From positions 1,736,001-1,800,000 of the forward strand of contig NZ_CP063191.1 in the NCBI RefSeq assembly GCF_028609845.1: DNA of 64,000 nucleotides, read 5' to 3'. The notes under the pieces were generated by a model that was given only the letters and a program-made list of their open reading frames with translations, did not search any database and was not told the DNA's origin. This stretch comes from Corynebacterium heidelbergense (GTDB taxonomy: Bacteria > Actinomycetota > Actinomycetes > Mycobacteriales > Mycobacteriaceae). The translations under genes and the position numbers were made by a program. This document shows positions 1-64,000 of the stretch, piece by piece; position 1 is the stretch's first letter, and the number at the start of each line of letters is the position of its first letter.

Positions 1-1
1 C

Positions 2-145
2 GTGTCCAACTTCGTGCTGAAACCCTTCACCAAGGCAGAGCAGGAGTGGCTGCCGGTGGCGCTGGGCAACGCCGCAGATGCTGTGCGTATCGCTGTTGTT
101 GGGGGCGTCCCCAATGCACAAAATGAGATCCACCCCCGGACCTAA
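2..145 (+). CDS. C-terminal end of an unidentified protein (5' truncated)
   Basis: An open frame runs in from the left edge of the window and ends at a TAA (143-145), giving the last 47 residues of a protein. The peptide begins VSNFVLKPFTKAEQEWLPVA and ends NEIHPRT. I do not recognise the family. It lies 35 bases upstream of a DrrAB-type exporter on the same strand, so it may be a regulator or an enzyme linked to that exporter. That link is inference only. Confidence 0.4.
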   Translation: MSNFVLKPFTKAEQEWLPVALGNAADAVRIAVVGGVPNAQNEIHPRT

Positions 146-180
146 ACCATGACGATGAACGCCGCTGTAGCCTGGCGGAC

Positions 181-1146
181 ATGCCATTGATCGAACTGTC
201 GAACGTGCGGAAAATCTACCCCGCCGCCACGGGTGACGTACGCGCGCTAGACGGGCTCAACCTGCAGGTGGAAGAAGGCACGGTGCGCGGCCTGCTGGGC
301 CCGAACGGCGCTGGTAAGACCACCGCGGTCAAGGTGCTCACCACCCTCGTTAAACCGACCTCCGGCAGCGCGACAGTGGCCGGACTAGACGTTGTCCGCG
401 ACGGTCACCGCGTTCGCGAGATCATCGGCGCCTCCGGGCAATACGCCACGATCGACGAGGACCTCTCCGCTCGAGAAAACCTCATGCTCATCGGCCGACT
501 CTTCCACCTCGGCGACCGCCGGGCCGCCGCCAGAGCCGCGGAGCTGCTGGAGATCTTCGACCTCCAGGACGCTGCGGACCGCCCGGTGAAGGGATTCTCC
601 GGCGGTATGCGTCGGCGTGCGGACCTGGCGGCCTCCCTGGTGAACGACCCGCACATCCTTTTCCTGGACGAGCCCACCACCGGCCTAGACCCCGCCGCGA
701 GGAATGCGTTATGGGAGGTCATCCGCGATCGCGTCGCAGCGGGAACAACCGTTCTGCTCACGACGCAGTACCTGGAGGAAGCAGACCAGTTGGCGAATAG
801 CATCAGCGTGATCGACCACGGGCGGGTCATCGCCGAGGGAACGGCCGACGCACTGAAGGCCCAGGTCGGTGGCCAGCAGATCCGCATCACCGTCGCCGAC
901 GAGGGCAACGTCGAGGTGGTCGCGCAGATCGTGGCCGACGTTGCCGTGGACGACGTTCACGTTCGGGAGCGCGTGGTTCGAGCCGCCGTGCGCGGGGAGG
1001 GATCCCACGCCCTCGAAACCGCCCTGCGCAACATTCGCAAGCGGAACATCGACATCACCGATGCGGGCATGGCGCGGCCCACCCTAGATGATGTGTTCCT
1101 ACAGCTCACTCGACGGGAACCAACCGACCACCACGGGGAGAAATAA
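181..1146 (+). CDS. DrrA-type ABC exporter ATPase
   Basis: This 321-residue cytoplasmic ATPase should power the ABC-2 permease encoded just after it, moving a drug or lipid out of the cell. The Walker A motif is GPNGAGKTT (about 40-48), the signature is FSGGMRRR (139-146) and Walker B is ILFLDEP (159-165). The switch region reads LTTQYLEEAD, with Gln where many ABC ATPases have His; this is common in the daunorubicin-resistance DrrA group. A C-terminal domain of about 100 residues, typical of DrrA, ends in LDDVFLQLTRRE. The ATG at 181 has only a weak ribosome site. The substrate cannot be told from sequence. Confidence 0.9.
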   Translation: MPLIELSNVRKIYPAATGDVRALDGLNLQVEEGTVRGLLGPNGAGKTTAVKVLTTLVKPTSGSATVAGLDVVRDGHRVREIIGASGQYATIDEDLSARENLMLIGRLFHLGDRRAAARAAELLEIFDLQDAADRPVKGFSGGMRRRADLAASLVNDPHILFLDEPTTGLDPAARNALWEVIRDRVAAGTTVLLTTQYLEEADQLANSISVIDHGRVIAEGTADALKAQVGGQQIRITVADEGNVEVVAQIVADVAVDDVHVRERVVRAAVRGEGSHALETALRNIRKRNIDITDAGMARPTLDDVFLQLTRREPTDHHGEK

Positions 1147-1147
1147 C

Positions 1148-1930
1148 GTGCAGCACTGGCTCTCAGACGTCCGGGCGATCACGATCCGCAACCTCATCCG
1201 CCTCAAGCGCAACCCGGACGTCATCACGTGGGGCGTGCTGCAGCCCGTCATGTTCGTGCTGCTGTTCAGCCAGGTCTTCGGCGGGGCCATCCAGGTCCCG
1301 GGGGCGGACTACACCAAGTTCCTCATGGCCGGCATTTTCACCCAGACCGTTGTCTTCGGGTCCACTTTCTCCGGCAGCTTCATGGCCGAGGACAAGAAGA
1401 AGGGCCTGCTGGACCGGTTTAAGACGCTCCCCATCGCGAACTCCGCCGTCCTAGTAGCTCGCACAGTCGCCGATCTCGTGCTGAACACACTGACCTTATT
1501 GGTCATGGTGGCCACCGGTTTTCTCGTCGGGTGGCGCTTCGAGGCGGGGGTGGGGCGCTTCCTCGCGGGGATTTTGCTCCTGCTGGCTTTCTCGTGGGCC
1601 TTTTCCTGGGTGCTGGTGCTGCTAGGGCTCATCGTGAAAAGCCCGGAAGCGTTGAACAGCGCGGGGTTTATGGTTCTGTTCCCCCTGACGTTCCTGTCGA
1701 ACGCCTTCGTGCCCGCCGAGACCATGCCCACGGTGCTGCGGGTATTCGCCGAATGGAACCCGGTCTCCGCGCTCGTGCAGGCCAGCCGCGAGCTGTTCGG
1801 CAACACCGGGGGTGCCCCGGCACCCAACACGTGGGCCATGCAGCACCCCGTGTTGGGTGTATTTGCGGGCATCGTGCTCATGACCGCGATCTTCGCGCCG
1901 CTAGCGGTGCGGCGCTACGCCCGGATCTAG
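1148..1930 (+). CDS. DrrB-type ABC-2 membrane permease
   Basis: This 260-residue membrane protein is the likely partner of the preceding ATPase. The GTG at 1148 lies one base after the ATPase stop and has a GGGGAG ribosome site about 7 bases upstream. An in-frame ATG at 1088 would overlap the ATPase by 59 bases and add residues unlike the family, so it was not used. About six hydrophobic segments are visible, with the ABC-2 core around FSGSFMAEDKKKGLLDRFKT and PLTFLSNAFVPAETMP. Its TAG stop shares the palindrome CTAG with the stop of the convergent gldA. Confidence 0.88.
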   Translation: MQHWLSDVRAITIRNLIRLKRNPDVITWGVLQPVMFVLLFSQVFGGAIQVPGADYTKFLMAGIFTQTVVFGSTFSGSFMAEDKKKGLLDRFKTLPIANSAVLVARTVADLVLNTLTLLVMVATGFLVGWRFEAGVGRFLAGILLLLAFSWAFSWVLVLLGLIVKSPEALNSAGFMVLFPLTFLSNAFVPAETMPTVLRVFAEWNPVSALVQASRELFGNTGGAPAPNTWAMQHPVLGVFAGIVLMTAIFAPLAVRRYARI

Positions 1931-3150
1931 GCGGACTTCTCTTCCAGCGCCTTCGCATAGGAATCGGCCGCGCGGATCGCCTCCACCACGTCACCGGGGG
2001 TGTACTGGCCCGGCATCTGCTTCAGCGTCTCCGAATCCGAGCACGCCAGCTCGGCGATTTTGTGCAGATCCTCCTCCGTGGCGTTTTCCAGGTGGATATC
2101 CGCCAGGGTGGTGGGCAGGCCCACAGACTGGAGGAAGCCGATATACTTGTCGGCCTCGGCCTTCTCCGCGCCCTCCAGCATTAGCTGCACACCGATGCCG
2201 AAGGAGACCTTCTCCCCGTGGGACATGTGGTGGATGTCCCCGTCGAGGGCAGTGAAGCCGTTGTGAATGGCGTGGACGGCGGCCAGGCCGCCGTTTTCGA
2301 ACCCAAGGCCGGACAGTAAAGTGTTCGCCTCGCAGATGTTCTCCAGCGCGCGGCTGGCGATGTGCGCCTCATTGTCCCGCAGGGCCTGATGGGCGTAGGC
2401 GAACAGGGTTTCCTCGCACTTTTCCGCAAGCGCCAGGCCAGCCAGGGTGGGCCGGGCGGTGTCGTCCATCCGGCGGGCATTGGCCCGAGCCACGGCGCGA
2501 GCCTCCACGGAGGTCGCCAGGGCATCGCCGAGACCGGAACGCAGGGTGTTCACCGGTGCGTTGGCGATCACGCGCACATCCACGGCGACGAGTTCGGGGT
2601 TGCGGTTGTAGAACAGGTAAGAATCGAAAACGCCTTCGTCGGTGTAAATCACCGAGACGCGCGCGGTGGGGGCGTCGGCAGAAACGGCTGTGGGGAAGAT
2701 GGCCACCGGAAGGTCGGTGTGATCCGCAACGGCGCGGGCGGTGTCGATCGTCTTGCCGCCGCCGAGGCCGATGATGACATCGGAGCCGGTCTTCTTGACC
2801 ACCTCCGTGATGCGGTTGATCTCGTTCATGGAGGCTTCCCCGCCGAAGACTTCGTGGGAGGCTTCCATGCCGTCCTCGGTGAGGGAGGCTTCGAGCTTCT
2901 CCCCGGCGATGCCCCACACCACTTCATCGCTGATGATGAGGGGGCTGCTGCCGAGCGGCTTGAGGTACTCGGCAGCGCGGTCGATGAGGTCCACGCCCTG
3001 CACGTACCGGGAGGGGCTGGTGTACATCTTGTCCACCGGGGTGGTGGTGGGAGCGGAGGCACCGGATTCACCCTTGTCCGGGCTGGTGCCTGTGGACTGG
3101 GCGTTGGCCGCCTGGATGTCTTCGCTGCCGGTGGTCTTCGGGTCAGACAC
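1927..3150 (-). CDS. gldA: Glycerol dehydrogenase-like iron/zinc alcohol dehydrogenase
   Basis: The 407-residue enzyme should oxidise glycerol to dihydroxyacetone with NAD+. The nucleotide loop is GLGGGKTIDTA (about 128-138). The metal ligands appear to be Asp209 (SGLGDA), His293 (AAVHAIHNG) and His311 (SHGEKV); the spacing matches E. coli GldA Asp173/His256/His274. The first 40 residues are a Ser/Thr/Gly-rich extension not normal for the family. The start is GTG with AAAGGAG about 10 bases upstream. A dihydroxyacetone kinase is transcribed divergently 123 bases away, which strongly supports the glycerol role. A glycerol-1-phosphate dehydrogenase activity is less likely. Confidence 0.85.
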   Translation of the reverse strand: MSDPKTTGSEDIQAANAQSTGTSPDKGESGASAPTTTPVDKMYTSPSRYVQGVDLIDRAAEYLKPLGSSPLIISDEVVWGIAGEKLEASLTEDGMEASHEVFGGEASMNEINRITEVVKKTGSDVIIGLGGGKTIDTARAVADHTDLPVAIFPTAVSADAPTARVSVIYTDEGVFDSYLFYNRNPELVAVDVRVIANAPVNTLRSGLGDALATSVEARAVARANARRMDDTARPTLAGLALAEKCEETLFAYAHQALRDNEAHIASRALENICEANTLLSGLGFENGGLAAVHAIHNGFTALDGDIHHMSHGEKVSFGIGVQLMLEGAEKAEADKYIGFLQSVGLPTTLADIHLENATEEDLHKIAELACSDSETLKQMPGQYTPGDVVEAIRAADSYAKALEEKSA

Positions 3151-3273
3151 GGATGCTTACTCCTTTGATGCTCTAGCTTGGCTACTCCTGCCACCCTACG
3201 CGGGTGGGCTTGCAACAGGTGCGAAATATTCGGCCGGCCGCGCGCGGATAGCGGGTTGGCTATCGTGGGTTTC

Positions 3274-5130
3274 ATGTCCTCCGCACAGTCTGAGAAGAAA
3301 CTCCGTTCGTTCCGCAATGATCCGTCCGACTTCCTGGCCGAGGCGCTCGGCGGGTTTGTCGCTTCCCATCCGGATGCCGAATGGCACACGAATGGTTTTA
3401 TCGGCCGGGCCACCCCTATCACCACTGACGATGGGGGCCCGGCCGTCGCCATTGTGTCGGGCGGTGGTTCCGGACACGAGCCGATGCATGCGGGGTTCCT
3501 GGGGGCGGGGATGCTCTCTGCGGTGTGCCCGGGGCTGCTGTTTACGTCGCCGAATGCGGTGCAGATTACTGAGGCCACTCGGTGGGCCGATCAGGGCGAG
3601 GGCGTGCTGCACATTGTGAAGAACTACACCGGGGACGTCATGAACTTCACCGTCGCGCGGCAATCCCTGGATGAGGTGGATACTCGGGTGGTTCTCGTCG
3701 CGGACGATGTGGCAACCGGTTCCGAATCGGATGGGGACGATGACGAAACTGACCACGGTGGGGTGGACGACAGCGGGGCGGACAACGGCGAATCGGACAA
3801 CGGCGGGGAGGACGACGGCTCTGACGGGCCGGGCCGACGGGGGACGGGCGCCACAATCCTCGTGGAGAAGATCGCCGGGGCTGCGGCACAGCGCGGGGAC
3901 GGCCTGGACGAAGTCGCTGAACTGGCCCAATGGGTTGCCGATAATTCCCGCAGCATGGCCGCCGCGCTGGCCCCCGGTCACCTGCCCACGTCCGGGCGGG
4001 ACACCTTCGATCTGACGGAGGGGAACATGGAGGTGGGCGTTGGCATCCATGGGGAGCGCGGCGTGGCTCGCGAGGATGCGGAAACCGCCGACGTGGTGGT
4101 GGACAAGTTGCTCAGTGCGGTGGTGGAGGCGCTGGATCTGAGCGATGGGGACGAGGTGATCTGCCTGGTGAACAATCTCGGCGGCAGCACGCCCCTGGAG
4201 ATGAGCTTGGTCTACGGCTCCGCCTTGCAATGGCTGGCTCAGCGGGGCATCAAGGTGCGGCGCAGTCTCGTGGGGACGTTCGTGACCAGCGTGAATATGG
4301 CTGGTGTGTCCATCACGCTCACCCGGTGCAGCGAGGAGGTTCTCAATCTTCTGGACGCCAATACCAGCGCGCCCGGCTGGCCACGCGTCCTGGGGGAAGA
4401 AACCGACTATGCCCCGGCGAAAACGGATTTCGACGACGCGATGCCCACCGGCGGGGAGGAAAACGCGTGGCTGAGCGGATTCGTCGAGCGGGTGCAAGGG
4501 GCCACGGAGGATTTGACGGAGCTGGATCGGTTGGCCGGCGATGGGGACTTCGGTACCAACATGGAGGCCGCCTTCAGTGGGATTGAGCTGCCGGTGACCG
4601 GTAGCGACGGTGAGGTGCTGGACGCCATCGGCAAGCGCTTGTTCATCCGGGCTGGCGGAACCTCCGGCGCCGTGCTGGGGACTTTGTTCCGCGAACTCGG
4701 TGCCGCGATGGGTGGCGGCGAGGACAAGAAGGAGCAGGAAGCGGCCGGGGCGAATGCGAGCGGCGCGGGCGATGACGGTGCAGAAGGAACCCGCGCCGAG
4801 CAACTTGCGGCTGGCCTTGGGGCCGCCCGCGATGCCATTGGCGAATTGGGCGGCGCCAAGCAGGGAGACAACACCCTGATGGATGCCCTTATCCCCGCCG
4901 TTGAAGCCGTACAGAAGGCGGCCGAGAGCAGTGCAGACGATTTCGACGCGGTCCTGGAGCAGGGTTACTCCGCTGCGGAGGAGGGCGCGTTGTCCACCCG
5001 CGAGATGGTGGCCAAAAAAGGTCGTGCCTCTTACCTTGGCGACGCTTCCAAGGGGGTCGTGGATCCCGGGGCCATCTTCATCTCCTGGTTGTTTGGCGGT
5101 TCCGGCAAGGTAAGCGACTTCGACGCCTAG
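3274..5130 (+). CDS. Fused dihydroxyacetone kinase (DhaK-DhaL)
   Basis: This 618-residue ATP-dependent kinase converts dihydroxyacetone to dihydroxyacetone phosphate. The DhaK half carries SGGGSGHEP (about 62-70) and the substrate-binding His in GIHGE (His259). The DhaL half, from about residue 410, carries the metal-binding GDGDFGTNM, GDNTLMDAL and the terminal GRASYLGDASKGVVDPGA. An Asp/Gly/Glu-rich insert (about 150-186, bases 3721-3830) interrupts DhaK between VADDVA and GRRGTGAT, and a smaller one sits in DhaL (EDKKEQEAAGANASGAG). The ATG at 3274 is preferred because upstream residues lack homology. It is divergent from gldA. Confidence 0.92.
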   Translation: MSSAQSEKKLRSFRNDPSDFLAEALGGFVASHPDAEWHTNGFIGRATPITTDDGGPAVAIVSGGGSGHEPMHAGFLGAGMLSAVCPGLLFTSPNAVQITEATRWADQGEGVLHIVKNYTGDVMNFTVARQSLDEVDTRVVLVADDVATGSESDGDDDETDHGGVDDSGADNGESDNGGEDDGSDGPGRRGTGATILVEKIAGAAAQRGDGLDEVAELAQWVADNSRSMAAALAPGHLPTSGRDTFDLTEGNMEVGVGIHGERGVAREDAETADVVVDKLLSAVVEALDLSDGDEVICLVNNLGGSTPLEMSLVYGSALQWLAQRGIKVRRSLVGTFVTSVNMAGVSITLTRCSEEVLNLLDANTSAPGWPRVLGEETDYAPAKTDFDDAMPTGGEENAWLSGFVERVQGATEDLTELDRLAGDGDFGTNMEAAFSGIELPVTGSDGEVLDAIGKRLFIRAGGTSGAVLGTLFRELGAAMGGGEDKKEQEAAGANASGAGDDGAEGTRAEQLAAGLGAARDAIGELGGAKQGDNTLMDALIPAVEAVQKAAESSADDFDAVLEQGYSAAEEGALSTREMVAKKGRASYLGDASKGVVDPGAIFISWLFGGSGKVSDFDA

Positions 5131-5358
5131 CTGCGGTCCGCCCCAAACCCGCCCCTCCCAAGCGCCCCACGCCGCTCATCCCCGGGCCCCGCGGGCACCG
5201 CGGGCAGCCGTGCGCGGGGCACCGCAGCCAGAACGGCCCCGGCCGCGCCGCGCCGCGGGGACGCTGCGGGCCGAGCGCAAATCAAGGGCAGCCCGCAGGT
5301 GGGATATTCTCGACAGGTCCCCCCAAAAGCCCGCCGAACCGAGGAGTACCTCCACCCC
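5131..5358 (+). promoter_or_regulatory. prfC upstream region with candidate -10 element
   Basis: This very GC-rich gap holds no gene. Just before prfC, TATTCT at 5305-5310 makes a plausible -10 hexamer, which would give a leader of about 40 bases. GAGGAG at 5341-5346 lies 12 bases before the ATG. No clear -35 is visible. Confidence 0.35.
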
Positions 5359-7005
5359 ATGAGCGATCACAGCATCACCAGCGAAGCCGAGCGCCGCCGT
5401 ACCTTCGCCGTGATCGCGCACCCGGACGCCGGCAAGTCCACGCTCACCGAAGCCCTGGCCCTGCACGCCCACGTCATTCAGGAGGCCGGCGCGGTTCACG
5501 GCAAGGCGGGCCGGAAGGCCACGGTCTCGGACTGGATGGAGATGGAGAAGGACCGCGGCATCTCCGTGGCTTCCTCCGCGCTGCAATTCGAGTACTCCCC
5601 CAAGGGCCACACCGGGGAGCCGTACATGATCAACCTGGTAGACACCCCAGGTCACGCGGACTTCTCCGAGGACACCTACCGAGTCCTCTCCGCCGTGGAT
5701 GCCGCTGTGATGCTCATTGACGGTGCCAAGGGCCTCGAGCCGCAGACGCTGAAGCTGTTCCGCGTGTGCAAAGCTCGCGGCCTGCCCATCATCACCGTGG
5801 TGAACAAGTGGGACCGCCCGGGCCGCACCCCCCTGGAACTGGTGGACGAGATCGTCACCGAGATCCAGTTGCAGCCCACTCCCCTGTTCTGGCCCGTCGG
5901 CGAGGCCGGCGATTTCCGGGGGCTGGCCCGCATCAACGCCGACGGGGAAGCAGAGGAGTACATCCACTTCATCCGCACCTCCGGCGGTTCCACCATCGCC
6001 CCCGAGGAGCACTACACCCCCCAGGAGGCCGCCGCCCGCGAGGAGGAAGCCTGGGAAGCGGCCGTGGAGGAGGCAGAGCTGCTCGCGGCCGATGGCGCGA
6101 TCCACGACCAGGAGTTGTTCCTGGACTGCACTACCTCCCCGCTCATCTTCGCCTCGGCCATGTTGAACTTCGGGGTGCACCAGATCCTGGACACGCTTTG
6201 CCACCTGGCCCCCGCCCCTGCCGGCCGGGCCAGCGACCCGCAGGTGCTCAACCAATCCGGGTCCAGCGCGGCGGTCGATTCCTTCCGGGCCACCGATGCT
6301 GCGTTCGCCGGGGTGGTCTTCAAGGTGCAGGCGGGTATGGACGCCCATCACCGGGACCGGCTTGCATTCATGCGGGTGGTTTCAGGGGAATTCGACCGGG
6401 GCATGCAAGTGACCCACGCGCAGTCCGGCCGGAGCTTCTCCTCCAAATATGCCCTCACGGTGTTCGGCCGGACTCGGTCCACGGTGGAGGCCGCTTTTCC
6501 CGGTGACATTGTGGGCCTCGTCAACGCCGGGGCCCTGGCTCCGGGCGACACGATCTACACGGGCAAGAAGGTGCAGTTCCCGCCGATGCCGCAGTTCGCC
6601 CCGGAACACTTCCGCACGTTGCGGGCGAAGTCGCTGGGTAAGTACAAGCAGTTCCGCAAGGCCTTGGAGCAGTTGGATTCGGAGGGCGTGGTGCAGATTC
6701 TGCGCAACGACCTGCGCGGCGATGCCGCACCGGTGATGGCTGCCGTGGGCCCCATGCAGTTCGAGGTGATGCAGGCCCGCATGCAGGTCGAGTACAACGT
6801 GGAAACGGTGACGGAGCAGATCCCGTACTCTGTCGCTCGGCGCACCGATAAGGAATCCGCAGCGGAGTTGGGCCGACAGCGCGGGGTGGAGATCTTTACC
6901 CGCACGGATGGGGAGCTCATTGCGCTGTTCGGTGACAAGTGGAAGCTGGCTTTTGTGGAGAAGGAGCACCCCAATCTCACGCTGGAGCCCCTGGTCGCGG
7001 ATTAG
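5359..7005 (+). CDS. prfC: Peptide chain release factor 3
   Basis: The 548-residue translational GTPase recycles RF1 and RF2 from the ribosome after termination. The G1 motif is AHPDAGKST (20-28), G3 is DTPGHADFSEDTYR and G4 is NKWDR, followed by the RF3-type C-terminal region (SLGKYKQFRKALEQLDSEGV). The ATG at 5359 follows a GAGGAG ribosome site and gives the normal length. A conserved, single-gene unit; neighbours are unrelated in function. Confidence 0.95.
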   Translation: MSDHSITSEAERRRTFAVIAHPDAGKSTLTEALALHAHVIQEAGAVHGKAGRKATVSDWMEMEKDRGISVASSALQFEYSPKGHTGEPYMINLVDTPGHADFSEDTYRVLSAVDAAVMLIDGAKGLEPQTLKLFRVCKARGLPIITVVNKWDRPGRTPLELVDEIVTEIQLQPTPLFWPVGEAGDFRGLARINADGEAEEYIHFIRTSGGSTIAPEEHYTPQEAAAREEEAWEAAVEEAELLAADGAIHDQELFLDCTTSPLIFASAMLNFGVHQILDTLCHLAPAPAGRASDPQVLNQSGSSAAVDSFRATDAAFAGVVFKVQAGMDAHHRDRLAFMRVVSGEFDRGMQVTHAQSGRSFSSKYALTVFGRTRSTVEAAFPGDIVGLVNAGALAPGDTIYTGKKVQFPPMPQFAPEHFRTLRAKSLGKYKQFRKALEQLDSEGVVQILRNDLRGDAAPVMAAVGPMQFEVMQARMQVEYNVETVTEQIPYSVARRTDKESAAELGRQRGVEIFTRTDGELIALFGDKWKLAFVEKEHPNLTLEPLVAD

Positions 7006-7304
7006 AAACCACACAGGCGAAAACGTGCACCCCTTGCAAGAATGGCTGGGCCATGAAAACCTGGCGTCCATAAGAGGAGATCCAATCACCGCCGACCACC
7101 TGACATAACAAATAAGACAACCAGGCGGTAGGGCAAATACGACAGAAGAGAGACCGAGTCCCTCATCTGCCTTTCCTCCGCCCACACACACCCAGCACGT
7201 TTCCCCCTCCCCTCCCTCGGAGAGACCCGCACGTACCCCGCACACCCCCGGATTTGAGCGTGCGAGTGGGACCTCCGACGGCGACGAAAGGACATCCCCC
7301 TCTC
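7006..7304. other. Intergenic region between prfC and the MmpL gene
   Basis: There is no convincing gene here. ACCGCC and GGCGGT flank an AT-richer stretch near 7089-7130, but no T-run follows, so I do not call a terminator. The right end holds the ribosome site AAAGGA (7287-7292) of the MmpL gene. Confidence 0.4.
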
Positions 7305-9704
7305 ATGGCATCGTTGCTCTATCGCCTCGGCCGGAGCGCCTACCTACACAAGTGGCGTTTTATAGCCGTCTGGCTCCTGCTCATCCTCGGCGTGGGCGGC
7401 GCAGCTGCGGCCTTCTACGAGCAGCCTGCGGATACCTTCACCATCCCCGGCATCGAATCCGTGGAAACGCAGGACAAGATCAAGGAGAAGTTCCCCAACC
7501 AGTCCGCAAACCAGGCGGACTCTCCCTCCGGCAAGCTGGTCCTGCGAGCCCCGGACGGCAAGAAGCTCACCGACCCGGACGTCGACGCGCAGGTCAAGGC
7601 GTTGGTCGGCAAGCTCAGGGACCTGAGCTACCTCAAGGAGAAGGACTCTATCGCGCCGCCGCCGATGGCCGCCGAGGGCCTGAAGCAGAAGCTCGCCCCC
7701 GTCAAGCAGGCCCAGGGCATCCCCGAGCAGCAGATCAAAGCGGACCTGGCTGCGCTAAGCCCCCTCAGCCAGGACCAAACCACCGGCACGGTTCAGATCA
7801 CCTTCGATGCGCCCTCCAACACGCAGATCAGCGACGCAGATCGCAACGACTTCTCCTCCGTCGTGGAGCAAAACAAGGGTGACCTCCAGGTGGCCTGGTC
7901 CGGCCCGGCTTTCCAGTCGACTCAGCCGCCGAACGGCTCTTCCGAGCTCATTGGTATCGCCGTCGCCGCCATCGTGCTGATCATCACGTTTGGCTCTTTC
8001 GTCGCCGCGGGCCTGCCGCTGCTCACCGCCGTTGTGGGCGTGGGTATCGGCATCGCCGGGGTTTTCGCAGCCACCTCCCTGTCGGACGCCATCGGGTCCA
8101 TGACCCCCACCCTGGCATCTATGATCGGGTTGGCCGTGGGAATCGACTACGCCCTGTTCATCCTCTCCCGCTTCCGCAGCGAGCTCATCGCCCATGTGAG
8201 CGGGGAGGATCTCACGCCCAAGGAGCTAGCCCCCAAGCTCAAGGCCATCCCGCTGCGCGAGCGGGCCCATCTCGCCGGTCTCGCGGTGGGTAAGGCCGGT
8301 TCCGCAGTGGTCTTCGCAGGCACGACGGTGCTCATCGCTCTTGCCGCCCTGTCCATCGTGAACATTCCCTTCCTCACGGCCATGGCACTGGCCGCGGCGG
8401 CCACGGTCTTCATCGCCGTGCTGGTCGCAATCACGCTGCTGCCGGCGATCGTCGGCCTGATCGGCACGAAGGTGTTCAGCGGACGGGCACCCGTGGTCAA
8501 GGCACCGGATCCGGAGAACGAGACCCCGACCATGGGCCTGAAGTGGGTTCGCCTCGTGCGCAAGCACCCGCGCAAGTTTGTGATCGCCACCGTTTTGCTC
8601 ATGGGGCTGCTGGCCATCCCCGCCGCGAGCCTGCGTCTGGCCATGCCCAACGATGGCTCCAAGGAGAAGGGCACGCCCAACCGCACGGCCTACGAGATGG
8701 TCGATGAATCCTTCGGGCCCGGACGCAACGCCCCGATGGTCGCCCTGGTGGAGTACGACAACCTCGGCCAAGACCAGCGGGCCCATGCCGTGCAGGCGGC
8801 AGTGCAGACCCTCCAAGGTGTCGATGGTGTGCAAAACGCCCAGGTCACTGCCACGAACGGTGATCAGACCAAGCCCGGCGATGTGGGTACGGCCGCCCAG
8901 ATATTGGTGACGCCAAAATACGGCGCGACGGATGAAAAGGCCTCCGAGACGCTGCAGTCTCTGCGGGATAAGTCCGCCGACTTCCACAACCGCACCGGCG
9001 CAAGCTACGCCATCACCGGGGTGTCCCCGACCTACGAGGACATCTCCGATCGGCTCTCCGGCGTGCTGCTGCCGTACATCGGCATCGTCATCGTGCTCGC
9101 CTTCCTGCTGCTCATGCTCGTCTTCCGATCCATCTGGGTGCCGCTGCTCGCGGCCCTCGGGTTCGCACTGTCCGTTGCGGCAACGTTCGGTGTGACGGTG
9201 GCGCTATGGCAGCAGGGCTTCGCGGGGATCATCTCGGACCCCCAGCCCATCATTTCCTTCCTGCCCATCATGCTCATCGGATTGGTCTTCGGGCTGGCCA
9301 TGGACTACCAGGTGTTCCTCGTGACCCGCATGCGGGAGGGCTGGGCCCACGGCAAGCCCGCCGGCAATGCCGTTGCCAATGGTTTCAAGCACGGTGCCCG
9401 CGTGGTCACCGCCGCCGCGCTCATCATGATCAGCGTGTTCGCCGCCTTCATGCTCAACGGCGAGCAGTTCATCATGGTGATGGGCTTTGCCCTGGCTACG
9501 GCAGTCTTCTTCGACGCTTTCATCATCCGCATGACCTTCATCCCGGCGGTGATGTTCCTGCTCGGCGAGCGGGCCTGGAAGATCCCAGGCTGGTTGAACA
9601 AGATCCTCCCGACGGTGGATGTGGAGGGCGAGAGCCTGCAGCACAAGCAGGCCGACGGCAGCGAGAGCGCCGAGCCCACAGGGGGCCCGAAGCACGCCCT
9701 CTAG
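7305..9704 (+). CDS. MmpL-family RND transporter
   Basis: The 799-residue inner membrane protein belongs to the MmpL/CmpL group that exports mycolate-type or other lipids in Corynebacteriales. One TM near residue 20 is followed by a periplasmic domain (YEQPADTFTIPG onward), a five-TM bundle with GIDYALFILSRFRSEL, a second periplasmic loop and a second bundle with GLAMDYQVFLVTRMREG. The two Asp-Tyr pairs (IDY and MDY) are the proton-relay residues of the family. The ATG at 7305 has AAAGGA 12 bases upstream. The exact lipid cargo cannot be assigned; TMM or a surface glycolipid are both possible. Confidence 0.9.
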   Translation: MASLLYRLGRSAYLHKWRFIAVWLLLILGVGGAAAAFYEQPADTFTIPGIESVETQDKIKEKFPNQSANQADSPSGKLVLRAPDGKKLTDPDVDAQVKALVGKLRDLSYLKEKDSIAPPPMAAEGLKQKLAPVKQAQGIPEQQIKADLAALSPLSQDQTTGTVQITFDAPSNTQISDADRNDFSSVVEQNKGDLQVAWSGPAFQSTQPPNGSSELIGIAVAAIVLIITFGSFVAAGLPLLTAVVGVGIGIAGVFAATSLSDAIGSMTPTLASMIGLAVGIDYALFILSRFRSELIAHVSGEDLTPKELAPKLKAIPLRERAHLAGLAVGKAGSAVVFAGTTVLIALAALSIVNIPFLTAMALAAAATVFIAVLVAITLLPAIVGLIGTKVFSGRAPVVKAPDPENETPTMGLKWVRLVRKHPRKFVIATVLLMGLLAIPAASLRLAMPNDGSKEKGTPNRTAYEMVDESFGPGRNAPMVALVEYDNLGQDQRAHAVQAAVQTLQGVDGVQNAQVTATNGDQTKPGDVGTAAQILVTPKYGATDEKASETLQSLRDKSADFHNRTGASYAITGVSPTYEDISDRLSGVLLPYIGIVIVLAFLLLMLVFRSIWVPLLAALGFALSVAATFGVTVALWQQGFAGIISDPQPIISFLPIMLIGLVFGLAMDYQVFLVTRMREGWAHGKPAGNAVANGFKHGARVVTAAALIMISVFAAFMLNGEQFIMVMGFALATAVFFDAFIIRMTFIPAVMFLLGERAWKIPGWLNKILPTVDVEGESLQHKQADGSESAEPTGGPKHAL

Positions 9705-9748
9705 AACCACCCCTTTAGGCTGACAATCGAACATCGTCGTCGATCTTG

Positions 9749-10474
9749 GTGAGCACCGTGAATCCTCTTTCTGATCTGCTGGAAGCCACCGTGACCGTCG
9801 GCGGTTTTCCCATTCTCTGGCGGGAAATCGTGGGCAACGGTTTCGGACTCGCCTCCGCCATTGGGGGGATGCGACGGTCCACGTGGGCGTGGCCAGTCGG
9901 AATCGTGGGCAACATTGTGCTCTTCACGGTATTTCTCGGCGGGGTCTTTCACACCCCGCAGAATCTGAACCTCTACGGCCAGGCGGGGCGGCAGATCGTC
10001 TTCTGTGCGGTCAGCCTCTACGGGTGGTGGCGGTGGGGCCGGGCACGCAGCGCCGGGGTCCGCGAGCCCAACCGCACCGATCCCAACCGGTCCATTGTGT
10101 CCGAACCGCACGAATCCACCGAGGCCGTCCGGCCCCACTGGGCCAGTAGCCGGGAGCGGTTGCTACTCGCCGTGGCGGCGGTGCTCGGAACCTGTATTAC
10201 CGCGCAGGTCTTCACCGCGCTGGGATCCTGGGGACCGTGGGCGGATGCGTGGATCTTCACGGGCTCCGTGTTGGCCACCTATGGCATGGCTCGGGGGTGG
10301 ACTGAGTTCTGGTTGATATGGATAGCGGTAGATTTCGTTGGAGTGCCCCTATTAATCACTGCGGGCTACTACCCCAGCGCGGCGTTGTACCTGGTCTACG
10401 CCGGTTTTGTCCTCTGGGGTTTCGCCGTCTGGCTGCGGGTCCAACACCGGAATTCACCTGCTGGGCAGCGTTGA
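9749..10474 (+). CDS. pnuC: PnuC-like nicotinamide riboside (vitamin) transporter
   Basis: The 241-residue membrane protein should facilitate uptake of nicotinamide riboside. It shows the family's aromatic pattern, including NLYG, YGWWRWGR and GYYPSAALYLVYAGF, and about seven hydrophobic segments. A polar insert (RTDPNRSIVSEPHESTEAV) lies in a cytoplasmic loop. The start is uncertain: TTG 9746, GTG 9749 or GTG 9758, none with a good ribosome site, so a leaderless transcript is possible. There is no fused NadR-type kinase domain. Confidence 0.82.
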   Translation: MSTVNPLSDLLEATVTVGGFPILWREIVGNGFGLASAIGGMRRSTWAWPVGIVGNIVLFTVFLGGVFHTPQNLNLYGQAGRQIVFCAVSLYGWWRWGRARSAGVREPNRTDPNRSIVSEPHESTEAVRPHWASSRERLLLAVAAVLGTCITAQVFTALGSWGPWADAWIFTGSVLATYGMARGWTEFWLIWIAVDFVGVPLLITAGYYPSAALYLVYAGFVLWGFAVWLRVQHRNSPAGQR

Positions 10475-10619
10475 GACACGCCCAAGACACCCAGGCGTGG
10501 GTTCACCTTTTGCGCTGAAGTGTTGTTAACTGTGCTCCAGATTTATCAGAACAGGTCAATCCGAAACGTTTTGCACTCGTCACGCAAGCTATATCGGCCG
10601 ATTAAGAAAGGAGTACACA

Positions 10620-11282
10620 ATGCCAGACGACCACACCGGCGTATTGTCGACGGGCCTGCCCCGTCGTCCACAGGGGGTACGTGAACAGAAGAAAGCCGAG
10701 ACGCGCAAAAGCCTCGCCACTGCCGCCGCACAGTTGATGCTTTGCGAAGGTTCAGAGGGCACCACAATCGCTTCCATCGCCCGGCGAGCAGACGTCTCAT
10801 CACGGACGTTCCACAACTACTTCCCCCACCGTGAGGCCGCCTTTCGGTACTACATCGAGACCTTCATTGACGACGTCAAAGTCATGGTGGAAGCATCCGA
10901 GCCGGGCCAGCCGGTGTTGGAAATGCTACTGGGAATTGCGAAGAAACTCACCGTGGATTCGCCCGAAGGCGTCGAAACCATTTACATGGCGGCCACCCTT
11001 GGTGAGCATCTGACGATGCACATGAGCAAAACCGAATTCGCCGATCTGCTCACTGTGTTCGAGCGCCTGACAAATGCAGTTTATGAATATTGCGAAGGCC
11101 GCCTCAGTAAATTCCAGATCCATCTGCTGATCAACACTGGCGCCTCCGCAATCAGCGCCCTGACAGAGATTGAGAGCATGACGGACTACTCCAATGGGCG
11201 CAGCTTCGAGGCACTGCTGGAGGAATCATTCGATCTGTTGGCCAACGGCTTCGAACCCCGCGCAACCAGAACCAAGGGGTAA
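10620..11282 (+). CDS. TetR-family transcriptional regulator
   Basis: The 220-residue repressor has an N-terminal helix-turn-helix (about 20-65) with GTTIASIARRADVSSRTFHNYF, typical of TetR, and a variable ligand domain after it. The ATG at 10620 follows a strong AAAGGAG (about 7 bases spacing). The 145-base gap upstream is AT-richer than its surroundings and probably holds its promoter. The target is unknown; candidates are itself, the MmpL-PnuC genes upstream or distant loci. Confidence 0.88.
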   Translation: MPDDHTGVLSTGLPRRPQGVREQKKAETRKSLATAAAQLMLCEGSEGTTIASIARRADVSSRTFHNYFPHREAAFRYYIETFIDDVKVMVEASEPGQPVLEMLLGIAKKLTVDSPEGVETIYMAATLGEHLTMHMSKTEFADLLTVFERLTNAVYEYCEGRLSKFQIHLLINTGASAISALTEIESMTDYSNGRSFEALLEESFDLLANGFEPRATRTKG

Positions 11283-11316
11283 TCCCATCCCCCAGCACTT
11301 CCCCTTCCCCCGGGCG

Positions 11317-12585
11317 TCAGGACATCAACAGCGCGCGCAGCTCGGCGATGTCCACCCCCTCCGCTGTGCTGGGGTCAAAGGCCGCAGCGTGGTCCTTGTC
11401 CACCAGCACCGCCCGCACTCCCTCGGTGAAGTTGCGCTGTCGGCGTAGATAACGGGCCAGCACCGCCTCGTAGTCCAGCGCCGTGGGCAAGTCCACCAGC
11501 GCGCTGGCGTGGAAGAGCTCCACGGTCGCAGCCAGGCTCACCGGATTCCCCTTGGCCACAGCCGCCCGCACCTGCTCCACGAACTCCGCTGTCCTGTTGT
11601 CACCCGCATGCCGCTCACCTGCACCGGCACCCGCACCCGCATGCCCCTCCCCCGCGGGCTCGTAATCGCGAAGCCGCCGGCTCATCTCTAGCCAGTCCCC
11701 ATAGGCGAAGACCTCCTCAATAAAGGCCGCGTTATCCCGCAGCGCCGAGCGGGGTTGATCGAGCTCGTCGGCCCCCAGGGCCCACTGGGAATCGGGGGCC
11801 AAGACCTCCGAGACCTCCCGGGTCTCCAGCGCATTGGCAACCGCGTCCACATCCGCGACGAGGTTGGTCGCCAGGCCGGTGTAGAGCAGGTCGGCCGGGC
11901 TAAGCCTCCAGCCCGTCAGGCCGATGAAGGTCCCGACCGCGATGGATTTCCGAGGCACGGCCTCACCGCCGTTGACGTCAGCGCCACCAACATCGTGGCC
12001 GCCAACATCGGCACCGTCAGCCCCAGCACCATCGGCCTCCCGAGACGAACCCCCCTCCCCCTCCCGCAACCTCAAGTGCGTCAACCGATAGGACATCCCC
12101 ACATCGGGAATGAACCCGATGGCGGCCTCCGGCATCGCCCCCAGGGACCTGGGCGTAATGACCCGGTGGGAACCGTGGGCGGAGATGCCGAAGCCGCCGC
12201 CCATCGTCACCCCCTCAAGCAGGGCGATAAGCGGCTTGGGGTACTCCCCCAGCCGCCGGTTCAGCGCGTACTCCACCCGGAAGAACTCGTCGCCAACTTC
12301 GTGCTTGCCCTGGGCGTCCTCCTCGGCAACCCAGCGCACGTCCCCGCCAGCGCAGAAGGCCCGCGGGCTCGTGGAGCGCAACACCACATGGTGCACCTGC
12401 GGGTTCGCCTCGAACTCGTCGAGGGCCTCGGAGATAACGGCGAGCATGTCCGCGTTGAGGGAGTTCAGCGCCTTCGGTCGGTCCAGCTCGATGAGTCCGG
12501 CATGACCGGCGATTCTCCAGCGGGCATCCCGGGTCTCATGGTCAACGGGTGCGGGTATGGGGTGGTCCTGGCTCATGGCCCCCAT
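11317..12585 (-). CDS. Enoyl-CoA hydratase/isomerase family, 3-hydroxyisobutyryl-CoA hydrolase type
   Basis: This enzyme should hydrolyse 3-hydroxyisobutyryl-CoA in valine breakdown. The fold markers are the oxyanion region RAFCAGGDVRW, VTMGGGFGIS and the hydrolase hallmark MPEAAIGFIPDVGMSYRL; the C-terminal part (SLAATVELF, NFTEGVRAVLVDKD) also fits. At about 420 residues it exceeds the usual 340-350 because of two low-complexity inserts: an Asp/Gly/Val-rich one after THLRLREG and a Gly/Ala/His-rich one after DYEPAGEG. Either ATG at 12585 or 12576 may start it. It is a lone minus-strand gene. Confidence 0.85.
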   Translation of the reverse strand: MGAMSQDHPIPAPVDHETRDARWRIAGHAGLIELDRPKALNSLNADMLAVISEALDEFEANPQVHHVVLRSTSPRAFCAGGDVRWVAEEDAQGKHEVGDEFFRVEYALNRRLGEYPKPLIALLEGVTMGGGFGISAHGSHRVITPRSLGAMPEAAIGFIPDVGMSYRLTHLRLREGEGGSSREADGAGADGADVGGHDVGGADVNGGEAVPRKSIAVGTFIGLTGWRLSPADLLYTGLATNLVADVDAVANALETREVSEVLAPDSQWALGADELDQPRSALRDNAAFIEEVFAYGDWLEMSRRLRDYEPAGEGHAGAGAGAGERHAGDNRTAEFVEQVRAAVAKGNPVSLAATVELFHASALVDLPTALDYEAVLARYLRRQRNFTEGVRAVLVDKDHAAAFDPSTAEGVDIAELRALLMS

Positions 12586-12674
12586 GGTGGCACGATCTCC
12601 CCAGCGGCCGCGCGCGAATGGGCATAGCCGGAGGGGAAAACTGCACCAGCAAGGATGCAGCGGGCCGCCGTAAC

Positions 12675-13658
12675 TTAGCTGCTCTTCTTGCCCTTCTTGC
12701 CGTGCTTGGCCTTCTTGTGCTTCTTTCCACCGGCCCGATCCTCGGCGCCGGGGTCAAAGCTGTGGCCCGCGCCGGGGTTATTGGCGTCCCCATCCTTAAT
12801 CACCCCATCCAGCAGCGCGGCGGCAGCATCGGGCACATACCGGAATTGGGTGCGCGGCGGGCGTTGATAGCTGGCTGCGGAATCGGGGCGGTCCGGCACC
12901 TTGGGGACGTTCTTCTCCACCGACTCCCACGGAATCGTGTTGAGGATGTGGGAAATCACGTTGATGCGCGAGCGCTTCTTGTCCTCGGACTCCACGGTGT
13001 ACCAGGGGGCCGATGGGATGTCCGTGTGGATAAACATCTCGTCCTTGGCCCGGGAGTAGTCCTCCCACCGCGTGATGGACTGCAGGTCCATCGGGGAGAG
13101 CTTCCACTGCCGCAACGGATCCTTCTGCCGGGACTTGAACCGCCGGATCTGCTCGTCGTCGGAGACGGAGAACCAGTATTTCCGCAGCATGATGCCGTCT
13201 TCGACCAGCAGCCGTTCGAAGATCGGGGCTTGGTGCAGGAAGCGGCGGTACTCCTGGGTGGTGCAGAAGCCCATGACGCGCTCCACCCCGGCGCGGTTGT
13301 ACCAGGAGCGGTCGAAGATGACGATTTCTCCGGCTGTGGGCAGCTTCTCCACGTAGCGCTGGAAGTACCACTGCCCGGATTCCCGGGAGGTGGGGGCAGG
13401 CAGCGCTTCCACGCGGCAGGTGCGGGGGTTGAGGTATTGGGTGATGCGCTTGATGGCCGAGCCTTTGCCCGCGGCGTCCCGCCCCTCCATGATTATGACG
13501 ACCCGCGCCCCGGTCTTCACCACCCACTGCTGCATCTCCACCAGTTCGGCCTGGAGGCGTTTGAGCTCGGACTCGTAGGCATCCTTGGGCAGCTTGACCA
13601 ACCCGCTCTTGGTGGTCTTCAACTTCTTTTTCGCGTGCTTCTTGTTGGTGCCGGACAT
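12675..13658 (-). CDS. ppk2: Polyphosphate kinase 2
   Basis: The 327-residue PPK2 transfers phosphate between polyphosphate and nucleotides. Walker A is EGRDAAGKGS (58-67), followed by the family blocks PTSRESGQWYFQRY, FDRSWYNRAGVERVMGF and YWFSVSDDEQIRRF. The N terminus is Lys-rich and the C terminus ends in a strongly basic tail (KKHKKAKHGKKGKKSS) that could bind polyphosphate; that role is inference. Both tails lie outside the catalytic core. It is not in an evident operon. Confidence 0.93.
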   Translation of the reverse strand: MSGTNKKHAKKKLKTTKSGLVKLPKDAYESELKRLQAELVEMQQWVVKTGARVVIIMEGRDAAGKGSAIKRITQYLNPRTCRVEALPAPTSRESGQWYFQRYVEKLPTAGEIVIFDRSWYNRAGVERVMGFCTTQEYRRFLHQAPIFERLLVEDGIMLRKYWFSVSDDEQIRRFKSRQKDPLRQWKLSPMDLQSITRWEDYSRAKDEMFIHTDIPSAPWYTVESEDKKRSRINVISHILNTIPWESVEKNVPKVPDRPDSAASYQRPPRTQFRYVPDAAAALLDGVIKDGDANNPGAGHSFDPGAEDRAGGKKHKKAKHGKKGKKSS

Positions 13659-13826
13659 GTGCAGGCGGGGCCTCTTCCGTGTAGTTCTTGGCGCCGCTGC
13701 TTGTGCTTTGGATCAGGGGGCAAGCGGGGCACCCGGTTCGTCATCTCACTGTAGTAGTTAGTTGAGATCTCCCACAATTGAGGACGCCACCCTCACCGCG
13801 CGCGCCGAACACCGAGCGCAGGGCAC

Positions 13827-15338
13827 TCAGCACTCCGGCACGTTCACCGCCACGTTGATGGCCAAACCTCCACTGGCGGTCTCCTTGTACCTGTCGCTCA
13901 TGTCCGCCCCGGTCTGCCGCATCGTCTCGATGACCTCATCTAGGGTGACGTGGTGCTCCCCATCGCCGCGCAGCGCCATCTTCGCGCAGTTGATGGCCTT
14001 CGCCGCCGAGATGGCGTTGCGCTCGATGCAGGGGATCTGCACCAGCCCGGCGATGGGATCGCAGGTTAACCCGAGGGAGTGTTCCATCGTGATCTCCGCG
14101 GCGTTGGCCACCTGCCGCGGGGATCCGCCGAGCACCTCTGCCAGGCCGGCGGCAGCCATGGATGCCGCGGAGCCAACCTCGCCCTGGCAGCCGACTTCCG
14201 CCCCGGAGATGCTGGCGCGCTCCTTGTACAAAGAACCCACCGCTCCCGCCGCTAACAGGAAAGTGCGGTCGCAGCGTTGCCGGTCCTGCTGGCCCAACGG
14301 GGTGTACTCGCGGGCGTAATGCATCACGGCCGGGATAATGCCCGCAGCCCCATTTGTCGGAGCCGTGACTACCCGCCCACCTGCGGCGTTCTCCTCGTTC
14401 ACGGCGAGCGCCACAAGGTTCACCCAGTCCACGGAGTGCTCCGGCTTGAGCTCCGGATCCTCCTCCAACAACTGCTCGTACCACCGCTTCGCCCGGCGGC
14501 GCACGTGAAGGGCACCGGGGAGCGTGCCATCAAAACTGAACCCGCGTTTTGCGCAATCCTGCATCGCGCTGGAGATGGCGTCCAGATTGACATCGATCTC
14601 CACATCCGTGCGTAGACTGCGTTCGCAAAACCGCTGGATATCGGAGATACCGCAGTCGTTATGCTCTGCCAGGGCGATGAGCTTATCCCCCGAATCGAAC
14701 AGAAAGTCACCACTGAGCTCGTCCAAGGACGGGATGTCATCTGCGGTGCGGATGAAACCGCCGCCGATGGAGTAGTAGGTCTCCTTCACGTCCCCCGCAG
14801 GAACGCCGGCCTCGGCGGCTCCGTCGTCGATAGCGGAGCCCGTGAACGCGGCGGCATCGGGCTCGGCGACCCCCGCCCCAGGGCCGGTGAGAGTATCCGC
14901 CTCAGCCGCAACAAACGTCACCGCGTTGGTGTGGATGGAACGGCGAACACCCGGGCGCAGGATAATGTCCTCGAAACCGCACGTGATTGGCATGGACTCA
15001 TCCCCGGCTAGATGCAGAGTGCGGGTTTCCCGGATCTCCGCGAGCCGCTTGTCCATGTAATCCGGGTCCACGGTCGCGGGATCGCACCCATCCAGACCCA
15101 GCAGACAGGCACCGAAGGTGCCGTGGCCCGCGCCGGTGGCGGCAAGTGACCCATAGAGGACGATGCAGGCCGCGCGGTGGGGGGCGCCGGACTCGGCTTC
15201 CTGTGTCCCAGCGCCGCTGTGAGTGAAGTGGGTATGGGCCTTGCGGGCAAAATCGAGCCCCGCGAGCATGGGGCCGACGGTATGGGAGGAGGAGGGTCCC
15301 ACCCCGATCCGGAAGAGGTCAAAGACGCTGACTGTCAT
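13827..15338 (-). CDS. sdaA: L-serine dehydratase (single-chain, iron-sulfur)
   Basis: This 503-residue enzyme deaminates L-serine to pyruvate and ammonia. The N-terminal beta domain starts with [19 protein letters not shown]; the alpha domain has [16 protein letters not shown] and the cluster-binding cysteines in [14 protein letters not shown]. An Ala/Gly/Asp-rich insert ([16 protein letters not shown]) lies in the beta domain. The ATG overlaps the stop of the upstream monooxygenase as ATGA, so translation is probably coupled. The length matches the fused actinobacterial form. Confidence 0.94.
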
Positions 15339-15679
15339 TCGGCCCCGTTCTCCACCTGGAACTCGCCCATCCGGTCCCACTCGCTGCGGCCCTCGATCGT
15401 GGTGTTGATGATCTCCGGGGTTTCCCGCAACACGGTGGGGAAGAGTTCCGAGGCTTTGCGGAAGTGGTCGGAGTTGACGTGGGCCTCTGCGGCATCGTCC
15501 TGGAAGGCCTCGCAGAGGAAGTATTCGGTGGGATCGTCGGTAGAGCGGTACCACTCGAACCAGAGGCAGCCCGCTTCCGAGCGGCTTGCCTGGGTGAACT
15601 CCTCCACGACGTCCCGGAAATTTTCCGTGTACTCGGCCAGGGGCTTGAATTTCACGTTAATGAGGATCATGCCGTCCAC
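15335..15679 (-). CDS. Antibiotic-biosynthesis-monooxygenase (YgiN-like) small protein
   Basis: A 111-114-residue single ABM-domain protein, of the group that includes YgiN quinol monooxygenases and heme-degrading enzymes. Family marks are [17 protein letters not shown] near the start, [14 protein letters not shown] in the middle and [23 protein letters not shown] at 15679 or 15670 could start it. Its stop overlaps the sdaA start by four bases, so the pair forms an operon. The real substrate is unknown; the coupling to serine dehydratase hints at redox protection of the iron-sulfur cluster, which is only an inference. Confidence 0.8.
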
Positions 15680-15701
15680 TTTAGGCGGCTCAACCCCGGC
15701 T

Positions 15702-15727
15702 CCCCCCCCCCGGCCACGGCCCGTTGG
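15702..15727. repeat. C10 and G7 homopolymer tracts upstream of the monooxygenase-sdaA genes
   Basis: A run of ten C (15702-15711) and a run of seven G (about 15726-15732) lie between the phytase-like gene stop and the start of the monooxygenase gene. The tracts can pair across GGCCACGGCCCGTT. On the minus strand they sit 25-65 bases upstream of the monooxygenase ATG, in the promoter or leader zone. Confidence 0.6.
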
Positions 15728-15736
15728 GGGGGTGGG

Positions 15737-17017
15737 TTACCCCAGGGCGATGGTGTGAATCAGGCTGCGCTGGGAATCGCTGAAGTTGTTGTCCGTGCTA
15801 ACCAGGACGGTTCGCCGCCCATCCTGCAGCGTGGGCCCCCAGGCGAGACCCTCGATGTTGTCCGGGTTCTCCCCGTTGGGGGAGAAGTCCAGCAAGGTCT
15901 CCTTGCTCACCGGCTTCTCCTGGCCGCTCAGCGTGGCGGTACCCAGCACATCGGTGGCCCCGGAGGTGGAGATCCGATACAACTTGCCGCGGGTGCCCTG
16001 ACCCTTGACGTAGTTGCGTTCCAGAACGAGGAAACTGCTCTCGCTCTCGGCGAGGATCTCGGTGGCGCCGCGCTGGTCGGCCCCCGGATCGTCGGGATCC
16101 AGTTGGTAGGCGTACTCCGCCGTGGGCCGACCGGTTTCGAGGTCGTAGAAGGTCAGCCGGTTGCGCTTGTCCTGCTTGAGGGGATCCTCGGTGAGCACGG
16201 CCGCACGAGCGGCGTCACCTGCGCCCGTGATGGTGAGCCCCTCGTAGGCCTTGTTGTTCTGGATTCCCATCGCAGCCCCGGTTCCGGGTGCCTTATCGCT
16301 GGCGGGCGGCCGGTGGTAGTCGGGAATCTCGAACTGGCGCTGGGCCCGCCCGGAGCCATCGGCGACCGTAATCGCCGGGGCAATGCCGTGGTCTGCATCC
16401 CCTTCGGAGGTCCACACGATGGAACCCTCCGGGGTCACGCGGATGCTCTCCGGGTCCACGCTGCCCTTGGCGTAGGGCTTGCCCTCCTGGTCAGTGAGCA
16501 GCAGGGGCTTACCGATCCGCGCGGAGGCCGTGTGGCCAGCCTTGTCGCGCGGCAGCTCCATGGGGTACGCCCGCACCGGCCCTTTCTCCGCACGGTCGTC
16601 GCTCAAACCCAAGTACACGTCGTCCGTCACTCGGTCCAGGCCGGAGATGCCACCGAAGGGAACATCACCCCCGGGGGCGGCAGAGCCCTTGTCCCGCTCC
16701 GCTGTGGCCAGATCGTAGGTATCGATGAGCTGGGCACGGGCTGCCCCCGGCACAGGGGGCTGGGGACCCAGGGTGCCCGGTGCGGGAATCACCGGCCCGA
16801 TCCCGGGCAGGCCAGAGGACAGCAGGGAGAAGGTGTCCACGCTGCTCGCGGGCGCGGCCCAGGCGGCCGGGACCGCAGCGAGGGCTCCCCCGGCCGTGAG
16901 GCCGACAGCGAGGGCGGCGGAGATGCCCGCCGATCGTGCGAGGCGGGGCAAGGATCGGCGCCCAACGTGGGCGCGGCGAGGTGCAGACACGGCACACGGT
17001 TGCTCAGGGTGAGTCAT
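15737..17017 (-). CDS. Secreted phytase-like (esterase-like) domain protein
   Basis: The 426-residue protein has an N-terminal signal: basic MTHPEQPCAVSAPRRAHVGR, a hydrophobic Ala/Gly/Leu stretch and an AWA-A cleavage site near residue 54. The mature part matches the 'esterase-like activity of phytase' domain, a beta-propeller fold: FGGISGLDRVTDDVYLGLSDD, DPESIRV, NNKAYEGLTI, PDNIEGLAWGP and VSTDNNFS. It may act on phosphate esters at the surface, but the biochemical role of this family is poorly defined. It stands alone between sdaA and the ABC-F gene. Confidence 0.85.
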   Translation of the reverse strand: MTHPEQPCAVSAPRRAHVGRRSLPRLARSAGISAALAVGLTAGGALAAVPAAWAAPASSVDTFSLLSSGLPGIGPVIPAPGTLGPQPPVPGAARAQLIDTYDLATAERDKGSAAPGGDVPFGGISGLDRVTDDVYLGLSDDRAEKGPVRAYPMELPRDKAGHTASARIGKPLLLTDQEGKPYAKGSVDPESIRVTPEGSIVWTSEGDADHGIAPAITVADGSGRAQRQFEIPDYHRPPASDKAPGTGAAMGIQNNKAYEGLTITGAGDAARAAVLTEDPLKQDKRNRLTFYDLETGRPTAEYAYQLDPDDPGADQRGATEILAESESSFLVLERNYVKGQGTRGKLYRISTSGATDVLGTATLSGQEKPVSKETLLDFSPNGENPDNIEGLAWGPTLQDGRRTVLVSTDNNFSDSQRSLIHTIALG

Positions 17018-17087
17018 GTGGTTTAGCGTCCAACCCGCACATGAAGCCCAGGTGAACGCCGCGAAGCCAGACCGTGAAAAGTGGCGA

Positions 17088-18908
17088 TTAGCCTTCCAAC
17101 TGCTCCCCCAGCTCCATCCACTCCAGGGTCAGCTCTTCCCGTTCCTCCTGGGCGGCACTCAGTTGGGCATCCAACTCGGTCAGCTTCACCGTATCCATCG
17201 CGGCCGCCGCATCCGTCATGGCCTGCTGAAGCTGCTTTTCCGTCGCCTCCAACTTGTCCATCTTGCGTTCCAGCGAACGCATGGCCCGGGTGATCTGCTG
17301 CGTTTCCTTGGCCCCCAGTTCCGGGCCCGCTTCAGCGGGGCCGCCCACTCCCTCGAGAACGTGGACATTGCGCCCGGCCGCCGCCTCCAGCTCGGCCCGG
17401 CGCGCGAGGTACTGCTCGATCCCGCCGGGCAGGTTGGTGAGCTGACCGTCGCCGAACAGGGCCCACGTGGAATCGCAGATTCGCTCCACCAGATAGCGGT
17501 CGTGGGAGATCACCACCATCGTCCCAGCCCAGCCGTCCAGCAGGTCCTCCAACTCCTGCAAGGTGTCAATATCCAGGTCGTTGGTCGGCTCGTCCAACAG
17601 CAGTACGTTCGGCTCAGCCATGAGCACCCGTGTCAACTGCAGCCGCCTGCGCTCCCCTCCGGAGAGGTCACCCACAGGCGTGCGCTGCCGTTTAGCCGAA
17701 AAGCCCAGCCGCTCGGCCAGTTGCGCGGCGGACAGTTCCCGCTTCCCCAGCGTGACGTAGCTGGCCACATCCTCCACGGCTTCCAGCAGCCGCCACTGGG
17801 GGTTGAGGTCATCCAGTTCCTGGCGCAGCCATCCCAGACGCACGGTGCGGCCCTCGATCCGCCGACCCCGGGTGAGGGAGTGTTCGCCCGCGAGGGTGCG
17901 CAGAAGGGTCGTCTTGCCGGAGCCATTAACGCCCACGAGGCCCACCCGCTCCCCTGGTCCGAGCCGCCACGTGAGGTCCTCTACGAGCACCCGGCCATCG
18001 GGCGCGGTGATGGTGGCGTCCTCCAATTCGATGACTTTCTTGCCCTGCCGCCGCGCGGAGAACGCCATGAGCTCCACGGAATCACGCGGCTCCGGAACGC
18101 CGGAGATGAGGGCCTCCGCGGCCTCGATGCGGTAGCGCGGTTTGGAGGTGCGCGCGGGGGCGCCGCGGCGCAGCCAGGCCAGCTCCTTGCGGGCGAGGTT
18201 CTGGCGGCGCTGCTCCTCGGCGGTGGCCTGGCGGGTGCGCTCGGCGCGGGCGAAAGTCCAGTCGTTGTAGCCGCCCTCGTACACGTCTACGGCGCCGTCG
18301 TGGACCTCCCACGTCTTGGTGGCCACCGTGTCCAGGAACCAGCGATCGTGGGTCACGACGAGCAGCGCCGTGTTCCGGCTCATGATGTGCTCGGCCAGCC
18401 ACTGGACGCCTTCCACGTCCAGGTGGTTGGTCGGCTCGTCCAAAATCAGCAGGTCCAGTTCCTGGACCAGGGCGGACGCCAGACCGGTGCGCCGGCGTTC
18501 ACCTCCGGAGAGGTCACGAACCCGGGTGTCCAGACCCAGGTCGATGATTCCCAGCCCGTTGAGCACAGCCCGTACTTTCGCGTTGGAGGCCCATTCGTAG
18601 ACGTCCAACCCGAGGGGTTCCACCACGGCCCCGCCGACGGTCAGCTCCGCGAGGGCGGGGTCCGTCAGGGCATCCCGGAGCACATCTTGGGTGACCATGG
18701 CCATCCGCAGATCGTTGTTGTGGGATACCCTGCCGCTGTCGGCGCTGTCGCTGCCGTACATCACCCGCAGCAGGGTGGACTTTCCCCCGCCATTGAGGCC
18801 AACTACTCCCACTCGTTCCCCGGTGGAGATGCCCAGGCTCACCCCATCCAGGAGGGTTTTCAGGCCGTAGGACTTGTGCACATTCTCTAGGTTGATGAGG
18901 TTGACCAC
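17088..18908 (-). CDS. ABC-F family ATPase
   Basis: The 606-residue soluble protein has two ABC domains and no membrane segment, as in ribosome-associated ABC-F proteins (EttA/Uup type). Walker A motifs are GLNGGGKST (37-45) and GVNGSGKTT; the signatures are LSGGERRR in both halves, with the ABC-F linker between them and a C-terminal charged coiled coil (ERKMDKLEATEKQLQQAM). The start is GTG, with AAAGGA 14 bases upstream. It follows rsmA-ispE, a neighbourhood conserved in actinobacteria. Whether it is housekeeping or gives antibiotic protection cannot be decided here. Confidence 0.93.
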   Translation of the reverse strand: MVNLINLENVHKSYGLKTLLDGVSLGISTGERVGVVGLNGGGKSTLLRVMYGSDSADSGRVSHNNDLRMAMVTQDVLRDALTDPALAELTVGGAVVEPLGLDVYEWASNAKVRAVLNGLGIIDLGLDTRVRDLSGGERRRTGLASALVQELDLLILDEPTNHLDVEGVQWLAEHIMSRNTALLVVTHDRWFLDTVATKTWEVHDGAVDVYEGGYNDWTFARAERTRQATAEEQRRQNLARKELAWLRRGAPARTSKPRYRIEAAEALISGVPEPRDSVELMAFSARRQGKKVIELEDATITAPDGRVLVEDLTWRLGPGERVGLVGVNGSGKTTLLRTLAGEHSLTRGRRIEGRTVRLGWLRQELDDLNPQWRLLEAVEDVASYVTLGKRELSAAQLAERLGFSAKRQRTPVGDLSGGERRRLQLTRVLMAEPNVLLLDEPTNDLDIDTLQELEDLLDGWAGTMVVISHDRYLVERICDSTWALFGDGQLTNLPGGIEQYLARRAELEAAAGRNVHVLEGVGGPAEAGPELGAKETQQITRAMRSLERKMDKLEATEKQLQQAMTDAAAAMDTVKLTELDAQLSAAQEEREELTLEWMELGEQLEG

Positions 18909-18939
18909 GGTAAAGCGGTGATTCCTTTCGGCACGACAG

Positions 18940-19989
18940 CTAGCGCCGCACGATGCGGGCTCCCGGTGCGGGGGAGGTGGTGGTGGTTGTTGCGGAGGCC
19001 TTTCCGGCGACGGACACGGCAGTCGCCACGTCCACGGCGTGGGCCGCGGACTCGCACAGCATCGCGACCGTCGGACCAGACCCCGAGACTAGCGCGGCCA
19101 GTGCCCCGGCCTCCCGGGCAGCCGCCAGGGTCCCGCGCAGCGTAGGCATGAGGCTGATGGCCGGAGCCTGCAGGTCGTTGGCGAGCAGTGGGGCCAGGGC
19201 CCGGGGGTCGCCCGAAAGCAGCGCGCGGACCAGCTCGTCGGTGCCCCCGGCGCGAATGTTCGGGCGCTGCCCGCTCGCGGCCGCGGCGCGCTGTTGGTCG
19301 AGTTGCCGGAACACGGTGGGGGTGGACAGCCCCCGTTTGTCCGTGGCGATAGCCCAAAAGTAGGGCCCCTGGGACATGAGGCTGACCAGCTCTTCCCCCC
19401 GACCGGTCCCCAACGCTGTGCCACCAAGCAGGCAGAAGGGCACATCCGCGCCCAGTTCCACCGCCAGGCCCCGCAGCTCTGCCTCGTCCGGGGCCGTGGG
19501 GGCCACGAAGGTCCCACGGTGGTGCGGCCGGGCTGCCGGAAGCACAGGGGGAAAGCGGTTGAAATAAAACTCCACGGCGGCGAGCAGCGCCGCTGCGGCG
19601 TCGGCGGAGCCGCCCGCCATGCCGCCGGCCACGGGGACACCCTTGTCGATGTGGATACTCAGCAGCGGCACTTCGGTCTGCGCCACGCCGCTGCGACGCA
19701 GCCAGAGGTCCCGGATCAGGGAGACTGCGCGCCACGCGAGGTTGCTGGCGTCCTTAGGAACAAGGTGCGCATCGTGACCAGAGACGATGAGCTCGGCCAC
19801 TCCCCCGGTGCCCGGGCGCTGCCCGCCCGACTCGATGGGCACGGGGGTGAGCGTGACGGTCTCGACGAGGGAAACGGCCTGAAAGATGGTGGTCAGTTCG
19901 TGATAGCCGTCGGGGCGAACGTCGCCCACCCCGAGGTGTAGGTTGATTTTTCCGTGCGCGGTGGCCGCGACGGTGAGGTCCCCGATCAT
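18940..19989 (-). CDS. ispE: 4-diphosphocytidyl-2-C-methyl-D-erythritol kinase
   Basis: This GHMP kinase of 349 residues phosphorylates CDP-methylerythritol in the MEP isoprenoid pathway. The N-terminal block [20 protein letters not shown] and the ATP loop [17 protein letters not shown] (119-135) are diagnostic, with [20 protein letters not shown] and the C-terminal [10 protein letters not shown]. The start ATG overlaps the rsmA stop as ATGA. The C terminus has a short Thr run ([17 protein letters not shown]). Confidence 0.95.
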
Positions 19990-20918
19990 CGGCGATCCCC
20001 CGCCAGCAGGTGAGCCGCAGCCAGGCGAACAAAATCCGCCGTGGCGAGTTTTTCGCCGCGTTCCTTGGGGTCAATGCCCGCGGCGTGAAGGGCTTGCTCG
20101 GCCTGCTGGGCGGAACTAAACCACCCGCTTAACGCGGCTCGGAGGGTCTTGCGGCGTTGGAGGAATGCGGCGTCCGCCAGGGAAAACACGGCGGTGCGCA
20201 GGGCTTCTTCGTCGTAACCGGCGGCCTCTAGCTGCGCCGTCAGAGCGCTCCAGGGCTGGGCGCCGGGGGCCCAGCGCGTGAGACGGACGAGGCCGGAGTC
20301 GATCTTTGGCGCTGGCCAGAAAACGTTCTTACCGATGGTGGCCGCCTTTTCCACCCGGCCGTAGTAGCCGGCCTTGACGCTGGGGACGCCGTAGACGCGC
20401 GAGCCAGGCTGGGCCGCGAGGCGCTCGGCGACTTCCAACTGGAGCATGACCAACACCTTGTCGATGCTGGGGAAAGTGAGTAGCAGATACAGGAGTACCG
20501 GGACGGAAACGTTGTAGGGCAGGTTCGCCACGAGCGCGGTCGGGGGCGCGCCCAGATCGGCCGCGGAGATGTGGAGCGCGTCGGCGGCAAGCACCTGAAG
20601 CTTGTCGGCACAGCCGGGCGCGTAGGTGGCCGCGGTGTGGGGCAGGTGGGCGGCCAATCGGGGATCGATCTCAATGGCGACGACGCCAGCAACGGCGCGC
20701 AGCAGCTCCAGCGTCAGCGAGCCGAGACCGGGGCCCACCTCCACGACGCGGTCGGAGCCGCTGACCCCGGAAAGGGCGACGATTTTGCGGACCGTGTTGG
20801 GGTCGTGAACAAAGTTTTGCCCCAGCCTCTTCGTGGGGTTGATGCCGAGCTGCCCGGCGAGCTCACGGATCTCGGCGGGGCCGAGGAGGCGCACGGGGGA
20901 GCTGGCGGAGGAAGTCAC
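19986..20918 (-). CDS. rsmA: 16S rRNA dimethyladenosine transferase
   Basis: RsmA (KsgA), 310 residues, dimethylates two adjacent adenines near the 3' end of 16S rRNA. The family marks are [13 protein letters not shown], the SAM loop [12 protein letters not shown] and the catalytic NLPYNVSVP. The GTG at 20918 is preferred; an ATG at 20969 would add 17 unrelated residues. A TATATT box on the minus strand (about 20924-20929) sits six bases before this GTG, so a leaderless transcript is possible. It is translationally coupled to ispE. Confidence 0.94.
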
Positions 20919-21023
20919 CGGTTCAATATACCCCCGCAAAGTGGGCCCGACCCCCGCCCCCGATGGCATACGAGCATCAGGGGTTATCTGGGCGCCACTG
21001 TGCGGGGCTGAGGTTGGCGGGCT

Positions 21024-22423
<1,400 letters not shown>

Positions 22424-23317
22424 CTAGTACGCGACCCGAATATCCGCCAGGAAACCTGCACCGACCTCAGAAGGCGAAACTTTGAAACCAGCAGGGGCCA
22501 AACGCATGATCATGTGCGACTCCATTGCTATCCACAAGTCGGTGAATTCCGGTTCAGCTCGTGAACAAAATCCCATAGTTACCGCGCGGCTGTCTCCCTT
22601 GCGCGGGTTGTAAACCACTGCCGACTGAATCACGGGGCTATTCGAGGCTTGCACCAGGCAGTCGTCCGCCCCAGCACATAAATAGGTGCGGACCCGCTCC
22701 AGCACGCCCGAATCGGCCTTCTCCGTTGACAAGCTGACCGGTAGTCCTACACCAGACGCAGGATCAAACAACGATCCAAAATGGGCGTGTACATTCTGGT
22801 AGAAGGATCGGAGGGCATGAATCGACCCAACCGCAGTTGGCACCTCCTCGGGCGGCAGTGGGGATCCGCCAATGTACATCCCATAAGCCTCACCCACATA
22901 CGGAGTTCGTTCCAGTGTCTCTGACCCGAAGTCGTGGAGATACGAAACAAAGTAACTCCCTGGATCACCTGGATCACCATCTGCTAAGCGGACTACCCGC
23001 GCATCGACGAGCGAGTTGGGGAAATTATATTGCCAATCCTCAAGATGGCTTAACAGAGCAGACCAATTCTCTAGAGCTATTGCACGCCGCTCTTTCGGGT
23101 CGGTCGACGATACAAGATCTGTGAAATACGGACTCAAGACTTCGTTGCCATCGCCGACCCCGTTGGCTGTCGGCGATGCCGACGGGAAAACTATCCGTCT
23201 CCCTCCATCCATCAACCAATCATCGGAGATCATCTCCTCGAAAGATCTCCCCATGCGCCGAGTGATGGAAATTGTTTTGAAGGGGTCCGAGGATATAAAG
23301 GTTTGTTCTACACTCAT
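22424..23317 (-). CDS. Unknown protein A, paralogue of the neighbouring gene
   Basis: The 297-residue soluble protein has no signal or membrane segment. I do not recognise a family. It is clearly paralogous to the gene at 23336-24169: both have a W-x-x-L block near residue 90, then YxxHDF, a PY...YxGGxP segment and a (V)HxxFGSxF segment. Its base composition is lower in GC than its neighbours, suggesting transfer. The HAHFGSLFD region loosely recalls SMI1/KNR4-type immunity proteins, but this is weak. With its paralogue it separates tatD from rpf2, which are adjacent in mycobacteria. Confidence 0.7.
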   Translation of the reverse strand: MSVEQTFISSDPFKTISITRRMGRSFEEMISDDWLMDGGRRIVFPSASPTANGVGDGNEVLSPYFTDLVSSTDPKERRAIALENWSALLSHLEDWQYNFPNSLVDARVVRLADGDPGDPGSYFVSYLHDFGSETLERTPYVGEAYGMYIGGSPLPPEEVPTAVGSIHALRSFYQNVHAHFGSLFDPASGVGLPVSLSTEKADSGVLERVRTYLCAGADDCLVQASNSPVIQSAVVYNPRKGDSRAVTMGFCSRAEPEFTDLWIAMESHMIMRLAPAGFKVSPSEVGAGFLADIRVAY

Positions 23318-23335
23318 AGTGCACTATCCCTGGAG

Positions 23336-24169
23336 TTAGTCGAGATGGGCGGGGCGAAGGTCTGCCATCATACTTACTTCAAGCAACGCCCAAAACGGCG
23401 CCCTATCGATTCTAACTTCCCGTCCGTACTGAATCGAGATCGCCTCGTCAACTTCCCCGGAAGTGATGTCAACCGCGATGACATAACCCAACGGCGAGCG
23501 GTGAATTTCGGCCAAGTTCTCCAGCTTTAGCGCCGGTTCGAGCCGAGATATCTCCGCCCTAACGGGCCCAGATATGTCCTGCAAGAAGGTTTGACTCAAC
23601 GGCGCAGTTCCGTCAAGAAGTCCGAAGCTGCTCCCGAAGCAGCCGTGAACCTGACTGATGAACTCCACGTATTGAGCTGGGACGACACCGGCGAGCTGAT
23701 CGATCTGGGTACCGTAGGGCGCGCCCCCTACGTAGATAACGATCGCCGGATCCAGGTACGGTGACCCCCCGCCCAAACTGTTCTTACTGAAATCGTGGGC
23801 GTAAAACATGCGGTAGTCGGCCTGCTCACCCGGCCGAACTTCGCCCACCCGCGCCACCTTGACATCCAGGAGCGTTAGCTGGAAGTTTGTCGCCCAAATC
23901 CTCACATTCCGCAAGGTAGGCACCCATCTAGCGTTCACCACCTTCCTACGGTTCGTAGCATCTTCTTCCCGCAGGACGTCTCGAAACCATTCCGGAAGGC
24001 CAGGCGCATCCGCATCGTCTTTAGTTAGAAAGTAAAGAGGGTCCTCCCGGTAACGATGCCAATCGGCTCGTATCAGCTCCTCAGCGGTTTTTGTCCCAGC
24101 AGCCTGTACCTCAACGCTCGTCATTTCGGTCCCCAAGTTGTATTCGAAAGAGTTAGGATCAGTCGCCAT
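23336..24169 (-). CDS. Unknown protein B, paralogue of the neighbouring gene
   Basis: The 277-residue soluble protein shares its layout with the gene just downstream: MFYAHDF, SPYLDPAIVIYVGGAPYG and VHGCFGSSFG align with YLHDF, TPYVGEAYGMYIGGSPLP and VHAHFGSLFD. Its ATG (24169) lies inside the end of tatD (overlap of 11 bases), so it is probably co-translated. The gap to protein A is only 18 bases. Lower GC and the duplication suggest acquired DNA. Function unknown; an immunity-type role is a guess. Confidence 0.7.
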   Translation of the reverse strand: MATDPNSFEYNLGTEMTSVEVQAAGTKTAEELIRADWHRYREDPLYFLTKDDADAPGLPEWFRDVLREEDATNRRKVVNARWVPTLRNVRIWATNFQLTLLDVKVARVGEVRPGEQADYRMFYAHDFSKNSLGGGSPYLDPAIVIYVGGAPYGTQIDQLAGVVPAQYVEFISQVHGCFGSSFGLLDGTAPLSQTFLQDISGPVRAEISRLEPALKLENLAEIHRSPLGYVIAVDITSGEVDEAISIQYGREVRIDRAPFWALLEVSMMADLRPAHLD

Positions 24170-25025
24170 CGGTCACAGAGACTCCGTACAACCGCTCCGC
24201 ATTGGCTGTCACCTGTGCGGCGAAGAACGCCGGGTCCTCCCCACGCTCCTGCGCTATAGCCCGGGCCGTGTACCCCACGAAGCCGGGTTCGTTTTTGGCC
24301 CCGCGAAATGGCATTGGCGTCATGAATGGAGCATCGGTCTCCACCAGCAACATATCCGACGGGGCATACGCCGCCGCGGCTCGGAGGTGATCATTCGGTT
24401 TGAAGGTGACGTTACCCGCAAACGACAGCACGTAACCGCGATCCAAACATTCCTTGGCCACATCCAACGGCGAGGAAAAACAGTGCAGAATCACGGCGGT
24501 CGGCTCCGGTGCGTCGTCGAGGATCCGCAGTAGATCCTCGTCGGCCTCCCGGTTGTGGATCATCAGGGGTTTGCCCACCGCGCAAGCCAGGTCGATGTGC
24601 CAACGCAGAGCTTCCTCCTGCACCTCCAGCGACGGGGTTTCCGGATCTCGTTCAAGCCAGTAGCGGTCCAGTCCCGTCTCCCCGATCGCCACACACCGTG
24701 TGTCCTGGGCGAGTGCAACCAGCCGCTCCCGTGCCTCCGAGTCCAACGTGTCCGCTTTCGTCGGGTGCATCGCGCACGCCGCCCACACTCGTTCGTTGAT
24801 GTGGGCAATGCGCACGGCCAATTCGGTGTCGGTTAAACCTTCGCCGATCGTGCAGATCCCACGCACCCCGGCCCTAACCGCACGGTCAACGAGCTTGCCT
24901 ACCGCTTCCTCCAGCCCCTCCTCCAGTGCATCCTTGGGCACCGTGTGTCCTAGGTGTGTGTGCGCGTCAAACAGCGGGATCAGGGGTTCTGGGAGCTCGG
25001 GCGTGGGGCGTTTCTTCTTGGCCAT
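24159..25025 (-). CDS. tatD: TatD-family metal-dependent DNase
   Basis: The 288-residue TIM-barrel hydrolase acts as a metal-dependent nuclease in DNA repair or turnover. Metal ligands are visible in FDAHTHLGH (HxH), AIGETGLDRYW, MIHNREADED, ILHCFSS and LLVETDAPF. The ATG at 25025 (MAKKKRPTPELPE) is chosen; the open frame further upstream lacks homology and overlaps the divergent HAD gene. Its 3' end overlaps unknown gene B by 11 bases. In mycobacteria tatD lies between metG and rpfB, as here apart from inserted genes. Confidence 0.93.
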   Translation of the reverse strand: MAKKKRPTPELPEPLIPLFDAHTHLGHTVPKDALEEGLEEAVGKLVDRAVRAGVRGICTIGEGLTDTELAVRIAHINERVWAACAMHPTKADTLDSEARERLVALAQDTRCVAIGETGLDRYWLERDPETPSLEVQEEALRWHIDLACAVGKPLMIHNREADEDLLRILDDAPEPTAVILHCFSSPLDVAKECLDRGYVLSFAGNVTFKPNDHLRAAAAYAPSDMLLVETDAPFMTPMPFRGAKNEPGFVGYTARAIAQERGEDPAFFAAQVTANAERLYGVSVTDGD

Positions 25026-25233
25026 GGTTCCCAGGCTAGCCCCGAAAATGTTCACATTCCCGTTAGCCCGCATTGCCCCAAACGCAACCGCGCTGTAGCA
25101 CCGCCGACACAATCGCCGCGCACAATAAACAAATGTTCCGATAACTTCCGCCGCTTCCCCTCTCCCACCCGTCGCCCCCTCGACGCTTCCCTGCCCCCCA
25201 CTCACCCCACACCCCCTCACACTGGAGACCTCC

Positions 25234-25872
25234 ATGACACGCCAACTCATCGTGTTCGACCTCGGCGGAGTGATCGTCCCGCGCGAGTGCACCCTGCGGG
25301 AACTCACCGCCACCTTCATGCGCCACGCTGCTCCGGAGACGGATCCCTTCAGCTTCGAGCAGGCCTACACCCGCTACCGGGAGAGTTACAGCCTGTCCAT
25401 GGGCCCCCGGGACTACTTCACCGCCCTGGTCCGTTCCGCCGGGGTGGAGCCTGACCAGTCCCTCATCCAGAAACTCACGGCGGTGGATACCCGCCTGAGC
25501 TCCACGGCCGGCGATGCCGAACTTGGCCTCCTGCGGTATCTACAGGCAACGGACCAGCCCTATGCCATCTTCAGCAATTCGCCCACCCCCGTGATGAAGG
25601 CCGTTTTGGCAACGGCGTGGGGGCAGGCGGCCGCCATCGCCGCGTTCACCCCGGAACTGCGTTTCACCAAGCCGAACCAGGGAGCGTTCCGGGAGTTCGA
25701 GCGGCTCGCCGAGGCCGCCGGGTTCGGCGCCGGGGAGCTCGTGTACTTCGATGATCATGTGGTCAATGTGGACGCCGCCACCCAGCGCGGCTGGAACGCC
25801 CACCTGTGGGAATCGGTAGAGGCCGCCCACGAAGTCCTCACCCCCATCGTGGGCATCCGCGAGGTGCAGTAA
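25234..25872 (+). CDS. HAD-superfamily hydrolase (subfamily IA)
   Basis: The 212-residue protein is probably a phosphatase on a small sugar or nucleotide phosphate. Motif I is VFDLGGVIV, with Gly two residues after the first Asp, as in the YihX group; motif II is IFSNS, the Lys is in RFTKPNQGAF and motif IV is VYFDDHVVNVDAA. The ATG follows GGAG at a good distance. It lies on the plus strand between metG and tatD, which are both on the minus strand. Confidence 0.85.
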   Translation: MTRQLIVFDLGGVIVPRECTLRELTATFMRHAAPETDPFSFEQAYTRYRESYSLSMGPRDYFTALVRSAGVEPDQSLIQKLTAVDTRLSSTAGDAELGLLRYLQATDQPYAIFSNSPTPVMKAVLATAWGQAAAIAAFTPELRFTKPNQGAFREFERLAEAAGFGAGELVYFDDHVVNVDAATQRGWNAHLWESVEAAHEVLTPIVGIREVQ

Positions 25873-25896
25873 GCGCCCTACCGAGCCGAATCCGAC

Positions 25897-27738
25897 CTAC
25901 TGGACCGGCGCGAAGGCGGGGCCAGTCTTTGCCAGCTCCGGGTCTAGCTTGGCGAACAACGGTTTTGGCTTGCTCAAGGGGGTCCCTGGCTCGAGCTCCC
26001 GACGGCGCCACACGGCCTGCTGCTGCGTGTAGTCGCCCGTGATGACCGGGTAGGTGCGGCCCGGCTCCGGAACACCGGCGCCCACCGGTTCCCGCGGACT
26101 GTCGTCCGTCACCTCCTCCACCCGCGGCTGGGCGGCCCACTCGCCCGTGCCCCCCAGGGTTTCGAATACCTTCTGGGCACTAAACGGCAGGTATGGCGTG
26201 AGCAGCGTATTCACATCGCTGACCACCTGCAGCGCGGTGTACAGCACGGTCCCCAGACGCTCCCGCTGGGATTCATCCTTTGCCAACTTCCACGGCTCCA
26301 TCGCGGCGATGTACTGGTTCGCCCGACCCGCGAGGCGCATTGCCTCGCTTATCCCCGCCTTGAATTTGCAAGCCTGGAGAGCATTACCCACCGTTGTGTA
26401 GGCCTGCTGGGCTTCTTTCAGAAGCGCGCGGTCCGTGGCGTCCAACTCCCCAGGTTCTGGAATAGCACCGAAGTTCTTGTGGGCCATAGAGACCGTACGG
26501 TTGACCAGATTGCCCCACTCGTTGGCCAGCTCACCATTGATGCGCCGGACGAATTCATCCCAGGTGAAATCGGTGTCCGTGGTTTCCGGCCCCGCCATGG
26601 AGATGAAGTAGCGCAACGGATCTGGCCCGAATTCCTCCAGGAAATCCTTGACGTAGATCACCACGCCCTTGGAAGAGGAGAATTTGGACCCACTCATCGT
26701 GAGGAACTCAGAGGAGACGACCGCTGTGGGCAGGTTCAGATTCCCCTGCTGACCGCCCAGGTCCCCGGCCGTGCCCCCCATGGCGCCTTGCCCGACGTAG
26801 CCGAGCAACTCGGCCGGCCAAATCTGGGAATGGAACGTGATGTTGTCCTTGCCCATGAAGTAGTAGGACACCGCCTCCGGGTCATTCCACCATGTGCGCC
26901 ATGCCTCCGGGTCCCCCGAACGCCAAGCCCATTCGATGGAGGCAGAAAGATAACCAACGACCGCATCAAACCAGACGTAGAGCTTTTTCGCGTTGTCATC
27001 CTGCCACCCCTCCATCGGCACGGGAATTCCCCAGTCGATATCGCGGGTCATGGCCCGCGGCCGGATATCCTTGAGCAGATTTAGGGAGAACTTCAATACA
27101 TTAGGACGCCAATTATCGCGCGCTTCCAACCACTCCCGCAGAGCATTGGCCAGGGCCGGCAGATCCAGCATGAAGTGCTCGGTATCGACGAACTCCGGGG
27201 TCTCCCCGTTGATCTTCGAGCGGGGGGCGATGAGATCCGCCGGATCCAACTGATTGCCGCAGTTATCGCACTGATCCCCGCGGGCATCGGTGGCCCCGCA
27301 AATTGGGCACGTGCCCTCGATATAGCGATCCGGCAGGGTGCGGCCGGTGGATGGGCTGATGGCGCCGCGGGTGGTCTGCTTGATCATGTAGCCGTTGGCG
27401 TGAAGGCCCCGGAAGAGATCTTGCACCACCGCGTAGTGGTTACGAGTCGTAGTTCGGGTGAATAGGTCGTAGGACAGGCCCAGACCCGCCAGCTCTTCCA
27501 CGATGACGCGGTTGTAGCGGTCCGCCAGCTCTCGAACGCTGGCGCCCTCCTTCTCCGCCTGAACAAGGAGGGGGGTTCCATGCTCGTCGGTACCGGAAAT
27601 CATGAGCACGTCGTTGCCAATCATGCGCTGGTAGCGGGCGAAGACGTCCGAGGGGACGCCGAAACCCGCCACGTGACCGATATGGCGGGGGCCGTTGGCG
27701 TAGGGCCAGGCGACGGAGGCTAGAACGCGTTGTGGCAT
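25897..27738 (-). CDS. metG: Methionyl-tRNA synthetase
   Basis: MetRS of 613 residues charges tRNA(Met). The class I HIGH motif is [10 protein letters not shown] near the N terminus and the KMSKS loop is [11 protein letters not shown] zinc-type CPICG...CDNCG pair identifies the zinc-containing MetG1-like form. The anticodon domain follows, with no C-terminal tRNA-binding extension, and ends [17 protein letters not shown]. The ATG at 27738 is chosen because residues further upstream lack homology. The divergent Rrf2 gene shares its upstream region with a CRP-type site. Confidence 0.96.
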
Positions 27739-27832
27739 GCAAACCACAGTATTAGATGCCCGGGCGGGCTGCGAACGTGGGGTTTGGGGCCGCGCCCCCG
27801 GCCGGTCTCGTGCCAGCGGGATAGTCATAACA

Positions 27833-27866
27833 AAACTCCTGTGTGAACTGTCTCACACTGCAGTTT
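27833..27866. promoter_or_regulatory. CRP/GlxR-type site in the metG-Rrf2 intergenic region
   Basis: TGTGA-ACTGTC-TCACA at 27842-27857 is a perfect match to the TGTGA-N6-TCACA consensus used by corynebacterial GlxR. The symmetry extends outwards: GTGTGA/TCACAC, then AAACT (27833-27837) and AGTTT (27862-27866), all about the same centre. It lies 104 bases before metG and about 95 before the Rrf2 gene, so it could serve either. Confidence 0.7.
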
Positions 27867-27952
27867 CTTAGTGACAGAATTGGTGTTGAGCAGCTCAGAC
27901 GGGTGGTCTATCATTGCTTTTCATTAGCATTTTCCGAGGGAATAAAATTAGA

Positions 27953-28450
27953 ATGCAATTCACGCGCTTTACAGACTTAGGATTGCGCGTCGCTATGCAA
28001 TTAGCGGCCGAGCATATTGCGCGCTCCACCGATAGCTCGACCGGCCACGAAAAACCTTCTTATCGCGTGACGGCCGCGACGGTGTCCGATGCGATAAATG
28101 CCAGCCACACTCATGTGGCCAAAGTGGTTTCCCGCCTCGTTGAACTCGGAGTGGTCCGTTCTACCCGTGGGCGCACCGGGGGTATCAGCCTGCTGGATGA
28201 AGCCCTGGATTTCCCCTTGGGCAACCTCGTCCAGGCTCTCGAGGGTGATCAGAACGTCCTCAGCACCTTCCGGGATGATCCCCTCCCCATCGATGAAAAC
28301 TGCCGCCTTGTCAGCGTGCTAGCGCGGGCGCAGGAGGACTTCTACGCCCAGCTCAACCGGTTGACGATCCGGGACATCTCCATCGACAACGTCGCCGAGC
28401 TCACCGGCACCGGAGCTCAGAAACCGGTGCGCGGGCGCATCGGAGCCTAA
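27953..28450 (+). CDS. Rrf2-family transcriptional regulator with a degenerate cysteine set
   Basis: The 165-residue regulator has an N-terminal winged helix: MQFTRFTDLGLRVAMQLA, SHTHVAKVVSRLVELGVVRS and GRTGGISL are typical Rrf2/NsrR motifs. NsrR and IscR bind an iron-sulfur cluster through three Cys; here only one Cys is seen (PIDENCRLVSVL), so the classic cluster is not expected. The ATG at 27953 follows CGAGGG 12 bases upstream. The gene has a CRP-type site in front. The target is unknown; it lies next to metG and a BCCT transporter. Confidence 0.85.
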   Translation: MQFTRFTDLGLRVAMQLAAEHIARSTDSSTGHEKPSYRVTAATVSDAINASHTHVAKVVSRLVELGVVRSTRGRTGGISLLDEALDFPLGNLVQALEGDQNVLSTFRDDPLPIDENCRLVSVLARAQEDFYAQLNRLTIRDISIDNVAELTGTGAQKPVRGRIGA

Positions 28451-28508
28451 ACCTCCGGCAGGGTATGGCCCCCTCCCCCTCCCCCACCCCGCCTGCCCCG
28501 CCTGCTCC

Positions 28509-30335
28509 TTAGCTCTCGCCGGAGCGCTTCGCGGCGGCGGGCCCGGGGCTCTGTTCGGCCGCGCCCGCGTTCTTGCCAGTCGGGCCGGGGTTCTTCCCCC
28601 GTGCGGCTGCTTCCCGGTGCAGCCGCCGTTGCCGGGCCGCGTGAAGCGCCTCAGATCGAGCTCGCCGCTCGTCTAGGTACATCGGGTCGTTGCCCAGAGC
28701 CCGGACGATCGCGAACATCAGCGCAATGATTATGAGCACGAAGGGGCTAGCGGCGATGATCGTTACCGTCTGCAGGCTCGCCAGCGAATCCTCCTTACCC
28801 GTGGTCAGAAGGACCAGGGCGATGGCGCCGGTAAGGACACCCCACAACACGGTGACCCGTCGGCTGGCCACGAGCCGGCCGCGCTGGGCCATGCTGCCCA
28901 TCACCGTCGACGCGGAGTCTGCCGACGTGATGAAGAACGTCGCCAACAGCATCATCGCGATCACCGCCATGATGTTGCCCGCAGGCAGCGTCTTGAGCAG
29001 GTCGAACAGTTGGCGGGTGGAATCGCCATCACCCCAGATGGACTTGCCGGTTCCCTCCAGGTGAATGGCAGTGCCGCCGAAGATGGAGAACCACAGCAGG
29101 GTCACACAGGTGGGCACCATGAGGATGACCAGTACGAACTCCCGGATTGTCCGGCCACGGGAGATGCGGGCGAGGAACATCCCGACGAAGGGGGACCAGG
29201 AGGTCCACCAGGCCCAGTAGAAGATGGTCCAGGAGGACAGCCAGGAACCGGCTTCTGGGGAGGAGTCCGCAGTGCGCGAGGCCATGGAGAAGAACTGCGA
29301 GAGATAGGCACCCCCGGCCAGTGGGACTTCGTTGAGGATCACCACGGTGGGGCCGGCGATGAGGACAAACAGCGCGAGAACGGTGGCCAACCCCATGTTG
29401 ATGTTGGACAACCACTGAATGCCCTTGCCCACCCCGGAAGCCGCAGAGAGCAGGAAGGCGGCACCGAGCACCACGACGATCATGACGATGGTGAGCTGCC
29501 CCGGATTTTGCACGAGACCCGTGACATCCAGCCCCGAGCTGATCTGCTGCGCGCCGATACCCAAGGACGTTGCCGTGCCGAAGACCGTAGCGAAGATGGC
29601 GAGGATGTCGATGGCCTTGCCCAGGGGTCCTTCGGCCCGGCGCTCCCCGATGAGGGGGATGAATGCCGAGCTCAGAAGCTGCTTGCGGCCCAACCGGAAA
29701 GTGCTGTAGGCGATGGCGAGCCCCACGATGGCATAGAGGGCCCAGGGGTGCAGACCCCAGTGAAACATGGTGGTGGCAAAAGCGGCCTGCACGTCGCCTT
29801 TCTCGTGCCCCGGAACGCCCTGCCGGAAGAAGGTCAGCGGCTCGGTGGTCCCGTAGAACATCAGGCCGATGCCCATCCCGGCGGCAAACATCATGGCGAC
29901 CCAGGAGACCGTGGAAAACTCCGGTTGTTCATCGTCCTTGCCCAACCGAATGCGGCCGAACCTGCTGAATGCGACGAAGAGAATGAAGCCCACAAAGGCG
30001 GTAGCCGCGATGACAAATAGCCACCCAAAATCGTTGACTACAAAAGTCAGCGCCGAATTGGCGGTGCGGGAAAAGGAGTCGGCGGAGGCCAAGCCCCACA
30101 CCACCACCGCGAGCAGCAGAACTGCTGTGATGGAGGTGACCACCCAATCAGTCCTGGCATGTGCGTCTCGGCCCGCCGAGGCCCCCGGTCCGTGGGATTC
30201 GGGATCTTGGGTCTGGACGCCATGAGCCCCGGCGCCGTCAGGCCTGGCGCGGCGCGATTCAGCTCCGCGGGCCTCGGCGGCAGTGGCCTGCGTGCCAGGT
30301 CTGCCCGGTAGTGCAGAATCGGTTGAATCAGACAT
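28509..30335 (-). CDS. BCCT-family glycine betaine/ectoine transporter
   Basis: The 608-residue sodium-coupled transporter imports compatible solutes. It has about 12 TM segments, the glycine-rich [13 protein letters not shown] stretch and the signature [23 protein letters not shown]. The N terminus (about 60 residues) is polar and disordered and the C terminus is long, basic and Gly/Pro-rich; in BetP such tails take part in osmosensing. That function here is inference. It is convergent with the Rrf2 gene. Substrate choice among betaine, ectoine and proline cannot be told. Confidence 0.92.
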
Positions 30336-30533
30336 ATTCCTACTTCCGTGTGCGTGCGTCCCCGCGTCACTGCACTCGCGAAGGTTTCGAAAAAGGCCGC
30401 CGAAAAATCACAGAACATTCGAATTTAGCCGCGGCATCTACGAAGCCGCGCGAGCGGGCAAGCGGGCGTACTCTTTTCCACCATAACAACTGTTCTACCG
30501 CTGGGTGGAAACTAGAAACCCACTGTGAATCTT

Positions 30534-31475
30534 TTACTTCGTCGCAAAACCCGGGGAATCGTCCCGGTCTTTTCGCGCCACCGCGGCCTCATATAATTCC
30601 CGCTTGCTCACCCCGTAGCGCCGGGCCACAACCCCCGCCGCAGCTTTTAACCGCTGCCCATCCGCGACGAGGTCCTCCACCTCCCCCACCACGTCTTCCA
30701 CGGCAGGGGTAGCGGCCCCCTCTGGCACCGGGGCGAGAATGACCGTGATCTCCCCCTTAACTCCCTCGGCCGCCCACCGCGCCAGCTCCCCTAGGGTGCC
30801 TCGATGCACCTCCTCAAAGGTCTTCGTCAGCTCCCGGCAAACCGCCGCCTCCCGCTCCTCGCCCAGCACCTCCGCAGCGGTGGCGAGGGTCGCAGCCAGG
30901 CGGTGGGGCGACTCGAAAAAGCACGCGGCGTGGGTGGCCCGCCGCAGGGTTGCCAACCAGGTCCGCCGAGCCCCGTCCTTCCGCGGTGCGAACCCCTCGA
31001 AGCTGAAGTGATCCATGCCCACCCCACTGAGCGCCAGGGCCGTGGGCACGGCGGAGGGCCCCGGCAGGCACGTCACGGGCACCCCGCGCTCCCAAGCCAA
31101 GCTCACAACAGCGAAGCCCGGGTCCGAGACGGAGGGCATACCGGCATCGGTGACGACCAACACCCGCTGGCCCGCGGCCGCCCGCTGTACCAATAAATCC
31201 GCCCGCTGCTGCTCGTTGTGATCGAAGTTGGAGATTACCTCGGTTCCCCTGACGCCCACGCCCAAGTACTCCGCAAGCGCCCGCACCCGCCGGGTATCCT
31301 CCGCGGCGATAACGTCCGCGCTGGCAAGCGCGGCGAGCAGGCGGAAGGAAGCGTCGAGCGGATTGCCCAACGGCGTTCCCGCGAGGATGATCCCCCCGTG
31401 GGGCAGGGGGCTGTGCTCCTCGGCCCGGACGGCCAGGTGGCTGGCGGCGGAGCTGATATCGGGTGTCTCGGTCAT
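30534..31475 (-). CDS. rsmI: 16S rRNA 2'-O-ribose methyltransferase RsmI
   Basis: RsmI, 313 residues, methylates the ribose of C1402 in 16S rRNA using SAM. The tetrapyrrole-methylase-type blocks are ILAGTPLGNPLDASFR, IAAEDTRRVRALAEYLGV, VVTDAGMPSVSDPG and GPSAVPTALALSG. The ATG at 31475 is used. It is divergent from pmt, separated by only 18 bases, as in the equivalent mycobacterial neighbourhood. The leader seems absent (see the promoter entry). The C-terminal part ends in a basic helix (GVSKRELYEAAVARKDRD). Confidence 0.94.
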   Translation of the reverse strand: MTETPDISSAASHLAVRAEEHSPLPHGGIILAGTPLGNPLDASFRLLAALASADVIAAEDTRRVRALAEYLGVGVRGTEVISNFDHNEQQRADLLVQRAAAGQRVLVVTDAGMPSVSDPGFAVVSLAWERGVPVTCLPGPSAVPTALALSGVGMDHFSFEGFAPRKDGARRTWLATLRRATHAACFFESPHRLAATLATAAEVLGEEREAAVCRELTKTFEEVHRGTLGELARWAAEGVKGEITVILAPVPEGAATPAVEDVVGEVEDLVADGQRLKAAAGVVARRYGVSKRELYEAAVARKDRDDSPGFATK

Positions 31476-31478
31476 GCA

Positions 31479-31487
31479 ATACAGTAT
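31479..31487. promoter_or_regulatory. Symmetric ATACAGTAT, candidate bidirectional -10 for rsmI and pmt
   Basis: Only 18 bases separate the rsmI ATG (31475, minus) from the pmt GTG (31494, plus). They contain the near-palindrome ATACAGTAT. It supplies TACAGT on the plus strand, 8 bases before pmt, and TACTGT on the minus strand, 5 bases before rsmI. Both fit the actinobacterial TANNNT -10 pattern at leaderless spacing, and there is no room for a ribosome site on either side. Confidence 0.55.
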
Positions 31488-31493
31488 GTACCT

Positions 31494-33095
31494 GTGCCCG
31501 CACCGAATCCCGCAGATGCCCGCGCTCTGCTGACCCCGACGTCCGCCGGGAGCTCCACCCGCGGTGAGCATCGGCCCTCCCCCGGCGCGAAAACCGCTGC
31601 GACAAGCCCCCGCCGCTGGCGGGTCATTTTGGCCGTGTTGGCCCTGGTGACCGGTACAACCCGGCTCATGCGACTCGGCCGCCCCACGGACGCGGGCACC
31701 CCCGTGTTCGACGAGAAGCACTATGTCCCCCAGTCCTGGCAGATGCTGCGTAGCTGGGACAACTGGCTGATCGGCGGGATCGAGGACAACCCCGGTTTCG
31801 GTTTGGTGGTCCACCCGCCCTTGGGCAAGCAACTGGAAGCGACGGGGATGGCGCTGTTTGGCTACACCCCCACGGGCTGGCGCATCGCCTCGGCAGTGGT
31901 GGGCATCGGCGTGGTCATCCTCACCGCCGCCCTGGCACGACGGATCAGTCGCTCCGACTTCGTTGGCCTGTTGGCCGGGATCTTCGCCGCCAGCGAGGGG
32001 ATCCTGTTCGTCACCGGCCGCTCGGGGATGCTGGACCACTTCCAGGTCCTCTTTGTCGTGGGAGCCGCTTACTTGTTGGTCCGAGATCACGAGCAGATGA
32101 ATCGGCGCATGGCCCGCGTTCGGGAGCAGGGGCGCATCCGGCTCTATCCCGCCGGGCCCCGCCTGGGCTACCGCTGGTGGCGGTTCGCGGCCGGTGTTGC
32201 GCTCGGCCTCGCCCTATCCGTGAAGTGGTCCGGCCTCTATTACATCGCCTTTTTCGGCGTGGCCTGTGTCGCCGCAGATGCGTGGCGCCGGCGGCGCTTT
32301 GGCGTCCGCAGGCCGGTGGTCGGGGCGCTGGCCTTCGATGCTTGCCCCGCTCTTGTTGCCCTCGTGGGGCTTCCCGCCGGGGTCTACGTCTTTTCGTTCC
32401 GGGCCTGGTTCGCCTCCGAATCGGGGGTCTTCCGCCACGCCGCCGAATCGGATGCCTATCCCCAACTGGCCGGGTGGAAACTGTCCTTTCTTCCCGATAG
32501 CGTGCAGAGCTTCCTCTATTATCACGCCAGCGTGCTGAAGTTCCACAGCGAGCTCACCAATTCCAACGGCCACTATCACAACTGGGAATCAAAGCCGTGG
32601 TCGTGGCTGGCCTCTACCCGTTCCCTGATGTACTACAACCCCAAGTCGGACGGCGGCATCCATCACGTGGTGTTGTTGGTGGGCACCCCGGCCGTGTGGT
32701 GGCCGTGCGTCCCCGCGTTGCTGTGGGCATTGTGGTGCCTAATTATTCGTCACGACGCCAGGTTCACCGCGCCCCTCGTCGGCTTCGCGGCCGGGTTCCT
32801 TCCGTGGCTACTAAATCTCGATCGCCAGATGTACTTGTTCTACGCGGTGAATCTCTCCCCCTTCGTCGTAATCCTGTTGGCTTTGACGATGGGGCAGGTG
32901 GTCAACTGGCGGCTGCCCGTGACGAGCCACAGGCGCTGGATCGCAGCGCTGCAATCCCACGCCGGCATTGCCGTGGTGGTGGGTTATAGCGCCTTGGTGG
33001 TGTGGAACTTCTTGTTCTTCCTGCCGATGTACACAGCCATGCCGTTGGACTCGTGGGGCTGGCAGTCCCGGATGTGGCTGCCTAGCTGGTCCTAG
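31494..33095 (+). CDS. pmt: Protein O-mannosyltransferase
   Basis: This GT39 membrane enzyme of 533 residues transfers mannose from polyprenyl-phosphate mannose to secreted proteins. The luminal Asp-Glu pair essential in the family is in FDEKHYVPQSWQML, followed by NPGFGLVVHPPLGKQ and about 11 TM segments; C-terminal FLPWLLNLDRQMYLFYAVN is typical of PMTs. The GTG at 31494 is the first in-frame start after the rsmI promoter; residues 3' of it are Ala/Pro/Ser-rich. The TAG stop shares CTAG with the stop of the convergent zinc-finger gene. Confidence 0.93.
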   Translation: MPAPNPADARALLTPTSAGSSTRGEHRPSPGAKTAATSPRRWRVILAVLALVTGTTRLMRLGRPTDAGTPVFDEKHYVPQSWQMLRSWDNWLIGGIEDNPGFGLVVHPPLGKQLEATGMALFGYTPTGWRIASAVVGIGVVILTAALARRISRSDFVGLLAGIFAASEGILFVTGRSGMLDHFQVLFVVGAAYLLVRDHEQMNRRMARVREQGRIRLYPAGPRLGYRWWRFAAGVALGLALSVKWSGLYYIAFFGVACVAADAWRRRRFGVRRPVVGALAFDACPALVALVGLPAGVYVFSFRAWFASESGVFRHAAESDAYPQLAGWKLSFLPDSVQSFLYYHASVLKFHSELTNSNGHYHNWESKPWSWLASTRSLMYYNPKSDGGIHHVVLLVGTPAVWWPCVPALLWALWCLIIRHDARFTAPLVGFAAGFLPWLLNLDRQMYLFYAVNLSPFVVILLALTMGQVVNWRLPVTSHRRWIAALQSHAGIAVVVGYSALVVWNFLFFLPMYTAMPLDSWGWQSRMWLPSWS

Positions 33096-34012
33096 TGCGA
33101 TCCCTCCCCCACGTCGGGGACGTCCGCGGACTGGGTGTGGCGGCGGTAATCGGCCGGGCTGAAGCTCACGGGCCGCGCTGCCAGCGCCCGCCAGGTCTGG
33201 CTCAACGTGGATCCCAGCGGGGCCCTGGCGCGCAGCCGCGTCAACCAACAGGCCGACAGTGCCAGCGCGGCGAGGAGGTGAATCAAGACCGTCCACACGG
33301 CGGAGGAAGCGCCATAGCCGGAGTCCAGCAGCCCCAGCACGATATCGCGGGTGGCAAAACCCGCGCCGAAGGCCCACATTCCCACGTACACCACGAGCAG
33401 GTGCCCAGCGGACTTCGGGCGCCACGCGGCCCACAGGCACCCGGCGGCCAGCGCGAAGCGGGCCGTTGCGGCTTCAATGACAAAGCGGGCGAGCGTCGGG
33501 TCCGCGGCATCGCCGTAGGGTCCGCCAGGCGAGTTGGTACTCAGCCCCGGGGCCGACCCGGCAGCCGGCCCACCGGCCAGCACTCCGTCGACCCCGGTGG
33601 TTGCGCTGAGCAGCGTGAGGACTCCCCAGGCCACGTAGCCCACAGCGACCAGCACGAGAAACAGTCGGGCTAACAGCAGCGGCAGTTGGCGGGTGCGCAC
33701 ACCGCTGTGGCTCAGCACCCCGTGCGTTGGGTCCGCCGGCGCTGATCCGGCGGTGTCCGGGGCGAAGCCGGTGAGTTGTTCGGCCAGATCGGCCGCGGAC
33801 GTTTTTGGCCCCCCACTGTCAGCGGTGGCAACGCCCATCCGCAGGTGCCGTCCCAGCGCTGTCGCGGAGGCGTACCACGCTTGGCATTCGGCACATTGAG
33901 CCAGGTGGGCGTCCGCGATCTCCTCATCGTGGGGGCTGCGTTCGCCATCGAGGCGCGCAGAGAGCGTGGTACGCACGTCAGAACACTCCACGCTGAACAG
34001 CCCTGCCTTCAC
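33092..34012 (-). CDS. Zinc-finger (anti-sigma-like) membrane protein
   Basis: The 306-residue protein has an N-terminal HLAQCAEC (H-x3-C-x2-C), the pattern of zinc-binding anti-sigma factors, with a Cys near residue 10 (VECSDVR) as the likely fourth ligand. Five or six hydrophobic segments follow from about residue 115 to 265. No sigma-factor gene lies next to it, so an anti-sigma role is unproven; it could be a zinc-sensing or signalling membrane protein. It is convergent with pmt, with stops sharing CTAG. Confidence 0.72.
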   Translation of the reverse strand: MKAGLFSVECSDVRTTLSARLDGERSPHDEEIADAHLAQCAECQAWYASATALGRHLRMGVATADSGGPKTSAADLAEQLTGFAPDTAGSAPADPTHGVLSHSGVRTRQLPLLLARLFLVLVAVGYVAWGVLTLLSATTGVDGVLAGGPAAGSAPGLSTNSPGGPYGDAADPTLARFVIEAATARFALAAGCLWAAWRPKSAGHLLVVYVGMWAFGAGFATRDIVLGLLDSGYGASSAVWTVLIHLLAALALSACWLTRLRARAPLGSTLSQTWRALAARPVSFSPADYRRHTQSADVPDVGEGSH

Positions 34013-34108
34013 TAGTTCGGATCATTACCGCTTGGTTACCCGCCGGGGGGCTCAGCCACAGCCGGACGGGGCGCGGCGAACCCCTCCACGGTCGGCGGAG
34101 TCCTCCTG

Positions 34109-34528
34109 CTAGGAGAACCTCGATAGCGCCCTATCCAAACTAGCGCGCCCCGGCCCGAAAACCAGCACGACGATGAGCGCCGCAATGCACAGCAGGCCCA
34201 GCTCCATCCCACCATTGCGGGCGAACAGGCCGTGGTCGATATTCGCCACATACACGGCTGCGGCCAGAAAGAGAGCCATGAGGCCCGCCACGGCGGAAGT
34301 AAGTAGGCCCAACAGCAACAGGGCTCCGCCGACCATCTCCCAACCGGCCACTCCCCAAGCGCTCATTTGGGCCTTGGGGATGCCCAGGCGTTCGAACTGA
34401 GCGATGGTCCCGGTGGGCCCGTTCATGCCGGTGAGGAAGGCCTTGTCCCAGCCGTGGGCGATGAACACGACGCCCAGGACAACGCGCAGGATGAGCAGGG
34501 CGGCGTCCCGCACCGCAGGATGGTTCAT
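34109..34528 (-). CDS. DoxX-family membrane protein
   Basis: A 139-residue membrane protein with four hydrophobic segments. LRVVLGVVFIAHGWDKAF is the DoxX/DoxD N-terminal block and GWEMVGGALLLLGL is the middle block. DoxX proteins in actinobacteria form a membrane oxidoreductase complex with SodA and SseA; there is no sod or sse gene nearby. It lies 26 bases downstream of glpR on the same strand and may be cotranscribed. Confidence 0.88.
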   Translation of the reverse strand: MNHPAVRDAALLILRVVLGVVFIAHGWDKAFLTGMNGPTGTIAQFERLGIPKAQMSAWGVAGWEMVGGALLLLGLLTSAVAGLMALFLAAAVYVANIDHGLFARNGGMELGLLCIAALIVVLVFGPGRASLDRALSRFS

Positions 34529-34554
34529 AGGTATCTATCCCCCTAACAGTCCGG

Positions 34555-35847
34555 CTAAACGGCCCGCATGTGGGTACGGCCGACTGGCGCCGCCGCAGTG
34601 GCATCGAGGGCGGGTCCCTCCTCCACCTCCGGGCCGAAGAAGTCCGCGCCGTCCACGGCACGCAGGTGCTCGAACTCCGGGGCTTCCTCGTCCGTCTCCA
34701 GGATGACGGCCCCCGGGCGCAACAGCCGGTCGGGAACACCCAGATCCACGTCCTCCGTGTTGCGCACACCCAGCCGAGCCCGGCGCATCCGGGACAGACG
34801 GCGGTCCCTCAGCTGCGCTTCCTCAATGGCCTGCTTGCGCAAGTAGTAAAGGTACACCCCCGTGGCGCCCAGCATGGCCACGACCGCCAGCCACACCGAG
34901 CCGCCAATCCACAGCGCCAACCCGATAGACAGAACGGACAGCACCAGCAGGGCAGTGAGCACCTGCTTCCGGCGGCGCAGCCTGCGCTGCGCCAACACCT
35001 GCGAGGCGACCGGGTCGTAGACCCCGCGCCCACGGCGGCGCTCGATGTAGGCAATGTCTTCTTGGCTCAACTCCGAGGAGTGGGTGAAGAACTCCAGCTC
35101 GGTGGAAGCCCCGGCACCGGCAGCCGCTTCCTCCAGGGGAGTGAGCTCCGCATGCACGTCCACGCCGCGAACGTAGGCCTCGGAGACCGAGGCGAAACGC
35201 TGGCGCGGGCGGGCACCCGGCTCCTCCACCGCGTCCTCGCCGCTCTCAGCCTCGGGAGCCTCTCGGGATTCGCGGGTGATCTTGCTAGCGCGGACGGCGC
35301 GGGCACCCGAGTTGTTGAGCTCATCTGCCTCGCCGTCGTCCTCGGCCACGACCTCCCCGTCCAGGATCGCCAAGTCCCCCGCCTCGGTGGCCCCGGCATC
35401 CGCCAGGTCTGCGGCCTCCGCACCGTCGCGCCCGGAGGCAGCTTCGGCTACCGGAACTAGGTCCGTAGAGGGCTCTGCCACAGCTTCATTGCCGAGATCA
35501 TCTCCGTGGCTATCCCCGGTCTCGGCAGCCTCCTGGCGCCGGTTGCTACTGCGCCGGGATCCCCCGAAGCGGGAGCGCCAACCGGCGCTGGTGTTGGTGG
35601 CGTCGTCAACAATGACATATTCGGGCTCGGCATCGACGAACTCGATGTCCTCATCCTCGTCCACATAGTGCCCCTCGGCGGGCAAGGGTCGACGGCGCCG
35701 ACTGGCCAGCTCCGTCCCCCCCTCGTGCACCACCCGGGTCTCCGCCAGCGCAGGGGACGTCCGCCGCACCGGGGACTGTCGGCGCAGCAACAGCGGTGCG
35801 AGCAACAGCAGCCAAACGGCGGCGATGAGCAAAAGGGAACCGGACAC
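34555..35847 (-). CDS. glpR: GlpR-type membrane partner of the gephyrin-like Glp
   Basis: The 430-residue protein has an N-terminal TM (about 3-21), a long acidic linker (about 60-260; EDEDIEFVDAEPEYVIVDD), a hydrophobic pair around 290-340 (QVLTALLVLSVLSIGLALWI and SVWLAVVAMLGATGVYLYYL) and a C-terminal cytosolic part (GVPDRLLRPGAVILETDEEAPE). The gene order glp-rimJ-glpR matches the corynebacterial locus where GlpR anchors the gephyrin-like Glp at septum and poles. The assignment rests on synteny and topology rather than a named motif. Confidence 0.78.
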   Translation of the reverse strand: MSGSLLLIAAVWLLLLAPLLLRRQSPVRRTSPALAETRVVHEGGTELASRRRRPLPAEGHYVDEDEDIEFVDAEPEYVIVDDATNTSAGWRSRFGGSRRSSNRRQEAAETGDSHGDDLGNEAVAEPSTDLVPVAEAASGRDGAEAADLADAGATEAGDLAILDGEVVAEDDGEADELNNSGARAVRASKITRESREAPEAESGEDAVEEPGARPRQRFASVSEAYVRGVDVHAELTPLEEAAAGAGASTELEFFTHSSELSQEDIAYIERRRGRGVYDPVASQVLAQRRLRRRKQVLTALLVLSVLSIGLALWIGGSVWLAVVAMLGATGVYLYYLRKQAIEEAQLRDRRLSRMRRARLGVRNTEDVDLGVPDRLLRPGAVILETDEEAPEFEHLRAVDGADFFGPEVEEGPALDATAAAPVGRTHMRAV

Positions 35848-35978
35848 GGCGAGCGGTCCTTCCTGCGGAGACGACGGGTGGTGGAGCGGGACGGTCGAGT
35901 TCGACGAACACGTACTTGACCCCCCAACCTAGTAGCGCCGCCACGCCGAGCGGAACTGCCACGCCGGAGGGCGCCCGC

Positions 35979-36665
35979 CTACCCCCGGATCAGCCGCCCC
36001 TCCTCCACCAAGCGGGCCACAACGCCCCCGCCGTGGGCCAGGCCGGTCTCCTCCGCGGTCTGCGCCACCAGGAGGTGATCCTGCCAGCGGCCGTTGATGT
36101 GAAGATTGCGCTGCAGCCTGCCCTCCACCCGGAAGCCGGTTCGCTCCAGCACCCTGCGAGAGGCGTGATTGCCCTCCATCACTGTGGCCTCCACCCGGTG
36201 CAACCCCACCTGGCCCACCGCGTGATCCGTGCCGAGCGCCACCGCCGCCGTAGCCACGCCTGCACCCCCCACGGCGGAATACACCCAGTAGCCAATCCAG
36301 CAGCTACTCACCACCCCGTGCTGGATGTTCCCCAGCGTCAACTGGCCCGCAAAGCGCCCGTCGACTTCGATCACCGCTGGGATCAGGGCCCCGCGCACCG
36401 CCGTCGCCCGCAGCGACGCACACATCCGCCGCCAGGTCGGCGGCGAGTGAAACTCCGCCCAATCCCCCGCCACCGTCGGCTCCACGGGACGCAGCCGCTC
36501 CATGTCCCCCCGCCGCAGCGCGCACCAGGCCCCGCCGTCCGAACGGCGCAAGGGGCGCAGGCGCACTCGAAACCCAGGCCCCTGCGCCGGGCGGGTGTGC
36601 ACCACCGGAGTAGAAATCGGCCAACCCGGGTGGGCAGCCCCGGACAACAACGCGGCGAGCATCAC
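35979..36665 (-). CDS. RimJ-like GNAT N-acetyltransferase
   Basis: The 228-residue acetyltransferase has the GNAT core: RLRPLRRSDGGAW near residue 35, IEVDGRFAGQLTLGNIQHG, the acyl-CoA region GIGxG-like GGAGVATAAVALG and EGNHASRRVLERTGFRVEG. It resembles RimJ/RimI enzymes that acetylate ribosomal or other N termini. It lies between glp and glpR, as in Mycobacterium tuberculosis where rimJ lies between moeA1 and Rv0996. Its substrate is unknown; modification of a cell-division partner is conceivable but unproven. Confidence 0.87.
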   Translation of the reverse strand: MMLAALLSGAAHPGWPISTPVVHTRPAQGPGFRVRLRPLRRSDGGAWCALRRGDMERLRPVEPTVAGDWAEFHSPPTWRRMCASLRATAVRGALIPAVIEVDGRFAGQLTLGNIQHGVVSSCWIGYWVYSAVGGAGVATAAVALGTDHAVGQVGLHRVEATVMEGNHASRRVLERTGFRVEGRLQRNLHINGRWQDHLLVAQTAEETGLAHGGGVVARLVEEGRLIRG

Positions 36666-36698
36666 GCAGCCTCTCCCATCGGGTCAGCCTCCCATGGG

Positions 36699-38069
36699 CT
36701 AAGTCCGGTTGGTCAGGAACATCACGTCCACAACGTGACCGGGTTCCACGTGGGTCTCGTCCGTCGGCACGATGATCAGGCAGTTTGCCTGCCCGTGGCT
36801 GCCCAATAGGTGCGTCGGCTCCCCCCGGTCGGCGGCGCCCAGAGGATCCACGAGAAACTCCCGGGTCTCCCTATCCCGCATGAGCTGGCCCCGAATGAAG
36901 CCTCGGCGGTGCGGGGCGGACTCGATACTGGCGATCGTCCGGGCCTGCACGATGCGGCGGGTGGCCTGGCGCTGCCCGCGAATGATCTGGACCAGCGGGC
37001 GCACCATGACCTCGAAGGCGACCAGCGCTGCGGAGGGGTTGGGTGGCAACAGGAACGTGGGGATCTTGTCCGGGCCCAGCGTACCGAACCCCATGACGGA
37101 ACCCGGGTGCATCGCGACCCGGGTGATCTCCATTCCGCCGAGCTCGTCGAGCACCTCCCGCAGACGGTCGCTGGCCTGCCCGCCCACAGCCCCGGCGATA
37201 ACCACCACCTCCGAGCGGATCAGTTGCCCCTCGATCGTGTCTTTCAACCGCCGGGACTCCCCAGCCATGATGCCCAGCCGGTGCACATCGGCGCCCGCCT
37301 CCCGCCCGGCAGCGGCCAGGGCGTAGGAATTGACGTCAAACACCTGGCCCAGCCCGGGCTCCCGGTCGATGTCCACAAGCTCTGCACCGAAGGCGAGCAC
37401 GGACATCCGCGGCCGCGGGTAAACCAGCACTTTGGAACGGCCCACCGCCGCCAACAACCCCACTTGCGCCGCACCGATCACCGCGCCCTGCTCCACCACC
37501 ACGTCCCCCGGCTGCACGTCCGAGCCCTTGCGGTGTACGAAATCCCCCGGCGCGACCGGCCGCAGCGGGGCGACGTGTCGACCGTGCACCTCGGCCCAGT
37601 CCATGGGGACCAGGGCGTCCGCCAGCGTGGGGATCGGGGCACCCGTGTACACCCGCACGGCCTGTCGGGGCTGCAAGCGGACGGGCCGGTGGGAGCCGGC
37701 GGTCACCTCCCCCACGATGGGCAGCGTCATGGCCGGGCCACGGCGACGCGGCCCATCGGGGCGTTCCTCCCCCACTTCACCGGGTTCCCCGTCGATCTCC
37801 TCGGGGTCCTGTAGAGACGCCCCGTCATCGGCGTCCTGAAGAACATCGTGGGCATAATCAGTGTCCCGCAGATCCCGCAGGCCCCGCAGATCCACGGCGC
37901 GCACGGCGAACCCGTCGATCGCGGCCTGATCAAAACCGGGAACGGACCGGGTTCCCTCCACCTGCTCAGCGCAGCGCAGCCCCAGTGCCTCGGAGATCGC
38001 GATGCGCACGGGCTCGGGAGTCACCGCAGCGGCGCTGATCACCGATAGCTGTTCTTCCACAGATCTCAT
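36699..38069 (-). CDS. glp: Gephyrin-like Glp (MoeA homologue)
   Basis: The 456-residue protein has the MoeA fold: FDQAAIDGFAV (46-56, equal to the SxxDGYA block), TGAPIP (142-147) and LPPNPSAA (341-348). The molybdate-insertion motif of MoeA (GGVSVG type) reads IAGAVGGQASDRL (291-303), so the catalytic Ser position is not conserved. In Corynebacterium glutamicum such a protein, Glp, binds FtsZ and works with GlpR in septation. An acidic 40-residue insert lies at about 70-112. The locus glp-rimJ-glpR supports a division role over Moco synthesis. Confidence 0.82.
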   Translation of the reverse strand: MRSVEEQLSVISAAAVTPEPVRIAISEALGLRCAEQVEGTRSVPGFDQAAIDGFAVRAVDLRGLRDLRDTDYAHDVLQDADDGASLQDPEEIDGEPGEVGEERPDGPRRRGPAMTLPIVGEVTAGSHRPVRLQPRQAVRVYTGAPIPTLADALVPMDWAEVHGRHVAPLRPVAPGDFVHRKGSDVQPGDVVVEQGAVIGAAQVGLLAAVGRSKVLVYPRPRMSVLAFGAELVDIDREPGLGQVFDVNSYALAAAGREAGADVHRLGIMAGESRRLKDTIEGQLIRSEVVVIAGAVGGQASDRLREVLDELGGMEITRVAMHPGSVMGFGTLGPDKIPTFLLPPNPSAALVAFEVMVRPLVQIIRGQRQATRRIVQARTIASIESAPHRRGFIRGQLMRDRETREFLVDPLGAADRGEPTHLLGSHGQANCLIIVPTDETHVEPGHVVDVMFLTNRT

Positions 38070-38126
38070 GGGTACGCGCGGGTCCTTCCCCTCTCAGGTG
38101 GCGGCCTGCACTCCCGGCGGTACGGC

Positions 38127-38185
38127 AAAAAGGGGCCGGCGGCGGAAAGCAGTTACGTGCTTTCGAGTGTGCCTTGTCCGGCCCC
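38127..38185 (-). terminator. Rho-independent terminator downstream of galU
   Basis: On the minus strand, GGGGCCGG pairs with CCGGCCCC around an inner GAAAGCA/TGCTTTC stem and is followed by TTTTT. It lies 35 bases 3' of the galU stop and before glp, so it should separate the two. Confidence 0.8.
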
Positions 38186-38219
38186 TGTTACGCGGGCTGC
38201 CACGCCGGGTGGGCGGGGG

Positions 38220-39176
38220 TTAGTTCTCCTGGAAGGTTTCTTCGAAGCTGTCCAGGGCGTTTTCTTCGGCGACCCGCTTGTTCAACCAGCGGTGCAGGGA
38301 GGGGCCGTAGGTGTCGTCGCGCAGGGCGAAGTCCACGCAGGCGCGGATGTAGCCGCCGGGGTTGCCCAAGTCGTGGCGGGCGCCGTGGTGGACGACGATG
38401 TGGACGGGGTGGCCCTGTTGGATGAGGGATTCGATGGCGTCCGTGATCTGGATCTCCCCGCCCTTGCCCGGCTTGGTGTTGCGCAGCGCGTCGAAAATCT
38501 GGCGACCCAGCAGGTAGCGCCCGGTGGCCACGAAGTTGGAGGGGGCATCCTTCACGTCCGGCTTCTCCACCATTGCCTTGACCTGCTTGACGTCCGGGTC
38601 ATCGGAGGGCTCGATGTCGAACACGCCGTACTTGGACACGTCCTCCGGATCCACTTCGAAGGCACACAGCACGGATCCGCCGTACTGCTTGCGCACCTCG
38701 ATCATCTTGTCCAGCACGCCGAAGGGCATGACCAGGTCATCCGGGAGGAGCACAGCAACGGCCTCTTCGTCATCGTCGAGGACCTGCTCGGACAGGCCGA
38801 TGGCGTGTCCCAGGCCCAGGGGGCGTTCCTGTTCGACGGCGACGGCGTCGATGAGGCCGTCCACGGCGCGAACGCGGTCGAGCTGTTCGGTCTTGCCGCG
38901 CTCGGCAAGGGTCTCCTCCAGCTCGGGGTGCTTGTCGAAGTGACCCATGATGCCGGTCTTCTTGGGAGCGGTGATGATGGCCAGGCGAGTGGCGCCGGCG
39001 GCGGCGGCTTCCTTGGCGATGAGCTCAATGCCCGGGGTTTCCACCACTGGCAGCAGCTCCTTGGGGACGGTCTTGGTGGCCGGCAGGAAGCGCGTGCCCA
39101 GCCCGGCTGCTGGCACCACAACGGTGCGGACGTGGCCCGGCTGCGATGGTGCGTTCGTGGAGTCGTTGGAAGTCAT
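38220..39176 (-). CDS. galU: UTP-glucose-1-phosphate uridylyltransferase
   Basis: GalU, 318 residues, makes UDP-glucose for cell-wall, trehalose and glycolipid synthesis. The nucleotidyltransferase signature VPAAGLGTRFLPATKTVPKE (about 18-37) is followed by GIELIAKEAAAAG, DDLVMPFGVL and the metal or sugar-binding region VATGRYLLGRQIFDAL. The ATG at 39176 is chosen over an upstream in-frame ATG, because the extra 39 residues have no homology. It is divergent from the 5-FCL gene with a CRP-type site between them. Confidence 0.95.
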   Translation of the reverse strand: MTSNDSTNAPSQPGHVRTVVVPAAGLGTRFLPATKTVPKELLPVVETPGIELIAKEAAAAGATRLAIITAPKKTGIMGHFDKHPELEETLAERGKTEQLDRVRAVDGLIDAVAVEQERPLGLGHAIGLSEQVLDDDEEAVAVLLPDDLVMPFGVLDKMIEVRKQYGGSVLCAFEVDPEDVSKYGVFDIEPSDDPDVKQVKAMVEKPDVKDAPSNFVATGRYLLGRQIFDALRNTKPGKGGEIQITDAIESLIQQGHPVHIVVHHGARHDLGNPGGYIRACVDFALRDDTYGPSLHRWLNKRVAEENALDSFEETFQEN

Positions 39177-39319
39177 GGGGTGAATGCTACCGTCTGGCGG
39201 GGTTGCGGCGGGGTGATTCGCTGCCGGGTGGGCGGGCGGTGAGGGGGGTATGGGGTTGGACGCCAATAGCGGCGCAGCGGGCCTGAGCTGCATAATTGAT
39301 TGCGGGAATCGTTAGCTAG

Positions 39320-39335
39320 TGTGATGGCAGTCACA
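39320..39335. promoter_or_regulatory. CRP/GlxR-type site between galU and the 5-FCL gene
   Basis: TGTGA-TGGCAG-TCACA is an exact match to the TGTGA-N6-TCACA pattern of GlxR. It lies 144 bases before galU (minus) and 43 bases before the GTG start of the 5-FCL gene (plus). A second imperfect symmetry, AGTG-TGACTG-CACT, follows at 39346-39359. The position close to the 5-FCL start suggests it may repress that gene. Confidence 0.75.
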
Positions 39336-39377
39336 CCCGTGCGCAAGTGTGACTGCACTGCGCCGAGAGGAGGACTC

Positions 39378-40067
39378 GTGGAAGAGACTGTGAGCGAGTC
39401 GACGAACGGAGACACTGCTATGGCTGAGCGGCACGATGCCATTGCCGAAGACAAGCGCCGTCTACGAACCAAGATCCGGCGGGCCCGTCGGCGCTTGAAC
39501 CCCGAGGCTCGCCGCGTACGGGATGGTGAGATTCAGTGCAGGATGCTCGCCCATCTGGCCGAAACGATGGAAGGGGCCGGGTCGAGTGGCGCCGCCGGTT
39601 CGCTACAGCTAGCCACGGTGTTGGCGTTCGCGCCGATGGAGGGAGAGCCGGGCGGCACTGCGCTGCCCCAGGTGCTTTCCAGCGCCGGGTATCAAGTCCT
39701 GCTGCCGCGGATCGACGAGCGGACCCTCGAGCCGACGCTGCTGTGGGTACCGTTTCGGGGGCCGGGGGACCTGGCCTGCAACCGCCTGGGCATCCCGGAA
39801 CCCCAGGGCCAGCCGGTGCCCGACTGGCGGGCGACAGACGTCGCGGCGGCGATCGTCCCTGCGCTGGCGATTGATGGCGAGGGGATTCGACTAGGCCAGG
39901 GCGGCGGGTTCTACGACCGGGTCTTCGCCAGCTCCGCGGGCGCGCGGCCCTATGTGATCGGGCTTGTCGGCTCTGACGAGCTCGTGGACGAGGTGCCCTC
40001 CACCTGCTGGGATATGCGCGTGGATGCGGCGGTCACGCCAGCGGGGGTGCAGCGCTTCGGGAAGTAG
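39378..40067 (+). CDS. 5-formyltetrahydrofolate cyclo-ligase
   Basis: The 229-residue enzyme converts 5-formyl-THF to 5,10-methenyl-THF with ATP. Family marks are KIRRARRRLNPEARR, FAPMEGEPGGTALPQ and the C-terminal ATP-binding block IRLGQGGGFYDRVFAS. The GTG at 39378 follows a strong GAGGAGG; an ATG at 39421 (MAERHDAIAED) is an alternative. It is divergent from galU, as 5-FCL and galU are in mycobacteria (Rv0992c-Rv0993). Confidence 0.92.
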   Translation: MEETVSESTNGDTAMAERHDAIAEDKRRLRTKIRRARRRLNPEARRVRDGEIQCRMLAHLAETMEGAGSSGAAGSLQLATVLAFAPMEGEPGGTALPQVLSSAGYQVLLPRIDERTLEPTLLWVPFRGPGDLACNRLGIPEPQGQPVPDWRATDVAAAIVPALAIDGEGIRLGQGGGFYDRVFASSAGARPYVIGLVGSDELVDEVPSTCWDMRVDAAVTPAGVQRFGK

Positions 40068-40103
40068 CATTCCCGGGAGCCGTGCCCGGCAGCACCCGCT
40101 CCC

Positions 40104-40394
40104 CTACTGCCAATGCGGCGGTCGCTGCTCGCGCCAGTAGGTAGCGTCGAAGTGTTCGGCGTCCTCGGCAATCATGCTCTCCGCGGCAGAATCCAACACC
40201 TCCCGGTTGTCGTCGAGGGACCCACGATCCGCCGCACTTGCACTCGACATCGCCCTGCCCGGCGCGGCACTCCGCGTGCGCTGGGCGGCCCGCTGGCCGT
40301 TAGTGTGCGGCTTGTCCGAGCCAAGCTGCCCCGTCACCCGGCGGGGCCGCCTCCCCCCGAAAGGACCGGTCTGGGCCTGTTCGTCCCCTGCCAT
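40104..40394 (-). CDS. Small conserved hypothetical protein with C-terminal PPHW
   Basis: A 96-residue, mostly polar and disordered protein with a conserved-looking C-terminal stretch DATYWREQRPPHWQ. Its ATG shares one base with the stop of the Mog-like gene (TAATG), so the two are translated together. I cannot assign a function. Its coupling to mog is the main clue. Confidence 0.7.
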   Translation of the reverse strand: MAGDEQAQTGPFGGRRPRRVTGQLGSDKPHTNGQRAAQRTRSAAPGRAMSSASAADRGSLDDNREVLDSAAESMIAEDAEHFDATYWREQRPPHWQ

Positions 40395-41026
40395 TAGGAA
40401 CTCATTTCGTCCAGAACGTGCCGAACCAGCGGACACAGAGTCGCCATTCCGTCTCGGATGGCGCCGCGGGACCCGGCCAGATTCACCACGACCGTGGAAC
40501 CGGATACTCCCGCTACCCCTCGGGACAGGGCGGCGTCCATGCTGTTCGCGGACAGTCCCGACGAGCGGATGGCCTCCGCGATGCCGGGGATCTTGCGGTC
40601 CAGAAGGGTCCGCGTGGCCTCCGGGGCGCGATCCCGGGATCCCATCCCGGTTCCGCCGATCGTGACCACCAGGTCCGCTCCCCCCACCACTGCGGTCTCG
40701 ATGGCGTTCCGGATGATGGACTTTCGTGATTCCACGGTGAGTACGGCGTCCACGATGAAAGATTCCTCCGCCAACAGCTCGGCGACGAGATCGCCGGAGG
40801 CCTGCGGATCGGAGGGGTTATCGGAGATGAGGACGACGAGGGCGTGATGATCGGCGGAGGACCCAGCGTCGTGACGCACCCGCCGTTCCGCGTCGAGGGT
40901 GCGGAAGTGGGCTGCATCGGGCTCGACGACCTCGGCGGCCAGGCGGTCGAGGTCAGAGTGGTCCACGTTGTCCACGCTGGGAATTGCAACTCGTTGGGAG
41001 GCGCTCTGGCCGGAACGGGGCGACAC
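40394..41026 (-). CDS. MogA/MoaB-like molybdopterin-binding protein
   Basis: About 210 residues, with the MoCF-biosynthesis fold: ALVVLISDNPSDPQASG, the signature TIGGTGMGSRDRAPEAT and MDAALSRGVAGVSGSTVVVNLAGS. GTG at 41026 is preferred because AAGGAG lies 9 bases upstream; an ATG at 41062 would put that site inside the gene. It sits downstream of htrA, as moaB2 follows pepD in M. tuberculosis. Moco synthesis or a moonlighting role cannot be separated here. Confidence 0.85.
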   Translation of the reverse strand: MSPRSGQSASQRVAIPSVDNVDHSDLDRLAAEVVEPDAAHFRTLDAERRVRHDAGSSADHHALVVLISDNPSDPQASGDLVAELLAEESFIVDAVLTVESRKSIIRNAIETAVVGGADLVVTIGGTGMGSRDRAPEATRTLLDRKIPGIAEAIRSSGLSANSMDAALSRGVAGVSGSTVVVNLAGSRGAIRDGMATLCPLVRHVLDEMSS

Positions 41027-41207
41027 GGATTTGTCTCCTTGACCTGGTAAAACGTAGCTCACCAGAGCTATCGCGTCGGGGCGGGGGCGAAGCGCTGGTG
41101 AAGGACACTTTCACCGTATCCGCCCAACGGAGGGCTGTACAGACGAACGGGGTTTTTGGGGGCCTCTCCCCCAGGATCCGGCAGCTCACCCGGGGGTAGC
41201 AGGCAAG

Positions 41208-42524
41208 CTACTCCGAGCCGAGGGTGACGGAGACGTTCCGCTCCGGCCCGTCCTTGCCGTCGCGCACTACGAGGTTCACCACATCCCCAACCTGGTGGGA
41301 GCGAACGGCCGCGATGAGAGCCACCCCTGATTCGATGGGACGGCCATCCATCTTGACGACCACGTCACCCTTCTTCAACCCTGCCTTCTCTGCGGGGCTG
41401 CCGGGGTTCACTGCCGCGATCTCTGCCCCGCCGGCTGTGTCTGAGCGGCTCACCTGCGCACCGATGATGGCGTGGCCTGCCTTGCCGCTATCCATCAGCT
41501 GCTTGGCGATCCGCTGGGCTTGATTGACCGGAATGGCAAAACCCAACCCGATGGAGCCGGATTGCCCCTCTTGCCCCAGGGTGGCGATGACCGTCGGGAT
41601 CCCCACGAGTTCACCGCGCATATTAACTAAGGCTCCCCCGGAGTTGCCGGGGTTGATCGCCGCATCGGTCTGCACTGCGTCGATGAGGGAGGCCTCACCG
41701 CCGCCTTCCCCGGTGGCCTGCACGGGGCGGTTCTTTGCGGAGACGATGCCCGTTGTCACCGTGGCGTTAAGACCCAGCGGTGAGCCAACGGCTACTACGC
41801 TCTCCCCGACCACCAGCGAATCGGAATTGCCCAGTGTCATGGGGGTAAGGTCCTTAGCGCCGACGGCCTTGATCACGGCAATATCGGTCTGCGGATCGGT
41901 GGCCACGAGCTTCGCCGGTAGGGTTCTCCCATCATTCAAGGTGACCCTAATATCACCGCGGCTGCCGGCGTCCCCAATAACGTGATTATTGGTCATGATC
42001 ATGCCATCAGAGGTGAGGATGGAGCCGGAACCCTCGGCGCCGCCCCGCAGCCCAGAGGCCTGGATGGACACGACGCTGGGCAGCACCCGGCTGGAGACCT
42101 CCTCCACTGACCCGGCCTGCGGGGGGCGTTGATCGCCTGCGGGCAGCGGCCGATCGAAGGAGCTAGAGACGTTCTTCGTGCCCGCCGATTCCATCGCAAG
42201 GTTGGTTCCGACGGTCGCCAGTACGGCAGTCCCCGCCATGAGCAGCGCTACTACCGGGGTGGACCATCGCCGGGACTTGGGGGCACTGGGGGCCACACCC
42301 GCACCGGGATAGGGCTGGTTGGGCCCAGCTCCTCCTGCGCATCCGGGGTTACCGTAGGTGCCCGCCCCCGCTACCCCACCGGGGCCGACGGGCATGGAGG
42401 CGGTTTCTTGGATTCCGGGTTGGGGACCCCTGGGAGTGTTCGGCTGCCCGGCCGGAACCGAACCCCTGTGGGTGTTCTCATTGTGAGTTCCTGGACCCCA
42501 ACTACCGCCGTGACCGTTGGCCAT
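41208..42524 (-). CDS. HtrA/PepD-like membrane-anchored serine protease
   Basis: The 438-residue envelope protease handles misfolded exported proteins. A Gly/Pro-rich cytosolic tail (about 1-85), a TM (VVALLMAGTAVLATVGTNLA), the trypsin-like domain with His in NNHVIGD, Asp in TDIAVIKA and Ser in NPGNSGGAL, and a C-terminal PDZ domain (VNPGSPAEKAGLKKGDVVVK) are all visible. ATG 42524 is preferred over an upstream in-frame start. It is followed by the Mog-like gene. In related genomes a two-component system (MprAB type) lies directly upstream; none is seen here. Confidence 0.93.
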   Translation of the reverse strand: MANGHGGSWGPGTHNENTHRGSVPAGQPNTPRGPQPGIQETASMPVGPGGVAGAGTYGNPGCAGGAGPNQPYPGAGVAPSAPKSRRWSTPVVALLMAGTAVLATVGTNLAMESAGTKNVSSSFDRPLPAGDQRPPQAGSVEEVSSRVLPSVVSIQASGLRGGAEGSGSILTSDGMIMTNNHVIGDAGSRGDIRVTLNDGRTLPAKLVATDPQTDIAVIKAVGAKDLTPMTLGNSDSLVVGESVVAVGSPLGLNATVTTGIVSAKNRPVQATGEGGGEASLIDAVQTDAAINPGNSGGALVNMRGELVGIPTVIATLGQEGQSGSIGLGFAIPVNQAQRIAKQLMDSGKAGHAIIGAQVSRSDTAGGAEIAAVNPGSPAEKAGLKKGDVVVKMDGRPIESGVALIAAVRSHQVGDVVNLVVRDGKDGPERNVSVTLGSE

Positions 42525-42837
42525 GTTCTCTTCGCTTCCTTTCCTCTTGCCCCGCTTCACCGAAATTCGCCCGGCTGCCGGGGAGCCCTGGCGTGGGCCA
42601 CCCACGGCAGCGGAGGAATGCGTGAATGACGCACAAATCGAACTACGTAGTGAGTATGGGCGATCAACTTGGGGGTTTGCCACCAGAAGGGCTTGCCTTG
42701 TGCTGCGAGGTTACCGCCTCTTCTCTAGTCCCCACCCACCCCAAGATCCCCATCGCACACAGCAAATTCACAGTAAACGCTCACGGAGGCGCTCGTGGCG
42801 CACCGTCGGGGGCGCTCCTGTGCCCCCGAACGCGAAA
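42525..42837 (-). other. htrA upstream region
   Basis: This gap of about 310 bases lies between the htrA start and the rpmF terminator. I see no gene. It should contain the htrA promoter on the minus strand, but I cannot pick a convincing pair of hexamers. There is no remnant of a response regulator or histidine kinase in any frame. Confidence 0.5.
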
Positions 42838-42888
42838 GCCCCCACTGCTATCCCGTCCATTCACGTGGATGGGATAAGCAGCGGGGGC
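42838..42888 (-). terminator. Strong hairpin terminator after rpmF
   Basis: Arms GCCCCC-A-CTGCT-ATCCC-GTCCA and TGGA-TGGGAT-AAGCAG-CGGGGGC pair over about 22 bases with few mismatches, around a TTCACG loop. In the rpmF direction the stem is followed by CTTTCG, a weak T-run. It lies 33 bases 3' of the rpmF stop. Confidence 0.8.
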
Positions 42889-42920
42889 AAGAGGTCGGTC
42901 TCCTATTCGGAGCCGGTGGC

Positions 42921-43088
42921 CTAGTCCAGATCGATGAGGCCGAGCTTGGCGGCCTTGACCAGACGGCGGGGGATCTGCACCTCGCGGCCCTGGATCTTCA
43001 CCGTCTGGAGGGCGACGTTATCGGCCTTCCACTGGGAACGGCGAGTGCGGGTGTTGGCGCGCGACATGCGGCGCTTGGGAACTGCCAT
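42921..43088 (-). CDS. rpmF: 50S ribosomal protein L32
   Basis: A 55-residue L32 beginning [20 protein letters not shown] and ending [10 protein letters not shown]. It has no Cys, so it is the zinc-free type. The ATG follows GGAGGG 10-14 bases upstream. It is 15 bases downstream of rpmE on the same strand, so the two share an operon. Confidence 0.95.
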
Positions 43089-43103
43089 TGTTCTCTACCC
43101 TCC

Positions 43104-43367
43104 TTACTTCTTCTTGCGACGGGAAACGGAGCCGTAACGGCGCTGGAACTTCTCGACTCGGCCAGCGGTGTCCATGACACGCTGCGCGCCGGTCCAGAAG
43201 GGGTGGGACTCGCTGGTGACGTCCACGACGATCAGCGGGTACTCGTTGCCATCTTCCCATTCCACGGTGCGCTGGGACGTCGCGGTGGAGCGGGTCAAAA
43301 AGGAGTGACCGGTGCTCGCGTCCTTGAACACCACTGGATGGTAATCCGGGTGGATATCCTTCTTCAT
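43104..43367 (-). CDS. rpmE2: 50S ribosomal protein L31 type B
   Basis: An 87-residue L31 of the zinc-free (type B) class: [20 protein letters not shown] at the start and [21 protein letters not shown] near the end, with no Cys. The basic tail is SRRKKK. It is the first gene of the rpmE2-rpmF pair, divergent from the rpmB operon. The upstream region has a candidate minus-strand -10 (TATAAG, 43501-43506). Confidence 0.96.
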
Positions 43368-43752
43368 ATGTTCTGATCCCTCAGGTTGCTACAGCAGGTC
43401 GGTCCCCATCAACAGGGTGGGGTCGTGCCTGCGTTGGGTTCGGTTGTGTTTTGGAGGGACAACGCCAACAACCTGGCGCTCCCTCGGCACAACCGCTCAC
43501 CTTATATCCTCCCCGCCCTCCACTGGAAATCGCTGGGTACCGCGCATGGAAGCAACGTCCGTGGGAGTGGGCCTCGAGCATGCGAAACACCGATTAGGTC
43601 CTCGGCGCAGGCTGAAGTAAGCTATCCAATCGCTGTTGTCTATGTAAACGTCATCGCTGGTCAGCGCAGCGCCCCGGCCCTCTCCCGGCCCGTCTAACCG
43701 CGGAGAACCACCGGTGCGGCACTCGCCTGCTGCCAGCGGAAGGAGAAAACCC
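43368..43752. promoter_or_regulatory. Divergent region between rpmE2 and the rpmB operon
   Basis: 385 bases without a gene separate two divergent ribosomal operons. TATAAG on the minus strand (43501-43506) could be the rpmE2 -10, which would leave a leader of about 125 bases, long enough for autoregulation. AGGAG at 43741-43745 is the rpmB ribosome site. I looked for a Zur-type palindrome and did not find one. Confidence 0.4.
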
Positions 43753-43989
43753 ATGTCGGCATATTGCCAGGTCACGGGTCGGAAACCGCAGTTCGGCAAG
43801 TCCGTTTCCCACTCGCACCGCCGCACGAGCCGCCGCTGGAACCCGAATATCCAGCGCCGGTCGTTCTACCTGCCCTCCGAAGGTCGCACGATCAAGCTGA
43901 ACGTGTCCACCAAGGGCCTAAAGACCATCGACCGCGATGGCATCGAGGCTGTCGTGGCCAAGATCCGAGCCCGTGGGGAGAAGATCTAA
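43753..43989 (+). CDS. rpmB: 50S ribosomal protein L28
   Basis: A 78-residue L28: [20 protein letters not shown], then [14 protein letters not shown] and the C-terminal [17 protein letters not shown]. Only one Cys is present, so the zinc-binding Cys pairs of C+ forms are absent. ATG with GGAAGGAG upstream. First gene of an rpmB-rpmG-rpsN-rpsR operon with very short gaps. Confidence 0.96.
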
Positions 43990-43991
43990 CA

Positions 43992-44156
43992 ATGGCACGT
44001 AACGATATCCGCCCGATCATCAAGCTGAAGTCTACGGCTGGCACTGGCTACACCTACGTCACCCGCAAGAACAAGCGAAACAACCCGGATCGAATCACGC
44101 TGAAGAAGTTCGACCCGATCGTCCGCAAGCACGTCGAATTCCGCGAGGAGCGATAG
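43992..44156 (+). CDS. rpmG: 50S ribosomal protein L33
   Basis: A 54-residue L33: [20 protein letters not shown], ending [14 protein letters not shown]. No Cys, so a zinc-free form. It starts two bases after the rpmB stop. Confidence 0.96.
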
Positions 44157-44158
44157 AT

Positions 44159-44464
44159 ATGGCGAAGAAGTCCATGATCGCCAAGAACGAGCAGCGCAAG
44201 GAAATCGTCGCCCGCTATGCGGAGCGTCGCGCCGAGCTCAAGAAGATCATCTGCAATCCCAAGACGTCCGATGAGGACCGCATGGAGGCCCAGTGGGAGC
44301 TGAACCGTCAGCCCCGCGACGCTTCCCCCGTGCGTGTCCGTAACCGCGATGCTGCCGACGGCCGTCCGCGCGGCTACCTGCGCAAGTTCGGCCTCTCCCG
44401 CGTCCGCGTCCGCGAGATGGCGCACCGCGGTGAGCTGCCCGGCGTCCGTAAGTCCAGCTGGTAA
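44159..44464 (+). CDS. rpsN: 30S ribosomal protein S14 (long, zinc-free form)
   Basis: A 101-residue S14 with [20 protein letters not shown] at the start and the conserved end [28 protein letters not shown]. The long form has no CxxC zinc pairs. It starts two bases after rpmG. Confidence 0.96.
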
Positions 44465-44479
44465 GGGGAACTGTCACAA

Positions 44480-44728
44480 ATGAAGCGCACCAACATGAAG
44501 AAGGCGCGGATGGAGCAGACCCGTCGCCCGAAGAAGAACCCGCTCAAGACTGAGGGGATCGAGACCGTCGACTACAAGAACTACGCCCTGCTGCGCAAGT
44601 TCATCTCCGACCGGGGCAAGATCCGCTCCCGTCGAGTCACCGGCTTGACCCCGCAACAGCAGCGTCAGGTCGCTACGGCGATTAAGAACGCCCGGGAAAT
44701 GGCGCTGCTGCCGTTCCACAGCCGCTGA
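44480..44728 (+). CDS. rpsR: 30S ribosomal protein S18
   Basis: An 82-residue S18: [40 protein letters not shown] and [19 protein letters not shown] are diagnostic. No Cys. Last gene of the operon, followed at 32 bases by a clear terminator. Confidence 0.96.
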
Positions 44729-44759
44729 TCCGGCTTTTCCGAACGACGATTACACAGAC

Positions 44760-44802
44760 ACACAAAACCCGCCCTTCCACTTGTGGAGGGCGGGTTTTGT
44801 GT
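44760..44802. terminator. Bidirectional-looking terminator after rpsR
   Basis: ACACAAAACCCGCCC-TTCCA pairs with TGGA-GGGCGGGTTTTGTGT with one bulge around a CTTG loop; the 3' arm ends in TTTTGTGT. It lies about 30 bases after the rpsR stop. Confidence 0.9.
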
Positions 44803-44963
44803 CCTTTAGTTACCGTTTCACCAGCCGCTGGGCCTTCGATAACCACTGGTTTCCAGCTCTAGGCCCCTGCCCGATCCCCTACGTGGCAGGGAGCCCGGGG
44901 ATGTGGTGGAGTTGTGAGGTACGAGCTCAGCCATCATCGGAGCACAGCACAATCAGGAGCACG

Positions 44964-45683
44964 ATGAACCAACAGCCAAATCCCTACGGCAACTACGGGC
45001 CATCCGGACCCGGTCCAGTGCCGCCGACCTACGGCCATCACACGCAGAACCAGGGCCAGCCGACTCCATCTGTTCCGTCGGCGTACGGACCGCCCCATCC
45101 CCAGAGCTCTCCCTATCCGAGCAACAACCCTACGACCCTCGCGGGTCGTCCCGCCGGAGCTTGGATGCGCTTTCTGGCCTACGTGCTAGACACTGTCTTC
45201 ATTGGGCTCGCGCAGTTCCCACTGGACAGTATCTTCCCCAAACTTGCACCCACTGAAGACTTCTCCTACAGGCTCGAGCGCGTTCAATCTCTGCGGGAAT
45301 TCGGGGAGGTCCTCAGCGGGGCCGTCTCCATACCTAACGTCGTCATGTCCCAGGTGGTTGCCGTTGCTCTATGGCTGATTTACCGGACGCTGATGGAGCA
45401 CCACTTCGGGGCCACCCTTGGCAAGATGTTTGCCAATCTGCGGGTGGTCTCCCGGAACTACCAGCACCCCAGCTATGGGCAGGCGCTCAAGCGGAATGCC
45501 TGGTTTGCCGCCACGCTGCCCCTCCTTATCTTTTTGCAGATCAGCGGCCCCCTAACGGGAATGGCAATCGTGGGTGCCGCCGGATTTGTCATCCAGGTCG
45601 CCTTGGGCATCAACATTGCCGCAAACCCCTACCGCCGCCATGTTTGCGATAGCTGGGCGGATAGCAGCGTGGTCAATAAGTAA
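44964..45683 (+). CDS. RDD-family membrane protein 1
   Basis: A 239-residue protein with a Pro/Asn/Tyr/Gly-rich N-terminal tail (about 65 residues, MNQQPNPYGNYGPSGPGP) and an RDD domain: GRPAGAWMRFLAYVLDTVF with Arg and Asp in the first TM, EHHFGATLGKMFANLRVV in the loop and three or so TM segments. ATG follows CAGGAG at 5-10 bases. It begins a cluster of related membrane genes. RDD proteins are poorly characterised; some act in ion transport or stress. Confidence 0.85.
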   Translation: MNQQPNPYGNYGPSGPGPVPPTYGHHTQNQGQPTPSVPSAYGPPHPQSSPYPSNNPTTLAGRPAGAWMRFLAYVLDTVFIGLAQFPLDSIFPKLAPTEDFSYRLERVQSLREFGEVLSGAVSIPNVVMSQVVAVALWLIYRTLMEHHFGATLGKMFANLRVVSRNYQHPSYGQALKRNAWFAATLPLLIFLQISGPLTGMAIVGAAGFVIQVALGINIAANPYRRHVCDSWADSSVVNK

Positions 45684-45799
45684 CCACCGAGCAGCCTCCG
45701 AGCTGCTTCCCCCTCCCGAAAGCGCGTGGAACGTTCCCCGAAGAGTGTGACTAACGTCCCAAGCGCACCGGCGCTCAGGTTCCTCTAAGGTAGTTAGAC

Positions 45800-46015
45800 A
45801 TGACATCCCCCGACAGCTCAGATGATTCCACCACCGTGAAAAACAACGAACGCCCCGCTGCTCCGCAGGCGGCCTCACCTGGCGACCACAACGAGGCCCC
45901 CAACGGTGAAGCCGGTCCCTCCAACGACTCTGCAACGGACTCCGGCAACCCGCAAGGCACCCAGCCCAACTATGGGGTGGATCCCGACGGACTCACCGAG
46001 AACTCCAGAGCTTAA
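45800..46015 (+). CDS. Small acidic disordered hypothetical protein
   Basis: A 71-residue open frame with ATG (45800) after AAGG. The product is rich in Ser, Asp, Asn, Pro and Gly, has no hydrophobic segment, and ends NYGVDPDGLTENSRA. It resembles the tail regions of the neighbouring RDD proteins in composition. Its reality rests on position and codon usage only. Confidence 0.5.
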   Translation: MTSPDSSDDSTTVKNNERPAAPQAASPGDHNEAPNGEAGPSNDSATDSGNPQGTQPNYGVDPDGLTENSRA

Positions 46016-46091
46016 TCCGAAATAGTAGAATTCCATCCGGCCGCGCGACCACCCGGCCCCCCACCCGAGACGTAAGTGAAAGTGAGATGTA

Positions 46092-46748
46092 ATGACGAAC
46101 CCCTATGGTTCTGACACCCCAGACAACCCCTACGCCTCTTCCAACAACCCCGGCCAGTACCCCGGCTCCGCAGGAGGCTTCAACCCCGCGCAACAGCCAG
46201 GTGAAACCACCGGGCAGCCGTATGGCGCCTTCCCCAATGCCGAGGCCAACAACCAGCTCCAGGGAGGCCAAGCTGCAAGTGCGGGAATTCGCTTAGGGGC
46301 CTTTGTCATTGATGCTCTGCTCGTAGGAATCGTTGGCTTGCTGATCAGCATGCTGCTGCTCGGGGGCGACTTCATGGCCGCATTCCGGGCGGCCCAGAAC
46401 GGGAACGACAACGCGGCAGCGGCTATACCCTCGTGGAAGTACGCTCTTGATTCCATTCTGGGTGTTGTGATCTGGTTCGCCTATCGCGTGGGAATGGAGA
46501 CCGGAGCCGAGGGCACGTTGGGGAAGAAGATCCTCGGCCTGAAGGTCATCGGCGAGGATGGCGGCAAGCTGCCAGCCGGCCGCTCCTTTATCCGCAACAT
46601 CTGGTACCTCATCGCTGCCCTCCCGTCCACAATCGCCTCCATCGCACAGATCGCCATCATGATCGTCCTTGGGGTCACTCTTTCCCGGGATGCGCGGCAC
46701 CAGCATCAGCCCGACAAGTGGGCTAAGGCGCTCGTCGTCCGCAAGTAG
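46092..46748 (+). CDS. RDD-family membrane protein 2
   Basis: A 218-residue protein with an Asn/Pro/Tyr/Gln-rich tail (MTNPYGSDTPDNPYASSNNP) of about 60 residues followed by an RDD domain: SAGIRLGAFVIDALLVGIVG, AYRVGMETGAEGTLGKKILG and a C-terminal TM with the terminal DKWAKALVVRK. It is paralogous to the RDD genes on either side. GTGAG lies shortly before the ATG. Confidence 0.87.
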   Translation: MTNPYGSDTPDNPYASSNNPGQYPGSAGGFNPAQQPGETTGQPYGAFPNAEANNQLQGGQAASAGIRLGAFVIDALLVGIVGLLISMLLLGGDFMAAFRAAQNGNDNAAAAIPSWKYALDSILGVVIWFAYRVGMETGAEGTLGKKILGLKVIGEDGGKLPAGRSFIRNIWYLIAALPSTIASIAQIAIMIVLGVTLSRDARHQHQPDKWAKALVVRK

Positions 46749-46837
46749 CTAAGCACCACCGCAGTTTTCGGGCTGTGGAACTCCTGGGCTCGGACTCCCC
46801 CTTCCGGGCCCTTTTCTCATTCCAGCAAGGAACGCCA

Positions 46838-47503
46838 GTGACTAACTACCAAGCGGGCCAAGGTTCTGCCCACGAGCCGGAACCGAATTCAACCGAACAC
46901 CTCGGCCCGATGCCTGCCCCTTACCCCACTTCAAACCCTCAGCCGGGGGATAACCTCAATCCCTACGGCCTCCCACAGCAACAGGAGGGCTTCCTCCCCA
47001 CTGGGGAAGGACCCCGAGAGGCGACCCCACCACCGGCAAGTGCCTGGAGGAGATTCTGGGGCTTGTGTATCGATGGTCTCGTACAATTCGCCATCCTCGG
47101 TCTCTCCATACTGTGCGGAGTACTCGCTACCCCCGATCCAGACGGGCGGGATCCAGAGGACACTACGAGCCTCCTCCTCGTCATCGCCCCGATTTTCATT
47201 GCCTCGATTCTCGGGTTCCTGTTGTGGCTCCTGTACCGAGTGGGAATGGAAAGTCGCTTCGGAGCTTCCCTAGGGAAAATGGCGCTGGGTATGCGGGTGC
47301 AGCACCTAGAGGGGCGTCGACTAACTTTTGGAGAGGCTGCCAAACGCAACCTGTGGTTTACCTCCAGCTTCGCCAGCTTCATCCCCGGGGGTTCCCTTCT
47401 CCCGTTGATTCTGGAAATAGTCGCAGGAACCCAAATCAGCAGAGATCCCCGAGGGCAGCATTTCGCTGATCGATGGGCCGGAGCCATCGTCATCCGCAAG
47501 TAA
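46838..47503 (+). CDS. RDD-family membrane protein 3
   Basis: A 221-residue RDD protein with a Pro/Asn-rich tail, then SAWRRFWGLCIDGLVQFAIL, YRVGMESRFGASLGKMALGM and the end FADRWAGAIVIRK, closely like RDD protein 2. The GTG at 46838 after AAGGA is preferred; an in-frame ATG at 46775 has no ribosome site. It runs three bases before the AEC transporter. Confidence 0.85.
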   Translation: MTNYQAGQGSAHEPEPNSTEHLGPMPAPYPTSNPQPGDNLNPYGLPQQQEGFLPTGEGPREATPPPASAWRRFWGLCIDGLVQFAILGLSILCGVLATPDPDGRDPEDTTSLLLVIAPIFIASILGFLLWLLYRVGMESRFGASLGKMALGMRVQHLEGRRLTFGEAAKRNLWFTSSFASFIPGGSLLPLILEIVAGTQISRDPRGQHFADRWAGAIVIRK

Positions 47504-47506
47504 ACG

Positions 47507-48487
47507 ATGCTCAACGTCCTCTCCGGCTTCGCCGTCGTGGTGCTCATCATTGCGCTGGGTTACCTCATCGGCAAACAGCGGCTCCTCGGGCCACACGCGG
47601 TCTATCCACTGAACATGTTCGTGTTCTGGATCGCGCTACCCGCGACTCTTGTTGAGTTCCTCAGCCGAACCGACGTAGCAGCCCTTTTCGGCCCAAACTT
47701 GGCCGTGGTAGCACTCAGTACCCTGTCCGCGGCGGCGATTGGGTACTGCGGTTCTCGGTGGATCGCCCGTCGGGCGACGAACGAAGCGCTGGTTGCGATG
47801 CTGGCTTGCGCCTACTGCAACGGCTCAAATCTGGGCATTCCGTTGGCAGCCCATCTGCTCAAGGATCCAACCCTCACTCTGCCTGTCATTCTCTTCCAGG
47901 TTGCCTTCTTCGGCCCACTTTCCGTTGTACTTCTGGACTTGACCACCCCCAGCGATGGCCGCGGCCCGGGAAGGCAGCGGGCGAAAACCGCTTCGGCTGG
48001 CAGGATCCTCCGTGACGTCCTGTTGGGAATCATCCGCAATCCATTGATCATCTCTGCAGCGACCGGCATCGCCATTGGTTTGATCGAACGGCAAACGACG
48101 TGGCATCTGCCGCACGTGCTCGCCGAGCCCGTACACATCATCGCCAGTGCAACTGTCGGGGTGGCCCTCATTGCTTTTGGTATGTCCATGGCGGAGGTAC
48201 GGGTGTTAGCCGCCGGGGAGAGCCCCCGACGCAGCGTGTGGGCAGCGGCCTTCATCAAGGCGGTCGTGCATCCCCTTATCGCCTGGACCCTCGGGGCCGT
48301 TCTCTTTCACGCTGAGGGGAGCCTGCTGCTGGCGATGGTGGTGGTCGCCGCGCTTCCCACCGGGCAGAACGTCTTCACCTATGCCCAGCGCTTCACAGTG
48401 AATACCATCCTGGCCAGGGATACCGCAGTGGTCTCAACGGCGATGAGCATCCCAGCGATGACTGTGTTTGTCCTCCTGCTGAGCTAA
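47507..48487 (+). CDS. AEC-family (auxin efflux carrier type) transporter
   Basis: A 326-residue membrane protein with about ten TM segments in two five-TM halves. GYLIGKQRLLGPHAVYPLNM and ACAYCNGSNLGIPLAAHLL near the front, and ALPTGQNVFTYAQRF near the end, are AEC hallmarks. Members export or import organic acids such as malate. It starts three bases after the third RDD gene stop, so it is in the same transcription unit. Confidence 0.88.
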   Translation: MLNVLSGFAVVVLIIALGYLIGKQRLLGPHAVYPLNMFVFWIALPATLVEFLSRTDVAALFGPNLAVVALSTLSAAAIGYCGSRWIARRATNEALVAMLACAYCNGSNLGIPLAAHLLKDPTLTLPVILFQVAFFGPLSVVLLDLTTPSDGRGPGRQRAKTASAGRILRDVLLGIIRNPLIISAATGIAIGLIERQTTWHLPHVLAEPVHIIASATVGVALIAFGMSMAEVRVLAAGESPRRSVWAAAFIKAVVHPLIAWTLGAVLFHAEGSLLLAMVVVAALPTGQNVFTYAQRFTVNTILARDTAVVSTAMSIPAMTVFVLLLS

Positions 48488-48519
48488 AAAGAACCCGGCG
48501 AAGCTCATCTGGGCTGTGT

Positions 48520-49077
48520 ATGTTCGGCCTCATGAGTGCTCCCGACAACCCCTACCTCTACCCCGACGGAGCCGGTGGCCCCGCTCGGCGGCCGACGAGC
48601 TATTGGGACAATCATTCCCCCGGAGATACCTACTTCATGGCGACGGGGCAGCCGTACCCGCGCCCGGGTGTTCCCCCCTACGGCCCCTCCCCCTATGGCG
48701 CAACGCCCTATCCGCCCACGGCCTACCCACCCGAACCGTATAGCGCTTCGGCGTACGGCCCCCAGGCCTACGACTCCTCTGGGTTGCCCATTCAGGCACC
48801 TGCCGACAGGCCGGTTTACGAGCCCAAATCGTACGTCGCTGCCGGACTACTGGCCCTTTTCTTCGGCCCCCTGGGCGTCCACAACTTCTATCTAGGCCAC
48901 AAAAAACGCGGTTGCATGCAATTGGGACTCACCGTGTCTGGCTGGCTGACCATAATCCTCCTCATTGGCCTGCCGCTCCTCCTCGGTGTGGGCGTCTGGG
49001 CGTTCGCGGAGGCCATATTGTTGCTGACTAGATCTCGCGGCTATGACGTGGACGCCCATGGAGTACCGCTGATCTAG
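48520..49077 (+). CDS. TM2-domain membrane protein
   Basis: A 185-residue protein (181 if ATG 48532 is used) with a Pro/Tyr/Gly-rich tail of about 105 residues and a TM2 domain: SYVAAGLLALFFGPLGVHNF, YLGHKKRGCMQLGLTV and a second TM ending before RSRGYDVDAHGVPLI. The tail has many PY-type repeats, like the RDD proteins before it. Its stop shares CTAG with the convergent thiolase. Confidence 0.85.
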   Translation: MFGLMSAPDNPYLYPDGAGGPARRPTSYWDNHSPGDTYFMATGQPYPRPGVPPYGPSPYGATPYPPTAYPPEPYSASAYGPQAYDSSGLPIQAPADRPVYEPKSYVAAGLLALFFGPLGVHNFYLGHKKRGCMQLGLTVSGWLTIILLIGLPLLLGVGVWAFAEAILLLTRSRGYDVDAHGVPLI

Positions 49078-50282
49078 CGCGTCAGCAGCAAAGCGTCGCC
49101 TTGCCCGCCACCGCCGCACAGGGCCACACCCGCCTTGCCGGTGCCCCGGGATTCCAGCTCGTAGGCGGCGGCCACCACCAGACGCGCCCCGGAGCATCCG
49201 ATGGGATGCCCCAGCGACAGGCCCCCACCGTGAATGTTGGTCTTCTCCAGGGGGTAATCCAGATCCTTAAGGGACTGGGCAACAACCGAGGCGAAGGCCT
49301 CGTTGATTTCCAGGAAGTCGAGAGCGCCAACCTCCCAGCCGGCCTTGGCCAGGGCTGCACTCAGGGCCTGGGAGGGCTGGGACAACAGCGAGGTGTCCGG
49401 GCCCGCAGTTTGCCCGTGCGCCCCGAGCGTTGCCAGGACGGTCAGCCCGTTGTCCTCGGCGTAGGACCGCTTCACCAGCACCACGGCCGCAGCCCCATCG
49501 GAAATCTGCGATGCAGAAGCGGCGGTAATGGTGCCGTCCTTCGAGAATGCGGGACGCAGCTTGGCCAGCCCCTCCGCCGTCGTCCCGGGACGGACGCCCT
49601 CGTCCTCGGAGACCGTCACCGTCTCCTTGCGCTTGCGCACCTCCACCGGAACGATCTGCTTGTCGAAGGTGCCATCCTGCATTGCCTTCTCCGCCAACTG
49701 ATGGGAGCGCGCGGCGATGGCGTCCTGCTCCTCGCGGGTGATCCCCTTCTTCTTGTTCCCCTCATCCGTTTCCAGGCCCATGGAGGTCCCCTGGATAGCG
49801 TCGGACAGGCCATCCCGGTCCAGGGAGTCCTGCAGCTCCAAGCTGCCGAAACCCTTCCCGGCGCGCACACCCGCCGCCAGGTGGGGGGCGTTGCTCATGG
49901 ACTCCTGGCCCCCGGCGACAACGACTTCCGCATCACCGACGGTGATCATTCGCGCGCCGCTGATGATGGCGTCCAGACCGGACAAACAGACCTTATTGAC
50001 GGTCATGGCCGGCACGGTCATCGGCAACCCGGCAGCCACAGCGGCCTGCTTCGCCGGGTTTTGCCCCGCCGCCGCTTGCACGACCTGCCCCATGTAGACG
50101 TAATCGACATCCTCGGCGGCAACCTCCGCGCGCTTTAAGGCTGCCGTGATGACCGCGGCACCCAAGTCCACCGCAGACTTGCTGGCGAGTGAGCCGAGCA
50201 TCCGGCCCTGGGCGGTACGTGCGGCGCCGACGATGACGATGTCCTCGGGGCTAGGGGTAGTGGTTGTGTCCGTAGTGCTCAT
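49074..50282 (-). CDS. Acetyl-CoA C-acetyltransferase (thiolase)
   Basis: A 402-residue thiolase that condenses two acetyl-CoA or acts in fatty-acid breakdown. The catalytic Cys is in NKVCLSGL, the His in GGLSLGHPIGCSG and the second Cys in LCGGGGQGDA. IVIVGAARTAQGRMLG starts the core. ATG 50282 is used. The region between it and purH (50283-50373) has no gene. Biosynthetic or degradative use cannot be distinguished, but a lone acetyl-CoA acetyltransferase is common in lipophilic corynebacteria. Confidence 0.93.
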   Translation of the reverse strand: MSTTDTTTTPSPEDIVIVGAARTAQGRMLGSLASKSAVDLGAAVITAALKRAEVAAEDVDYVYMGQVVQAAAGQNPAKQAAVAAGLPMTVPAMTVNKVCLSGLDAIISGARMITVGDAEVVVAGGQESMSNAPHLAAGVRAGKGFGSLELQDSLDRDGLSDAIQGTSMGLETDEGNKKKGITREEQDAIAARSHQLAEKAMQDGTFDKQIVPVEVRKRKETVTVSEDEGVRPGTTAEGLAKLRPAFSKDGTITAASASQISDGAAAVVLVKRSYAEDNGLTVLATLGAHGQTAGPDTSLLSQPSQALSAALAKAGWEVGALDFLEINEAFASVVAQSLKDLDYPLEKTNIHGGGLSLGHPIGCSGARLVVAAAYELESRGTGKAGVALCGGGGQGDALLLTR

Positions 50283-50373
50283 AGTGGTGTTAACCAGGCC
50301 TTTCTGTTGATTTATTCCGCTGGGGTGAAGAGTTTGGGGGAGGTTGGTCGAGCGGGAGTTCGCCCTGCCCCGT

Positions 50374-52053
50374 CTAGTGGGCGAAGTGGCGCTCCCCGGT
50401 GAGGTACATCGTGACCCCCGCGCGGTTGGCGGCGTCCACAACCTCCGAATCCCGCACCGAACCGCCGGGCTGCACAACGGCCCGCACCCCCGCCGCACTG
50501 AGCACCTCGAAACCGTCGGCGAAGGGGAAGAAAGCATCGGAGGCCGCCACGGACCCCCGGGCCCGTTGCGTGTCGCCGCCCAGCGTGTTGGCGCGCTCCA
50601 CGGCCAGCTTGGCGGAATCCACGCGGTTGACCTGCCCCATTCCCACTCCCACGGTGGCGTTGTCCTTCGCGAGCAGGATGGCATTGGACTTAACGGCCCG
50701 CACGGAGCGCCACGCGAACTCCAGCTCGGCCATCGTGGCTTCGTCCGCGGGCTCGCCGGCGGCAAGGGTCCAGTTGCGCGGGTCATCCCCCGGCGCGTCA
50801 ATCGCGTCGCGCTGCTGCATCAGCAGGCCCCCGGAGATTTCCCGGGTTTCCGTGCCCACCGCGGTCGGCGCACCGGCGCGAAGGATCCGGATGTTCTTCT
50901 TCTGGCTGAGCATCTCCACGGCGCCATCCTCGTAATCCGGGGCGACAATGACCTCGGTGAAAACGTTGGCGACTTGCTCTGCCATTTCTTTACTGACGGG
51001 CCGGTTGACGGCGATGACCCCGCCATAGGCGGACATGGGGTCGCAGGCGTGCGCCGCGCGGTGGGCGGCCGCGATGGATTCCTCGCTCACGGCGATGCCG
51101 CAGGGGTTCGCGTGCTTGATAATGGCCACGGCGGGACGGGCGTGGTCCCACGCGGCGCGCCAGGCGGCATCCGCGTCCGTGTAGTTGTTGTAGCTCATTT
51201 CCTTGCCGTGGAGCTGCTCGGCCCCGGCCAGCCCAGCGGACTTCTGCCCAATGCCGTTCTGTCCGGCGCCGTCCTGCCCGCCCGGACGCGCGTACACCGC
51301 CGCAGCCTGATGCGGGTTCTCCCCGTAGCGCAGCGTCCTAGTTCGCTGGTAGACGTTGCCCACCCACTCCGGGAACTCGCTCCCCTGCCCATCGCCCTGG
51401 CTCTCGCTGACCTGATGGGTCAGCCACGTGGCCACGCCGACGTCGTAGGAGGCGGTGTGCTGGAAAGCCTTCATTGCCAGCTCCGTGCGCTGGGCCAGGG
51501 TGAACCCGCCGCCCGCTGCGGCCTGCAGGACCTCCCCATAAGCCCCCGGGTCCACGACCACGGCAACGGAGGCGTGATTCTTCGCCGCCGCGCGCACCAT
51601 GGAGGGTCCCCCGATATCGATTTGCTCGACCGAATCGTCGTAGCTAGCCCCAGAGGCCACGGTCTCGGTGAACGGATACAGGTTCACCACCACCAGCTCG
51701 AAGGCCTCCACGTCCAGCTCCTCAAGCTGCCGCAGGTGGTCCTGCTTCCGGGTATCCGCGAGGATCCCGGCGTGCACCCTGGGGTGCAGCGTTTTGACTC
51801 GGCCCTCCAGCACCTCCGGGAATCCCGTGAGCTGCTCCACCTGCGTCACCGGCACCCCGGCGGCGGCGATGTGCTTCGCCGTGGATCCGGTGGAGACGAT
51901 TGCCACCCCCGCCTCGGCGAGCCCGCGGGCCAGTTCCTCCAGGCCGGTTTTGTCGTAGACGCTGATGAGGGCGCGGCGCAGTGGCCTCCGGCTCGGGTCC
52001 TCGCTTGCGGCTGGGGCGGGGTTGGGGTGGTCAGCGGGAGGGTTTGGTGACAT
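50374..52053 (-). CDS. purH: Bifunctional AICAR transformylase/IMP cyclohydrolase
   Basis: PurH catalyses the last two steps of IMP synthesis. The N-terminal IMP cyclohydrolase region ([25 protein letters not shown]) and the C-terminal transformylase region ([24 protein letters not shown]) are both present. A Gly/Gln-rich stretch ([13 protein letters not shown]) is inserted before MSYNN. ATG 52053 gives 559 residues and overlaps the purN end by 23 bases; ATG 52080 or TTG 52083 are alternatives, none with a clear ribosome site. Confidence 0.95.
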
Positions 52054-52726
52054 TGTCTGGGATCCGGGCCTTTCGTCCATCAAGGGTGATGCCGTGTTCC
52101 GCGATCGCTTGCAGGGTATGCACGAGCACCTCGCGTTCCACGGTTTTTATCCGTTCGTGCAGCACGTCCACTCTATCGGTTTCGAAGACGGGCACTGCTC
52201 GCTGAGCCAAGATTGGGCCGGTGTCCACGCCAGCGTCGATGAGGTGGACGGTGCTGCCGGTGACCTTGACGCCGTAGTCCAGCGCATCTGCGACAGCATG
52301 GGCGCCGGGAAAGGCCGGCAGCAGAGCGGGGTGGGTGTTGATGATGCGCCCGGCGTAATCGGCGAGAACCTCCGGGCCGAGGATCCGCATGAACCCCGCA
52401 GAAACAACAAGATCGGGGGCGAAGCGGCCCAGAGCTGTGCGGAGGTGCTGGTTCCATTCGCTGCGGTTCGTGGTGCCAGGCAGGTAGGGCACAACAAAGG
52501 TGGGGATACCTGCGGCCTCCGCGCGGTGCAGAGCGGGGCATTCCCGGTCGCTTCCCACGCCGCAGATCCGTACCGGGGCCTGTGTCGGCCCGTGGTGAGC
52601 GGGGTGGAAGTGGTCGATGAGGGCCTGCAGGAGGGTGCCGGAGCCGGAGGCCAACACCACCACCGACAGGGGTTCGCCCTCGCGCGGGCGCAGCGGTGGG
52701 AATTGGGGGCGGTGGGTGTCGGTCAC
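52031..52726 (-). CDS. purN: Phosphoribosylglycinamide formyltransferase
   Basis: PurN, 231 residues, formylates GAR with 10-formyl-THF in purine synthesis. [17 protein letters not shown] is the substrate loop, and the catalytic Asn, His and Asp are in [16 protein letters not shown] and [16 protein letters not shown]. Its GTG start overlaps the perM stop as GTGA and its end overlaps purH, so the three are tightly coupled. Confidence 0.95.
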
Positions 52727-54564
52727 GGTGTGGTGCCCTCCTCCTCATCCTCGGTGCTCTTTTTGCTTTGGGACGCCACCCCACCCGGCGCCGCCTCACC
52801 CGTCCCCTCCGGGGGTGTTTCGTCCTGCTCGCTGTCCGGGGTGGGGCTTTCTTCTGCGGTGTCCGATTCCTCCGCCGCGTCCGATTCCTCTGCCGCGCTC
52901 ACCTGCTCGGAGTTGGGTTCTTCGGCGGGACTTTCCGCGGCGCTGTTGTTCCTGGCGTCGGCCTCCTCACTGTCGACCTCATCGACGTCTACCGCATCTT
53001 CGGCATCATCTGTGGTTTCGGAATCCTCGCCGGTCTCGGCGCCCTCGTCAGAGACGTTCTCGCCCCCGGTCTCAGCAGGCTCCTCCACGTCCTCCAGGAC
53101 CCGCTGGCCGGTGCGGGAGAGATAGGCCATCAGCGCGACCCCCGGCAACAGCAGCCACGCCGCAGCCTCCAGGCCCGCCAACCAGGCCAGCGGCCCCGTC
53201 TGGCCGAACACGCCCAGCTCCCCGCCGGACAACCAGGCGATGCAGTACGACAAGAATCCCGCGAAAGCACCGGCACCCGCCGCAGTAGCTATCGGAGCCT
53301 CGATGAAGGACCGGTCGCGCAAAAACCGGTATAGCGTCCAAGCCGTGACCGCCGCCGGAATCGCCAACCACAGGGCCCCGCCCGGAATGTCGTGATTCGG
53401 GACTGCGGCCAGTACTGGCACCGAGGGCAAGTTCACGTTGTTCACACCGAACAGGGAGGCGGAACCGTTGCCCACCGAGAACTCCCCGCCGAGAAGCACC
53501 GCAATCGCACCGATGAGGATGTTCGGCAGGTACACCAGGCCCACGACCGTGAGCCCTACGACGGACAGGGTGGAGTCGGTGATCCCATAGGAGCGGGTCA
53601 ACGCACCCAGGTTTCCCACCAGGATGGCCAGCGCTCCCAGAGCTCCCGCCGCGGCCATCCATTTCAGCCAGCTCGTCGCCAGGCGAAAAGACTCGACGGG
53701 CCAGGTTGGCAAGCCGCGGCGCAGCAGCAGAGCCCGCCAGATGCGCGAACGCATCCCCAAACCAACCGCCGCGCCATTGACCAAGAGGGCGGAGATGAGA
53801 GCCACGGCCAGGTTGGGGGCGGCGACGGGATACACCGAGCTGGCGTCCCAGATCATGAACCACGCAACAAGCGTGAGAAGCACTGGAATGGCCAAGGCCA
53901 ACGCCGCGAAGGCCCGCAAGCCGCGGATGCTGATCGAATCCCCGAGGATCTTTGTAATCCGGCGCGAGTAGCCGTAGACCACGACCGCCGCGGGCAACAT
54001 GGGGAGGAAACCCAGCTCGGCACCCTGCAACTTGATCGGGGCGAGGATGGTGGCCATCCACATCGAGCCGATCGCCGCAGGAACCACGCTGAAGCCACGG
54101 GAGATACCGATTATTACCGCGATGGCCGCGATGACCGCCAAGGTGACCCCGTGGTTGATGGCCAAGGGTGGGGCAAAACGCCGGACGTGCGGGCCCCACG
54201 TGGCCCACCACCGGCCCCGGCGGGTCTGTGGGGTGGACCGGGCGGGACCCGTCGAACGCACCCGGGGGTCCCGGGCAGGGGAGCTGCCGGCCGCAGCCGA
54301 GGTGGACTGCGGAAGGGGGAAGCGCTCCGGCTCGCCGGGCTGCGCAGGCCGGGAGGGGCGCTCGGCTTTTTTGGGTTCTTGCTGCTGGCGTTCCTCCCGC
54401 TCGCGGATCCTGCGCTGGGCGGCCTCGCGGGAGGCATGGCGATCGGCCATACGCTGGGCAGCGGAGCGGTTTGCCGAGCGCGTGCGCCCCGTTGCCGGTC
54501 GACGCGCGGACAGGCGGCGGGATCCAGGGCGGTTGGCGTTGGCGTCTCTACTCACCCCTCCCAT
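52723..54564 (-). CDS. PerM/DUF6350-like cell-division membrane protein
   Basis: The 613-residue membrane protein has a basic, disordered N-terminal tail (about 1-120), about ten TM segments between 125 and 480, and an acidic Glu/Asp/Ser-rich C-terminal tail of about 130 residues. Gene order perM-purN-purH matches Rv0955-Rv0956-Rv0957 of M. tuberculosis, where PerM is needed for persistence and cell division under acid or low Mg2+. ATG 54564 (MGGVSRDANANRP) is chosen over upstream starts. The long acidic tail looks expanded. Confidence 0.83.
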   Translation of the reverse strand: MGGVSRDANANRPGSRRLSARRPATGRTRSANRSAAQRMADRHASREAAQRRIREREERQQQEPKKAERPSRPAQPGEPERFPLPQSTSAAAGSSPARDPRVRSTGPARSTPQTRRGRWWATWGPHVRRFAPPLAINHGVTLAVIAAIAVIIGISRGFSVVPAAIGSMWMATILAPIKLQGAELGFLPMLPAAVVVYGYSRRITKILGDSISIRGLRAFAALALAIPVLLTLVAWFMIWDASSVYPVAAPNLAVALISALLVNGAAVGLGMRSRIWRALLLRRGLPTWPVESFRLATSWLKWMAAAGALGALAILVGNLGALTRSYGITDSTLSVVGLTVVGLVYLPNILIGAIAVLLGGEFSVGNGSASLFGVNNVNLPSVPVLAAVPNHDIPGGALWLAIPAAVTAWTLYRFLRDRSFIEAPIATAAGAGAFAGFLSYCIAWLSGGELGVFGQTGPLAWLAGLEAAAWLLLPGVALMAYLSRTGQRVLEDVEEPAETGGENVSDEGAETGEDSETTDDAEDAVDVDEVDSEEADARNNSAAESPAEEPNSEQVSAAEESDAAEESDTAEESPTPDSEQDETPPEGTGEAAPGGVASQSKKSTEDEEEGTTP

Positions 54565-54893
54565 TGTGCCCGTACGCCTGGTGCAGGCGGGCGACTGACT
54601 CGCCTCCCGGCTGCGGCCTGGAACTAGTGGGGAGACAACGATCACCTATCCCCGTTTGCTTGCGCAAAGTGTGCATCTTTCATAGGGCGGCGTGGCCGCA
54701 AAACCGCATTTCGGAGGGCTTTTTGACGGCGGTGCGGTGGGGCCAGAATAATGCCGTGTAACTTCCGAGACTATCCGGCCGTTATTTTTTCGTGATTTGG
54801 CTTGCCCAGTGGGGGGTCTAAGGCTAGTGTTACGTCTCGTTGATAACGAAGTGGTCACAATCAGACGAGCAGACGACGAAAAGGTAACGAATC
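54565..54893 (+). promoter_or_regulatory. Divergent region between perM and the M23 peptidase gene
   Basis: The 330-base region holds no gene. Before the M23 gene, GTGTTACG, GATAACGAA, TGGTCAC and GGTAACGAA lie between 54827 and 54890. The reverse complement has CTTCGTTATC and TGTGACC, like the rpf2 upstream element. AAAAGG at 54879-54884 may be the ribosome site of the GTG at 54894. Confidence 0.35.
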
Positions 54894-55658
54894 GTGCAGA
54901 AGACTTCTGGAGCGCGGCGCGTGGGCTCCCATCGCAAGCAAGACACTTCCGCGAAGCGCCGCGTGGCGATGGTTGCAGTTGCAGCTTCCGCCGTGACCTC
55001 AGCAGGAGCGGCCGGAGGTGCAGCGGGCGCCAGCACCGGGGCGCAGCATAACGCTGGTTCCCGCGACGTGAAGCTCGCCGCTGATACCACCATCCTGGCC
55101 CAGGGCGAGGGTGCCGGGGCCGCCGGCTCCAGCTCGGCCCCCGCCACCGGGGAAGCCCCCCAGATCTTGGAGGTTCCGCAGGCCGTTCCCGCTGGGGACC
55201 TCGCAGGCCAGTTGGATTCCGCCATGCGCTTCGCCGCCCAGCGCGCCGCCGCCGATCTCGCGGCCCGGGCTCCCATGGCCGCCAAGCCCGCTGAGGGCAC
55301 CATGACCTCCCCCTTCGGTCCTCGCTGGGGCGGGTTCCACAATGGCATTGACATCGCGAACGCCATCGGTACCCCCATCCTGGCCGTGGAGGATGGAACC
55401 GTCATCGATTCCGGCCCTGCCTCCGGCTTTGGCCAGTGGATCCGCATCAAGCATGAGGACGGCTCCGTGAGTGTCTACGGGCACATGCAAACCCTGGACG
55501 TGGCGGTGGGCCAGAAGGTCACCGCCGGGCAGAAGATCGCCGGCATGGGCAGCATGGGCTTCTCCACCGGCTCTCACCTGCACTTCGAGATTCACCCGGA
55601 CGGGGCCAACCCGGTGGACCCGATCCCGTGGCTCGCCGCTCACGGCATCACCGTTTAA
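54894..55658 (+). CDS. Secreted M23-family peptidoglycan endopeptidase
   Basis: The 254-residue exported protein has a basic N terminus (KRRVAMVAVAASAVTSAG signal), a central Ala/Gly/Pro-rich linker and a C-terminal LytM domain: the zinc ligands are HNGIDIAN (H-x3-D) and the HxH of SHLHFEIH, with VYGHMQTLDVAVGQKV between. It should cut peptide cross-links in the cell wall. The start is GTG. A hairpin terminator lies just after it. M. tuberculosis has a homologue (Rv0950c) next to uvrD1, as here. Confidence 0.93.
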   Translation: MQKTSGARRVGSHRKQDTSAKRRVAMVAVAASAVTSAGAAGGAAGASTGAQHNAGSRDVKLAADTTILAQGEGAGAAGSSSAPATGEAPQILEVPQAVPAGDLAGQLDSAMRFAAQRAAADLAARAPMAAKPAEGTMTSPFGPRWGGFHNGIDIANAIGTPILAVEDGTVIDSGPASGFGQWIRIKHEDGSVSVYGHMQTLDVAVGQKVTAGQKIAGMGSMGFSTGSHLHFEIHPDGANPVDPIPWLAAHGITV

Positions 55659-55670
55659 GAGAACAAAGCT

Positions 55671-55701
55671 GCTGTAGCCCGCCTCTCAGGCTACAGCTTT
55701 T
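55671..55701. terminator. Hairpin terminator overlapping the 3' end of pcrA
   Basis: GCTGTAGCC pairs with GGCTACAGC around a nine-base loop and is followed by TTTT in the M23 direction. The second arm covers the stop codon and the last two codons of the convergent pcrA, so the stem is shared between the two gene ends. Confidence 0.85.
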
Positions 55702-58303
55702 CCATCGGCACACCGCCGAACAGCATCAGCCGCACGGTCCGCTCGCCCCCGAAGTCAATTATGACGGTGGTGTGCGGGCCGCTTCCGTCTACGTTCTTGA
55801 CGGTTCCGAGCCCGTACTTATCGTGGTTGACCCTATCCCCCACATCCAGCTTGAGCGGTGCGGCACCCGACTTGCTGCCACGCGGACTCGGCCGAGGGCC
55901 GCGGCGCTGCTGTGGCGGCTTGGGGCGGGCCCAGTGCGGGGTGCTCGGGGTGACCTCCGCCGCACCGGAGCTGCCGAAGCCTTCCGATACCCAGCCCGTG
56001 CCGTAGGCTCCGCTGGCTCCCCACTCCGGCGCCTCCCGCAGCCAATCCCATAGGGATTCCGGCACCTCCCCGAGGAAACGCGACGGGGGGTTCGTTGTGG
56101 GCGACCCCCAGGCGGAACGGGAGATGGCCCGGCTGATGAAAAGCTTCTCCTTGGCTCGGGTGATCCCCACATAGGCCAACCGGCGCTCCTCCGCCAGCTC
56201 CCTCGGATCCCCTAGCGACCGCATGTGCGGGAACTGGCCATCTTCCCATCCGGGCAGGAACACGACGGGGAACTCCAGCCCCTTGGCGGTGTGCAGCGTC
56301 ATGAGCGTGACCATGTCCTGGTCCTCATCGGGGATCTGGTCGGCGTCTGCCACCAGGCTGACCCGCTCTAGGAATGCCTGAACACTACCCAAGGGAGCTT
56401 CCCCCTCTGCGAGGTCACTGGCGCCGCTGGCCTCCTCTTCGGCACCGGAGGGCATCTCCTCGTAGGCCTTAATATTCGCCGCTTCCCGGGAGAACTCGTG
56501 GCTCACGCTAACCAGCTCGTTGAGGTTGTCCAGCCGTGCCCCGTCCTGGGGGTCCGAGGATTTCTCGAGTTCAGCTTTATAACCGGTCCAGTCCAGGATG
56601 GCGGTGATAATGCGCCCCAGGTCGGGCAGGCCCAGACCGGTGCCGTCGGAGGCGGTCATCTCCGCAGCGGAGGTCTCGGCACGCAGACCGTCCATCATCT
56701 CCAGGAACCCGGCGATGGCGTTGCGGCCCCGGCCGGAGAGCTTAGCGACCTTCCCCTCCGCTGCGTCCCGCAAGCCCTCGCTGAAGCTAATGCCATTGCT
56801 TTCGGCGTGCAGGCCCACCTGAGCCAGGGCGCGATCCCCGATACCCCGCCGGGGGGTGTTGATGATGCGTCGGAGGGCAATGGCGTCGCTAGGATTTTCC
56901 AGAACCTTGAGATAGGCCACAACATCCCGCACCTCCCGGCGCTCGTAAAACCGGGTGCCCCCAACGACCTTGTAGGGCAGGCCAGAGCGCATAAACACGT
57001 CCTCCAGCGGCCGGGAAGCCCCGTTCGTCCGGTACATCACGGCGATATCGCCGTAGGAAATCCCGCTGTCAGACAGCTCGTCGATCTGGCGCGCGATGAA
57101 GCGGGCCTCGTCGTGCTCATTGTCGGCGACGTAGCCGCCGATCGGATCGCCTCCGCCCAGGTCCGTCCACAGGCGTTTGGCGCGGCGGCCCTGGTTCTTC
57201 GCGATGACGGCATTCGCGGCGGAGAGGATGGTCTGGGTGGACCGGTAATTCTGCTCCAACAGAATGGTGGTGGCGGTCGGGTAGTCCCGCTCGAACTCCT
57301 CGATATTGCGAATGGTTGCGCCGCGGAAGGCGTAGATGGACTGGTCTGCGTCGCCCACCACGCACAGTTCAGCGCCGCCGGCCTCGGGATTGCCCACCAG
57401 GGTGGAGACCAGGACGTACTGGGCGTGGTTCGTGTCCTGGTACTCGTCGACGAGAACGTGGCGGAACCGCCGCCGATAGTGATCCGCCACCTCCAGGTTG
57501 GTGCGGAGGATGCCCACCACTTCCCCAATGAGGTCGTCGAAGTCCACGGCGTTCGCCTCCCGCAGGCGGGCCTGATAATCGGTGTAGAGCTGGGCGACGG
57601 TGATGAGGTGGGTGTTGGCATCCCGCTTGGCTTCCTCCAGGGCCGCCTTCGCGTCAACCAACTCGTTCTTCCAATTGGAGATCGTCGCCAGAACTCCCCG
57701 GGGGGCGAACTCCTTGAGATCCAGGTTGTGGTCCTTAATCACCATGGTGATTAGGCGCTTGGAATCATCCGAGTCGTAGATGGTGAAGTTCTGGTTCAGC
57801 CCCTCCACGAGGTGCGCGTTGTGCCGCAGGATGCGCACGCACATGGAGTGGAACGTGGAGACCCACATCCGGGACGCCTCGGGGCCGATCAACGCGGCCA
57901 CGCGCTCGCGCATCTCCGCGGCGGCCTTGTTGGTGAAGGTAATGGCGAGGATCTGCCAGGGGGCCACCGCACCGCCGGCGAGTAGCCAGGCGATCCGGCG
58001 GGTCAGCACACTAGTTTTGCCGGAGCCCGCGCCGGCGACGATGAGCAGCGGGCTGCCAGTATGGGTGACGGCCTGCCGTTGCTGCGGATTCAACCCCTCC
58101 AGCAGCTTCTCCCGATTCGGCTTTTCCCGGCCCGGTTTTTCCCGGTCCGCTGCCAGTTGCGTGTGCCCCGCCCCGCGCACGTGGCGGGCCACTCCCGCTT
58201 GGCGGCGCGCCTGGGTGCCACCTCCGGCCGCGCCCCAGCCGCCGTTCCTCCCTGCGAAAGCTTCGCCCACGTCTATCCTCACCTCTCTGTTGGGTTCACC
58301 CAC
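55691..58303 (-). CDS. pcrA: ATP-dependent DNA helicase PcrA/UvrD
   Basis: This SF1 helicase (870 residues) unwinds DNA in repair and replication. Motif I is VAGAGSGKTSVL, Ia ITFTNKAAAEM, II LVDEYQDTN, III VVGDADQSIYAFRGA, IV EQNYRST, V LMTLHTAKGLEFPVVFLPG and VI YVGITRAKEKLFIS. The N-terminal 65 residues (Arg/Glu-rich, KPGREKPNREK) are an extension. A C-terminal SH3/Tudor-like end (DVGDRVNHDKYGLGTVKNVDG) binds RNA polymerase in related proteins. ATG 58303 is the first; a later start in the tail is possible. Confidence 0.95.
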   Translation of the reverse strand: MGEPNREVRIDVGEAFAGRNGGWGAAGGGTQARRQAGVARHVRGAGHTQLAADREKPGREKPNREKLLEGLNPQQRQAVTHTGSPLLIVAGAGSGKTSVLTRRIAWLLAGGAVAPWQILAITFTNKAAAEMRERVAALIGPEASRMWVSTFHSMCVRILRHNAHLVEGLNQNFTIYDSDDSKRLITMVIKDHNLDLKEFAPRGVLATISNWKNELVDAKAALEEAKRDANTHLITVAQLYTDYQARLREANAVDFDDLIGEVVGILRTNLEVADHYRRRFRHVLVDEYQDTNHAQYVLVSTLVGNPEAGGAELCVVGDADQSIYAFRGATIRNIEEFERDYPTATTILLEQNYRSTQTILSAANAVIAKNQGRRAKRLWTDLGGGDPIGGYVADNEHDEARFIARQIDELSDSGISYGDIAVMYRTNGASRPLEDVFMRSGLPYKVVGGTRFYERREVRDVVAYLKVLENPSDAIALRRIINTPRRGIGDRALAQVGLHAESNGISFSEGLRDAAEGKVAKLSGRGRNAIAGFLEMMDGLRAETSAAEMTASDGTGLGLPDLGRIITAILDWTGYKAELEKSSDPQDGARLDNLNELVSVSHEFSREAANIKAYEEMPSGAEEEASGASDLAEGEAPLGSVQAFLERVSLVADADQIPDEDQDMVTLMTLHTAKGLEFPVVFLPGWEDGQFPHMRSLGDPRELAEERRLAYVGITRAKEKLFISRAISRSAWGSPTTNPPSRFLGEVPESLWDWLREAPEWGASGAYGTGWVSEGFGSSGAAEVTPSTPHWARPKPPQQRRGPRPSPRGSKSGAAPLKLDVGDRVNHDKYGLGTVKNVDGSGPHTTVIIDFGGERTVRLMLFGGVPMEKL

Positions 58304-58334
58304 CCCTGTGCCGGGTCACCGTACAATCAACCCT

Positions 58335-58676
58335 ATGACGAGCGCGGGACATGGCGATCAGCAGGGCCTCGAACAGCCTTCGAACAGTAGTTTCACGGTC
58401 CGCATGCCCTCCGGCACGCAAGACCCACTGTCCGATTCGGAGATTCGAACCTACCGCGAGGAGATCGACCGCATGGATCGCCTCATCATCGATGCGATTC
58501 ACCGGCGCAGCGAGGTATCGAAAGCCATCGGGCGGACCCGGCAGGGGTCCGGGGGGACGAAGCTGGTTTACACCCGAGAAGTGGCCATCATCAATATGTT
58601 CCGGGAGGAGTTCGGCTCGGAAGGGGTGGAGATCGCCAAGGCCCTCCTGCAGTTGGGCCGCGGCCGCCTGGGCTAG
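58335..58676 (+). CDS. Chorismate mutase (AroQ type)
   Basis: A 113-residue protein whose last 85 residues form an AroQ domain: RTYREEIDRMDRLIIDAIHR, SEVSKAIGRTRQ and GTKLVYTREVAIINMFREEF. It converts chorismate to prephenate, probably activated by complex with DAHP synthase as in M. tuberculosis Rv0948c, which also lies beside uvrD1. ATG 58335 with a weak ribosome site. The 31-base gap to pcrA is shared with a divergent start. Confidence 0.93.
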   Translation: MTSAGHGDQQGLEQPSNSSFTVRMPSGTQDPLSDSEIRTYREEIDRMDRLIIDAIHRRSEVSKAIGRTRQGSGGTKLVYTREVAIINMFREEFGSEGVEIAKALLQLGRGRLG

Positions 58677-58707
58677 GAGAACCCAGGGCCACCCGTGTCG
58701 CGCGCGT

Positions 58708-60006
58708 TTAAGCCTTCTGAACGCTCACGCTGCCGTCGCCGTTGACGCTGACCTTCGCAGCGAAAGCGGCGGCCAGGTTCATCCGCTGCCAAGATCCCGC
58801 CGCGCTCATGTCGTCTAAGGGGTAGCCGCCGGGGATTGCGGTCTGCCGGAGCACAGAGGCGCGCTGTTCGTAGTTCAACTGGGGGAACTTCGTGAGCAGC
58901 AGGTCCGGGGCGGCCTTCGGAACGATGGGGGCGTTCACTTGCTTGGTGATCGGCCCGAAATCGTAGGTCATTCGGTGGGTGTACTCGGCCACGGCGTCCG
59001 GGGTGCTGTGGTAGGCACCGGAGGCGGCGATGGCCTGGTCCAGCGGCTTGCCCGCGCGCCATTCCAGCTCGGCGCGCAGTTCGGCGGACGCTTGGGTAAT
59101 GGCGTCGCGCATATGAAGATCGTTCCATCGATCGGCGGCCGCGGCGGTTCCGGTCATCCGGCCCCCGATAACATCCAGAGGATAGTGGACGCCCATCACC
59201 AGGCGATCGTAGCCAGCTTCAGCACCGCGATCCAGGATCTGCGGGCCGAGCTCCGGGAGCATGATGGCCCACAGCGTGGTGACCCAAGCGGCCTGGTTAG
59301 TGTGGCCGGACGGGAAGGACGGGGAAGTCTCGTAGAAGTCCCGGGACCCCTTTTGGTAGCGCTGGATGCGGTCGGGGGCCACGACGAAGGGGCGTTCGTA
59401 GCCGAAGTTCTGCTTTTCGAAGTAGCTGGAGCTGGCTATTCCCCCGGCGCGGGCCAAGTACCCGTTACCCAGGAGGAAATTGGTTTTCGGCAGGCGGTTT
59501 TCTGCGAGGGCGTCGCGGAAGTGCTGGCCGAGTTCCGGGCCAAGAGCGTCCGCAAATTCAGTGAGAATGCCGGCCTGATCCGCCGCCGCATCGCGCTGGG
59601 CACGATCGATGAGCTGCGGGTCCGAGGCGGCGGCATTGTTGATCCGCACGGTCGTTTCGAGGTTCTGCGCCATGACCTCCGGATGATTGGCGCGGAGATC
59701 ATCGAAACCCTGGATGACGGCCTGGTAGCTGCCCGGCGGGTAGGAGCTGATGTCCGAGATGTACCCGCCGAGGAATTCCGGGCCGAAGGGCGTGGGCACG
59801 GGAGCCCCGGGGTGCTGGACGGGCTGGGGGTAGCCGGGAACACCCTGAGCGCCCGCGACCTGAGGAACCTGCAGCCCGTCGAGGGGGGAGGCCGCCGCCG
59901 GGTTGGTGGTGAGCGCGGTGCTTGCTGCGATGGCGGTGAGGCTGGCTGCCCACACCGCCCGGCGCTTCCGGGGGTGGTGGGGGGATCGAATGCCGGGGAT
60001 GCTCAC
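58708..60006 (-). CDS. Secreted PAP2/class A acid phosphatase
   Basis: A 432-residue exported phosphatase. The signal is RKRRAVWAASLTAIAASTA with AAAS cleavage near 40. The acid-phosphatase motifs are KQNFGYERPF, SFPSGHTNQAAW and DRLVMGVHYPLDVIGG, equal to the KxxxxxxRP, PSGH and SRxxxxxHxxxD triad. It should release phosphate from organic esters or lipids at the surface. It is divergent from ilvE with 416 bases between. Confidence 0.9.
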   Translation of the reverse strand: MSIPGIRSPHHPRKRRAVWAASLTAIAASTALTTNPAAASPLDGLQVPQVAGAQGVPGYPQPVQHPGAPVPTPFGPEFLGGYISDISSYPPGSYQAVIQGFDDLRANHPEVMAQNLETTVRINNAAASDPQLIDRAQRDAAADQAGILTEFADALGPELGQHFRDALAENRLPKTNFLLGNGYLARAGGIASSSYFEKQNFGYERPFVVAPDRIQRYQKGSRDFYETSPSFPSGHTNQAAWVTTLWAIMLPELGPQILDRGAEAGYDRLVMGVHYPLDVIGGRMTGTAAAADRWNDLHMRDAITQASAELRAELEWRAGKPLDQAIAASGAYHSTPDAVAEYTHRMTYDFGPITKQVNAPIVPKAAPDLLLTKFPQLNYEQRASVLRQTAIPGGYPLDDMSAAGSWQRMNLAAAFAAKVSVNGDGSVSVQKA

Positions 60007-60422
60007 GGGAGAGGGCGCCTTTCGTTCTGGAACGGGGCTGAAGATCGTCGACCGGGCTGAGACGGCGGCTAAAGAATGTCGCGCTCCGCCTGGGAGGACC
60101 GAACTAACAGAGGGGAAATTACCCGTGAGCCGGTCCTGGAGGGTGACCTTAGGGTGAACGGATGATGGTGCTGAAGTGAACTTTTGGCAGGAAAGTTCGG
60201 TGGGCTAACATGGCCCGCAGACTGAGGACCGGCGCGCGGCCATTTTTCTCCCTCACTACCCCTTGAGCGGACACCGCGGCCGTTACCTGAAGGCCCCGCA
60301 GCATACCCAGGCGGATTGGGGCCGATCATTCCGGCACATTCTCGCCCGACTTTTCCTGCCCAGGTTCTGTGGCCCCGGAACTCGATTGGGCCTCCCGGGC
60401 TTCCGGGCACCAAAGGACAATA
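60007..60422. other. Divergent region between the phosphatase gene and ilvE
   Basis: No gene of note. A perfect inverted repeat, GAACTTT-TGGCAGG-AAAGTTC, lies at 60178-60198. A short frame (60210, 18 codons, no branched-chain codon run) does not look like a leader peptide. AAAGGA at 60411-60416 is the ilvE ribosome site. Confidence 0.5.
60178..60198. promoter_or_regulatory. Inverted repeat GAACTTT-N7-AAAGTTC, candidate operator
   Basis: A perfect 7-base dyad sits about 170 bases before the secreted phosphatase gene and 225 before ilvE. It does not have a T-run, so a terminator is unlikely. A regulator site is possible, but none can be named. Confidence 0.4.
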
Positions 60423-61541
60423 ATGATTCGCCATTCTGCACAATTCCTCCCCTCCCAGCCAGTTGCATTTACCCGCTATTTGAATACGACGCCAGTACCT
60501 CCAGCGCAGCGGCAGACCATCCTGGCAAATCCCCAGTTTGGCGCCGCCTTCACCGATCACATGGTGGGGATGGATTGGGATGAGAGGCAAGGGTGGCACA
60601 ATGCGCGGGTAGAGCCCTACGGGCCAATCGCGATGATGCCCTCCGCCGTGGTGTTCCACTACGGCCAGGAAATCTTCGAGGGCCTCAAGGCCTATCGGCA
60701 CGCGGACGGATCCATTTGGACCTTCCGACCGCAGGACAACGCAAAGCGGTTTCAACGATCCGCGCACCGGCTATCCCTGCCGGAGCTGCCAGTTGACCAT
60801 TTTCTGGCTTCGCTGAAGCAGATCGTCGATGTAGATAACGAGTGGGTGCCCGGCGCGGAAGGGCAGAGCCTGTACCTGCGGCCCTTTATGTTTGGGAGCG
60901 AGGCCTTTTTGGGGGTTCGCTCCGCGCGGGAAGCGCGGTTCCACGTGATCGCGAGCCCTGCTGGGGCGTACTTCAGGGGCGGGAACGACTCGGTGTCGAT
61001 CTGGGTCAGCGACTACTACCGCAGGGCGGGGAAGGGCGGGACCGGATCGGCGAAGTGCGGCGGCAACTACGCGGCGAGCTTGTTGCCCCAAGGGCAGGCA
61101 CTGGAGCACGGCTGCGACCAGACGCTGTTTTTGGACACCGAGGGCAACGTCGATGAATGCGGCAGCATGAACATCGTCTTCGTGATGAGCGATGGGACCG
61201 TCGTGACCCCCGAGTCGGACACGATTCTGCCCGGCATCACTCGGGAGTCCTTGCTGCAGCTGGCGGAAGACCGCGGGATGAAGGTTGTACGGCGGTCCGT
61301 GAGCTTGGCGGAATGGCGCGAAGGGGTGGCAAGCGGGTCGGTTCGTGAGGTCTTTGCGTGCGGCACGGCTGCGGTGGTGATCCCGATCCGTGAGTTGTGC
61401 GGCATCGACGGTGGGGAGGAGTTCCGCGAGCAGCAGCCGAGGGGCGAGCTGGCGCAATCGCTGCGGGATGAGCTGGTGGGCATTCAGATGGGCCGGGACG
61501 ATGATCGCCACGGGTGGCTCTACCGGTTGGATGTCGACTGA
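60423..61541 (+). CDS. ilvE: Branched-chain amino acid aminotransferase
   Basis: A 372-residue PLP enzyme that interconverts Leu, Ile and Val with their 2-oxo acids. SAVVFHYGQEIFEGLKAYR, the PLP Lys in TGSAKCGGNYAASLLPQ, DECGSMNIVFV and ILPGITRESLLQLA are diagnostic. ATG 60423 has AAAGGA upstream; the upstream in-frame ATG has no homology. The C-terminal part follows the bacterial class IIIa/BCAT2 pattern. Confidence 0.95.
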   Translation: MIRHSAQFLPSQPVAFTRYLNTTPVPPAQRQTILANPQFGAAFTDHMVGMDWDERQGWHNARVEPYGPIAMMPSAVVFHYGQEIFEGLKAYRHADGSIWTFRPQDNAKRFQRSAHRLSLPELPVDHFLASLKQIVDVDNEWVPGAEGQSLYLRPFMFGSEAFLGVRSAREARFHVIASPAGAYFRGGNDSVSIWVSDYYRRAGKGGTGSAKCGGNYAASLLPQGQALEHGCDQTLFLDTEGNVDECGSMNIVFVMSDGTVVTPESDTILPGITRESLLQLAEDRGMKVVRRSVSLAEWREGVASGSVREVFACGTAAVVIPIRELCGIDGGEEFREQQPRGELAQSLRDELVGIQMGRDDDRHGWLYRLDVD

Positions 61542-61950
61542 GGCTAGCGGCGACCGGGGCTGGACGGCGGCCCAGGCTGGACGGCGCGGGGGCCGGATGG
61601 CGGAGGGGGCGGGTATCAATCGCCCCCTAGCCCGCGTTTTTACCGCTATCATGCCAACAAAACCCGGATCCGCGACACAAAACCGGTAAAAACGGAGGCC
61701 CTGTGAGCGCAAAACCGGTAAATCGGGGGCTCCCCGAGAGCGGAAACGCGCAAACGCTCAGATACCGGCTGTGCTGCCGTGTTTTCGAAGCGGTGTCACC
61801 TCCCACCTCCCTCCCGCCCGGCAGCAGACCACCGACGCAGACCGTGGCGAACCGTTCCGCCGGGGGTACTGCTCCGGTGCTACGCAACTCTAACGGGACC
61901 ACTCCCCAACTGCTTCCAACCACATCTCCGCTGAGAGTAGCTTGAGGGAC
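61542..61950. other. Gap after ilvE, transition to the AT-richer tail
   Basis: About 409 bases with no gene I can support. The sequence becomes less GC-rich to the right. Between 61625 and 61735, AAAACCGG and AAAACCGGTAA recur (61676-61690, 61705-61720), a small direct repeat. No terminator with a T-run is seen. Confidence 0.4.
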
Positions 61951-62483
61951 ATGAAACGTACTTCGGTCTTCCTCACAGCTCTCGCAGCCACCGCTTTAAT
62001 TTCTGCCTGTTCAGACGGGGACTCGAGCCAGAATGCTGCTGGTACGTTTTCTGCCGCGCCCTCCCAGTCGCAGTCGCAGCCCACTACAGACGGCTCACCC
62101 ACCGCTGCGGGACCTTCCCCCACTCTCGGACAGGGATCTCCCGACTCCAGACCTGCACCCGCTACGCAAGACAACAGAGGCCCCTGCACGGCGGACACGG
62201 CGCTACAGTCGTTCAAAGCCCATGAGCCGGATGTTCCGCCACCTTCCTGACTTATCTTACCGATGGCTTTTACCTGACTGGGAGTTCTGACTTCACCAAT
62301 GCCCTCAGAGTGTGCGGTGGACTGCACTGCATCGACGCGGGTGCTGCCAATATAACAACCAAACCTCCAGCGCAAACTTTCTGCTTCACAATGCAGAGCA
62401 CACAGATGCCATCACAACAAGATAGCGCCGTTTATCCAGCTCCGAGGGCCGAGTCCGTTACGCCATCACATTGGAAACACTAG
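61951..62483 (+). pseudogene. Frameshifted lipoprotein gene
   Basis: ATG 61951 starts a lipoprotein: MKRTSVFLTALAATALISAC, with the lipobox Cys at residue 20, then a Ser/Pro/Gln-rich linker and GPCTADTALQSFKAHEPD. It stops at 62248-62250. A different frame from about 62232 to the TAG at 62481-62483 continues with TFLTYLTDGFYLTGSSDFTN, ALRVCGGLHCIDAG and further Cys, with a reading that looks coding. Joining the two needs one inserted base near 62240. It is either a decayed gene or a sequencing error. Confidence 0.55.
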
Positions 62484-62833
62484 CGCATCTCAAGGCGGTA
62501 AAACCTGTTTCGGCACAGCTTGAACCGTAAAGTCTACACTACAGGAGCACCATAGAAGTAGATTTCAAGAAGTAAGTCTATCCCCGAAGCTTCTAGGAAA
62601 CTGTGATATAAAATTTAGCCTACTGACACTTATCGTAAATTAACAGGTTAAACTTTTTTCTACTATAGAGGTGGGAACCAAAGATTTCACCATTCGAATC
62701 TACATCATACTAGCGTCGATGTACACAGCGGCAGACCCCCTTTAAAGAGATTCGACGGTACGGTTAGCCACCGCAGAACCGTGATACACTCTAACCGCGA
62801 ACCAGCCGTTCGACCAATTTCACAGGCACAGTA
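62484..62833. other. AT-rich stretch without a gene
   Basis: 350 bases of distinctly lower GC than the rest of the window. All frames are broken. No repeat, tRNA or clear promoter was recognised, though the divergent GtrA-like and lipoprotein genes flank it. Confidence 0.5.
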
Positions 62834-63232
62834 CTAAGGATTAATCGAATGACTACTCGGTCGACGGAACACCCAGAAGCTTTGCAATAAAAAGTTCACT
62901 AAAGTTGCTACGGCCTGCGAAACAACCCAGGCCACCAGCAATGTCTTATCGGACAAATCCACAAGTGTTCTAACTTGATGATCCACGACTACAGCTAGCG
63001 CGAAGCATGTGGCATAGGCAACAATAGCTCTCCGATTTTCCGCGCTACTGCGTTCGCCATCGAACGTGAAATAGCTATTTAATAGGTAAGCTACCGTACT
63101 GCCAATAGCATAAGAAAGCGCCCTGGCACAGGTTGGATTAACGGAGACATTTATGAGCAAAGCTCGGGAGCCGTAATCAAAAAGCGCGCCCGCAATTCCA
63201 ACGAGGCCGAATCGTGAGAGCGTTTTTACCAT
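62834..63232 (-). CDS. GtrA-like membrane protein
   Basis: A 132-residue protein with four hydrophobic segments and the GtrA start (SRFGLVGIAGALFDYGSRAL), then YAIGSTVAYLLNSYFTFDGE and the end VNFLLQSFWVFRRP. GtrA proteins are thought to move polyprenyl-linked glucose or galactose across the membrane for surface glycan modification. GC is lower than most of the window. No glycosyltransferase is next to it within the window. Confidence 0.82.
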   Translation of the reverse strand: MVKTLSRFGLVGIAGALFDYGSRALLINVSVNPTCARALSYAIGSTVAYLLNSYFTFDGERSSAENRRAIVAYATCFALAVVVDHQVRTLVDLSDKTLLVAWVVSQAVATLVNFLLQSFWVFRRPSSHSINP

Positions 63233-63254
63233 TCGTTACAAAAGCGCTTACGTG

Positions 63255-63554
63255 TCACCATCGAGACATCCACCACCGTTTTCCATCATTACGTTGCTCA
63301 CAAGCCACCTTGACAATGAGAAAGTGGAGCCCGCGGTTCTCGCCAGACGCCAAGATACAGGTACCGTGGCTATCGTACGGCCCCTTCCACGCTGAAGCTG
63401 CACTCGCGCTGCCAGTTCCCACCCCGAGCAAGCATACTGTCGTAGTAAAAGCAGCAAGCGATCTCATAGCCAGTTTCTTCTTCGACCTGATGCGTCCTTT
63501 TTCTCGGTCATACTCTATGCGCCCGCTGACCCGCTCAATTAACAATTCCGTCAA
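63255..63554 (-). CDS. Small secreted cysteine-containing protein
   Basis: An open frame of 99 residues, or 70 if ATG 63467 is the start. Its core has a clear signal peptide (MRSLAAFTTTVCLLGVGTGS, cleavage after ASA) and a short mature chain: WKGPYDSHGTCIL, then VKVACEQRN and WWMSRW. Two Cys could form a disulfide. Similar small actinobacterial exported proteins with a GPY...C...C...W pattern are known but not characterised. TTG 63554 overlaps the stop of a small upstream frame. Confidence 0.55.
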   Translation of the reverse strand: MTELLIERVSGRIEYDREKGRIRSKKKLAMRSLAAFTTTVCLLGVGTGSASAASAWKGPYDSHGTCILASGENRGLHFLIVKVACEQRNDGKRWWMSRW

Positions 63555-63688
63555 ATAGCCGGTTGCTCGAGCCGATATTCCTTGCGGTAACCATCAGCGG
63601 ACTGGGTTTTCCGAGCCTTCTTCAGACCCCGTACGACCCGCAGCACGGTACCCGGCCTAGTGTTACCAGGTTCATGGGCTGCAGGCAT
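63551..63688 (-). CDS. Possible 45-residue protein upstream of the secreted protein
   Basis: ATG 63688 to TGA 63551-63553 gives 45 residues: MPAAHEPGNTRPGTVLRVVR, then LKKARKTQSADGYRKEYRLE. It is basic, with no hydrophobic segment. Its TGA overlaps a TTG of the next gene (TTGA). No ribosome site is visible, so support is modest. Function unknown. Confidence 0.3.
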   Translation of the reverse strand: MPAAHEPGNTRPGTVLRVVRGLKKARKTQSADGYRKEYRLEQPAI

Positions 63689-64000
63689 GAGGGTAGCTTA
63701 CAGCCGGATTGCTAGCAAGAGGCCATCCAAGGACTTTCCTTCGCAACCGTTCGCGAAAGCTGACAGCACGAAGACCAAGGTACTAGGGTGACTACCGCCC
63801 AGTCATGATTTCGCTCCGCATTGCGATGCGGGTTTGGGCTCCCGATGCACCTCAACGCTCTGTGGCTCTTACTGCTCGGTTGGGAGCGGGGATTATTTTC
63901 GTAGTGCGGCACCTAGTCCAAGTCTCTTAGCAACGCACCTTCGACAAGCCACTTTCTGTGATCCCTGTCCGGACTGGCTGGCCGCGGCAACATGGTATCA
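63689..64000. other. Right edge without a supported gene
   Basis: About 310 bases in which no reading frame looks convincing. The minus strand has a frame of 66 codons (63712-63912) whose composition (Ser/Arg/Pro/His-rich, few hydrophobics) looks accidental. A minus-strand frame ending at 63893 reads CRRCVAKRLGLGAALRK; it might be a gene remnant, but it is broken by a stop near the edge. Confidence 0.4.

Follow-up and report, generated by a model that had tools for sequence, protein, structure and literature searches.

In Corynebacterium heidelbergense the MoeA-fold protein Glp and the membrane protein GlpR in all likelihood constitute a divisome module, in which a former Moco enzyme appears to have become a division scaffold independent of Moco. 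This reading is drawn from sequence comparisons of the window, i.e. the whole stretch of 64,000 nucleotides analysed, with the rest of the genome and with other genomes. The glp/RimJ-like/glpR locus is confirmed as real and the system itself is already known; the new part is the genome setting, in which Glp is the sole MoeA-family gene and MoaA and MoaE were not found. The absence of these upstream cofactor enzymes provides natural evidence for a protein without further need of its old job. The genes concerned are listed below with the basis of their assignment.

34555..35847, (-) strand: glpR (SepX/GlpR), 430-aa membrane protein (NF045516, hydrophobic segments, charge)
35979..36665, (-) strand: RimJ-like GNAT N-acetyltransferase, 228 aa, between glp and glpR (PF13302, 1.7e-16)
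36699..38069, (-) strand: glp, 456 aa, probable gephyrin-like MoeA-fold divisome protein (NF045515, Pfam, clade placement)
38220..39293, (-) strand: galU, conserved neighbour of glp (family profiles, genus loci)
39300..40067, (+) strand: 5-formyltetrahydrofolate cyclo-ligase, conserved neighbour (family profiles, genus loci)
40394..41062, (-) strand: moaB2, Mog/MoaB family lacking the catalytic Asp, retained close to glp
41208..42683, (-) strand: htrA-like serine protease, upstream of moaB2 (family profiles)

The original prediction had placed glp, rimJ and glpR in this order, and the coordinates and strands agree with it, all three genes lying on the (-) strand. Of the 128 genus loci retrieved, 126 show the identical order; the two loci outside this count are, by elimination, G018, in which the moaB2 match lies on a separate contig, and G131, in which glp begins at base 3 of the contig. 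A chance match is excluded because of the E-values of the family assignments (5e-160 for Glp and 3e-65 for GlpR) and this conservation of gene order. The RimJ-like gene is present in 127/128 loci, and an htrA-like gene was seen in 57/128, the fetched stretches being too short for testing all loci. The product of the middle gene carries a GNAT domain, as predicted, but the name RimJ did not hold: it scored 54.8 bits against the RimJ (S5 N-acetyltransferase) equivalog model with the cut-off of 190, and may be called RimJ-like only. The suggestion that it modifies one of the partners is in line with the conserved gene order, but no support was found beyond that order.

Glp passed the NCBIfam Glp model NF045515 (532.7 bits, cut-off 475) and contains all three MoeA Pfam domains (MoeA_N, MoCF_biosynth and MoeA_C); its closest solved structure is that of C. 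glutamicum Glp (8bve/8bvf). NF045515 also accepts MoeAs with an intact active site, so passing the model is insufficient to define a divisome Glp, and the model appears to label intact-site MoeAs as divisome proteins. Quick trees without bootstrap placed the protein inside the clade of Glps (SH-aLRT 100) and separated it both from E. coli MoeA and from the MoeA paralogues of corynebacteria. Both the MoeA-fold identity and the phylogenetic placement expected for Glp were thus borne out. The AlphaFold model is poor (mean pLDDT 62), which was counted against the scaffold explanation. A variable loop at 37734..37877 on the (-) strand (residues 65-112) is acidic, with pI of 4.11. This long insert was considered as a special feature and rejected, since the loop is length-variable (11 to 55 residues) and the surrounding stretch 61-115 of the window copy is just the longest among the 128 Glps.

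Three stretches of Glp correspond to altered parts of the MoeA active site:

37164..37199, (-) strand: altered active-site loop IAGAVGGQASDR, residues 291-302, of GGVS type in catalytic MoeA
37260..37262, (-) strand: Gly270, aligned with Asp228 of E. coli MoeA
37098..37109, (-) strand: HPGS, residues 321-324, corresponding to K279-P-G-K282 of E. coli

The molybdate-insertion motif had been described as unlike the GGVSVG type, and the alignment agrees: in the loop IAGAVGGQASDR GAVGG occupies the place of the GGVS-type loop, a feature of catalytic MoeA that is absent here. The change is not special to the present Glp, as a GAVGG-type motif occurs in all 128 corynebacterial Glps, in none of 30 apparently sole MoeAs from the same locus outside the clade and in none of 13 corynebacterial MoeA paralogues. 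The idea that the motif is peculiar to Moco-less species was rejected on the same grounds. These motif counts are not tied to sequence position, and by such a position-free count a GG[VI]S string also appears somewhere in 3/128 Glps. Asp at the E. coli D228 position is found in 0/128 Glps, 30/30 sole MoeAs and 13/13 paralogues; the D of the QASDR stretch was discarded as a candidate for this residue, the E. coli MoeA alignment putting it at D259 and D228 elsewhere. HPGS shows the distribution 128/128, 0/30 and 0/13. Thus none of the 128 Glps retains D228, K279 or K282; R at 275, H at 279 and S at 282 are uniform, and four residues of the former site, D59, D142, E188 and R350, are unchanged in 128/128 (including 52/52 from MoaA-less genomes).

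The features presumably connecting Glp with division are the following:

36852..36884, (-) strand: FtsZ-binding loop LMRDRETREFL, residues 396-406, mapped by alignment from C. glutamicum L360-L370
38010..38021, (-) strand: putative Pro-rich hinge 1, TPEP, residues 17-20, assigned on the sequence after its description in PMC10522489
37407..37418, (-) strand: putative Pro-rich hinge 2, PRPR, residues 218-221, placed by sequence

The FtsZ-binding loop M361-Y369 is present, with Y369 represented by F405. In comparison with C. glutamicum Glp, the FtsZ-pocket residues V374, L396, M397, R398, L406 and F451 are identical, I379 and F405 are conservative, and R400 replaces Ala. The LMRD loop occurs in 128/128 genus Glps, 0/30 sole MoeAs and 0/13 corynebacterial paralogues. 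Hinge 1 is the main discriminator of the two hinges, since its pattern is found in 2/30 sole MoeAs and that of hinge 2 in 29/30. The FtsZ encoded in the genome ends with DDLDLPSFL, and its gene is followed by the sepF and divIVA/wag31 genes. GlpR passed the NCBIfam model NF045516 (SepX_GlpR; 221 bits, cut-off 160). Its description as an acidic membrane protein with three hydrophobic segments proved accurate: simple hydropathy gave one N-terminal segment (about residues 1-24) and a pair around 294-336, and the computed pI of residues 27-290 is 4.46 (acidic, IDR1-like).

Contacts among Glp, FtsZ, GlpR and Wag31 have been shown in C. glutamicum (PMC10522489). By analogy, Glp of C. heidelbergense would be a MoeA-fold homodimer that, judging by the sequence changes, has lost its molybdate-insertion site. 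At the centre of this dimer a hairpin of domain IV may bind the C-terminal peptide of FtsZ and GlpR, as the conserved residues and partners suggest, and GlpR may contact Wag31, which would couple the septum to the future pole. Such a scaffold role would explain the persistence of Glp as the only MoeA-family gene.

In the genome of C. heidelbergense a search for MoaA, MoaE, PF00384 enzymes and a second MoeA gave no match; the genome encodes one MoeA_N protein and two PF00994 proteins. As neither of the upstream enzymes covered by this search, MoaA and MoaE, is there, Glp probably has no part in making Moco in this genome, and the structural role proposed for it is supported by this absence together with the altered loop and the other active-site changes. 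MoaA is absent from 53/131 genus genomes, all of which lack MoaE and have a single MoeA-family (MoeA_N) gene. The locus tree shows 16 or more changes in the presence of MoaA, and the additional MoeA copies followed MoaA in every case; 16/16 independent contrasts had the same direction. Corynebacteria in which MoaA changed so often while Glp stayed make a natural experiment with an independent bearing on whether Glp has lost its enzyme function. Several genomes depart from the general pattern. In G135 (53% complete) MoaA is accompanied by a single MoeA, which does not pass the Glp cut-off, and G108 (77% complete) has PF00384 matches without MoaA, probably due to assembly loss. MoaA without PF00384 was observed in G070, G082, G141 and G142, and broken or partial Glp matches in G094 and G124. 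One genome of the class set, G321, carries MoaA but gave no MoeA_N match; PF03453 therefore misses some MoeAs.

Continued Moco synthesis by Glp, alone or alongside the scaffold role as in gephyrin, would agree with its MoeA fold and the four invariant residues of the old site, but it is very improbable given that neither the makers of the substrate (MoaA, MoaE) nor a user of the product (PF00384 enzyme) was found, and that D228, K279, K282 and the loop are altered in every corynebacterial Glp examined. Hardly credible is the view of Glp and MoaB2 as relics decaying after pathway loss. The MoaA-less genome G094 (77% complete), in which the Glp match is split in two pieces, speaks for decay, but 52 of the 53 MoaA-less genomes keep their single MoeA-family gene above the Glp-model cut-off, the FtsZ loop is intact in 52/52 of these Glps and the gene order is kept. 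The Glp/GalU divergence ratio, descriptive since the pairs are not independent, was 1.09 for pairs of Moco-less genomes, 1.15 for pairs of Moco-bearing ones and 1.35 for mixed pairs; relaxed selection on Glp after pathway loss is not shown by the within-group ratios, although mixed pairs are higher. The retained residues may give the pocket a structural or ligand role. Its re-use to bind a different, scaffold-regulating ligand, be it a nucleotide, a pterin or a peptide, is rather unlikely: uniform replacement of some residues beside invariance of others would fit it, but the pocket is not known to bind any ligand and its residues may just hold the fold.

The best PDB relatives of MoaB2 are 3tcr, 3rfq and 8byr. 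The entry name or PMC11656743 identifies two of them, 3rfq (named MoaB2) and 8byr, as MoaB-family proteins of mycobacteria. MoaB2 has Ser at the aligned catalytic Asp site of MogA (MPT adenylyltransferase), as do 100/127 genus MoaB2 rows, in which Asp does not rank among the five most frequent residues; in the locus Mogs (n = 36) Asp is found in 34 and a gap in 2. A close MoaB2 match is present in 130/131 genus genomes, MoaA-less ones included, and moaB2 lies 2.3-6.6 kb from glp in 127/128 loci (about 2.3 kb here). Its close relative in M. smegmatis (8byr), with the same Asp to Ser change, binds sigma-A, and the authors cite an interaction detected in C. glutamicum (PMC11656743). MoaB2 is thus probably kept only for the reported sigma-A binding, unrelated to Glp, its proximity being inherited synteny; moaB2 adjoins an htrA-like gene like pepD-moaB2 in mycobacteria. 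A second partner of MoaB2 is conceivable. Partnership with Glp could be a "split gephyrin", Glp (E half) and MoaB2 (G half) both having turned scaffolds as dimer and trimer parts of one septal network. It is suggested by the altered active sites of both, their distance and their retention without MoaA, MoaE and extra MoeA, and is considered improbable.

Outside the clade of the corynebacterial Glps, the MoeA at the same locus is often intact and apparently the only one, and its neighbour is an intact Mog, with SepX too where checked: the SepX/GlpR family was the best match for 10/10 downstream proteins scanned at sole-MoeA loci (6 over cut-off). We take intact moeA next to intact mog near sepX, surviving in other Actinomycetes, as the ancestral arrangement. 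The class survey suggests that an ordinary MoeA at this locus, and not an old spare copy, was repurposed in one clade, with other paralogues where Moco genes remain. Both the single-Glp Moco-less genomes and the sole-MoeA loci conflict with the statement, in a 2025 paper by the discoverers of Glp, that bacteria with Glp carry two or more copies of MoeA (PMC11733289). The same paper leaves it open whether Glp has retained its enzyme function, and goes on to argue, on the basis of the altered site, that the function was lost.

The closest known system is Glp-GlpR of C. glutamicum (Cgl0883/Cgl0885; PMC10522489; 8bve, 8bvf), with the same families, the same hinge and FtsZ-loop signatures, the partners FtsZ, SepF and Wag31 and, as the locus numbers imply, likewise one gene between glp and glpR. 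It differs in having two further MoeA genes, whereas the search in C. heidelbergense found Glp alone and no MoaA, MoaE or PF00384 enzyme. Further differences here are the length and acidity of the variable Glp loop. IDR2 of C. glutamicum GlpR is basic (pI 10.87; PMC10522489), whereas the last 90 residues of the present GlpR (pI 4.87) are basic in the first 35 only (341-375, pI 11.1) and then acidic (376-430, pI 4.33), a difference counted against the scaffold explanation. SepX of Streptomyces (PMC8748795) is another close known system, NCBIfam placing SepX and GlpR in one family; in contrast to Glp, the MoeA-family protein at the 30 sole-MoeA loci has no FtsZ loop and an intact active site. 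In mammalian gephyrin, as presented in PMC10522489 and PMC11733289, the MoeA fold is likewise re-used in a membrane-receptor scaffold tied to the tubulin-family cytoskeleton, but gephyrin keeps its enzyme activity and a fused G (MogA) domain, whereas here the Mog-family protein is encoded by a separate gene.

The window carries the following genes at and beside the locus:

34555-35847, minus strand: glpR, 221 bits on SepX_GlpR_1 (cut-off 160)
35979-36665, minus strand: GNAT gene, 54.8 bits on the RimJ model (cut-off 190)
36699-38069, minus strand: glp, 532.7 bits on the NCBIfam Glp model (cut-off 475)
38220-39293, minus strand: galU
39300-40067, plus strand: cyclo-ligase
40394-41062, minus strand: moaB2-like gene

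All three members of the originally predicted glp-rimJ-glpR trio are present and the Glp and GlpR family scores pass, but the GNAT protein misses the RimJ cut-off and is therefore a RimJ-like acetyltransferase only. On the actinobacterial MoeA model the window Glp reaches 257.5 bits, under the cut-off of 560, and its nearest named Glps come from Corynebacterium (best 69%, an uncultured Corynebacterium MAG). The order moaB2-galU-glp-rimJ-glpR is kept in 126 of 128 genus loci. The locus is adjoined by a protein O-mannosyltransferase-like gene (31218-33095) and a gene for a membrane protein (33092-34012) with a zf-HC2 domain, which occurs in anti-sigma factors.

The tree placement proposed with the original prediction groups the window protein with Glp and not with catalytic MoeA. 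In two quick trees, with SH-aLRT as their only support, it lies in the Glp clade (SH-aLRT 100 in both), separate in the first tree from 21 rows of MoeA, and in the second from E. coli MoeA together with 11 rows of corynebacterial MoeA paralogues; two long-branch paralogue rows had been removed from the second before it was built. The closest solved structure is C. glutamicum Glp (8bve/8bvf). The marks of Glp described in PMC10522489 are two Pro-rich hinges and the FtsZ loop, and nine FtsZ-contact residues are named there. Their counterparts in the alignment are V374, I379, L396, M397, R398, R400, F405, L406 and F451. Six are the same as in C. glutamicum, two are conservative replacements (L to I, Y to F) and one has changed (A to R). 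The window's genome (2.33 Mb, 2 contigs, 98.7% complete) encodes an FtsZ ending in DDLDLPSFL as well as SepF and DivIVA/Wag31. An acidic, length-variable loop of Glp (37734-37877, pI 4.11) is longest in the window protein among 128 Glps.

The active-site comparison included the further E. coli MoeA residues D259, K275, K282, P298 and P301 besides D59, T100, R137, D142, E188, D228, K279, R350 and S371, known from the titles of solved variant structures. Of the 128 corynebacterial Glps, 100 have Gly and 28 have Ala at the D228 position and none has Asp; positions 279 and 282 are invariably His and Ser, and the motif G[AG][VI]GG is universal, while all 13 corynebacterial MoeA paralogue rows have both Asp at D228 and GG[VI]S. 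The altered motif of the window Glp is thus real, but it is a property of the whole clade. D59, D142, E188 and R350 do not vary in any of the 128, among them all 52 Glps from MoaA-less genomes, while other catalytic residues are uniformly replaced. Something else may occupy the former pocket, but we regard such a re-use as improbable.

Each family, Glp as well as those of the molybdenum cofactor (Moco), was searched in one set of 131 genomes drawn evenly from the genus, the window's included. MoeA_N is present in all 131 and Glp above the model cut-off in 128, while MoaA (C-domain PF06463) and MoaE (PF02391) occur in an identical set of 78 and PF00384 in 75. Each of the 53 MoaA-less genomes has a single MoeA_N gene, and 52 of them have a Glp above the cut-off; two to four MoeA_N genes are present in 77 of the 78 MoaA-bearing genomes, the exception being G135 (53% complete). 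MoaA is absent from 51 of 127 genomes of at least 90% completeness and at most 5% contamination. Profile searches of the window's genome found no MoaA, MoaE, PF00384 or second MoeA. In two MoaA-less genomes, both 77% complete, the Glp match is split in two pieces by assembly error or decay (G094), or PF00384 matches are present and the lack of MoaA is probably an assembly gap (G108). Many PF00384 formate-dehydrogenase-like matches of the genus contain a single in-frame TGA codon, a sign that corynebacteria with Moco genes may have selenocysteine enzymes.

A quick tree of the 128 loci, inferred from Glp, GalU and MoaB2, has 20 changes of the MoaA label, of which supported branches force at least 16; we read these as losses, the counts fitting gain or loss alike. 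Extra MoeA copies changed in the same direction as MoaA in 16 of 16 independent contrasts (sign test 3e-5). Median Glp/GalU protein divergence is 1.09 for 85 Moco-less pairs, 1.15 for 255 Moco-bearing and 1.35 for 125 mixed pairs, figures that are descriptive since pairs share ancestry. Our conclusion is that Glp is maintained in the absence of Moco.

For the neighbouring moaB2, 130 of 131 genomes have a close match (G135 a distant one only), and in 127 of 128 loci it lies on the contig and strand of glp, 2.3-6.6 kb off. At the position of the catalytic Asp in locus Mogs of other genomes, 100 of 127 MoaB2 rows carry Ser, followed in frequency by Ala, Lys, Asn and Glu. M. smegmatis MoaB2 likewise has Ser51; it binds sigma-A, and the authors of PMC11656743 consider a part in Moco synthesis unlikely. 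That the corynebacterial MoaB2 persists without MoaA is consistent with this view.

Elsewhere in the class an intact, apparently sole MoeA often occupies the locus. Among 295 genomes (completeness floor 95%), 263 have a MoaA match, 272 MoeA_N and 216 a protein above the Glp cut-off. A hand-compiled list gives 124 with a single MoeA_N match, 115 of them with MoaA, and in 89 of these the best Glp-model E-value is at most 1e-142, the estimated equivalent of 475 bits. Thirty of the 89 loci, from 26 genus codes and chosen among those with listed coordinates, were fetched, with a further 10 stretches from nine genomes with more MoeA copies. All 30 single-MoeA proteins have Asp at D228 and GG[VI]S, LMRD was found in none of them, and a Mog-family gene stands between MoeA and the RimJ-like gene in every one of these loci. 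An intact active site occupies the locus in six of the nine multi-copy genomes as well; the other three, all of the window's family, have a Glp-type protein. The catalytic Asp is present in 34 of 36 Mogs from the 40 stretches, with a gap in two. Ten downstream proteins of the 30 loci, scanned because they showed three hydrophobic segments, all match SepX/GlpR best, six above a cut-off. In the second quick tree the 25 rows of repurposed Glps group in a single clade (SH-aLRT 100, stem 0.91) next to the intact locus MoeAs; the clade comprises Corynebacterium, three same-family genomes, Gordonia, Nocardia, Antrihabitans, Mycobacterium, Streptoalloteichus and Nakamurella.

For some genomes the word "sole" may overstate the case: both profiles give a single match in 22 of the 30, whereas eight have a second Glp-model match; in most class genomes the Glp search was limited to the six best candidates; and PF03453 (MoeA_N) detects nothing in some small genomes of family code f34 that the Glp model matches weakly. 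Several of these (about 1.2-1.6 Mb; about 1e-60 to 1e-79), most lacking MoaA (G321 has it), may carry divergent relatives.

Two intact, apparently sole MoeAs (L215:4431-5729 and L225:2871-4127) score 601 and 583 bits on Glp model NF045515, above the true window Glp (533), and reach 511 and 495 bits on the model for actinobacterial MoeA. Passing the first cut-off and missing the second (560), they would seem to be called Glp under NCBI rules, and NF045515 likely mis-names intact MoeAs systematically.

In C. glutamicum, Glp binds both FtsZ and GlpR via the loop, GlpR binds Wag31, and glp deletion causes a septation defect (PMC10522489). The window protein belongs to the Glp family and clade, its catalytic residues replaced, its FtsZ loop kept and its partners encoded; a network of the C. 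glutamicum type (Glp-FtsZ-GlpR-Wag31) probably operates in this organism and would explain the retention of Glp. A literature search, with most subscription journals and supplements outside its coverage, found no publication on Glp kept without Moco. What makes the locus interesting is the natural experiment that the genus offers, together with the heterogeneity of the proteins called Glp. The locus belongs to a known system, Glp-GlpR. At least two MoeA copies are reported for most actinobacterial genomes (PMC10522489) and stated for Glp bacteria (PMC11733289); the latter statement holds neither for the Moco-less corynebacteria, which have only Glp, nor for the apparently sole MoeAs at the locus.
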